Positions 1 to 35,933 of a stretch of 35,933 nucleotides of DNA are shown one piece after another (the first letter of the stretch is position 1; each line of letters opens with the position of its first letter). Below the pieces are notes generated by a model that saw nothing but the letters and a program-made list of their open reading frames with translations, made no database searches and was not told the DNA's origin. The position numbers and the translations under genes are program-made. This DNA comes from an uncultured bacterium (GTDB taxonomy: Bacteria; Bacteroidota; Bacteroidia; Sphingobacteriales; Sphingobacteriaceae), in NCBI GenBank assembly GCA_903838995.1, contig CAIMAP010000041.1:1-35933 (forward strand). Reading direction: 5' to 3'.

Positions 1-58
1 ACCTTTAGTACCCAAAAATCATCCTTTCTTAAACGAAAGTTTACATCACGAAATTTAA
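1..58 (+). CDS. actF: C-terminal end of probable ActF (Alternative Complex III subunit), partial
   Basis: The frame starting at base 2 stays open through 18 codons to a TAA at 56-58 and ends in LVPKNHPFLNESLHHEI. Bacteroidota ActF-type quinone-binding membrane subunits of Alternative Complex III end in a similar Pro/Asn/His-rich tail. In this phylum the act genes normally lie directly upstream of coxB, as the position here requires. ActF belongs to the complex that oxidises menaquinol and passes electrons to the oxidase encoded next. The call rests on a very short tail plus gene order, so it is tentative. The rest of the gene lies outside the window. Confidence 0.5.
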   Translation, partial: PLVPKNHPFLNESLHHEI

Positions 59-90
59 TTTATTAACGATTCAAATTGAATATCAATCGT

Positions 91-1278
91 ATGAATATAT
101 CTATAGCACAGCAATTAAAATCATCAACTAAAGCAATCTTACTATTCGTTTTATTGACGATTTCCTCAACAATATCTTTTGCACAAGCCACTATGCCTGC
201 GGCAACTGATGTTGCAAGTCAAGAACTTGGAATCACTTTTTGGTTTTATGTTTTATTATTAATCGCTGCTGTTTTTGCTTTCGCGGTAATCAATAAAACT
301 TTAAAAGTGTTAGAATTAACACAAGAATTAAACGGTAAGAAAATCAAAAACACTTACAATAAAGTAAATGGTGTATTCTTTATCTTTTTCTTGGTTTTAT
401 TCTTAGGTTATGTGTATTACGAATTCACTACGCATGGCAGAATGGGATTGCCAGAGTCGGCTTCGGAGCATGGGGTAATCACAGACAATTTATTTAACAT
501 CACAGCACTCATTACCGGTATTGTATTTATCATCACCCATATTTTATTGTTTTATTTCTCTTTCAAATACAAAGGGAAAGAAAAAAGAACCGCATTCTTT
601 TATCCACACAATGATAAGTTAGAATTATACTGGACTATTATTCCAGCAATTGTTTTAGCGGTAATGGTTTTATCGGGATGGAAAGCTTGGACAAATATTA
701 CTGCGCCAGCACCCAAAGAAGCATTGACCATTGATGTTACCGGAAAACAATTCGCATGGATTGTGCGTTACCCTGGCAATGACAATACTTTAGGTTCAAG
801 AGCATTTAAATTAGTAAACGACGTAAACGAAACAGGGGTAGATTTTAATGATAAAAACGCGAAAGACGATTTATTTGTAAACGAAATTTATTTGCCAGTT
901 AACAGACCCGTTAAATTTAATTTCAATGCAAGAGATGTAATTCACTCTGCATACATGCCGCACTTTAGAGCGCAAATGAATTGTGTGCCGGGTATGCCTA
1001 CTACTTTTTGGTTTAGGCCAACGATCACTACCGAGCAAATGCGCTTAAAAACAAATGATCCTAAATTTGATTATGTTTTATTATGTGCTAAAGTTTGTGG
1101 TAGTGCGCATTATAATATGCAAGTAAAAATAGTGGTAGTGAATGATACCGAATATGCAACTTGGTTGGCTACTAAGAAGCCTTTTTATACAGAAGAAATG
1201 GCTAAACAAATTCAAGAAGCGGAAGCAAGTGTTGCCAAAGCAAAAGAAGAAAAATTAGCGTTAAATACTCACGAATAA
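91..1278 (+). CDS. coxB: Cytochrome c oxidase subunit II (CuA subunit)
   Basis: This subunit accepts electrons from cytochrome c at the dinuclear CuA centre on the periplasmic side of the membrane. The CuA ligands are visible: His285 in DVIHS, then Cys332, Cys336, His340 and Met343 in CAKVCGSAHYNM. Residues 1-31 look like a signal peptide (ending SFAQA). The usual two-helix hairpin (about 136-158 and 178-198) is preceded by two additional hydrophobic segments (about 47-67 and 93-110), so the protein is longer than a classical subunit II (395 residues). The C-terminus is a charged Glu/Lys/Ala-rich helix. I chose the ATG at 91; a TTG five codons upstream (76) is possible but less likely. It is the first oxidase gene of the block and ends 20 bases before coxA. 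Confidence 0.95.
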   Translation: MNISIAQQLKSSTKAILLFVLLTISSTISFAQATMPAATDVASQELGITFWFYVLLLIAAVFAFAVINKTLKVLELTQELNGKKIKNTYNKVNGVFFIFFLVLFLGYVYYEFTTHGRMGLPESASEHGVITDNLFNITALITGIVFIITHILLFYFSFKYKGKEKRTAFFYPHNDKLELYWTIIPAIVLAVMVLSGWKAWTNITAPAPKEALTIDVTGKQFAWIVRYPGNDNTLGSRAFKLVNDVNETGVDFNDKNAKDDLFVNEIYLPVNRPVKFNFNARDVIHSAYMPHFRAQMNCVPGMPTTFWFRPTITTEQMRLKTNDPKFDYVLLCAKVCGSAHYNMQVKIVVVNDTEYATWLATKKPFYTEEMAKQIQEAEASVAKAKEEKLALNTHE

Positions 1279-1298
1279 AAAAATTAGATAGATTTTTT

Positions 1299-3113
1299 AT
1301 GTCAGATCACACAACACATCACGAGGAGCATCACAAAGAAACATTTATTTCAAAATATGTGTTCAGTATGGACCATAAAATGATTGCAAAACAATACTTA
1401 ATTACAGGTATTATTATGGCAGTGATTGGAATGGTGCTTTCTATATTATTTAGAATCCAATTAGGCTGGCCAGATGAGTCTTTTCCTTTCTTAGAAAAAG
1501 TACTAGGTAAATGGGCACAAGGCGGAAGAATAGATCCATCATTTTACATGTCAATGGTTACCATTCATGGAACTATTATGGTATTCTTTGTATTGACTGC
1601 AGGATTGAGCGGAACCTTTAGTAATTTATTAATTCCATTACAAGTTGGCGCAAGAGATATGGCATCGCCATTTATCAATATGCTTTCTTATTGGTTTTTC
1701 TTCTTGTCTAGTGTAATCATGACTTGGTCATTATTAATCGAAACTGGTCCTGCTTCTGGCGGGTGGACAATCTATCCTCCACTGTCTGCATTACCAAAAG
1801 CAATGCCAGGCTCAGGCTTAGGAATGACGCTTTGGTTAATTTCCATGGCCATATTCGTTGCTTCTGCTTTAATGGGTGGTATTAATTATATCAGTACGGT
1901 TTTAAATATGCGTACCAAAGGCATGTCGATGACTAAATTGCCATTAACTATTTGGGCGTTTTTATTGACTGCAATTTTAGGGGTATTGTCTTTCCCAGTT
2001 TTATTCGCTGGTGTTATTTTATTAATTTTTGATAGAGGATTTGGAACAAGTTTTTACTTGTCAGATATTTTTATTGGTGGCGAGGCATTGCCTAATCATG
2101 GCGGAAGTCCAGTATTATTCCAACATTTATTTTGGTTCTTAGGACATCCCGAAGTATACATCATCATCATGCCAGCATTGGGTATTAGTTCAGAGATTAT
2201 TGCAACAAATGCAAGAAAACCAATCTTTGGATACCGCGCCATGATTATTTCTTTAATTGGTATTGCCTTTTTATCTTTCATTGTTTGGGGTCACCATATG
2301 TTTATTACCGGAATGAATCCGTTCTTAGGTTCGGTCTTCATGTTTACCACCTTAATCATTGCGGTACCATCGGCAGTAAAAACTTTTAATTATTTAGCCA
2401 CACTTTGGAGAGGTAATATTCAATTTACACCAGCTATGTTGTTTGCAATTGGATTGGTTTCTTTATTTATTACCGGTGGATTAACAGGTATATTTTTAGG
2501 AAACGCTTCTTTAGATATTAACTTACACGACACTTACTTTGTAGTTGCCCATTTCCATATTGTAATGGGTAGTGCGGCCATGTTTGGCATGTTTGCAGGA
2601 GTTTACCATTGGTATCCTCGTTTGTTTGGAAAAATGATGGATGAGCGTTTAGGCTATTTCCATTTTTGGTTAACTTTTATTGCGGTTTATTGTGTGTTTT
2701 TCCCAATGCACTTTATGGGATTAGACGGTGTGCCCAGAAGATATTATGCTTTCACTAGTTTTGATTTCATGAAAGAATGGTTAGCAGTTAATAGATTTAT
2801 TAGTATTGCCGCTATCTTAGGATCACTTGCACAATTTATTTTCTTATACAACTTCTTCAGAAGTATTTTTAAAGGAAAGAAAGCACCACAAAATCCTTGG
2901 AATTCAAATACATTAGAGTGGACTGCACCAGTAGAACACATGCATGGCAATTGGCCAGGAGAAATTCCTTGGGTTTATCGTTGGCCATATGATTATAGCA
3001 AGCCAGGACATGACGAAGATTTTATTCCGCAAAATGTACCATTATCACAAACAATGTCTTCGAACTTGCCAGGTGATTATGGAACGCATCACGGTTCAAA
3101 AGCCAGTCATTAA
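1299..3113 (+). CDS. coxA: Cytochrome c oxidase subunit I (heme a/a3-CuB subunit)
   Basis: This is the catalytic subunit of an A-type heme-copper oxidase. It reduces O2 to water and pumps protons. Visible ligands are His90 (heme a), His283 with cross-linked Tyr287 in GHPEVY (CuB), His332-His333 in WGHHMF (CuB), and His418 (heme a3) and His420 (heme a) in VAHFH. Proton-channel residues are present: Glu285 of the HPEVY motif, Lys361 in VPSAVKTF (K channel) and Asp120/Asn127 in the D-channel loop. This combination points to an A1-type oxidase. It has about 12 membrane segments over 604 residues. The N-terminus (DHTTHHEEHH) and C-terminus (GTHHGSKASH) are His-rich. It lies between coxB and ctaA in the same orientation. 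Confidence 0.97.
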   Translation: MSDHTTHHEEHHKETFISKYVFSMDHKMIAKQYLITGIIMAVIGMVLSILFRIQLGWPDESFPFLEKVLGKWAQGGRIDPSFYMSMVTIHGTIMVFFVLTAGLSGTFSNLLIPLQVGARDMASPFINMLSYWFFFLSSVIMTWSLLIETGPASGGWTIYPPLSALPKAMPGSGLGMTLWLISMAIFVASALMGGINYISTVLNMRTKGMSMTKLPLTIWAFLLTAILGVLSFPVLFAGVILLIFDRGFGTSFYLSDIFIGGEALPNHGGSPVLFQHLFWFLGHPEVYIIIMPALGISSEIIATNARKPIFGYRAMIISLIGIAFLSFIVWGHHMFITGMNPFLGSVFMFTTLIIAVPSAVKTFNYLATLWRGNIQFTPAMLFAIGLVSLFITGGLTGIFLGNASLDINLHDTYFVVAHFHIVMGSAAMFGMFAGVYHWYPRLFGKMMDERLGYFHFWLTFIAVYCVFFPMHFMGLDGVPRRYYAFTSFDFMKEWLAVNRFISIAAILGSLAQFIFLYNFFRSIFKGKKAPQNPWNSNTLEWTAPVEHMHGNWPGEIPWVYRWPYDYSKPGHDEDFIPQNVPLSQTMSSNLPGDYGTHHGSKASH

Positions 3114-3128
3114 TAATTAAAAAAAAGT

Positions 3129-4229
3129 ATGGATCATGCCGCAAATATTTCGGAGTATTCATCAAAAGAAAAAAGGTTTTTAAAGATTACCTTTTATACA
3201 ATTTGTTCTTTGTTTCTTTTGATTCTTGCTGGTGGAGTAGTAAGAAGTTCGGGCTCAGGAATGGGTTGCCCAGATTGGCCAAAATGTTTTGATCAATGGG
3301 TGCCACCAACGAGCGTTTCGCAACTTCCTGCAAACTACGAGCAAGCATATGTCCATAAAAGGCTTGAAAAAAATAATCGCTTTGCTAGTCTGTTGAATAA
3401 AATTGGATTTGCTGAACAAGCAGATCGAATTTTAAAAGACCAATCTGTTTTAAAGTCTGAACAATTTAATGTTTGGAATACTTATACAGAATATGTGAAT
3501 CGTTTGATTGGTGCAATCACCGGCATGTTCATGCTCGCAATGACCATAGCAGCATTTGCAATTAGGAAAAATAACCGCGGTGTATTTTCCATTTGTTTAA
3601 GCTCATTGGTATTGGTTGTTTTGCAAGCTTGGATTGGCTCTTGGGTAGTGTCTACAAATTTAACCAGTTGGGTAATAACTGTACACATGTTTTTAGCACT
3701 GGTAATAATTGGATTAGTTGTGCTGGCATATCAAAATGTAAAGTTTAAAAACTTACCAGATTTAAAATTATCTGCTAAGAAATTAAGAACTGCGGAATTG
3801 TTTACCTGGCTTAGTTTAGCCTTGTGTACAGCTCAAATAATATTTGGTACCGAGTTAAGAGAAAGCGTAGATCAACAAGCTACATTTTGGAATCAAAGTA
3901 ATAGAGCATCTTGGGTTGCATTAAGCGGAGAGGTTTTTAATATTCATAAAGGCTTTTCTTTATTACTTACTTTGGCTACCATAATTTGTTCGGGTTATAT
4001 CCTCGAGCATTTTAAAGAAATAAAAAGATTAATAAGCTATGTAATTGTTATTATAACAATTATGGCTTTACAAATAATTACAGGCATTGTGCTGGCCTAT
4101 TTTAATTTGCCGCCAGCTATGCAAACTTTGCATTTGTTTTTTGCAAGTTTATTGATAGGCGCCTGGGTATTACAATTAGCACTATTAGCAAACTATAGAA
4201 AAAGTATTTCTATGGCGATAATAATATAA
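3129..4229 (+). CDS. ctaA: Heme A synthase (COX15/CtaA family)
   Basis: This membrane enzyme oxidises the C8 methyl of heme O to a formyl group, giving heme A for the oxidase. The signature GGVVRSSGSGMGCPDWPKC (residues 35-53) includes the family's loop cysteines C47 and C53. Later His residues in predicted helices are H186 (VITVH), H273 (NIHKG) and H335 (MQTLH). The E-x-x-H-R motif of the family appears here as EYVNR (E121, N124), so one usual heme-ligand His is Asn. At 366 residues with about eight helices it has the normal two-half architecture. It starts 15 bases after coxA and is followed immediately by ctaB. Confidence 0.93.
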   Translation: MDHAANISEYSSKEKRFLKITFYTICSLFLLILAGGVVRSSGSGMGCPDWPKCFDQWVPPTSVSQLPANYEQAYVHKRLEKNNRFASLLNKIGFAEQADRILKDQSVLKSEQFNVWNTYTEYVNRLIGAITGMFMLAMTIAAFAIRKNNRGVFSICLSSLVLVVLQAWIGSWVVSTNLTSWVITVHMFLALVIIGLVVLAYQNVKFKNLPDLKLSAKKLRTAELFTWLSLALCTAQIIFGTELRESVDQQATFWNQSNRASWVALSGEVFNIHKGFSLLLTLATIICSGYILEHFKEIKRLISYVIVIITIMALQIITGIVLAYFNLPPAMQTLHLFFASLLIGAWVLQLALLANYRKSISMAIII

Positions 4230-5123
4230 ATGATCACAAAAGAAATCAATATCGCACCCTTACAAATGAAAGCTAGAATTGGCAGTTATATTCAATTGCT
4301 TAAATTGAGACTAACCTTGCTCGTTGTGTTTTCTGCTGCCATTACTTTTGCATATGCTGCAAAAGGGCAATTGAGATGGTCGGAATTATTATTGATGATA
4401 TTGGGTGGAATATTAACAACTGGTTCTGCGAATAGTCTGAATCAAATTATCGAAAAAGACACCGATAAATTAATGCATCGTACGCAAAACAGACCGATGC
4501 CAACTTATAAATTAAGTTTAGCAGAAGCGCTCACATTTGCAATAAGTATCGGTGTTGCAGGCATATTTATTTTAACTTATTACTTTAACTTAATCACCGG
4601 AATATTAGGCTTATTTTCTATTATTTCTTATGCTTTTATTTATACGCCTTTAAAACTAAAATCTAATTTTGCGGTTTTTGTAGGCGCCATTGCTGGTGCA
4701 ATGCCACCGCTATTGGGCTATGTAGCCTATACCAATCAATTTGGTTTCGAACCAGGCATTATGTTCGCCATACAATTTATATGGCAATTCCCTCATTTTT
4801 GGGCTATTGCTTGGGTGTTAGATGAAGATTATAGAAGAGCTAATATATTTTTATTGCCGTCGAAAGAAGGTAGAGGTAAAAGTAGTGCATTGCAAATCAT
4901 GTTATTTACACTAGTATTAATTCCTGTTAGTTTATTGCCCATAAAATTTGGGATGGCTGGCACAACACTAGGTATTATTTCCGTTTTAGCCGGACTCGCA
5001 TTTTTTATGCAATCTGTAAAATTATATAAAGAGTGTTCGGTAAAAGCTGCACGCGAATTGATGTTTGGTTCATTTATTTATTTGCCAGTAGTACAAATTA
5101 TTTTATTGATCGATAAATTATAA
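4230..5123 (+). CDS. ctaB: Protoheme IX farnesyltransferase (heme O synthase)
   Basis: This UbiA-family membrane prenyltransferase adds a farnesyl group to heme B, making heme O, the substrate of the CtaA enzyme encoded just before it. The first prenyl-diphosphate/Mg site is recognisable as NQIIEKDTDKLMHRT (about residues 71-85). The second Asp-rich loop is DEDYRRAN, followed by LLP. It has about nine hydrophobic segments in 297 residues, normal for the family. The ATG touches the ctaA stop (TAAATG, no spacer), which suggests translational coupling. A second in-frame ATG at 4266 (MKARIGSY) could also serve as start. Confidence 0.94.
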   Translation: MITKEINIAPLQMKARIGSYIQLLKLRLTLLVVFSAAITFAYAAKGQLRWSELLLMILGGILTTGSANSLNQIIEKDTDKLMHRTQNRPMPTYKLSLAEALTFAISIGVAGIFILTYYFNLITGILGLFSIISYAFIYTPLKLKSNFAVFVGAIAGAMPPLLGYVAYTNQFGFEPGIMFAIQFIWQFPHFWAIAWVLDEDYRRANIFLLPSKEGRGKSSALQIMLFTLVLIPVSLLPIKFGMAGTTLGIISVLAGLAFFMQSVKLYKECSVKAARELMFGSFIYLPVVQIILLIDKL

Positions 5124-5126
5124 GCT

Positions 5127-5699
5127 ATGATAGCAGAAGAGACAACATCTAATACAGCATTTAACAGCCAACCTAAAAAGTTTGTCACCTGGTTATTTGT
5201 TCTCAGTTCTTTAATGTGTTTTGCTGGCTTAACTAGTGCTTACATTGTGAGAAAAGCAGAAGGCAACTGGAAAATTTTTGATTTGCCACAGGCGTTTTAT
5301 TATACTACTGTACTTATTTTATTAAGCAGCATCACTTTGCATTTGTCATTAACAAATGCCAAAAAAGGGCAAATAGCTAAACAGAAAAATTATTTAGTTA
5401 TTACGATCATTTTAGGGCTTGGATTTTTATTTGGCCAATATTTTGCTTGGAAACAATTAGTAGCAAATGGCATTTATTTTGCTGGTAATCCTGCAGAATC
5501 ATTTTTATATGTCATCTCTGGATTTCACGCATTTCATATTATAGCCGGCATTATGCTTTTATTGTTTGCATTAACTGGCACTTTCAGCAAAATCAATCAA
5601 ACAAAAAATATATTCCGCATGGAAATAAGCACCATCTTTTGGCACTTTATTGACATTTTGTGGATATATTTGTTAGTGTTTTTATTAATCAATAGATAG
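5127..5699 (+). CDS. Cytochrome c oxidase subunit III family protein (shorter copy)
   Basis: This is a 190-residue membrane protein of the heme-copper oxidase subunit III family, with about five hydrophobic segments. The typical C-terminal signature is present: GFHAFHIIAG, then WHFIDILWIYLL. Subunit III stabilises subunit I and its proton uptake. The gene starts 3 bases after ctaB and is followed 12 bases later by a second, longer subunit III gene. The two copies share the GFH(A/G)FH and WHF(I/V)D motifs but otherwise differ. This copy lacks the WEW motif of the second helix and has FAWKQL instead. Whether both are present in one enzyme cannot be told from sequence. Confidence 0.88.
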   Translation: MIAEETTSNTAFNSQPKKFVTWLFVLSSLMCFAGLTSAYIVRKAEGNWKIFDLPQAFYYTTVLILLSSITLHLSLTNAKKGQIAKQKNYLVITIILGLGFLFGQYFAWKQLVANGIYFAGNPAESFLYVISGFHAFHIIAGIMLLLFALTGTFSKINQTKNIFRMEISTIFWHFIDILWIYLLVFLLINR

Positions 5700-5711
5700 T
5701 TTTTAATACCA

Positions 5712-6395
5712 ATGACAACAAACACTTCAGAAATCGACGAGATTAAATCAACACCATGGAATGGTGGAAGATCTCCTTTTAATGTGGAGTATGGTAAAAT
5801 GATGATGTGGTTTTTCCTGCTCTCAGATGCCTTTACTTTTTCAGGGTTACTAATTGCTTATGGCGCTTTGCGTTTCAGTAGTGTATCGTGGCCAAATCCA
5901 GACGAAGTTTTCCAGTCTGCTCCAGGCATTCATGGCGGAGCACCATTGGTGTTCGTTGGTATCATGACATTTATTTTAATCATGAGTTCTGTAACCATGG
6001 TATTAGCCGTTGAAGCAGGTCATCGTAAAGCTAAATCAGAAGTTTCTAAATGGATGATCTGGACAATTATCGGTGGATTAGCATTTTTAAGTTGTCAAGC
6101 TTGGGAGTGGACACATTTACACCACGAAGGTGCTTGGTGGGGTGCAAATCCTTTCTTAAATAAAGACGGCTCTGTGGCTTCTACTAACTTCACTAATTTA
6201 TTTTTTACCATTACTGGTTTCCATGGTTTCCATGTTTTCTCTGGTGTGGTATTGAATGTGATTATATGGATCAATGTATTAGGCGGAACCTACGAACGCC
6301 GTGGACATTACGACATGATTGAAAAGGTTGGACTATACTGGCACTTTGTAGACTTAGTGTGGGTATTTGTGTTTACCTTCTTTTATTTGGTTTAA
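5712..6395 (+). CDS. coxC: Cytochrome c oxidase subunit III
   Basis: This is a 227-residue integral membrane protein with the hallmarks of oxidase subunit III: SCQAWEWTHL in a central helix, ITGFHGFHVFSG, and the C-terminal WHFVDLVWVFVFTFFYLV. The N-terminus (TPWNGGRSPF) is soluble. It is the longer of two tandem subunit III genes and probably the main structural subunit of the aa3 oxidase, since it keeps the WEW motif. It lies 12 bases after the shorter copy and 24 bases before the subunit IV gene. Confidence 0.92.
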   Translation: MTTNTSEIDEIKSTPWNGGRSPFNVEYGKMMMWFFLLSDAFTFSGLLIAYGALRFSSVSWPNPDEVFQSAPGIHGGAPLVFVGIMTFILIMSSVTMVLAVEAGHRKAKSEVSKWMIWTIIGGLAFLSCQAWEWTHLHHEGAWWGANPFLNKDGSVASTNFTNLFFTITGFHGFHVFSGVVLNVIIWINVLGGTYERRGHYDMIEKVGLYWHFVDLVWVFVFTFFYLV

Positions 6396-6419
6396 TTTTA
6401 ATCTTTTATACATATTCAT

Positions 6420-6761
6420 ATGTCAGCAGATCAACAACACATTGCACACCATGACGATCATGGTTCAATGACAAAAAAGAAAATTTGGGGAGTATTTTGG
6501 GTGTTATTAGGAATAACCACAATTGAATTTTTTATTGCCTTGGTTTTAATTCCTCGTGGGGTGCTAAGTCACCCAGTTGGAAATATTATTTACATCGGAC
6601 TAACATTATTAAAAGCATTTTATATTGTAGCTTATTTCATGCATTTAAAATTTGAAAAAATAGGCTTAATTTATTCCATCCTTGTTCCTTTAATGTTCAT
6701 TATTTTCTTTATTATATGGATGTTATACGAAGGAAATTTCTGGATGCATATTAGATTATAA
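6420..6761 (+). CDS. Cytochrome c oxidase subunit IV (CyoD/COX4-prokaryotic family)
   Basis: This is a small 113-residue protein with three hydrophobic segments and the family signature YFMHLKFEK near residue 73. Subunit IV is an accessory membrane subunit of bacterial heme-copper oxidases. The N-terminus is His/Asp-rich (QQHIAHHDDHG). It lies between coxC and the SCO gene, with a single base between its stop and the SCO start. Confidence 0.9.
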   Translation: MSADQQHIAHHDDHGSMTKKKIWGVFWVLLGITTIEFFIALVLIPRGVLSHPVGNIIYIGLTLLKAFYIVAYFMHLKFEKIGLIYSILVPLMFIIFFIIWMLYEGNFWMHIRL

Positions 6762-6762
6762 T

Positions 6763-7452
6763 ATGAATAGCAGAGGAGCCAAACAAACAGTTATTTTATT
6801 CATTGTATTATTTGTTCCGGTTGTTGGGTATTTTTTGCTCAAAACCGGAACAAATCATTATAAGGCATTGCCCATCTTTGGCGAAAAGTATGTCGAAAAC
6901 ACCATCGTTAATGATAAAGAGCAAGCCGATACAGTTTATCACCAAGTAGCAGGCATTAATTTTCAAGACCAACAAAACCAAACAATAAATGATAGTGTTT
7001 TAGCTGGCAAAATTAAAATTGTTAATTTTTTCTTTACCACATGCCAAACCATTTGCCCTAAAATGTCAACGCAAATGGAACGCGTGCAAAAAAGAGTGCA
7101 AACAATCGACGAAATTCAAATGCTATCTTTTACTGTAAATCCCGAAATAGATAACGTCGCCGCTTTAGCTACTTATGCAGCAGCACATCATGCAATCAAC
7201 AGCAAATGGCATTTTTTAACTGGGCCAAAAAAAGAAATTTACGACCTTGCCAGACGCGGATATTTAGTTACTGCGCTTCAAGGAGATGGCGGGCCTAATG
7301 ATTTTATTCATACCGAAATGTTTGTGCTAGTGGATCATCAAAATAGAATTAGAGGATATTATGATGGCACCTCGGCAACAGCAGTTGACTCTTTAATAGA
7401 TGATATAAAAGTGTTAGTGAAAGAAGAAATTTTACCGAAAAAAAGAAAATAA
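6763..7452 (+). CDS. SCO1/SenC family copper chaperone/thiol reductase
   Basis: This is a membrane-anchored thioredoxin-fold protein that delivers copper to, or reduces the cysteines of, the CuA site of CoxB. It has an N-terminal anchor (about residues 9-26). The copper ligands are Cys94 and Cys98 in TTCQTICPKM and His183 in FIHTEMF. Its 229 residues fit the family. It follows subunit IV by one base and precedes DUF420 by three, which supports a role in maturing the oxidase encoded here. Confidence 0.93.
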   Translation: MNSRGAKQTVILFIVLFVPVVGYFLLKTGTNHYKALPIFGEKYVENTIVNDKEQADTVYHQVAGINFQDQQNQTINDSVLAGKIKIVNFFFTTCQTICPKMSTQMERVQKRVQTIDEIQMLSFTVNPEIDNVAALATYAAAHHAINSKWHFLTGPKKEIYDLARRGYLVTALQGDGGPNDFIHTEMFVLVDHQNRIRGYYDGTSATAVDSLIDDIKVLVKEEILPKKRK

Positions 7453-7455
7453 AAC

Positions 7456-7986
7456 ATGAACGATAAATTAATCACAAGACTTGTATACGGAATTTCTGTA
7501 TTTGTTTTTATTGTGGTAGTAATTTTAAATAGAAAATTTATACCCGTAACAATTGAAACACCCAGCTTTGTATTTTATCTACCTGCATTAAATGCAACAA
7601 TTAATGGCCTTTGCAGCCTTTTGCTTTTGGTTTCTTTATATCAAATCAAACGTAAAAATATTGAATTGCATAAAAAAATTAACATCGCCACCTTTTGTCT
7701 TTCTTCTTTATTTTTAGTGTCTTATATTTTGTTCCATTATTTTGTAAAAGAAACAAGCTATGGTGGCCAAGGCGCAATGAAGTATGTTTATTACGTAATA
7801 TTAATTAGTCATATATTTTTAGCATCAATTGTATTGCCTTTAATTTTATTTAGTTTCAACGCTGGCTTGAAAATGGATGTGGAAAGACACAGAAAACTGG
7901 TAAGGTATACTTACCCAATTTGGTTGTATGTAACCATTACCGGGGTAATTGTTTACCTGATGATTTCACCTTATTATACTTTCTAA
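7456..7986 (+). CDS. DUF420 membrane protein (CtaM-like oxidase maturation factor)
   Basis: This is a 176-residue protein with about five membrane helices and the DUF420 signature: HRKLVRYTYPIWLYV followed by TGVIVYLMI near the C-terminus. Relatives in Firmicutes (CtaM/YozB) are needed to make active heme A-containing oxidases. Its place directly after SCO in the oxidase block fits the same role, but that is inference from family and context. The stop is followed one base later by the start of the small CPMC protein. Confidence 0.87.
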   Translation: MNDKLITRLVYGISVFVFIVVVILNRKFIPVTIETPSFVFYLPALNATINGLCSLLLLVSLYQIKRKNIELHKKINIATFCLSSLFLVSYILFHYFVKETSYGGQGAMKYVYYVILISHIFLASIVLPLILFSFNAGLKMDVERHRKLVRYTYPIWLYVTITGVIVYLMISPYYTF

Positions 7987-7987
7987 A

Positions 7988-8251
7988 ATGAAAAAAATAT
8001 TTTTTGTTTTGTGCCTATTGACATTTTTGTTTGCCGCAGATTTTACTTTTGCTCAGTGTCCAATGTGTAAATCTGCAGTGGAGTCTTCGATTAAAAGCGG
8101 GCAAAATAATGTTGGAAAAGGTCTAAACGATGGCATTTTGTATTTACTAGCAGCACCATATTTATTTGTAGGCACCTTAGGCTTTTTATGGTTTAAAAAA
8201 TACCGTGCAAAAGTAGCTAGTCAAGACGACGATAACTTAACGGCAAATTAA
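7988..8251 (+). CDS. Small exported membrane protein with CPMC motif, unknown function
   Basis: This 87-residue protein has a signal peptide (about 1-22, ending DFTFA), then CPMCKSAVESS with Cys24 and Cys27 at the start of the mature chain. A short Gly/Asn-rich linker follows, then one C-terminal membrane helix (about 49-68) and a charged tail. The CxxC would therefore sit in the periplasm, tethered by the C-terminal helix. I do not recognise a named family. The location, one base after DUF420 and four before DUF983 and close to SCO, suggests a copper- or thiol-handling role in oxidase assembly, but nothing in the sequence proves it. Confidence 0.8.
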   Translation: MKKIFFVLCLLTFLFAADFTFAQCPMCKSAVESSIKSGQNNVGKGLNDGILYLLAAPYLFVGTLGFLWFKKYRAKVASQDDDNLTAN

Positions 8252-8255
8252 TTTT

Positions 8256-8684
8256 ATGTCTAACCAAACTGCAGCATCCAAGTTCTCAGCAATTTTAAAA
8301 TGTAAATGTCCAACGTGTAGAACTGGTGAGGTATTTACAGATCCTGCAACTAGTTGGAATAATTATAATAAAATGTATGAGTATTGTCCAGTTTGTGCAT
8401 TACGATACGAATTAGAAATAGGGTTTTTTTGGGGAGCCATGTATGTAGGCTATGCATTCAATGTTGCATTGAGTGTCAACTTGGGTATCGCTGTTTATCT
8501 TTTTGGCCACAATCCAGATGTGTGGGTTTATATGACGGCCATCATTTTAGGAATACTTTTAACTTATCGACTTAATTTTAGGTACGCAAGAATTTTACTG
8601 CTTCATATGTTCGCGCCTAAATTTGATAAAATATTTATCGAAAATATTAATACAGCGATCAAAAAACAAGATGCTTCAAAATAG
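8256..8684 (+). CDS. DUF983 family zinc-ribbon-like membrane protein
   Basis: This 142-residue protein starts with a short Cys domain, CKCPTC (Cys16, 18, 21) and YCPVC (Cys44, 47), that looks like a zinc ribbon. Two hydrophobic segments follow. This layout is typical of DUF983, a family of unknown function that is also found in oxidase gene clusters of other bacteria. Here it ends the run of oxidase-related genes. Its last 14 bases overlap the start of the DUF2461 gene. Confidence 0.85.
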   Translation: MSNQTAASKFSAILKCKCPTCRTGEVFTDPATSWNNYNKMYEYCPVCALRYELEIGFFWGAMYVGYAFNVALSVNLGIAVYLFGHNPDVWVYMTAIILGILLTYRLNFRYARILLLHMFAPKFDKIFIENINTAIKKQDASK

Positions 8685-9333
8685 TACTTTCCATTTTTTA
8701 AAAGCATTAGCAAAAAACAATAATCGCGAATGGTTTGCTTTACATAAGCCAACTTACGAAATCGCAAAATTAGATGTGATTGCATTCACTGAAAAAATAT
8801 TTCAAGCATCAGCAGCATTCGATCCTAATTATAAAAATCTCCTCGCGGCTAAATGTGTGATGCGAATTTATCGAGATGTTCGATTCTCTAAAAACAAAGC
8901 GCCCTACAAAACCAATTTTGGTATTGCTTATTCAAGCGAAGGTAAACTAGTTGGAGGAACCGGTTGTTTCATTCATATTCAGCCAGGGGCATCTTTTGTT
9001 GCGGGTGGTTACTATTTACCTTCATCCGAAGATTTAAAGAAAATAAGACAAGAGATCGATTATAATTTAGCCGAATTTGAGTCTATCATTCAGGCCAGTG
9101 CTTTTAAAAAGCATTTTGGCTCGCTGAGCACCGAAGACAAACTAAAAACAGCTCCAAGAGAATATCCAAAAGACCATATAGCCATTGAGCTCTTGAAATT
9201 AAAAAGCTTTATTGGCATCAAACCATTATCCGACGAACTCCTATGTTCGGGGCAGGCAATTAAAGAAATTGTAGCCGCCAATAAAGCAATTGCCCCTTTG
9301 CGTGCCTTTCTAGCCAATGCAATTAAAGCTTAA
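8671..9333 (+). CDS. DUF2461 domain protein
   Basis: This 220-residue soluble protein of the DUF2461 (TIGR02453) family has unknown function. Family features are the N-terminal FLKALAKNNNREWF, the DVRFSKNKAPYKTNFG segment and FIHIQPGASFVAGGYY. I place the start at the ATG at 8671 (MLQNSTFHF), inside the end of DUF983, because the family's N-terminal motif begins there. An upstream in-frame start at 8623 would add 16 unrelated residues that overlap DUF983. The overlap suggests translational coupling, but a link to the oxidase is not evident. Confidence 0.88.
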   Translation: MLQNSTFHFLKALAKNNNREWFALHKPTYEIAKLDVIAFTEKIFQASAAFDPNYKNLLAAKCVMRIYRDVRFSKNKAPYKTNFGIAYSSEGKLVGGTGCFIHIQPGASFVAGGYYLPSSEDLKKIRQEIDYNLAEFESIIQASAFKKHFGSLSTEDKLKTAPREYPKDHIAIELLKLKSFIGIKPLSDELLCSGQAIKEIVAANKAIAPLRAFLANAIKA

Positions 9334-9404
9334 ACAGCCTATTTCTTGCCGTATTAAATTTGGCACAAAATCAATTTATACCAAAGATTTCAGTTTTTTA
9401 AATG

Positions 9405-9412
9405 TACCTTTG
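9405..9412 (+). promoter_or_regulatory. -7 box of typA promoter (TACCTTTG)
   Basis: The octamer matches the Bacteroidota -7 consensus TAnnTTTG exactly. It lies 23 bases before the typA ATG, in the 102-base gap after DUF2461. I see no good -33 TTTG at 17-19 bases spacing. The expected transcript start would be near 9416, leaving a leader of about 20 bases. Confidence 0.55.
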
Positions 9413-9435
9413 CGGGCTTAAAAACTAGTATTATA

Positions 9436-11244
9436 ATGCAAAAAGTTAGAAATATCGCTATTATTGCCCATGTCGATCACGGGAAAACAACACTGGTAGA
9501 TAAAATTTTACATCAGACCAATTTATTTAGAGATAACCAAGAAACGGGAGATCTTATTCTAGATAATAACGATTTGGAGCGTGAAAGAGGGATTACCATC
9601 GTATCTAAAAACGTCTCAGTTCAATACAAAGACTATAAAATCAATATTATTGACACACCAGGTCACGCCGACTTTGGCGGAGAAGTAGAGCGTGTATTGA
9701 AAATGGCCGATGGTGTATTGCTTTTAGTCGATGCATTTGAAGGTGCTATGCCACAAACTAGATTTGTAACGCAAAAGGCATTGTCTTTAGGCTTAAAGCC
9801 AATTGTAATTATTAATAAAGTAGACAAAGAAAACTGCCGCCCCGAGGAAGTGCAGGAATCTATATTTGAATTATTCTTTAACCTAGAAGCGACCGAAGAG
9901 CAATTGGATTTTCCAACGCTATACGGATCTTCTAAACAAGGTTGGATGAGCACAGATTACAAGCAAATAACAGAAGACATTACGCCTTTATTAGATGCGG
10001 TATTAGAGTTTATTCCAGAGCCACCAGACAATCCGGGTACATTGCAAATGCAAATTACCTCATTAGACTATTCTTCTTTTGTGGGAAGGATTGCTATTGG
10101 TCGTGTTGCGCGTGGAACGATCAAAGAAAACATGCCAGTTTCTTTAATGAAGAAAGATGGTAAAATTGTTAAGTCGAGAATTAAAGAACTATATACATTC
10201 GTTGGATTGGGTAAAGTGAAGGTGGAAGAAGTACACAATGGTGATATCTGCGCAGTTGTTGGTATTGAAGGATTTGAAATTGGTGATACCATTTCAGATT
10301 TTGAAAATCCAGAAGCATTGGCAGTAATTAAAATTGATGAGCCAACCATGAATATGTTGTTCACGATTAATAACTCGCCATTTTTTGGTAAAGAAGGAAA
10401 GTTTGTAACCTCTCGTCACCTTCGTGATCGATTGATGAAGGAGATGGAAAAAAACTTAGCTTTAAGAGTAGAAGAAACAGCCTCTCCAGATTCTTTATTA
10501 GTTTATGGCCGTGGAATTTTGCATTTATCGGTTTTGATCGAAACCATGCGCCGCGAAGGCTATGAATTACAAGTTGGACAGCCACAAGTAATTATTAAAG
10601 AAATTGATGGTAAGAAATGCGAGCCTATCGAAACTTTAATAGTAGACGTACCTGCCGAAGTTTCTGGTAAAGTAATCGAATTGGTTACCCAAAGAAAAGG
10701 TGATTTATTAGTAATGGAGCCAAAAGGAGATTTACAACATTTAGAATTTGATATTCCTGCAAGAGGCATTATAGGTTTAAGAAATAATGTTTTAACTGCA
10801 ACGGCTGGAGAAGCAATCATGGCACATCGTTTCAAGGCATATGAGCCTTGGAAAGGTGATATTCCATCTAGATCTTCTGGCGTATTAATTTCCATGGATA
10901 AAGGTTCGGCAACGGCTTACCGTATTGATAAATTACAAGATCGCGGAAGATTTTTCGTAAATTCTGGAGAAGAAGTTTACCAAGGAATGATTATCGGAGA
11001 AAATAGCCGTGATTCTGACATGACGGTAAATATTACCGAAGGAAAGCAATTAACAAACTTCCGAACTACCAGTAAAGATGATGCAACACGCATTGCCCCA
11101 GCAACCAAGTTTTCTTTAGAGGAAGCAATGGAATATATTCAATGGGACGAATATGTAGAGATTACGCCAGTCTCTATGCGTTTACGTAAAATATACTTAA
11201 CAGAACAAGAGCGCACCAACGCTAAAAAGAAAAGCGGAAATTAA
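9436..11244 (+). CDS. typA: Translational GTPase TypA/BipA
   Basis: This ribosome-associated GTPase of the EF-G-like group is involved in 50S assembly and stress adaptation. G motifs are visible: AHVDHGKT (11-18), ERGITI (about 50-55), DTPGH (73-77), NKVD (127-130) and GSSKQGW as G5. The later domains contain the BipA-type stretches GRGILHLSVLIE and DIPARGIIGLRN. Its 602 residues are the standard length. It is transcribed alone: a -7 box precedes it and a strong intrinsic terminator follows 21 bases after the stop. Confidence 0.96.
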   Translation: MQKVRNIAIIAHVDHGKTTLVDKILHQTNLFRDNQETGDLILDNNDLERERGITIVSKNVSVQYKDYKINIIDTPGHADFGGEVERVLKMADGVLLLVDAFEGAMPQTRFVTQKALSLGLKPIVIINKVDKENCRPEEVQESIFELFFNLEATEEQLDFPTLYGSSKQGWMSTDYKQITEDITPLLDAVLEFIPEPPDNPGTLQMQITSLDYSSFVGRIAIGRVARGTIKENMPVSLMKKDGKIVKSRIKELYTFVGLGKVKVEEVHNGDICAVVGIEGFEIGDTISDFENPEALAVIKIDEPTMNMLFTINNSPFFGKEGKFVTSRHLRDRLMKEMEKNLALRVEETASPDSLLVYGRGILHLSVLIETMRREGYELQVGQPQVIIKEIDGKKCEPIETLIVDVPAEVSGKVIELVTQRKGDLLVMEPKGDLQHLEFDIPARGIIGLRNNVLTATAGEAIMAHRFKAYEPWKGDIPSRSSGVLISMDKGSATAYRIDKLQDRGRFFVNSGEEVYQGMIIGENSRDSDMTVNITEGKQLTNFRTTSKDDATRIAPATKFSLEEAMEYIQWDEYVEITPVSMRLRKIYLTEQERTNAKKKSGN

Positions 11245-11265
11245 TTTATTCCGAATATAAATTTT

Positions 11266-11298
11266 AAGCGATACGGCTATGGCTGTATCGCTTTTTTT
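11266..11298 (+). terminator. Rho-independent terminator of typA
   Basis: AAGCGATAC (11266-11274) pairs perfectly with GTATCGCTT (11285-11293) across a 10-base loop and is followed by a T run to 11298. It separates typA from murF. Confidence 0.9.
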
Positions 11299-11325
11299 AT
11301 TAAGTTTGATTTGCAGCCGCATTCC

Positions 11326-11354
11326 TTTGCAAATCGAAGGCTTGCGCAATTTTG
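11326..11354 (+). promoter_or_regulatory. murF promoter (TTTG-N17-CAATTTTG)
   Basis: TTTG at 11326-11329 is followed after exactly 17 bases by CAATTTTG at 11347-11354, close to the Bacteroidota consensus TTTG-N17-TAnnTTTG (one mismatch in the -7 box). The last G lies four bases before the murF ATG, so the expected transcript start falls at the A of the ATG itself. This also argues against the upstream in-frame TTG at 11311 as start codon. Confidence 0.6.
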
Positions 11355-11358
11355 TAAA

Positions 11359-12672
11359 ATGAAAGCAACCATTGAATTAATTTACGAAAAGTATCTCCAA
11401 TTTCCGACGGTGGCAACCGACACGCGAACGGTAAAAGCCAATTCGATTTTTTTTGCATTAAAGGGAGCTAACTTTAATGGCAACGAATTTGCTGCACAGG
11501 CATTGGCCTCTGGCGCTGCCTATGCAGTAGTTGATCAAATCGAATTTGCTGTTAACGAACAATATTTATTAGTCGAGGATGTTTTAAAAACCTTACAAGC
11601 TTTAGCCAATCATCATCGCAAACAGTTAAGTATTCCATTTTTAGGAATTACTGGGAGCAATGGCAAAACAACATCAAAAGAATTAATCAATGCAGTGCTT
11701 GCTAAAAAATTCCAAACGCTGGCAACATTTGGAAATTTAAATAACCACATTGGCGTTCCATTAACTTTACTTGGTATCCATGCTTCTCATCAATTCGCCA
11801 TTATTGAGATGGGGGCAAATCATCAAAAAGAAATTGCCGAATTATGCGAAATAGCAGCGCCTACTTACGGTTTAATTTGCAATATAGGTAAAGCACACCT
11901 CGAAGGAATGGGCGGTTTTGAAGGTGTTAAAAAAACTAAAAAAGAATTATACGATTATATTGAATCGACCAATGGAACCATATTTGTAAACGCCGATGAT
12001 GCCATTACCATGGAGCTTTCAGCCGCTTTAAAGAATAAAATTTATTTCGGAAACAATACAGAAAGTTTATTAAGTGGCAGTATCGAATCACTTGCGCCAA
12101 TGTTATGTGTAGCCATCACTTTTAAAAAGTCTGCACAAACACATATTGTACAAACGCAGTTAGTGGGCGATTATAATTTGGCAAATATTTTAGCGGCAGC
12201 ATGTATCGGCGAATATTTTAAAGTGCCCGAACAAGAAATTATAGCTGCTATTGCAGGCTATACGCCAACCAATAATCGCTCACAAATAATGCAGACTGCC
12301 AACAATGAATTAATTATGGATGCTTACAATGCTAATCCTAGCAGTATGTTTGCAGCAGTCAAAAATTTTCAGCAATTAACAGCGCCAAATAAATATTTAA
12401 TATTGGGCGATATGTTTGAACTAGGCGAAGAGAGTATTGCAGAACACCAAGCAATAGTATCGCTAGTTTCGGAATTAAAATTCGAAAAAGTAATTTTTGT
12501 TGGCAATGATTTTTATCAAGCAGCAAACGCAAATAAAATGTTAAATTTTCATTTCTTTGAAAGCACAGCCAGCGCCTCAGATTATCTGTTAGAAAATAGC
12601 ATTACCGCACATACTATATTAATAAAGGGTTCTAGGGGAATGAAACTAGAAAGCCTATTGCCATTATTGTAA
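11359..12672 (+). CDS. murF: UDP-N-acetylmuramoyl-tripeptide--D-alanyl-D-alanine ligase
   Basis: This cytoplasmic Mur ligase adds D-Ala-D-Ala to the UDP-MurNAc-tripeptide, the last soluble step of peptidoglycan precursor synthesis. The ATP-binding loop is GITGSNGKTT (96-105), followed by IIEMGANHQKEIA and the central-to-C-terminal motif DAYNANPSSM typical of MurF. Its 437 residues are normal. It stands alone rather than inside a division/cell-wall cluster, between the typA terminator and a convergent operon. Its TAA directly abuts the stop of the opposing gene (12672/12673). Confidence 0.95.
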   Translation: MKATIELIYEKYLQFPTVATDTRTVKANSIFFALKGANFNGNEFAAQALASGAAYAVVDQIEFAVNEQYLLVEDVLKTLQALANHHRKQLSIPFLGITGSNGKTTSKELINAVLAKKFQTLATFGNLNNHIGVPLTLLGIHASHQFAIIEMGANHQKEIAELCEIAAPTYGLICNIGKAHLEGMGGFEGVKKTKKELYDYIESTNGTIFVNADDAITMELSAALKNKIYFGNNTESLLSGSIESLAPMLCVAITFKKSAQTHIVQTQLVGDYNLANILAAACIGEYFKVPEQEIIAAIAGYTPTNNRSQIMQTANNELIMDAYNANPSSMFAAVKNFQQLTAPNKYLILGDMFELGEESIAEHQAIVSLVSELKFEKVIFVGNDFYQAANANKMLNFHFFESTASASDYLLENSITAHTILIKGSRGMKLESLLPLL

Positions 12673-13152
12673 TTAGCGATTTGGTTTAGGCCTGTTTGGT
12701 TTAGGCCTGTTATCTTTCATTCTATGGATAACTTCTAAAATAATGCTATCAAATTTTACTTTTTGCACACTGTCGCAAATATTTTTTACGCTTTTAAAAT
12801 GCTCAAAAGCAATATGTTCAATGGCCTTTTGATTATTTGCAATTTGTATTAAAATTTGATTGGCTAAAACTTGATCGGTGCTGTCGTTTCGTAGCAGTTG
12901 AAAATAGTTTTCTCTTAATTCGCGGCCAGTTCTCTGAAGTGCTTGTACACTATCTTGGTGTGCAAATTTTAATTTATTAAAACTTTCAATTTGCGCTTCA
13001 TCAAATTTTAATTCTTTAATGATAAATTTTTCGGGCCCTTTATCGTCGGCCATTGTTGGTTTTTCAAAAAAGATAAAAGCAAGAATTACCGTATTACTGA
13101 TAAGTAAAGTGATAGCAAATATTTTCCAAAAAGGTAGTTTTGATGTTTCCAT
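12673..13152 (-). CDS. Membrane-anchored CpxP/Spy-like protein (putative periplasmic sensor)
   Basis: This 159-residue protein has an N-terminal membrane anchor (about 10-29) and a mostly helical periplasmic part. FDEAQIESFNKL resembles the LTxxQ-type helices of CpxP/Spy/heavy-metal-sensor proteins. It ends in a tandem NRPKP repeat encoded by a duplicated 15-base unit. It is the last gene of the ECF sigma/anti-sigma cluster, one base after the anti-sigma-like gene. By analogy with sigma-anti-sigma-CpxP modules it may sense envelope stress or metals, but the similarity is only at the level of general design. Confidence 0.7.
   Translation of the reverse strand: METSKLPFWKIFAITLLISNTVILAFIFFEKPTMADDKGPEKFIIKELKFDEAQIESFNKLKFAHQDSVQALQRTGRELRENYFQLLRNDSTDQVLANQILIQIANNQKAIEHIAFEHFKSVKNICDSVQKVKFDSIILEVIHRMKDNRPKPNRPKPNR
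12681..12710. repeat. Perfect 15-base tandem duplication in a coding end
   Basis: The unit TTGGTTTAGGCCTGT occurs twice back to back (12681-12695 and 12696-12710). On the minus strand it encodes the NRPKP pentapeptide repeat at the C-terminus of the CpxP-like protein. Because the unit is a multiple of three, copy changes keep the frame. Confidence 0.9.
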
Positions 13153-13153
13153 T

Positions 13154-13438
13154 TTAATAGTTATAAACGGTTTGATTGTTTAATTCAATCGCATTTATTG
13201 TTTCTTGGCGATGAGACTTATTGCTATTTACATAAAGCGCGAATGTATTTAAGGCAATAATTGCAAGGAACGCAAAAGCCCATTTGTAGGTAAATTGATT
13301 GTTTGTAGTGCTAGGTAAATGCACTTGCAGCTCAATTTTATTTTTAATTTTTTGAAATAAAAACGGACTAGGCTTACTTTCGGCTATTTGATTAGCCGAA
13401 TCAAGCACATTTGCTATCCATTGTTCTTTGTTTTTCAT
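13154..13438 (-). CDS. Single-helix membrane protein, putative anti-sigma factor
   Basis: This 94-residue protein has about 50 cytoplasmic residues, one membrane helix (about 52-70) and a short periplasmic tail. It has no recognisable Cys/His anti-sigma motif. The call rests on layout and on location: 23 bases after the ECF sigma gene and one base before the CpxP-like gene. Such one-helix proteins directly after an ECF sigma gene usually hold the sigma factor at the membrane. The cytoplasmic part (WIANVLDSANQIAESKPSPFL) would be the sigma-binding region. Confidence 0.65.
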   Translation of the reverse strand: MKNKEQWIANVLDSANQIAESKPSPFLFQKIKNKIELQVHLPSTTNNQFTYKWAFAFLAIIALNTFALYVNSNKSHRQETINAIELNNQTVYNY

Positions 13439-13461
13439 ATCTATTTGGACGATACTTTTTT

Positions 13462-14010
13462 TTATAACCTTCGATTTTGATAATAATTTCCTAAAATAAC
13501 TCGCAATTTTTCTTTAGCCCGTTGAATCAATGATTCTACCGCTTTTTCTGAAATAGCCATGATAGCCGCAATTTCTTTCTGGCTCAGTTTTTCCATCTGA
13601 CTTAAAACAAATGCAGTTTGCTGCCTTAATTTTAGTTGCGCCAGTGCTTCCATTAAAATTTCTTGCGCTTCTTTTTGTTCTAGGATGGCTCCTGGGTGCT
13701 GTAAATGCGGGGCATCATGTATTTGCTTGCCTGTGTTAGGATCAAAAAGCGAAGTGATAAACGCCAATCGTTTTTTTCTTTTCTTAGATTTAATATGGTC
13801 TAAACATTTGTTAACCGTAATTCTATAAATCCAAGTAGTAATGAGCGCATCTTCTTTAAATTGATCAATAGCATGGTAAATATTAATGAAAACTTCTTGC
13901 GTAATATCTTCTGCATCCTCTGCATTTTTAAGCATGGAAATAGCAATCTGATACACTTTTTGATGATGTTCTTTAAAAATATTTTCAAAAAAGTATGTTT
14001 GATTTTGCAA
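13462..14010 (-). CDS. ECF RNA polymerase sigma factor (TTG start)
   Basis: This 182-residue sigma-70 family factor of the ECF group has region 2 motifs AEDITQEVFINIY and WIYRITVNKCLDHI, and a region 4 helix-turn-helix (KLSQKEIAAIMAISEKAVESLIQRAKEKL). The start is TTG at 14010. The nearest upstream in-frame stop is seven codons back with no ATG or GTG between, and the first internal ATG lies about 25 codons in and would cut into region 2. It begins one base after the gldH stop, so it is probably cotranscribed with holB-ricT-gldH and translationally coupled. Its probable partners are the next two genes. Confidence 0.92.
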   Translation of the reverse strand: MQNQTYFFENIFKEHHQKVYQIAISMLKNAEDAEDITQEVFINIYHAIDQFKEDALITTWIYRITVNKCLDHIKSKKRKKRLAFITSLFDPNTGKQIHDAPHLQHPGAILEQKEAQEILMEALAQLKLRQQTAFVLSQMEKLSQKEIAAIMAISEKAVESLIQRAKEKLRVILGNYYQNRRL

Positions 14011-14011
14011 T

Positions 14012-14470
14012 TTAATTTCGAATAATTTTTATCCCAACATCTTCAATTCCTATTAAAGGATTATCGCGCATATTTTGTTCAATGGTAAAAGAATAAACAC
14101 CTTTTCTAGGAAACTTTAAGGATTGCATCATTTTCATTTGATTACTGTAAATGTCTCCAAGCCCCGAGCCTAGCCACTTTCCGTCTGCTTCTGCTAATTT
14201 AAATTCGAAGCGTTGTGTTTCTGCTTTTGATTGTGGTCCTTGTATGCTCAGCAATATGAATAAATTTGCATAGCCATAATCACCAGAATTCCGAACATTA
14301 AAATAAAGGCTATGCGTATTAATGGTGTCTTGCACATCGAGGTAGAATGTAGGGCGATTGTTTACGCTCCAAGTATTATTTTCAAAAGCAACATAGGCGT
14401 CAAATATTTTCGACCTATTACAAGAATTAAAAACAAATAATATAGAAAGTAGAACAATCGCTCTTTTCAT
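14012..14470 (-). CDS. gldH: Gliding motility lipoprotein GldH
   Basis: This 152-residue lipoprotein has a signal peptide ending FVFNSC, with the lipid-modified Cys at residue 17. Family features include SKIFDAYVAFENNTW after the lipobox and a central beta-rich part with YFNVRNSGDYGYANLF. GldH is needed for gliding in Flavobacterium and related bacteria, which links this genome to the T9SS/gliding machinery. I use the ATG at 14470 (MKRAIVLL). An in-frame upstream extension to 14605 would overlap ricT and bury the signal peptide. One base separates it from ricT. Confidence 0.85.
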   Translation of the reverse strand: MKRAIVLLSILFVFNSCNRSKIFDAYVAFENNTWSVNNRPTFYLDVQDTINTHSLYFNVRNSGDYGYANLFILLSIQGPQSKAETQRFEFKLAEADGKWLGSGLGDIYSNQMKMMQSLKFPRKGVYSFTIEQNMRDNPLIGIEDVGIKIIRN

Positions 14471-14471
14471 T

Positions 14472-15776
14472 TTACTCTTTAGGGTTTTCGTTTGTTGAAT
14501 TATTTGTAGGGCTATTAGGCGGCCTATTATTATTTGCTGCTCTATGTGGCGGCCTACTATTACTATTATTGCGTGTTCCCGTTTGACCAGCAGGTTTGCT
14601 TGCATTGCCCTCTGTAGCTGATTGCGGCTTGTTTCGATTTTTATTTCTATTGTTATTATTGCTCTTTTTCTTTTTCTTGTTGCGTTCGTCCATACGGGTT
14701 AAACTATCTTGGCCAACCACATTGTCGTAATCCAAAATACGTTCTACCAAAATAGGTTGAACAGCAACATTTGATAAGTCATCCGGAAACTCTCCGTTTT
14801 TATTTAAAGCAATAATTTCTTTCACCCTAATAGCTGGCAACGCAACCCAGTTGTCAGATCCGCGGTAGCTAAACCACATCATCTTTTTAAAGATGTCTGT
14901 CTTTTGTAAGTAAGCAGAGCCAATTTTGGTTTTCAATTCTTTCACATCATCTGGAATGTCTTTTAGGGCATCCATATACGTGTCTAATTCGAAATTTAAA
15001 CAGCATTTTAATTTACCACATTGTCCAGCAAGTTTTAAAGTATTCAAAGATAAATTCTGATACCTAGCAGCTGCCGTGCTCACTGTTTTAAAATCGGTTA
15101 ACCAAGTAGAGCAACAAAGTTCTCGACCACAAGAGCCTATAGCGCCTAGTCTGCTTGCTTCTTGGCGCATTCCAATTTGGCGCATTTCAATGCGTACTTT
15201 AAATTCTTCTGCTAATTTTTTAATCAGCTCTCTAAAATCGACACGGTCATCGGCTGTATAATAAAAAGTGGCTTTGGTTTTATCACCTTGATAATCCACA
15301 TCACTTAATTTCATATTTAGCTTTAATTGCAAAGCAATCGTTCTTGCTCTGTGCATGTTTTCATGCTCCAATTCTTTTGCCGCTTTCCATTTGTCTACAT
15401 CTAAAGGACTTGCCTTTCGATATATTTTTTTGATTTCTGATGACTCAGGCGTAACATGTCTTTTTTTCATCTGCAAGCGAACCATTTCACCAGTCATGGT
15501 TACATGGCCAACATCATAACCACCACTACCCGATTCTACACACACCAATTCTCCAAGTTCAAGATATAGTTGATCTACATTGCGATAAAAATCTTTTCGT
15601 GAGCCTTTAAATCTCACTTCGACAATATTAAATGCTTGAAAATTAGAAGGCATATCGATATTGGCGAACCAATCGTACACATCTAATTTGCTGCAACCTC
15701 CGTCTGTCATGCAGGAACCATTGCTTTTACAACCAGCTGGCGCACAGCCCCCGGTCGAACATGATCCACATCCCAT
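14472..15776 (-). CDS. ricT: PSP1-domain protein RicT (YaaT family) with Cys-rich N-terminus
   Basis: The PSP1 core carries the conserved Cys clusters CGRELCC (216-222) and CGKLKCC (253-259). In Bacillus, RicT with RicA and RicF forms an Fe-S cluster complex that affects RNase Y-dependent mRNA maturation; its role in Bacteroidota is less clear. Here an extra N-terminal segment has six Cys in the first 28 residues (3, 6, 11, 16, 22, 28) separated by Gly/Ser. The C-terminal 65 or so residues are a Lys/Asn/Pro-rich disordered tail. It starts four bases after holB, an adjacency also seen in Bacillus (holB-yaaT). Confidence 0.92.
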   Translation of the reverse strand: MGCGSCSTGGCAPAGCKSNGSCMTDGGCSKLDVYDWFANIDMPSNFQAFNIVEVRFKGSRKDFYRNVDQLYLELGELVCVESGSGGYDVGHVTMTGEMVRLQMKKRHVTPESSEIKKIYRKASPLDVDKWKAAKELEHENMHRARTIALQLKLNMKLSDVDYQGDKTKATFYYTADDRVDFRELIKKLAEEFKVRIEMRQIGMRQEASRLGAIGSCGRELCCSTWLTDFKTVSTAAARYQNLSLNTLKLAGQCGKLKCCLNFELDTYMDALKDIPDDVKELKTKIGSAYLQKTDIFKKMMWFSYRGSDNWVALPAIRVKEIIALNKNGEFPDDLSNVAVQPILVERILDYDNVVGQDSLTRMDERNKKKKKSNNNNRNKNRNKPQSATEGNASKPAGQTGTRNNSNSRPPHRAANNNRPPNSPTNNSTNENPKE

Positions 15777-15780
15777 AGTT

Positions 15781-16923
15781 TTATTCGTTTATTGTTAACT
15801 GCGAATTTACATTTTTCAATTGTAAATTTCTCATCATCTGAATACTGAGGTCCAAAAACATGATTTTTGGGTTCGCATTGCGTTCTATATGATAAATAGC
15901 CTGCTCAAAACCTTTGATAATGAGTGGCGCATTTTCAAAATTAATGGTATTTGCCAGTTTGTTGAGTTCAAAATGTTTGCTTTCAAACTTGATAATACTC
16001 GCTTGGTCTAGATTGACCATTAAACAGTCTCTGACTACTTGCAAGCCAAATCTTAATAAGCTTTTTTGATTTTCTCTTCCAAAACGAGCGTTGGCTACTT
16101 GCTCAATCCAATCGTTTATTTCCACCCCTTTTCTGCCATAACAAAGCCTAAACCATTGAATAAACAAGCTTTCCAAATCATCATCGTCTTCGGCTAATAA
16201 TTGTTGTGCAGCAGCAATGTTGCCATTTGCTAAATAAGCTATTCTTCCCGCTTTTTCTTGTGGGCAGCCATTGTCTATTAAATAAGCTTTGAGCTCTTCA
16301 TCTGCTAATTTTGGAATTTTAATTAATTGTGTTCGCGAGAGAATCGTTGCTAATATTTGCTCATAGTTTTCGGCAATTAAAATAAATAGGGTTTTAGCTG
16401 GAGGCTCTTCAATTAATTTCAATAAAGAATTTCCGGCGGCTCCTAAGTATTCTGGTAACCATATTAAAATAATTTTATATTCAGCTTCAAAAGATTTCAA
16501 TACCAATTTTTGAATAATAGCATGGCATTCTGCGATATTAATATTTGGCTGTTTATTTTCTGCATCTAGGTATTCCATCCATTGTTCTATACCCATGAAA
16601 GGGTTTTCTGCAATGGCGTTGCGCCATTCTTTAATATAGTTTACAGCTGTTTCGGCCGATCCTTTAGAAATAAAAGGATAACTAAAATGTAAATCTGGAT
16701 GTATGAGTTTTTGGTATTTATTACATGAAGAACATTTGCCACAACTGTCGTCTGGTAGTTTTTCTAAACAAGAAATATATTGTGCATACGCTAAGGCTAA
16801 AGCCAAACTTCCGCTTCCTTCTGGTCCAAGAAATAATTGCGCATGACTAATGCGCGCTTCATTTACAGAATTAACTAATCTTTTTTTGACGGCTTGCTGA
16901 CCCGGAATATCTTTAAAAAGCAT
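15781..16923 (-). CDS. holB: DNA polymerase III delta-prime subunit (clamp loader)
   Basis: This AAA+ clamp-loader subunit has a zinc-binding set Cys52, Cys61, Cys64 and Cys67 (CGKCSSCNKY). The Walker A position reads GPEGSGS (33-39), lacking the catalytic Lys. This fits delta-prime, which does not hydrolyse ATP, rather than DnaX. The sensor-1/SRC position reads LSRTQ. At 380 residues it is slightly longer than E. coli HolB. It is the first gene of a six-gene minus-strand run (holB, ricT, gldH, sigma, anti-sigma, CpxP-like) and is divergent from ruvX across a 121-base gap. Confidence 0.9.
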   Translation of the reverse strand: MLFKDIPGQQAVKKRLVNSVNEARISHAQLFLGPEGSGSLALALAYAQYISCLEKLPDDSCGKCSSCNKYQKLIHPDLHFSYPFISKGSAETAVNYIKEWRNAIAENPFMGIEQWMEYLDAENKQPNINIAECHAIIQKLVLKSFEAEYKIILIWLPEYLGAAGNSLLKLIEEPPAKTLFILIAENYEQILATILSRTQLIKIPKLADEELKAYLIDNGCPQEKAGRIAYLANGNIAAAQQLLAEDDDDLESLFIQWFRLCYGRKGVEINDWIEQVANARFGRENQKSLLRFGLQVVRDCLMVNLDQASIIKFESKHFELNKLANTINFENAPLIIKGFEQAIYHIERNANPKIMFLDLSIQMMRNLQLKNVNSQLTINE

Positions 16924-17032
16924 GCGGCAATTTAAGAATTTTAGCCCGATAAGCCAACCACATCCCGTAATTTATAAACCCCTTTCTTATTAAATAATAT
17001 AAATAAAAAGTTTAAAAATGTTGGAATGCGAT

Positions 17033-17040
17033 TATCTTTG
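17033..17040 (+). promoter_or_regulatory. ruvX promoter -7 box (TATCTTTG)
   Basis: This is an exact TAnnTTTG match. It ends four bases before the ATG at 17045, so the transcript should begin at or next to the start codon. The -33 element is weak: TTTA at 17011-17014, 18 bases upstream. This also argues against the in-frame ATG at 17018, which would lie upstream of the transcript start. Confidence 0.6.
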
Positions 17041-17044
17041 CAGC

Positions 17045-17461
17045 ATGGGAAGATGGATGGCATTCGATTATGGTACAAAACGAACGGGGATAGCCGTAAC
17101 GGATCCATTGAATATCATTGCAACAGGCCTAGCCACCATTGCAAGCGAAGCGCTGCTGGATTTTATCAAAAAATATATATCAACAGAGCAAGTGTCCATT
17201 TTTGTGGTAGGAGAACCTAAGCAAATGGACAATACGCCATCAATGTCTGCGCAAAGCATTACAAATTTTGTTGCGCAATTGAATGCGGCATTTCCTGCAA
17301 TCCCAGTAAAAAGAATTGATGAAAGATTTACTTCTAAAATGGCATCACAAGTAATTGCCCAAAGCGGAAAATCTAAAAAAGAAAGAGAAAAAAAAGAACA
17401 TATTGATTTAGTAAGTGCAACCATAATATTGCAGTCTTATATGGAATCAACTAGTAATTAA
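17045..17461 (+). CDS. ruvX: Putative pre-16S rRNA nuclease / Holliday junction resolvase-like (YqgF/RuvX)
   Basis: This RNase H-fold protein of 138 residues is the usual family length. Conserved acidic and motif residues are AFDYGTKRTGIAV (Asp8), VVGEPKQMD, DERFTS (Asp92, Glu93) and HIDLVSA (Asp121). In E. coli YqgF acts in 16S rRNA 5' end maturation. I chose ATG 17045 (MGRWMAFDYG) because it fits the family length and the promoter box directly before it. An in-frame ATG at 17018 adds nine residues. def follows after five bases, so the two are likely cotranscribed. Confidence 0.92.
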   Translation: MGRWMAFDYGTKRTGIAVTDPLNIIATGLATIASEALLDFIKKYISTEQVSIFVVGEPKQMDNTPSMSAQSITNFVAQLNAAFPAIPVKRIDERFTSKMASQVIAQSGKSKKEREKKEHIDLVSATIILQSYMESTSN

Positions 17462-17466
17462 AAAAA

Positions 17467-18048
17467 ATGATTTTACCTGTTATTGCTTTTGGTCATCCTG
17501 TATTAAGAAAAGTTGGCGTAACAATTGCTTCCGATTATCCGCAATTAGCGAGCTTAATTACAGACATGTTTGAAACGATGTATCATGCGCATGGTGTGGG
17601 TTTGGCAGCGCCACAAGTGGGCTATGCCATTCGCTTATTTATTATTGATGCATCGCCTTTTGATGAAGATGAAGAAGACAAACCAAAGCAATTAAGTTTT
17701 AAAAAAGTATTTATCAATGCCGAAATTTTAGAAGAGTCTGGCGAAGAATGGTCTTTTTCGGAAGGTTGTTTAAGCATACCAGAAGTAAGGGAAGACGTGG
17801 CTAGAAAGCCAATTATAAAAATACGCTATCAAGACGAAAATTTTAATACGATTGAAGAATCTTATGATGGCATAATTGCGAGAATTATTCAACACGAATA
17901 CGATCACATTGAAGGAAAGTTATTTGTTGATAAAATTGCGCCGATTAAAAAAAGATTGATTTTGAAAAAGCTAGATGCAATTACCAAAGGATTGGTTCGT
18001 CCGGAATATAAAATGAAATATCCTTCATTGAAAAAGAAAAAAAGCTAG
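17467..18048 (+). CDS. def: Peptide deformylase
   Basis: This enzyme removes the formyl group from the N-terminal Met of new proteins. All three catalytic motifs are present: GVGLAAPQVG (43-52), EGCLSIP with metal ligand Cys101, and QHEYDH with His143, Glu144 and His147. Its 193 residues are normal, with an acidic insert (DEDEEDKPK, about 66-74) common in this phylum. It lies five bases after ruvX. Its TAG stop shares the palindrome CTAG with the stop of the opposing gene. Confidence 0.96.
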   Translation: MILPVIAFGHPVLRKVGVTIASDYPQLASLITDMFETMYHAHGVGLAAPQVGYAIRLFIIDASPFDEDEEDKPKQLSFKKVFINAEILEESGEEWSFSEGCLSIPEVREDVARKPIIKIRYQDENFNTIEESYDGIIARIIQHEYDHIEGKLFVDKIAPIKKRLILKKLDAITKGLVRPEYKMKYPSLKKKKS

Positions 18049-18695
18049 TTTTCTTTTTTCTCGTTTTTCAAATTTATTTTTCCTTCGTTTAATAATTGAA
18101 TAAACTGATTGATTTTTACTAGATCAAAAAGTGGGTTATACCTGTTTTGGCCTGCCCAGTATAGCTTTTCGCTACTTTGTTGGAAAAAGTATTTGCTGTT
18201 TTGTGAGCCATCCCAAGCCATAGTATTTTTAAGCGTATTCATTACTTTCTCATCTAAATTTTTCTGTGCCAACATTAAATCATCATCAGCCAATTTTAGT
18301 TTTAAAAAAGCTTGCTTAAATTGTTCAAGGGTTGCAAATGGAAAAATGTAAACCATTGGAATATTAAAACTCTCTGGTTTTAATTTAAATATAGCCGAAA
18401 CGGAGTTATTTATTAAATTATCTGGAATGATAATTTCTTGTTTTTTAAATCCTAAACTAGCAATTCGAACAGTATCACCAACGCCAACTACCAGTGAAAA
18501 GAATCCGCGAAAATCGCTATAGGTTCCTTTATATCCTCTAGAAACATTGAAAACATTGACGAATGGAAGTGGCGCTAAACTATCGGCATGGAGTATTACG
18601 CCAGAAAATTGCACGAGCTTTTTTTCTTGTGCATGCAAGGTATGCGTAGCAAAAGTAATCAAGAGAAGAAAAAAAAGTTGTTTAATTTTTTTCAA
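18045..18695 (-). CDS. Secreted CarboxypepD_reg-like domain protein (TTG start)
   Basis: This 216-residue exported protein has a signal peptide (1-22, ending THTLHAQ) and a CarboxypepD_reg-like beta-sandwich (about 28-108: FSGVILHADSLAPLPFVNVF, GTYSDFRGFFSLVV, VRIASLGFKKQEI). An alpha-helical C-terminal part of unknown role follows. Such domains are common in Bacteroidota surface and outer-membrane proteins. The start is TTG at 18695: no ATG or GTG lies between the upstream stop and the signal peptide. It is separated from the NifU-type gene upstream by a strong hairpin terminator, so it probably has its own promoter. Confidence 0.8.
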   Translation of the reverse strand: MKKIKQLFFLLLITFATHTLHAQEKKLVQFSGVILHADSLAPLPFVNVFNVSRGYKGTYSDFRGFFSLVVGVGDTVRIASLGFKKQEIIIPDNLINNSVSAIFKLKPESFNIPMVYIFPFATLEQFKQAFLKLKLADDDLMLAQKNLDEKVMNTLKNTMAWDGSQNSKYFFQQSSEKLYWAGQNRYNPLFDLVKINQFIQLLNEGKINLKNEKKEN

Positions 18696-18723
18696 TGCAA
18701 ATAAGCTAATAGCGTTAAAACGA

Positions 18724-18754
18724 AAAGAGCGTTCAACTAGTATGAACGCTCTTT
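18724..18754 (-). terminator. Terminator downstream of the NifU-type gene
   Basis: AAAGAGCGTTCA (18724-18735) pairs perfectly over 12 bases with TGAACGCTCTTT (18743-18754) around a 7-base loop ACTAGTA. It lies just after the stop of the minus-strand NifU-type gene. A short T-rich tract follows on that strand, and the other strand also has a T-rich flank. Confidence 0.85.
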
Positions 18755-18759
18755 ATTTT

Positions 18760-19053
18760 TTAGTTTCTTAATCGTTCGGGAAGAACTGCATTCGGGTCGT
18801 CGGCATCGGTAATGTTCAGCGCTTCAACCGAAGTTATTTCTGGTATCGCACGCTTTAAAGCTTGTTCAACGCCGGCTTTCAAAGTCATAATACTCATTGG
18901 GCAAGAACCACAAGCACCCAATAGTTTTAATTTAACGACCATGTCGTCTGTCACTTCGTGAAGTGCCACATTTCCACCATCTGCTTCTAAGTAGGGTCTT
19001 ATTTGGTCTAGTGCATTTTCAATGCGCTCTATTAATTCTGGGCTTGTGTTCAT
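18760..19053 (-). CDS. NifU C-terminal domain protein (Nfu-type Fe-S carrier)
   Basis: This 97-residue protein is essentially one NifU C-terminal domain: [17 protein letters not shown], then [20 protein letters not shown] with Cys48 and Cys51. Nfu proteins hold a [4Fe-4S] cluster across a dimer through this CxxC and pass it to target enzymes. It follows mrp, another Fe-S cluster carrier, by 44 bases on the same strand. A -7 box in that gap suggests it can also be transcribed separately. Confidence 0.93.
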
Positions 19054-19072
19054 TATTTCTTAATATTTTAGA

Positions 19073-19080
19073 CAAAGATA
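19073..19080 (-). promoter_or_regulatory. -7 box upstream of the NifU-type gene (TATCTTTG)
   Basis: On the minus strand this is an exact TAnnTTTG match in the mrp/NifU-type gap. The G at 19073 lies 19 bases before the ATG, predicting a leader of about 15 bases. The -33 position at 17 bases reads TTAG, a weak match. Confidence 0.5.
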
Positions 19081-19097
19081 CGTTATTTATAATAATA

Positions 19098-20177
19098 CTA
19101 AATTAGGTTGTTTTTATGCAAACCTGCATTGATTAAAGCTACTTGTTGCGCTACTTTAGAGGCAATATTTGCCATCGCAATGGCTGTAGGATGGTTTTCT
19201 TGAAGTGAGATAGGCGCACCTGAATCGCTAGATTCGCCTACCGATTGCACCAATGGAATTTCTCCTAAAAATGGCACTTCAAATTGTTCCGCTAATTTTT
19301 TACCGCCATCTTTTCCAAAAATAAAATATTGATGATCGGGCATTTCTGCTGGGCTGAAATAAGACATGTTTTCGATTACGCCTAATACTGGAATTTTAAT
19401 ACCGTCCATTCTAAACATCGCCATTCCTTTTCTTGCGTCTGCAACTGCAATGTTTTGTGGGGTAGTCACAATTACTGCGCCTGTTATTGGAAATTGTTGG
19501 CCTAATGTTATGTGCACATCTCCAGTTCCCGGAGGGGTATCTACAATTAAATAATCTAGTTCGCCCCAATTGGCGTCGTTAAATAATTGTTTTAATGCAG
19601 TCGTAACCATTGGGCCTCTCCAAGGAATGGCTTGGTTAGGATCTACAAAAAATCCGATAGATAATAATTTGATTCCGTATTTTTCTATCGGCAGCAAACT
19701 TACTTTATCTCCATTTTTTTCTGCTGCTGGTTTTGCGCCTTCTAATTTAAACATCATGGGAATAGAGGGACCATAAATGTCTGCATCTATCAACCCAACT
19801 TTTGCGCCTTGCTTACTTAAACTAATAGCCAAGTTGACCGCAACAGTAGACTTTCCAACACCACCTTTACCAGATGCTACGAGCACTATGTTTTTAATAT
19901 TTGGAAAGCTTGGATCTTTTGCGGCAGTTGTTACTCTACTAGTCATGTTTATTTTAACAACCGCATTTTTATCGACAAAATGATGAATGGCATTGAGGCA
20001 TGCGTTCTCGATCATTGCTTTTAAAGGGCAAGCAGGAGTAGTTAAAATTACAGAAAAGCGCACTTCGTTTCCGCTAATCTCCACATCTTCTATCATGTTT
20101 AAAGTCACCAAATCTTTTTTCAAATCGGGTTCTTCTACATTACTTAGGGCACTTAAAATTTGTTCTTTGGTATACAT
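19098..20177 (-). CDS. mrp: Mrp/ApbC family Fe-S cluster carrier ATPase
   Basis: This 359-residue protein has an N-terminal MIP18/DUF59 domain (about 5-80, with TTPACPLK, Cys50) and a ParA-like P-loop domain with the deviant Walker A GKGGVGKS (103-110), followed by DADIYGPSIPMMF and VDTPPGTGD. It carries Fe-S clusters to client proteins. The C-terminal CxxC that normally bridges the cluster in Mrp/Nbp35 dimers is absent: after ENMSYF the sequence reads SPAEMPDHQYFIFGKDGG. The only Cys residues are 50 and 60. It lies between a lipoprotein gene (53 bases) and the NifU-type gene (44 bases). Confidence 0.94.
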   Translation of the reverse strand: MYTKEQILSALSNVEEPDLKKDLVTLNMIEDVEISGNEVRFSVILTTPACPLKAMIENACLNAIHHFVDKNAVVKINMTSRVTTAAKDPSFPNIKNIVLVASGKGGVGKSTVAVNLAISLSKQGAKVGLIDADIYGPSIPMMFKLEGAKPAAEKNGDKVSLLPIEKYGIKLLSIGFFVDPNQAIPWRGPMVTTALKQLFNDANWGELDYLIVDTPPGTGDVHITLGQQFPITGAVIVTTPQNIAVADARKGMAMFRMDGIKIPVLGVIENMSYFSPAEMPDHQYFIFGKDGGKKLAEQFEVPFLGEIPLVQSVGESSDSGAPISLQENHPTAIAMANIASKVAQQVALINAGLHKNNLI

Positions 20178-20230
20178 TATGATTGATTAATTATTCATTA
20201 AATAAGGAACATGCGGGCATATAAATTGTT

Positions 20231-20611
20231 TTATAAGCTAAGGTGAATGTGACTGCTTTTGCTGCTCGAATTGCCAGCATCGTCTTCGGCAACAATATCA
20301 AAATTAACAAAGGTGTAAGCGCTATCATTCATGATAAAAAAAGTATCAATGCTAGCCATTTTATTATTTGGTTTAAATGACATATTAAGCAAGTCTTGGC
20401 CAGTTGCTAAATATAATCGCAAGCTAGTTGCTGTAATTAGGCCATTGTCAGAAAAATTAATTTTGAAAAAAGCAGTATCGTTAAAATTGTAAACCTGATG
20501 ATTGAAGGGAGAAATTTTAGTAATCACCACCGCTGGGTCATTATTATTAGCCTCTTCGCAACTGAAAAGCAAAAGACTACACCCGATGATTATAAAAAAT
20601 AAATATTTCAT
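20231..20611 (-). CDS. Small surface lipoprotein, unknown function
   Basis: This 126-residue lipoprotein has a signal peptide ending LLLFSC, with the lipidated Cys at 18. An acidic stretch (EEANNND) follows; such stretches after the Cys are typical of lipoprotein surface-export signals in this phylum. The rest looks like one beta-sandwich domain: ISPFNHQVYNFNDTAFFKINFSD, LRLYLATG and the end VAEDDAGNSSSKSS. This resembles the Ig-like/DUF4625 group, but that assignment is not certain. It is divergent from the transglycosylase gene and upstream of mrp on the same strand. Confidence 0.75.
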   Translation of the reverse strand: MKYLFFIIIGCSLLLFSCEEANNNDPAVVITKISPFNHQVYNFNDTAFFKINFSDNGLITATSLRLYLATGQDLLNMSFKPNNKMASIDTFFIMNDSAYTFVNFDIVAEDDAGNSSSKSSHIHLSL

Positions 20612-20676
20612 AATTAGATTTGAACAACAAAATTACCATTATTCCATTTATTATTTATTATTTTCAGCCTTTATTC

Positions 20677-22602
20677 ATGAAAAAACTTAAAATAACATTA
20701 TTGGTATTTTTGGGCTTATGCTTATTGAGTGTAGGTTTAGCGATTGGCTTTAGAGAGCGTATCATGTTAGCCGTAATTGCCAAAGTGGTTGCTACTCAAA
20801 AAGAGCGCAATAAGCTAACGATTAGCATAAAACAGGCTAAATTCGAAGGCCTTGGTACCGTAGCATTGAATGAAATAACAATAGTACCCGATTCCTTAGA
20901 TACTTTATTTTCGGTGGCACATTTTAAAGTAAGGGTAAACTTGTTACCTATTTTAATTGGTCGAATTAAAATAGCGGAACTCATTGTAAAAGGGGCCAAT
21001 TTGCAATTGGTTAATTTAGCTGGTAAAAGAAACTTCGAATTTTTATTAAAAAATAAAAAAGACACTGCGAAATTGGTGAATAGCAATATAGATTTAGCGC
21101 ATATTGCAGATAATTTAATCAACGATTTATTATATAAAGTGCCTGCTCGTTTAGACATTCAAGATTGTAATTTAAAAGTAATAGATAATCGCAATCAATT
21201 TACAATTGCAGCTAAAGCAATTCAAATTTTAAATAATCGATTTTATTCCACCTTTATTTTAAATAAAAACGAATCCATTTGGCATGCAGAAGGAAATGTT
21301 TATCCAGCATCGAAAAAGTTAAACATGCAGTTTTATGCAGAAAACAAAAAAGTGGAATTGCCTTATATAGAACAAAAGTTTGGTTTGAAAATTAACTTTG
21401 ACACCGTTTCAACGCGAATGGATGCAATCGATTACCAGTCCGGAAACCTAAGTATTTCGGGCAATTGGCACATTCACAATTTATTATTGAAGCATACCAA
21501 ATTGGCGCAGAAAGAAGTGATTGTACCTTCGGCAGCTATAGATTGCAAAATGTTAATCGGCGAAAATTTTATTTCCATAGACAGCAGCTCTATAGCTACA
21601 TTAGGGAATATACAAATTCATCCATTTGTTAAATATACCATTGCGCCTCAAAAAATTTACGAGCTCAAAATTAATACGGTTAAAACCGATGCGCAAAAAT
21701 TTATTAATTCTTTTCCTGTTGGTTTGTTCGAATCTATAGAAGGCATGAAAGTAGCTGGCCAACTTTCTTATCATTTAAATTTTTATTTGGATAGTAAAGA
21801 TCCTTGGCATTGTAAGTTTGACTCCAAGCTTGCTCGCGATAATTTTAAAATAATTCAATTTGGAAATGTGAATTTCCAAAAAGTAAATGGCAGTTTTATC
21901 TATACTGCATTTGAAGGCGGTAGGCCGGTAAAGTCTATGATTGTTGGGCCAGAGAGTTTTGGCTTTACACCTTATGCGCAAATTACCGATTATTTAAAGA
22001 ACGCCTTACTCACTTCAGAAGATCCATTATTCTTCTCACATCGCGGCTTTTATGAAGAAGCATTTAGGCAATCTATAGCCACTAATTTTGTTGCAGGGCG
22101 ATTTAAACGAGGGGGCAGCACTATTTCCATGCAATTGGTTAAAAATTTATTTTTAACACGAAACAAAACAATTGCGAGAAAGTTAGAAGAAGTACTCATT
22201 GTTTGGATGATAGAAAATGGTAGGCTTATAGACAAGCAACGCATGTTCGAAGTGTACTTAAACATTATTGAATGGGGGCCAAATGTATATGGCATTACCG
22301 ATGCCGCTCGTTTTTATTTTGATAAATTTCCAAGCGAATTAAATTTAGGGGAAAGTATTTTTTTAGCAAGTATAGTTCCGAAGCCTAAAAGGTTTAAAGC
22401 ATCTTTTTTACCCGATGCCGAGCTCAAACCCTATATGCACAAGTATTTTAAGATGATTGGCGGTTTAATGGTTCGCAGGGGCAAAGTTCCAGCTACAGAC
22501 ACCATTGGAATATTTAATAGTGTAAAAGTAAAGGGCTTGGCTAAGAGTATGATTCTAGCAGTAGATACCATTACTACGCCTATATTAGAAGAGGACAATT
22601 AA
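20677..22602 (+). CDS. GT51 peptidoglycan transglycosylase with long N-terminal AsmA-like region
   Basis: This 641-residue protein has an N-terminal membrane anchor (about 4-26) and a beta-rich, AsmA-like region (about 30-430). The C-terminal part is a glycosyltransferase 51 domain (about 435-575) with the key motifs EDPLFFSHRG (catalytic Glu448), GGSTISMQLVKNLFL, RKLEEVLIVWMIE and VYLNIIEWGPNVYGI. GT51 polymerises lipid II into glycan strands at the outer face of the inner membrane. There is no transpeptidase domain. The start is ATG 20677; an upstream in-frame TTG at 20620 would precede the signal anchor by 19 residues. Its TAA overlaps the comM stop. Confidence 0.88.
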   Translation: MKKLKITLLVFLGLCLLSVGLAIGFRERIMLAVIAKVVATQKERNKLTISIKQAKFEGLGTVALNEITIVPDSLDTLFSVAHFKVRVNLLPILIGRIKIAELIVKGANLQLVNLAGKRNFEFLLKNKKDTAKLVNSNIDLAHIADNLINDLLYKVPARLDIQDCNLKVIDNRNQFTIAAKAIQILNNRFYSTFILNKNESIWHAEGNVYPASKKLNMQFYAENKKVELPYIEQKFGLKINFDTVSTRMDAIDYQSGNLSISGNWHIHNLLLKHTKLAQKEVIVPSAAIDCKMLIGENFISIDSSSIATLGNIQIHPFVKYTIAPQKIYELKINTVKTDAQKFINSFPVGLFESIEGMKVAGQLSYHLNFYLDSKDPWHCKFDSKLARDNFKIIQFGNVNFQKVNGSFIYTAFEGGRPVKSMIVGPESFGFTPYAQITDYLKNALLTSEDPLFFSHRGFYEEAFRQSIATNFVAGRFKRGGSTISMQLVKNLFLTRNKTIARKLEEVLIVWMIENGRLIDKQRMFEVYLNIIEWGPNVYGITDAARFYFDKFPSELNLGESIFLASIVPKPKRFKASFLPDAELKPYMHKYFKMIGGLMVRRGKVPATDTIGIFNSVKVKGLAKSMILAVDTITTPILEEDN

Positions 22603-24131
22603 TATACATCTTTGTCTAGGCTTCTGTAATGAATTGCTTCCAACAAATGTTTTGTTTCGATATGCGTGTCGTTTGCTAAATCTGCTATGGTTCTTGCCAC
22701 TTTTAAAATACGATCATAGGCACGAGCAGAAAGCCCCAATCTTTCCATTGCCATTTTTAAAATAGACAAGCCGTCTTTATCAATTTTGCAAAATTCGCGC
22801 AACAGCTTCGTGTTTATTTGTGCATTACAATGAATGTTATTTATATTTTTATATCTTTCAGATTGAATTTGTCTGGTTTGAATAACCCTACTTCTCACTT
22901 GACTACTCAATTCCCCTTTTCGCTGATCCGACAATTCATTAAAACTAATGGGCGAAACTTCAATATGGATATCTATGCGATCTAATAATGGTCCAGAAAC
23001 TTTGCTCAGATATCTTTGTACAATTCCTGGTGGACAAGTACATTGTTTTTCGGGGTGATTGTAGAAGCCACAGGGGCAGGGGTTCATAGAAGCAACCAAC
23101 ATAAAGCTTGCCGGGTATTCTACACTGTGTCTTGATCTGGCAATGTTCACTTTTCTTTCTTCTAGTGGTTGCCGCATGACTTCTAAAACACTTCTTTTAA
23201 ATTCTGGTAATTCATCTAAAAATAAAACACCGTTATGTGATAAAGATATTTCGCCGGGTTGCGGATTTCCGCCACCGCCCACTAAAGCAACATCGGAAAT
23301 AGTATGATGCGGAGAACGAAAGGGCCTAATCATCATTAAAGAATTATTGTTAGTTAGTTTTCCTGCAACCGAATGAATTTTTGTGGTTTCTAAGGCTTCG
23401 CTTCTGCTCAATGGGGGAAGTATACTTGGCAATCTTTTGGCCAACATGGTTTTGCCAGAACCTGGTGGCCCAATTAGAATTACATTGTGTCCGCCTGCAG
23501 CAGCAATTTCTAATGCACGTTTAATATTTTCTTGACCTTTCACATCCGAAAAATCGAAGTCAAATTTTTCGGTGGGTTCTTGCATTAAATTTTCGGCAGT
23601 TACTTGCGTTGCTTGCCCATGGTATTCTCCTTTAAAAAATTGGATGACTTCTAAAATATTTTGCATTCCAAAAATAGCAAGCTCCGAAACAATGGCTGCC
23701 TCTTTCGCATTTTGTATGGGAAGAATAAAACCTTTGAAGCCTTTTTTCTGGGCTTCAATCGCAATGGGCAATGCACCTTTAATAGGCTTTAGACTTCCGT
23801 CTAAAGAAAGCTCTCCCATAATTAAATATTCGCTTAGAAAGCTTGCAGGTATTTGTTCGGCAGCTGCTAAAATGCCAATCGCAATGGTGAGGTCATAAGA
23901 AGAACCTTCTTTGCGAATATCTGCAGGAGCCATATTTACTACAATTTTCATTCTTGGCATATGGTAGCCAAAATTTTTTATGGCAGATTCAATTCTTAGG
24001 TGACTTTCTTTCACTGCACTATCGGGTAGTCCAACTAAAAAATAATCGACTCCAGTTACAATATTAACTTCAACAGTAATTAATATAGCATTTACGCCTT
24101 GAACTGCACAACCAAAAGTTTTAACGAGCAT
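22599..24131 (-). CDS. comM: ComM/YifB family Mg-chelatase-like AAA+ ATPase
   Basis: This 510-residue protein begins with the Lon-protease-like domain of the family (LVKTFGCAVQGV through GELSLDGSLKP), followed by an AAA+ domain with Walker A GPPGSGKT (221-228), Walker B GVLFLDELPEF and the Cys set NPCPCGFYNHPEKQCTCPP. In naturally competent bacteria ComM drives branch migration during integration of transformed DNA; in others its role is uncertain. No other competence gene is in the window. It is convergent with the transglycosylase gene, sharing TTAA at the stops, and divergent from the large T9SS protein. Confidence 0.94.
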   Translation of the reverse strand: MLVKTFGCAVQGVNAILITVEVNIVTGVDYFLVGLPDSAVKESHLRIESAIKNFGYHMPRMKIVVNMAPADIRKEGSSYDLTIAIGILAAAEQIPASFLSEYLIMGELSLDGSLKPIKGALPIAIEAQKKGFKGFILPIQNAKEAAIVSELAIFGMQNILEVIQFFKGEYHGQATQVTAENLMQEPTEKFDFDFSDVKGQENIKRALEIAAAGGHNVILIGPPGSGKTMLAKRLPSILPPLSRSEALETTKIHSVAGKLTNNNSLMMIRPFRSPHHTISDVALVGGGGNPQPGEISLSHNGVLFLDELPEFKRSVLEVMRQPLEERKVNIARSRHSVEYPASFMLVASMNPCPCGFYNHPEKQCTCPPGIVQRYLSKVSGPLLDRIDIHIEVSPISFNELSDQRKGELSSQVRSRVIQTRQIQSERYKNINNIHCNAQINTKLLREFCKIDKDGLSILKMAMERLGLSARAYDRILKVARTIADLANDTHIETKHLLEAIHYRSLDKDVY

Positions 24132-24261
24132 TTTTTTATTTCAAAATTAATCGAAATAAAATGCGTGTTCAACTTCATTTATGCAAGATTTTATTTGCTA
24201 ACTATTTTTTGCTATATTTAAAATAAACCTATTTAAACATTTTTAACTTAAAACTAATTTA

Positions 24262-27200
24262 ATGAGCAAGTTTATTTTTAATATTGGTGCAAAAAAAATA
24301 TCATTGACTTTTGTCGTTTTGTTTTTTTCAACAGCTCTTTTTTCTCAAATTACCGTTAACTCTTCGACTGGAACAACCACACCTACAACCTATACTACGT
24401 TGAAGGCTAGTTTTGATGCAATCAATTTAGGTACACATACCGGTGTAATTTTAATTTCCGTTACAGGCAATACTACAGAAACAAACAGCTGTGTATTAAA
24501 TGCATCTGGCACCGGATCTTCAAATTATTCGAGTATTAAAATAACCCCAAATGGTGGCAGCACAAGGGTTGTGTCTGGAGCTATAACTGCAGGCCTTCCG
24601 CTGATAGACTTAAACGGTGCAGATAATGTAACTATAAACGGGCTAGCTATTAATGGGGATTCATTATCGATTGTTAATACAACAGTAAGTACTACGACAG
24701 GGACAAGTACTATTAGATTCATTGCAGGTGCAACAAATAACCTAATAACCAATTGTAGCATCTTGGGTTCAACAACGAGTTCAACAAGTGGCGTGATATT
24801 TTTTAGTACAGATGCTTCCACCGGCGGCAGTGGCAATGATTTAAATAAAGTTCGAAACAATATCATTGCAAATGCTACGGCCACAGCACCTAAGTATGGT
24901 GTTTATTCAGCTGGTACAACTGCAAAAGAAAACAGTCAAAATAGTATTGATAGTAATTTTATTTTCAATTTTCATACAAGTACAGGAGCTGCAGGAGTAT
25001 ACTTTACAAGTAATACAACTAATTGTAGTGTATCAAATAATCATTTTTATCAAACTACGAATAGAAGTGTTTCGGGCTCTTATTATGGAATTTACCTTTC
25101 TAATACAACAGGATATTTTCAAGTATTGAACAACTATATTGGTGGAACAGGCCCCTATTGTACAGGCTTGCCTACAAAATTTAGTGGCTCAGTAATACTT
25201 CAGGCCATCTATATCGCTTCAAGTGCTACAGCAATTTCAAGCATTCAGGGTAATCATATTTCAAATATTGAAATCAGTACCACTTCAACAAGTATCGTTC
25301 AAGCGTTGCTTTATGCTCAAGCAGGAAAATTATTTATTGGTAACGTGATCGGAAATGTATTTGGTGACGACTTAATTAATGCTAGTATTAATTATACGAG
25401 TACTCCATCAAGTACAACTTTTTCTGTTATAGGATATGGAACGGGTACCTTCGATACAGTATTAGTTAAGAATAATATTATGGCGGGTATAACACTCGCA
25501 GGCACTGGTGGCATGAGTTTGAGGTGTATAGATATAACAGGTTCAACGGCTAAAAATATCATCGACGGAAATATTTTTGGTAGCTTAACTACGGCAAATA
25601 GTTTAAATAATAGCACCGCCAATTCTTTATTAGCTGTGATTAACAGAGGCACTACCGCTAATTTCGTGCACCAAATCATTAATAATAAGTTTGTCAATTT
25701 TTATTGTTTAAAAAATAACATACGGGCAATTAGTACTGGAGGTGCTACCACATGGAATGTTTCTAATAACGAAATTTATAATTTTTTAAATTCAAGTGTA
25801 ACATCGGGTACTGGCGCAAATGCAATTACCATTGCTATTAATTCAACAAGTACGGGCCCACTAAATCAAATTGTTTCGAATAATAAAATTTATAAATTGT
25901 ATAACGATGCAATAACAAGTACTACCGTAACTGCAATTTTTTGTGCAAACGCAACAACAGGCGGCACTAATAGAGTCGATCGAAATCTTATACATTCTTT
26001 AAACACTGCAGCCACGCAGGGTTCTACGATAAATGGTATAGAGGCAAATTCTGGAGGGTATATTTATTCAAACAATATGATAAGGCTTGGAATTGATGAA
26101 AATGGTGCGGCTATCACTAGTGCAAGTAACATTAATGGCATTCAAGAAGTTGCGGGAACAAATAATTTTTATTTTAATACTTTATACATTGGAGGAGCGG
26201 GAGTTGCCTCTGTTGCTGAAAAAACTGCTGCATTTAATAGTATTGCAACAACCGGAACAAGAAATATTATCAATAATATTTTTGCAAATAACAGAACAAA
26301 CGCAACAGGATTAGCAAGTCATTATGCTTTTTCAACCGCAACGGCAACGGGTTTAGCTTTTAAAAATAATGATTACTGGAACGCTAATGGTTTCTTAGCA
26401 AGACATATTTCAGCAGATGTAATTTCTATAGCAAATTATCGCTTACTATTTCCCTTAGATACTTTTAGTGTTAGTGTTGATCCGAATTTTATTAATGCTG
26501 ATGCTGCATCCTTTGATTTGCATATTTCGAATAGTTCTGTGCCAACATCTTTAGAGTCTGGCGGCAAAATAGTTTTAGTTAATGGCAGCCCTATAAATTT
26601 TGATTACGACGGCAATCTTAGACCTGGTCCTATTAATTCTACTTTGGGTGGAGGCAGTATGCCAGATATCGGCGCAGATGAATTTGATGGCATTCCTTTT
26701 ATTGCATGTGCAACTCCTATTGCCGGAGACGCTATAACAAGTGACACTGTTTCTTGTAATGGAGCAACTGTTCAATTAAGTTTAAGCGGAAGCACAACCG
26801 TTGGTAATACCAATATATATCAATGGGAAAAATCTATCAATGGTGTTAATTATTCAAATATTGCTAACGCAAATACGAGCTCAGTCAATGTTTTTGGTAT
26901 TACTGCTAATACTTATTTTAGGTGTAAAATAACTTGTACCATTGGACAAACTTCTAGCACTTCGAATCCTTGTTTAGTTGTTTATAGAAACACAGCAATC
27001 ACTTCTATTTTAAATGATACCTTATGTGGCCCTGGTATAGCAACTCTAACTGTGGTAGCAAATAATGGAATTATTAATTGGTACGAAAATCTTGCTAGCA
27101 CTGTTCCCATTTCAACGGGCAATCAATTAATTACACCAATTTTAACTGCAGCTAAAACATATTATGCAGAGGCTATTTATCAAAATTGTAAAAGCTCAAA

Positions 27201-28407
27201 AGTTAGCGTAAATGTTATTTTTAACACTTTACCAATTATTACTTTAGTACAAAATGATTCTATTTGTCAGGGAGGCATCATTACATTGACTGCAGCCTCA
27301 GACAAAGGGCAAATCAAATGGTACGAATCGGCAACAAGTTCATTGCCGCTATTTATCGGAAGTGTTTTCACTACGCCGTTTATCACAGCTAGCCAATCTT
27401 ATTATGTAGAGCCAGTATCGGGTAATTGTGTAGGACTAAGGGTTCCAGTACAGGCCAAAGTAATAAGCCCGCCATCTATTGTTCAAACTTCTTCGAAACT
27501 TGATTCTGTATGCGGCGCAAAATCTTTAAAGATTTTTGCTAAGGCTGATAAGGGAACAATTAATTGGTTTGCATCAATGAATGCGATTACGCCATTTGCA
27601 AATACAGATACAATATTATTACAAGTTACAAGTGATACAACTGTTTACGCTGAAGCATTGGCGGGAAACTGTGCTAGTACTAGAGAAGCCTTTGTTATAA
27701 AAGCCAATCAAATTCCAGTTGTTGATTCAATTTTTGGTGCTGCAGCCTGTGCCGGAAATACTTTGCAATTAAGAGCGCTAAGTTCATCAGGTGAAATTAG
27801 TTGGTTCGGTTCAGCACAAGGAAACAATTTATTAGCTGTTGGAAATATTTTCACTACCCCTATATTAGATAGTACTTTTAAATATTATATTGAAAGCAGC
27901 AGCAAGGGCTGTAAAAGTAATAGATTAGAAGTAGTCGCAACAATTTTCCCGAAGCCAAATCCAAGTATTTCTCGTAAACTCGATACACTTTTAGTTGATA
28001 AAAAATTCGATAGTTATTCGTGGTACAAAGACAATATTTTATTGCCTAGTGCATCTGCTGCATTTTTAAAACTGACTTCCTCAGGAAAATATAAAGTGTA
28101 TGTAACAGATAATCGTACTTGTACTGCTTATTCTAATGAGATTACCTACAATGTTAATGGAATTGACCTAAACGATGCGCATGACATTAAAGTCTATCCA
28201 AATCCATTTTCTACTGAACTAATGATAGAAAACATAGCCGCTGCTAATATTGAATTTACAGACATGCAAGGCAGGCTGATAAAAAGATTAGCATTTGCCA
28301 ATCGAATTTCACTTCAAGAAATACTACCAGGTATTTATTTTATTAGACTATTAGATGAAAACAATCAATTAATAGCTGTACAAAAAGTTGTTAAAATTGA
28401 ACAGTAA
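24262..28407 (+). CDS. Large secreted beta-helix/Ig-like protein with T9SS type A sorting domain
   Basis: This 1381-residue surface or secreted protein has a signal peptide (1-31, ending ALFSQ). A long Asn/Ser/Thr/Gly-rich region (about 50-810) has repeated xNxI and NNxI turns typical of right-handed beta-helices, closing with PDIGADEFDG. A Cys-containing Ig/PKD-like domain (about 815-910) is followed by four tandem Ig-like repeats of about 80 residues, each with a Cys pair and a W-Y/F core, starting near Cys922, 1002, 1084 and 1163. The tail is a T9SS type A sorting domain with KVYPNPFS (about 1310) and GIYFIRLLDE. The likely role is adhesion or surface binding; no enzyme motif is seen. The stop lies three bases from the gmhA stop. 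Confidence 0.88.
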   Translation: MSKFIFNIGAKKISLTFVVLFFSTALFSQITVNSSTGTTTPTTYTTLKASFDAINLGTHTGVILISVTGNTTETNSCVLNASGTGSSNYSSIKITPNGGSTRVVSGAITAGLPLIDLNGADNVTINGLAINGDSLSIVNTTVSTTTGTSTIRFIAGATNNLITNCSILGSTTSSTSGVIFFSTDASTGGSGNDLNKVRNNIIANATATAPKYGVYSAGTTAKENSQNSIDSNFIFNFHTSTGAAGVYFTSNTTNCSVSNNHFYQTTNRSVSGSYYGIYLSNTTGYFQVLNNYIGGTGPYCTGLPTKFSGSVILQAIYIASSATAISSIQGNHISNIEISTTSTSIVQALLYAQAGKLFIGNVIGNVFGDDLINASINYTSTPSSTTFSVIGYGTGTFDTVLVKNNIMAGITLAGTGGMSLRCIDITGSTAKNIIDGNIFGSLTTANSLNNSTANSLLAVINRGTTANFVHQIINNKFVNFYCLKNNIRAISTGGATTWNVSNNEIYNFLNSSVTSGTGANAITIAINSTSTGPLNQIVSNNKIYKLYNDAITSTTVTAIFCANATTGGTNRVDRNLIHSLNTAATQGSTINGIEANSGGYIYSNNMIRLGIDENGAAITSASNINGIQEVAGTNNFYFNTLYIGGAGVASVAEKTAAFNSIATTGTRNIINNIFANNRTNATGLASHYAFSTATATGLAFKNNDYWNANGFLARHISADVISIANYRLLFPLDTFSVSVDPNFINADAASFDLHISNSSVPTSLESGGKIVLVNGSPINFDYDGNLRPGPINSTLGGGSMPDIGADEFDGIPFIACATPIAGDAITSDTVSCNGATVQLSLSGSTTVGNTNIYQWEKSINGVNYSNIANANTSSVNVFGITANTYFRCKITCTIGQTSSTSNPCLVVYRNTAITSILNDTLCGPGIATLTVVANNGIINWYENLASTVPISTGNQLITPILTAAKTYYAEAIYQNCKSSKVSVNVIFNTLPIITLVQNDSICQGGIITLTAASDKGQIKWYESATSSLPLFIGSVFTTPFITASQSYYVEPVSGNCVGLRVPVQAKVISPPSIVQTSSKLDSVCGAKSLKIFAKADKGTINWFASMNAITPFANTDTILLQVTSDTTVYAEALAGNCASTREAFVIKANQIPVVDSIFGAAACAGNTLQLRALSSSGEISWFGSAQGNNLLAVGNIFTTPILDSTFKYYIESSSKGCKSNRLEVVATIFPKPNPSISRKLDTLLVDKKFDSYSWYKDNILLPSASAAFLKLTSSGKYKVYVTDNRTCTAYSNEITYNVNGIDLNDAHDIKVYPNPFSTELMIENIAAANIEFTDMQGRLIKRLAFANRISLQEILPGIYFIRLLDENNQLIAVQKVVKIEQ
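27010..27966 (+). repeat. Four tandem coding repeats (about 240 bases each) for Ig-like modules
   Basis: The first Cys codons of the modules are at 27025, 27265, 27511 and 27748, giving periods of 240, 246 and 237 bases (80, 82 and 79 residues). Each unit has a Cys near its start, a G-x-I-x-W-Y/F core, an aromatic-rich strand such as TYYAEA or SYYVEP, and a second Cys near its end. DNA identity between units is low, so this is an old duplication seen mainly at protein level. Confidence 0.8.
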
Positions 28408-28410
28408 TTC

Positions 28411-28977
28411 TTATTGATGTCTTTCGATGAAATCGATTAAGGAGTGAATTACTTTGATATGAATTTCTTGCGCCCTGTCTGCATAATCAGATTTGGGTGC
28501 ACGAATTTCTACATCGGCTAAGCCAGCTAATTGTCCGCCATCTTTTCCAGTAAGACAAACAACATGCACGCCTTTTGATTTAGCAGTTGCTACTGCATTG
28601 ATAATATTTTTTGAATTGCCCGAAGTACTGATGCCTACTAATACATCCCCTTCGTTTGCCAATGCTTCTAAGTATCTTGAAAAAATAAAATCGTAACCAT
28701 AATCATTTCCTACACAAGAAATATGTGAAGGATCCGAAATCGAAACGGCAGCTAAGGCTTTGCGATCATTTCTATATCTGCCACTCAGCTCTTCTGCAAA
28801 ATGCATCGCGTCGCACATAGAACCGCCATTGCCACAAGAAATAATTTTCTTGCCATTTGCCAAAGCGCTTACCATGAGTTGGCCAGCAGCTTCGATAGCT
28901 TGTAAATTTTTTTCGTCTGCAATAAATGCTGCTAACACCGATTGCGCTTCTGTGAAATGTTTTTTGATCGCGTCCAT
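28411..28977 (-). CDS. gmhA: Phosphoheptose isomerase (sedoheptulose-7-phosphate isomerase)
   Basis: This 188-residue SIS-domain enzyme converts sedoheptulose 7-phosphate to D-glycero-D-manno-heptose 7-phosphate, the first step towards LPS core or S-layer heptose. Family features are [20 protein letters not shown] (catalytic Glu, metal-site His), [11 protein letters not shown] and QEIHIKVIH. The sequence is strikingly close to what I recall of the enterobacterial enzyme. I choose ATG 28977: the TTG six bases upstream (28983) is part of the -7 promoter box. No other heptose gene is in the window. It is convergent with the T9SS protein and divergent from the lipid kinase. Confidence 0.92.
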
Positions 28978-28980
28978 ATT

Positions 28981-28988
28981 CAAAAGTA
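28981..28988 (-). promoter_or_regulatory. gmhA promoter -7 box (TACTTTTG)
   Basis: On the minus strand this is an exact TAnnTTTG match. Its last G (28981) is three bases before the gmhA ATG (28977-28975), so transcription should start at the ATG. No convincing -33 TTTG is seen at the expected distance. Confidence 0.55.
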
Positions 28989-29044
28989 CAAATTTTTATA
29001 TTTCTAAGAATTGATTTGTTATCTTGTTTTTAAAATTAATCAAA

Positions 29045-29926
29045 ATGAGTAAAAAAATACTCTGTGCCATTAATCCTTTTTCGGGTAAAGGAAGTTCGAA
29101 AAGCATGCTTGCGGCTTTACAAGCGGCTTTACCAAGCTATCAATGGGTCGTAATTGCAAGCGATGCACCTTCTTATTTTACGCAACATATTGGTTCATTT
29201 ATAAAGCCAGATATTGATGCCATTGCAATATTTGGCGGAGATGGCACCATGCACGACGTGGTCAATGGTTTATATCAATCGAATAATTTAAGCACGCCAG
29301 TTTTACTTTTTCCTGCTGGCACTGGTAATGCCTTTAACCATGATCTTGAGTGCTTAGATCATTTGACTGCTATAGAAAGGTTGAAAAAATTCGAATTACA
29401 CAAAATAGATTTATTAAAATTAAGTACCCCCGAACAAACCATGGTTTCTTTTAATATAATTGGCTGGGGCTTGGTAGCACAAATTACTGCATTAGCCGAA
29501 AGGCTTAGGATATTTGGAGGCGCAAGGTATACCATTGCTTCCATCCTAAAAATATTTTCGAATCTAAGCGCCTTCGCAACTTTAACGTATGCCGATAATA
29601 AAGAATCTGCAGATTTCTCTTTTGTATTAATCATGAATACCAAACATACGGGCAAAGGCATGATGATGGCGCCCTATGCAAGTTTGAGCGATGGCCTCAT
29701 GGATGTTTTAATAGTGAAGAAAACTAGCTTATTGAATTTACTTTTTTTATTTCCAAGTATTTATTCAGGCAAACACGTGCATTCTAAATTATTAGAGTAT
29801 AAACAATTGTCATCGATTACCATTGCGGCAACAGATGGAAATCCGCTAACCATAGACGGCGAAGTGAAGGGCTCTGCGCCTTTAAGCGTAAGCGTATTGC
29901 CACTTGCACTTACCATTATAAAATAA
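29045..29926 (+). CDS. Diacylglycerol/lipid kinase (DAGK_cat family)
   Basis: This 293-residue protein belongs to the YegS/DgkB-like lipid kinase family. The nucleotide-binding motifs are AINPFSGKGSSKS (8-20), FGGDGTMHDVVNG (GGDGT at 64-68) and PAGTGNAF (90-97). The C-terminal part has DGLMDVLIVKK and TIDGEVKG, as in the family. It probably phosphorylates diacylglycerol or a related lipid at the membrane; the exact substrate cannot be read from sequence. I use ATG 29045 (MSKKILCAINP) because the family N-terminus begins there; an in-frame TTG at 29024 adds seven residues. A strong terminator follows. Confidence 0.9.
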   Translation: MSKKILCAINPFSGKGSSKSMLAALQAALPSYQWVVIASDAPSYFTQHIGSFIKPDIDAIAIFGGDGTMHDVVNGLYQSNNLSTPVLLFPAGTGNAFNHDLECLDHLTAIERLKKFELHKIDLLKLSTPEQTMVSFNIIGWGLVAQITALAERLRIFGGARYTIASILKIFSNLSAFATLTYADNKESADFSFVLIMNTKHTGKGMMMAPYASLSDGLMDVLIVKKTSLLNLLFLFPSIYSGKHVHSKLLEYKQLSSITIAATDGNPLTIDGEVKGSAPLSVSVLPLALTIIK

Positions 29927-29958
29927 AAAAGGAGGCTAATAAGGCCTCCTTTTTTATT
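29925..29958. terminator. Bidirectional terminator between the lipid kinase and dsbD
   Basis: AAAAAAGGAGGC (29925-29936) pairs over 12 bases with GCCTCCTTTTTT (29944-29955) around a 7-base loop. A-runs and T-runs flank both sides, so it can end transcription of the lipid kinase (+) and of dsbD (-). Confidence 0.9.
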
Positions 29959-29971
29959 TTCTTGTTAGCTT

Positions 29972-32002
29972 TTATTTTTTATTAAAATTCGCTTTTCCAC
30001 TATCTAAAAATTTTACATAAGCAGCAATGTCTTCGTTATATGCATATGGCGCTACCAATTCTTTACCCTCGGTATTTACAATTACATAAAGTGGCTGTGC
30101 ATTATTATTAAATTTCGTGACTTGTAAATCTACATTTCGATTGCCTAAGTTTTTTACTTTTTTACCCGTAAAGCTCGAAGTATATTTTTCGTTTTCTGGC
30201 AATTCTGTTCTATCATCTACATATAAAGAAATAACTACAAAATCATTTTTTAATCTTTTTAGTACTTCTTCGTTTGGCCATACAGCGTTTTCCATTTTTC
30301 GACAATTGGTACAACTATGACCAGTAAAATCTAAGAATACAGGCTTGCCAACTTTCTTTGCATAGGCCATGCCTTCATTGTAATCAAAGAATGCTTCAAT
30401 GCCAAGTGGGGCGTGTAATTGCTCGCTATATTTATGACTAGGGGCACTTGAAGAAGCGCCATTATTTTGAAAAGACTTGGCATATAAATCAAAATCTTGT
30501 GTGCCTTGGTGTGGTAAAAATCCGCTGATGGCTTTGAGTGGCGCGCCCCATAAACCAGGTGTTAAATAAACGGCAAAGCTTAAAGAGAGGATGGCTAAAA
30601 ATAACCTCGGAACCGAAATATATTTTACTTCCGAATCGTGATTGAATTTTAATTTACCTAATAAATAAAATCCTAACATCACAAAGATGACAATCCATAA
30701 ACCAATAAATACTTCTCTGTCTAAAATTCTCCAGTGATAAGCCATGTCGGCATTCGATAAAAATTTAAGTGCGAATGCGAGTTCGATAAAACCTAAACTT
30801 ACCTTAACGGTATTTAACCAGCCACCCGATTTTGGCATTGCGTTTAACCAACTCGGGAAAATGGCAAACAAGGTAAAAGGTAATGCAAGTGAAATAGAAA
30901 AACCTAACATGCCCATAAAAGGCCCTACGTAAGTTCCTTTGTTTGCGGCATCTACAAGCAATGTACCAATCAGCGGTCCCGTACAAGAGAACGATGCAAT
31001 GGCCAAAACAATAGCCATAAAAAAGATACCAATCAATCCACCTTTATCTGCTTTTTGATCTGCTTTAGTAGACCAAGAGCTAGGTAAGGTAATTTCAAAT
31101 GCACCAAAAAATGATGCGGCAAATAATACTAGAATACCGAAGAAGACTAAATTAAAAACGGCATTAGAAGAAAGTTCGTTTAAGGCACTTGCGCCTAGCA
31201 ACATGGTTACGCCTAATCCCAATGCAACATAAATAACTACAATAGAAATTCCGTAAATAATTGCTTTACGAATACCGTCTGCTTTGTTCTTACTTTGTTT
31301 GGTAAAAAAACTTACCGTTAAAGGAATCATTGGAAATATACAAGGCATTAACAATGCAACAAAGCCAAATAAAAACCCTTGAAAGAAAATAGACCAATTG
31401 CCTTCTTCTTTTTTAGGTTCGGCAATTGTAGTTGTTGTAGTTGTGCTATCCGAAACACTTACTGTGCTTGCATTAGCGCTGCTGTCTATTTTATTTAAAG
31501 TTTGAGTACTGTCTAAATGGGTACTGGCAATAATTGCTTTGGTAGGTAAACCTTTTACTGCAAAATTAAAAGCAACTTCTTCTGGCGGCAAACATTGCTT
31601 GTCGTTACAAACCATGTATTCGAATGTACCCGATACCGTATAATCTTTTGCAGTTAACGTTTTTATTTTTTGTTTAAAAGTAGCAGTATGTTCAAAGTAA
31701 GAAACTTTCATTTCAAATACTTCGTCATTAATGGTAATTGGTTTTGGAATTTCTTTTACTCCTTTAATTAACTGGTAGTTTGGGTTAGGCGTAAACTTAA
31801 AAGTGGTAGGAAGTGGACCGCCCTCACCAACAAATTGCGAGTACACATGCCAGTGCTCATCTATGCTTGCTTTAATAACAAGCGTTGGATTTTCGGTTCC
31901 ATTGTCTTCAATGCTATAAGACCATTTTACAGGCTCTTGAATTTGAGCAAATGTTTGAAGGCTGAATAATAGTACGCCAAAAAATGCAAAAAATTTCTTC
32001 AT
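29972..32002 (-). CDS. dsbD: Thiol:disulfide interchange protein DsbD
   Basis: This 676-residue protein carries reducing power from cytoplasmic thioredoxin to periplasmic thiols. It has a signal peptide (1-19). The alpha domain has the Cys pair C132/C137 (VCNDKQCLPP). The membrane domain has about eight helices with Cys221 (MPCIFPM) and Cys340 (FSCTGP). The C-terminal thioredoxin-like domain has the active site HSCTNC (C564, C567). All three redox pairs are therefore present. A Ser/Thr-rich linker (about 173-195) separates the alpha domain from the membrane domain. It lies 38 bases after birA on the same strand. It may keep Cys proteins of the oxidase assembly pathway reduced, but they are not linked here. 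Confidence 0.95.
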   Translation of the reverse strand: MKKFFAFFGVLLFSLQTFAQIQEPVKWSYSIEDNGTENPTLVIKASIDEHWHVYSQFVGEGGPLPTTFKFTPNPNYQLIKGVKEIPKPITINDEVFEMKVSYFEHTATFKQKIKTLTAKDYTVSGTFEYMVCNDKQCLPPEEVAFNFAVKGLPTKAIIASTHLDSTQTLNKIDSSANASTVSVSDSTTTTTTIAEPKKEEGNWSIFFQGFLFGFVALLMPCIFPMIPLTVSFFTKQSKNKADGIRKAIIYGISIVVIYVALGLGVTMLLGASALNELSSNAVFNLVFFGILVLFAASFFGAFEITLPSSWSTKADQKADKGGLIGIFFMAIVLAIASFSCTGPLIGTLLVDAANKGTYVGPFMGMLGFSISLALPFTLFAIFPSWLNAMPKSGGWLNTVKVSLGFIELAFALKFLSNADMAYHWRILDREVFIGLWIVIFVMLGFYLLGKLKFNHDSEVKYISVPRLFLAILSLSFAVYLTPGLWGAPLKAISGFLPHQGTQDFDLYAKSFQNNGASSSAPSHKYSEQLHAPLGIEAFFDYNEGMAYAKKVGKPVFLDFTGHSCTNCRKMENAVWPNEEVLKRLKNDFVVISLYVDDRTELPENEKYTSSFTGKKVKNLGNRNVDLQVTKFNNNAQPLYVIVNTEGKELVAPYAYNEDIAAYVKFLDSGKANFNKK

Positions 32003-32040
32003 TATTTTATAATGCTAATGTTTTCAAAAATATCAATTTT

Positions 32041-32790
32041 TTAAATGATAAAAGTAATTTCTTTGTTGTTGAAGTAATGCATGCTGCCATTGATAGATAA
32101 TTCCAGTCTGCCAATTTCGTCTATGCCTTCAATTGTACCTAATTGCACCTCACCCTTTATCCTATAATTTGCAGGATGTTGGAAGCGAAATAATTTTTCG
32201 AGGTACGCTAAACGAATGCTTTGATAGTCTTCTATTTTAATAGCATCGTACCTTTCTTCTATGCATTTGCAAAGGCTTTGGAGCATTTGCTGAAGATCGT
32301 ATTGTAGGCCTGTTAATTGACTTAAAGAGCAAGCATTTTCTGCTTGAGCGCTAAAAACTTTTTGATTGATGTTCAAACCTATGCCAATGATGCTGCTATT
32401 AATGACATCTTGTTGTATCGAATTCTCAATTAAAATGCCTGCTATTTTTTGATTGCCTACATAAATATCATTGGGCCATTTAATGGTAACATCTTCCACA
32501 TAGTCTTTTAAAAAGTCGCAGATTGCCAGACTGATAGCAATAGAAAGCATAAATTGATCTGCTATTTTTAGGAAATGCGGCCGATAATAAATGCTGAATA
32601 AAAGGTTCTCTTTGGGCAAAGACTCCCAAATGGCACCCGATTGGCCTTTGCCGGCCGTTTGGAAGTCTGCCATAATTACCGAGCCTTCGGTTATTGGAAC
32701 AGAATTTGACAACATTTCTGCAGTATATCTGTTAGTAGAATGGACTTCCTTTAAATGAATGATATTTTTACCAGTATACAGCGCCTTCAT
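32041..32790 (-). CDS. birA: Biotin--[acetyl-CoA-carboxylase] ligase
   Basis: This 249-residue biotin protein ligase activates biotin as biotinyl-AMP and attaches it to carboxylase carrier proteins. Motifs are HSTNRYTAEML, TAGKGQSGAIW (the biotinyl-AMP loop, with GKGQ in place of the common GRGR), KWPNDIYV (104-111), KIAGILIE and GIGLNINQ. It has no N-terminal helix-turn-helix, so it is a ligase without repressor function (class I). It is divergent from rsfS across 52 bases and upstream of dsbD. Confidence 0.93.
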   Translation of the reverse strand: MKALYTGKNIIHLKEVHSTNRYTAEMLSNSVPITEGSVIMADFQTAGKGQSGAIWESLPKENLLFSIYYRPHFLKIADQFMLSIAISLAICDFLKDYVEDVTIKWPNDIYVGNQKIAGILIENSIQQDVINSSIIGIGLNINQKVFSAQAENACSLSQLTGLQYDLQQMLQSLCKCIEERYDAIKIEDYQSIRLAYLEKLFRFQHPANYRIKGEVQLGTIEGIDEIGRLELSINGSMHYFNNKEITFII

Positions 32791-32815
32791 ATGGGGATTA
32801 ACACAAATTAATTGC

Positions 32816-32823
32816 TAATTTTG
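32816..32823 (+). promoter_or_regulatory. rsfS promoter -7 box (TAATTTTG)
   Basis: This is an exact TAnnTTTG match in the 52-base divergent gap between birA and rsfS. It ends 19 bases before the rsfS ATG, predicting a leader of about 15 bases. It probably drives rsfS-ftsH. Confidence 0.5.
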
Positions 32824-32842
32824 GCTAAATTAAACGGTTTTA

Positions 32843-33220
32843 ATGAAGAAACACAAAAAAGAAGTAGATTCTCAGAAAATAGCGGAAGTTATTGTTCAAG
32901 GAATACAAGAGAAAAAGGGAAAAGACATTGTTAGTTTAGATTTGAGAAAAATCAGCAGTTCTGTCAGTGATTATTTTATAATTTGCCATGCAGATTCGAG
33001 CACCCAAGTAAGGGCAATTGCAGATTCTGTAGAACACGAAATGGATAAAGTGCTAAACGAGCACCTTTGGCACAAAGAAGGCCAAGGAAATGCCGAATGG
33101 ATTTTACTAGATTATGTATCGGTTGTAGTGCATATTTTTAAAACAGATAAAAGAGAATTTTACGGTGTAGAAGAATTATGGGGCGATGCACAATCGCAAC
33201 GTTTCGAATCTGCATCTTAA
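32843..33220 (+). CDS. rsfS: Ribosome silencing factor RsfS (Iojap family)
   Basis: This 125-residue protein binds uL14 on the 50S subunit and blocks subunit joining when nutrients are scarce. Family features are IVSLDLRKISSSVSDYFIIC, SSTQVRAIADSVE, EGQGNAEWILLDYVSVVVHIF and REFYGVEELW. The length is typical. It lies 16 bases before ftsH and probably shares its transcript. Confidence 0.95.
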   Translation: MKKHKKEVDSQKIAEVIVQGIQEKKGKDIVSLDLRKISSSVSDYFIICHADSSTQVRAIADSVEHEMDKVLNEHLWHKEGQGNAEWILLDYVSVVVHIFKTDKREFYGVEELWGDAQSQRFESAS

Positions 33221-33236
33221 GCTTATAAAAAAATAG

Positions 33237-35447
33237 ATGGAAGAGCAGAAGAAAAAAACAAGTGGCGGCAAAAAAATGCCCAACATGCCGCAGGTACCCA
33301 AATTTAATTTTTATTGGATTTACGGAATTTTATTGGTTGCTGTTTTAGCATTCAATTTTTTATACAAAGACAATAGCGCAAAAGAAATCAGTTACCAAAA
33401 GTTCGAAACAGACATGTTATTGAACCATGATGTAGAAAAACTGATTGCCTACAAGCAAAATGAAATGTATGTGGTAGAAGTATACATTTATAAAGCAAAA
33501 GTTACCGGAGAAAAGTATAAAGAAATTAATAGCGGTGCATATTTTTCTGGCGCAGGGCCACATTATTTTTTAACACAACTTTCGATCGATGATTTTAACA
33601 ATCGTATTCGCGAAGCGCAAAAAAGTTTTACGGCTGCAGAAAAAGTAGATGTAGAATATATTACCAAATCAAATTGGGGTAGAGACTTTTTATTGTCTTG
33701 GGTATTGCCTTTAGTATTAATGATTGCCGTATGGATGTTCATTATGCGTAAGATGTCTGGCGGAGGCGGCGCTGGTGGCGGCGGTCAAATTTTTAATATT
33801 GGAAAATCGCGCGCCACCTTGTTCGATAAAGAATCACAAGTAGCCATTACCTTTAATGATGTTGCCGGTTTAGAAGAAGCAAAACAAGAAGTAATGGAAG
33901 TGGTAGACTTCTTAAAAAATCCAAAAAAATATACCAACCTCGGCGGAAAAATTCCGAAAGGTGTTTTATTAGTGGGTGCGCCAGGTACTGGAAAAACATT
34001 ATTAGCTAAAGCTGTTGCAGGCGAAGCGCAAGTTCCATTTTTCTCGCTTTCGGGTTCGGATTTTGTAGAAATGTTTGTGGGTGTAGGTGCATCAAGAGTA
34101 AGAGATTTATTTAAACAAGCCAAAGAAAAAGCACCTTGTATTATTTTCATCGACGAAATTGATGCCATTGGTAGAGCGCGTGGTAAAAACCAAATTATGG
34201 GTGGCAACGACGAACGCGAAAATACTTTAAATCAATTATTAGTTGAGATGGATGGTTTTGGAACCGACTCGGGTGTGATTATTATGGCGGCAACGAATCG
34301 CCCAGATGTACTAGATCCGGCACTGTTAAGACCAGGTAGATTTGATAGACAAATTGGAATTGATAAACCAGATTTAATTGGAAGAGAACAAATTTTCAAA
34401 GTGCATTTAAAGCCATTGAAATTATCACCTAATATTGATCCAAAAAAATTAGCTGCACAAACACCAGGCTTTGCTGGTGCAGAAATTGCAAATGTTTGTA
34501 ACGAGGCGGCGTTAATCGCAGCGCGAAAAGACAAGCAAGCAATTGACATGCAAGATTTTCAAGATGCAATTGATCGCGTGATTGGTGGATTAGAAAAGAA
34601 AAATAAAATTATCTCGCCAGAAGAAAAAAGAATTGTGGCTTTCCACGAAGCAGGCCATGCCATTGCTGGTTGGTTTTTAGAGCACGCAGATCCATTGGTA
34701 AAAGTTTCTATTGTGCCAAGAGGCATTGCTGCATTGGGTTACGCGCAATACTTACCCAAAGAACAATATTTATACACTACAGAACAATTGTTAGATAGTA
34801 TGAAGATGACCTTAGGGGGTAGAGCTGCAGAAGAAATTGTTTTTGGTAAAATATCTACTGGTGCACAAAACGATTTGGAAAGAATTACCAAGTTAGCCTA
34901 TGCAATGGTTACCATGTATGGCATGAACAAAACCATTGGAAATATTTCTTTCAACGATCCTCAAGGAGAGTTTGGTTATGGTAAACCTTATTCCGATAAA
35001 ACATCGGAGTTAATAGACATAGAAGTACGTGGATTAATTGCACAGATGTATGAAGATACCAAAGCGATGTTAACCAAACACAGAACACATTTAGATAATA
35101 TTGCAAAGGCTTTATTAGAGAAAGAAATTATTTTCCAATCAGACTTAGAAGAGTTATTAGGCAAAAGACCTTTCGATACACGAACTACTTACGATGAGTT
35201 TGTAAATGGTAAGGAAGAAGCAGCTGTTGTTGAGCCAAGTGCGAAAACAATTGATGCAAAAGAAAGCCCAAAGGCGCCATTTGCAGATGAACTTACCAGA
35301 CCCACTGTGTTTGAGTCTAAACCTCCTGTTGAAGGCGAAAAGACGATAGAAGAATTGGAGGCCGAATTTGCTAACTCTGACAATCCAGATGATGGTTTAA
35401 AAATTAGCAATCAAAATAGTCCGAACGAAGACCCAAAAGCTGAATAA
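33237..35447 (+). CDS. ftsH: ATP-dependent zinc metalloprotease FtsH
   Basis: This membrane-anchored AAA+ protease degrades misassembled membrane proteins and short-lived regulators. It has two membrane helices (about 26-43 and 150-167) bracketing a periplasmic domain. A Gly-rich linker is followed by the AAA domain with Walker A GAPGTGKT (about 247-254), Walker [12 protein letters not shown] and the second region of homology [19 protein letters not shown]. The M41 peptidase domain has zinc motif HEAGH (about 470-474). The last 85 or so residues form an acidic, Pro-rich disordered tail, making it longer (736) than the E. coli enzyme. It is followed by an intrinsic terminator. Confidence 0.97.
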
Positions 35448-35460
35448 TATATTTTAAAAG

Positions 35461-35488
35461 AAATACCGCTCATTGAGCGGTATTTTTT
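35461..35488 (+). terminator. Terminator of rsfS-ftsH
   Basis: AAATACCGCT (35461-35470) pairs perfectly with AGCGGTATTT (35476-35485) around a 5-base loop CATTG and is followed by a T run. Confidence 0.9.
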
Positions 35489-35499
35489 ATTTTAGCAAT

Positions 35500-35933
35500 A
35501 TGCAAGAAGCAACACCCAAAGAGCGCATGCTTAAGAAAATTAGGAAAGCCCTGATTGAAAAAGCCGAAAACCCCTTCCCAAAATTCGAAGATACGGAAGC
35601 TATTTTTGCGAGCTCACCCGAATTGTTAGAAATTCAATTTGCAGAAGCATTCAATAAAGTGAATGGTCAATTTATTTATTGCGAAGACGAAAAAGATTTT
35701 TTGCTACAATTAAAATCCATTGCGCAAGATAAAAAATGGACAAATATTTTCTGCTGGGAAAAAGAATTGCAAGGCCTTATAAAAAGTCAGGTTAGCTATC
35801 AAACAACCGACTATGAATTTATAAATGCAGTAGTGGGCATAACCACCTGCGAAGCATTAATTGCAAGAACTGGAAGTATTTTAATTAGCAGCGGATCGGC
35901 TGCAGGCCGCAGGTTATCTATCTATCCAAGCAT
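35500..35933 (+). CDS. LUD-domain protein (LutC/YkgG family), N-terminal part
   Basis: The frame from ATG 35500 is open to the window end (144 codons, no stop). It starts MQEATPKERMLKKIRKALIEK and contains the typical LUD segment CEALIARTGSILISSGSAAGRR near its present end. LUD proteins include LutC, a part of the lactate-utilisation system. In Bacteroidota a single LUD gene commonly follows ftsH and has no proven role. The start lies 12 bases after the ftsH terminator, so the promoter must overlap the terminator or expression must come from readthrough. The 3' part is outside the window. Confidence 0.85.
   Translation, partial: MQEATPKERMLKKIRKALIEKAENPFPKFEDTEAIFASSPELLEIQFAEAFNKVNGQFIYCEDEKDFLLQLKSIAQDKKWTNIFCWEKELQGLIKSQVSYQTTDYEFINAVVGITTCEALIARTGSILISSGSAAGRRLSIYPS

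Follow-up and report, generated by a model that had tools for sequence, protein, structure and literature searches.

A near-consensus box before murF and a predicted leaderless minority of genes in a Sphingobacteriaceae draft genome

In Flavobacterium johnsoniae, RNA-seq placed the promoter box TAHHTTTG at positions -12 to -5, with T-12, A-11, T-8, T-7, T-6 and G-5 nearly invariant and the transcript starting 4-5 bases further on (PMC6847099). Leaders of 10 nt or less accounted for 13% in this species (PMC6847099) and 5' UTRs under 10 nt for 3.7% in Bacteroides thetaiotaomicron (PMC7366714). In Flavobacterium psychrophilum, 5.5% of the mapped mRNAs were leaderless, and a promoter motif of this species, SM5, reads TAnnTTGY (PMC9723704). 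A survey that considered only Pribnow-type promoters found leaderless genes in one of 37 Bacteroidetes/Chlorobi genomes, a limitation named by the survey itself (PMC3160421); a sigma-70 scan is irrelevant to Bacteroidota. Our literature search, which covered openly licensed papers only, found no transcript-start map for Sphingobacteriaceae.

The boxes enriched in the genome studied here are like those of the sigma-ABfr promoter of F. johnsoniae (PMC6847099), and so is the A+T-rich stretch at about -16 to -21. G at -10 or -9 is likewise excluded (TANGTTTG and TAGHTTTG were not enriched). A TTG at about -33 is faintly visible in this genome at spacing 19-20, whereas the F. johnsoniae study showed it far less clearly (PMC6847099). 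The site proposed as the murF promoter departs from the sigma-ABfr pattern by a C at -12.

The window, i.e. the whole analysed stretch of 35,933 nucleotides, corresponds to contig C41 in a draft genome of 2.0 Mb. murF (11359..12672, + strand, ATG at 11359) encodes a MurF protein of 437 aa, and its named relatives come from uncultured freshwater or lake bins and one Sphingobacteriaceae bin. The upstream neighbour typA (bipA; 9436..11244, + strand) was assigned by eye from the sequence. It is followed by an intrinsic terminator (11266..11293, + strand; 12-bp stem plus T-run, -18.1 kcal/mol, z -6.5), which does not differ between the seven congeneric copies over the length available for each. Since this strong terminator lies 65 bases before the murF ATG, a dedicated murF promoter behind it is confined to those 65 bases. 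A repeated element was rejected as an explanation of the terminator, as within the DNA compared its core occurred only between typA and murF. In the G005 bin, a second murF start (87% identical, with the same typA terminator) lies at a contig edge (L176 5700-5958, end of C6) and probably reflects a mixed strain or an assembly edge. Elsewhere in the window, positions 24262-28407 encode, on a by-eye reading, a very large secreted repeat protein, the C-terminal stretch of which resembles a type IX secretion sorting domain.

The site adjoining the murF start codon

An earlier note had assigned to murF a promoter of exact fit that would start the mRNA at the A of the ATG. The letters and distances were as described: TTTG (11326..11329, + strand), the proposed -33 element, is followed after 17 bases by the proposed -7 box CAATTTTG (11347..11354, + strand), then by TAAA and the ATG, leaving four bases between box and start codon. 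The exact fit was wrong, since C replaces the near-invariant T at -12 and the -33 spacing is off. Upstream of 85 perfect boxes of the same genome, TTG was commonest at spacing 19-20 (7 and 5 sites), while at spacing 17 TTG occurred once and TTTG never; the murF site has 17 bases in the window and 16 in three relatives. These spacer counts, like the position weights used below, rest on a larger own-genome sample including small contigs chosen from box-match lists. The spacer of the murF site is also G+C-rich, whereas real promoters are A+T-rich there.

Seven murF leaders were compared within the genus, six of them with an alignable site. The window has CAATTTTG there, while three copies share CAATATTG and two share CAAAATTG. 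The combination of T at -12 and A at -11 expected of a sigma-A box is absent: all six copies carry C at -12, and five have lost the second core T (-8). TTTG at -8 to -5 occurs in the window only, the five relatives having ATTG, a variant that was not enriched. No similar site precedes murF in G002, the most distant congener (MurF 74% identical), and none of the seven leaders has a consensus box at this site. Thus, four sequence tests (-12 base, -33 spacing, spacer composition and conservation) spoke against a leaderless murF mRNA. In four more distant Bacteroidota (L063, L068, L086 and L093) a perfect TAHHTTTG stands exactly 4 bases before the murF start; three of these are labelled Chitinophagaceae or with genera that we take to be assigned there. 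In those four murF may be leaderless, though probably not here.

The lack of a Shine-Dalgarno site, to which the earlier note had also pointed, carries no weight, because Bacteroidota mRNAs are generally without such sites whether or not they have a leader (PMC6847099, PMC3155529). The heptamer TTGTAAA abutting the murF ATG is conserved in six of the seven copies and could be functional; a translation-initiation region would account for it as well, given the preference of the phylum for A-rich start sites (PMC6847099).

Chance expectations were taken from control ATGs inside genes, with d denoting how many bases separate a box from the ATG. For the 373 genes on own contigs of at least 20 kb, boxes at d3-5 with exactly one wrong position were counted. 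Mismatches at -12 (1 observed vs 1.4 expected), -11 (1 vs 1.9), -8 (2 vs 1.5) and -7 (0 vs 0.8) stayed near expectation, and only two positions were enriched, -6 (9 vs 1.3) and -5 (12 vs 1.9); part of the excess at -5 may come from A+T-rich upstream DNA. The single gene with a mismatch at -12 only was murF itself. Defects at -12 and -8, those of murF, are hence too seldom tolerated to show. With VAHHTTTG the result was similar (2 at d3-5, 1.8-2.5 expected). Scored against a box profile of the same genome, the core weights of which were set by hand from the counts, murF reached -0.9, real boxes a median of 13.0 (fifth percentile 8.7) and gmhA 14.2; ruvX scored only 5.2 despite its perfect core because of the poor surroundings of its box. 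At the same distance, 7% of the control ATGs inside genes score at least as high as the murF site, so that about two such sites would arise by chance among the 30-odd genes of the window. Most likely CAATTTTG is a chance near-match and not a promoter.

Candidate sources of murF transcription

The best-conserved candidate for a murF -7 box is TAAGTTTG (11301..11308, + strand), directly behind the typA terminator. It is kept in all seven copies, in G002 as TATGTTTG, and the sequence running from the terminator through TTATTA(A/T)GTTTGATT hardly varies among them; between this block and the murF ATG, G002 is unalignable. Transcription from TAAGTTTG would start at about 11313 and give a leader of about 46 nt, compared with a predicted 26 nt or so from TATGTTTG in G002. 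The G at -9 of TAAGTTTG is atypical: such boxes are not enriched before genes (5 vs 3.3 expected), and G at this position is almost absent from F. johnsoniae promoters (PMC6847099). The box furthermore overlaps the tail of the typA terminator, and selection on the terminator itself may account for the conservation. Most likely murF would be transcribed with this leader from TAAGTTTG, with read-through of the typA terminator as a possible additional source.

The strongest competitor, which we consider unlikely though worth keeping in mind, is that murF lacks a dedicated sigma-A promoter and depends mainly on typA read-through or on another sigma factor, acting for example at the SM5-type AAnnTTGT at 11348-11355. 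Neither candidate box is a good consensus, and six of the seven copies preserve AAnnTTGT, which has the A, the TTG and the pyrimidine of TAnnTTGY and lacks only the first T (PMC9723704). However, the typA terminator is strong, and the variant without the first T is not enriched near starts (AAHHTTGY at d3-5, 2 observed vs 1.5-3.5 expected).

Boxes at leaderless distance in the window, the genus and related families

The arrangement at murF had been likened to that at ruvX and gmhA. Both of these genes indeed have perfect boxes, but murF, with its imperfect box, differs from them. At ruvX (box to ATG 17033..17047, + strand) the box TATCTTTG ends 4 bases before the ATG at 17045, and box and distance are kept in all four congeners; at gmhA (box to ATG 28975..28988, - strand) TACTTTTG ends 3 bases before the ATG at 28977 and is kept in G002. 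An in-frame ATG upstream of ruvX, at 17018, has ATG-TAG as its counterpart in G002, which argues against 17018 as the ruvX start. For gmhA, transcription would have to begin 3 bases past the box, one fewer than usual. Both genes combine a supported start codon with a conserved consensus -7 box at d3-5 and are predicted to be leaderless; in these two and others the box stands at the distance expected from known Bacteroidota leaderless mRNAs. Perfect boxes at leadered distances precede five other genes of the window (typA at 23 bases, dsbD 22, rsfS 19, the gene at 19053 19 and the gene at 20611 16), which indicates that the majority of genes are leadered. A further site, TAAATTGC-CGC-ATG before holB (16923-16935, - strand), fits the SM5 motif TAnnTTGY at leaderless distance.

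The conjecture that leaderless mRNAs are a general mode in this organism gained support, for a minority of genes, from counts in this genome, its genus and its family, in which perfect boxes were enriched 3-5 bases before ATGs. The genus sample comprised 803 genes unselected for boxes, from own contigs of at least 20 kb, G002 and G005; the first ATG of each ORF was taken as the start codon, and stretches of G167 were excluded as they had been picked near known matches. Perfect TAHHTTTG boxes numbered 8, 8, 4, 2 and 5 at d3 to d7, 13 over d8-13 and 55 over d14-32, i.e. a peak at d3-5, a dip at d8-13 and a leadered mode at d14-32. ruvX and gmhA belong to the peak. Coding ATGs predict 0.9 boxes at d3-5, where 20 were observed (P 1.6e-5 against the density at d8-13, 7e-4 against the leadered density), orthologs across the three sampled genomes not being independent. 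On the own contigs alone, 8 boxes were found at d3-5 where 0.5 were expected (P 0.004 and 0.04, respectively). In the genus sample, d3-7 accounts for about 25% of the net boxes within 60 bases, equivalent to 3% of the genes; a first own-genome sample with small contigs chosen from box-match lists had overstated the leaderless share (31%). This quarter of the consensus-box promoters exceeds the published maps, ours being a sequence prediction and not a mapped fraction. As leaderless Bacteroidota genes are already known, the share is only a mildly new point.

Perfect boxes at leaderless distance are well conserved. Seven genes have orthologs in the DNA compared, giving 13 comparisons. A perfect box recurred in every one, with its distance to the ATG unchanged in 12 and shifted by at most 2 bases in the other; six of the 13 are in G002, where the murF site is absent. 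For leadered boxes the rule was less strict, any box at d10-45 being accepted, and 22 of 22 comparisons kept one. Leaderless and leadered genes were also compared for A content at -3, which was uninformative.

Counts over the whole genome, independent of gene calls, gave 176, 151, 149 and 121 boxes at d3-5, d10-12, d22-24 and d60-62 (near vs far, P 8e-4). In the family of the window (f1, six genomes), the far control was exceeded by 63.5 sites per genome at d3-5 and by 12.8 at d22-24; several other families likewise had more boxes above background at d3-5 than at d22-24. The most sampled family (f26, 19 genomes) had the larger excess in the leadered bin (41-51 at d22-24 vs about 31-33 at d3-5), whereas family f43 had 39.5 sites per genome at d3-5 and 3.9 at d22-24, with a ratio of d3-5 boxes to those at the other tested distances of about 2.5 to 4:1. 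The eight genomes of f43 (e.g. G187, G195 and G153) together hold 481 boxes at d3-5 and 123, 196 and 165 elsewhere, the strongest leaderless signal seen. In G055, a 2.2-Mb genome of family f20, 215 boxes lie at d3-5 and 102-113 at the other distances.

It appears improbable to us that the d3-5 peak arose as an artefact, through wrong start codons or composition. An artefact is favoured by the use of the first ATG of each ORF as start codon, and by the modest size of the peak in the own genome by itself relative to the leadered density. Against this stand the retention of box and distance in all ortholog comparisons, the absence of a peak at control ATGs inside genes, and the same excess in many families by whole-genome counts untied to gene calls.

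Interpretation and meaning

Altogether, the account that we favour, with fair but limited confidence, combines a chance near-match at CAATTTTG, a leadered murF transcribed from TAAGTTTG and a separate, true leaderless minority class. In the genes of this class, among them ruvX, gmhA, a GAPDH-like gene and an MtaB-like gene, only 3-5 bases separate a consensus sigma-A -7 box from the ATG. Transcripts of these genes would begin with the A of the ATG, or no more than a few bases from it, and be translated as leaderless messages; from the sequences, their conservation and the statistics we infer both the transcription start sites and this mode of translation initiation. The converse reading, in which CAATTTTG works as a weak -7 box for sigma-A and the murF mRNA begins at the A of its ATG, is the least probable: its four-base distance fits the 4-5 bases measured in F. 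johnsoniae (PMC6847099), a real leaderless class exists in the genome and the nearby terminator would keep any murF-specific leader short, but the -12 C, the -8 T missing from most copies, the loss of the site in G002, the unenriched box class, the G+C-rich spacer and the wrong -33 distance all speak against it.

The case of murF cautions that a box found by eye and one letter off consensus is worthless here if neither conservation nor enrichment stands behind it. Boxes at leaderless distance offer a means of correcting start codons, as at ruvX. The conserved, probably leaderless genes provide a sequence-based list for testing how the ribosomes of this phylum, which hide their anti-Shine-Dalgarno sequence, load on a 5'-terminal AUG. 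On balance, we lean towards the view that leaderless initiation in Bacteroidota is lineage-dependent and sometimes a major mode; if so, the published Flavobacterium and Bacteroides maps would underestimate leaderless expression in the phylum.
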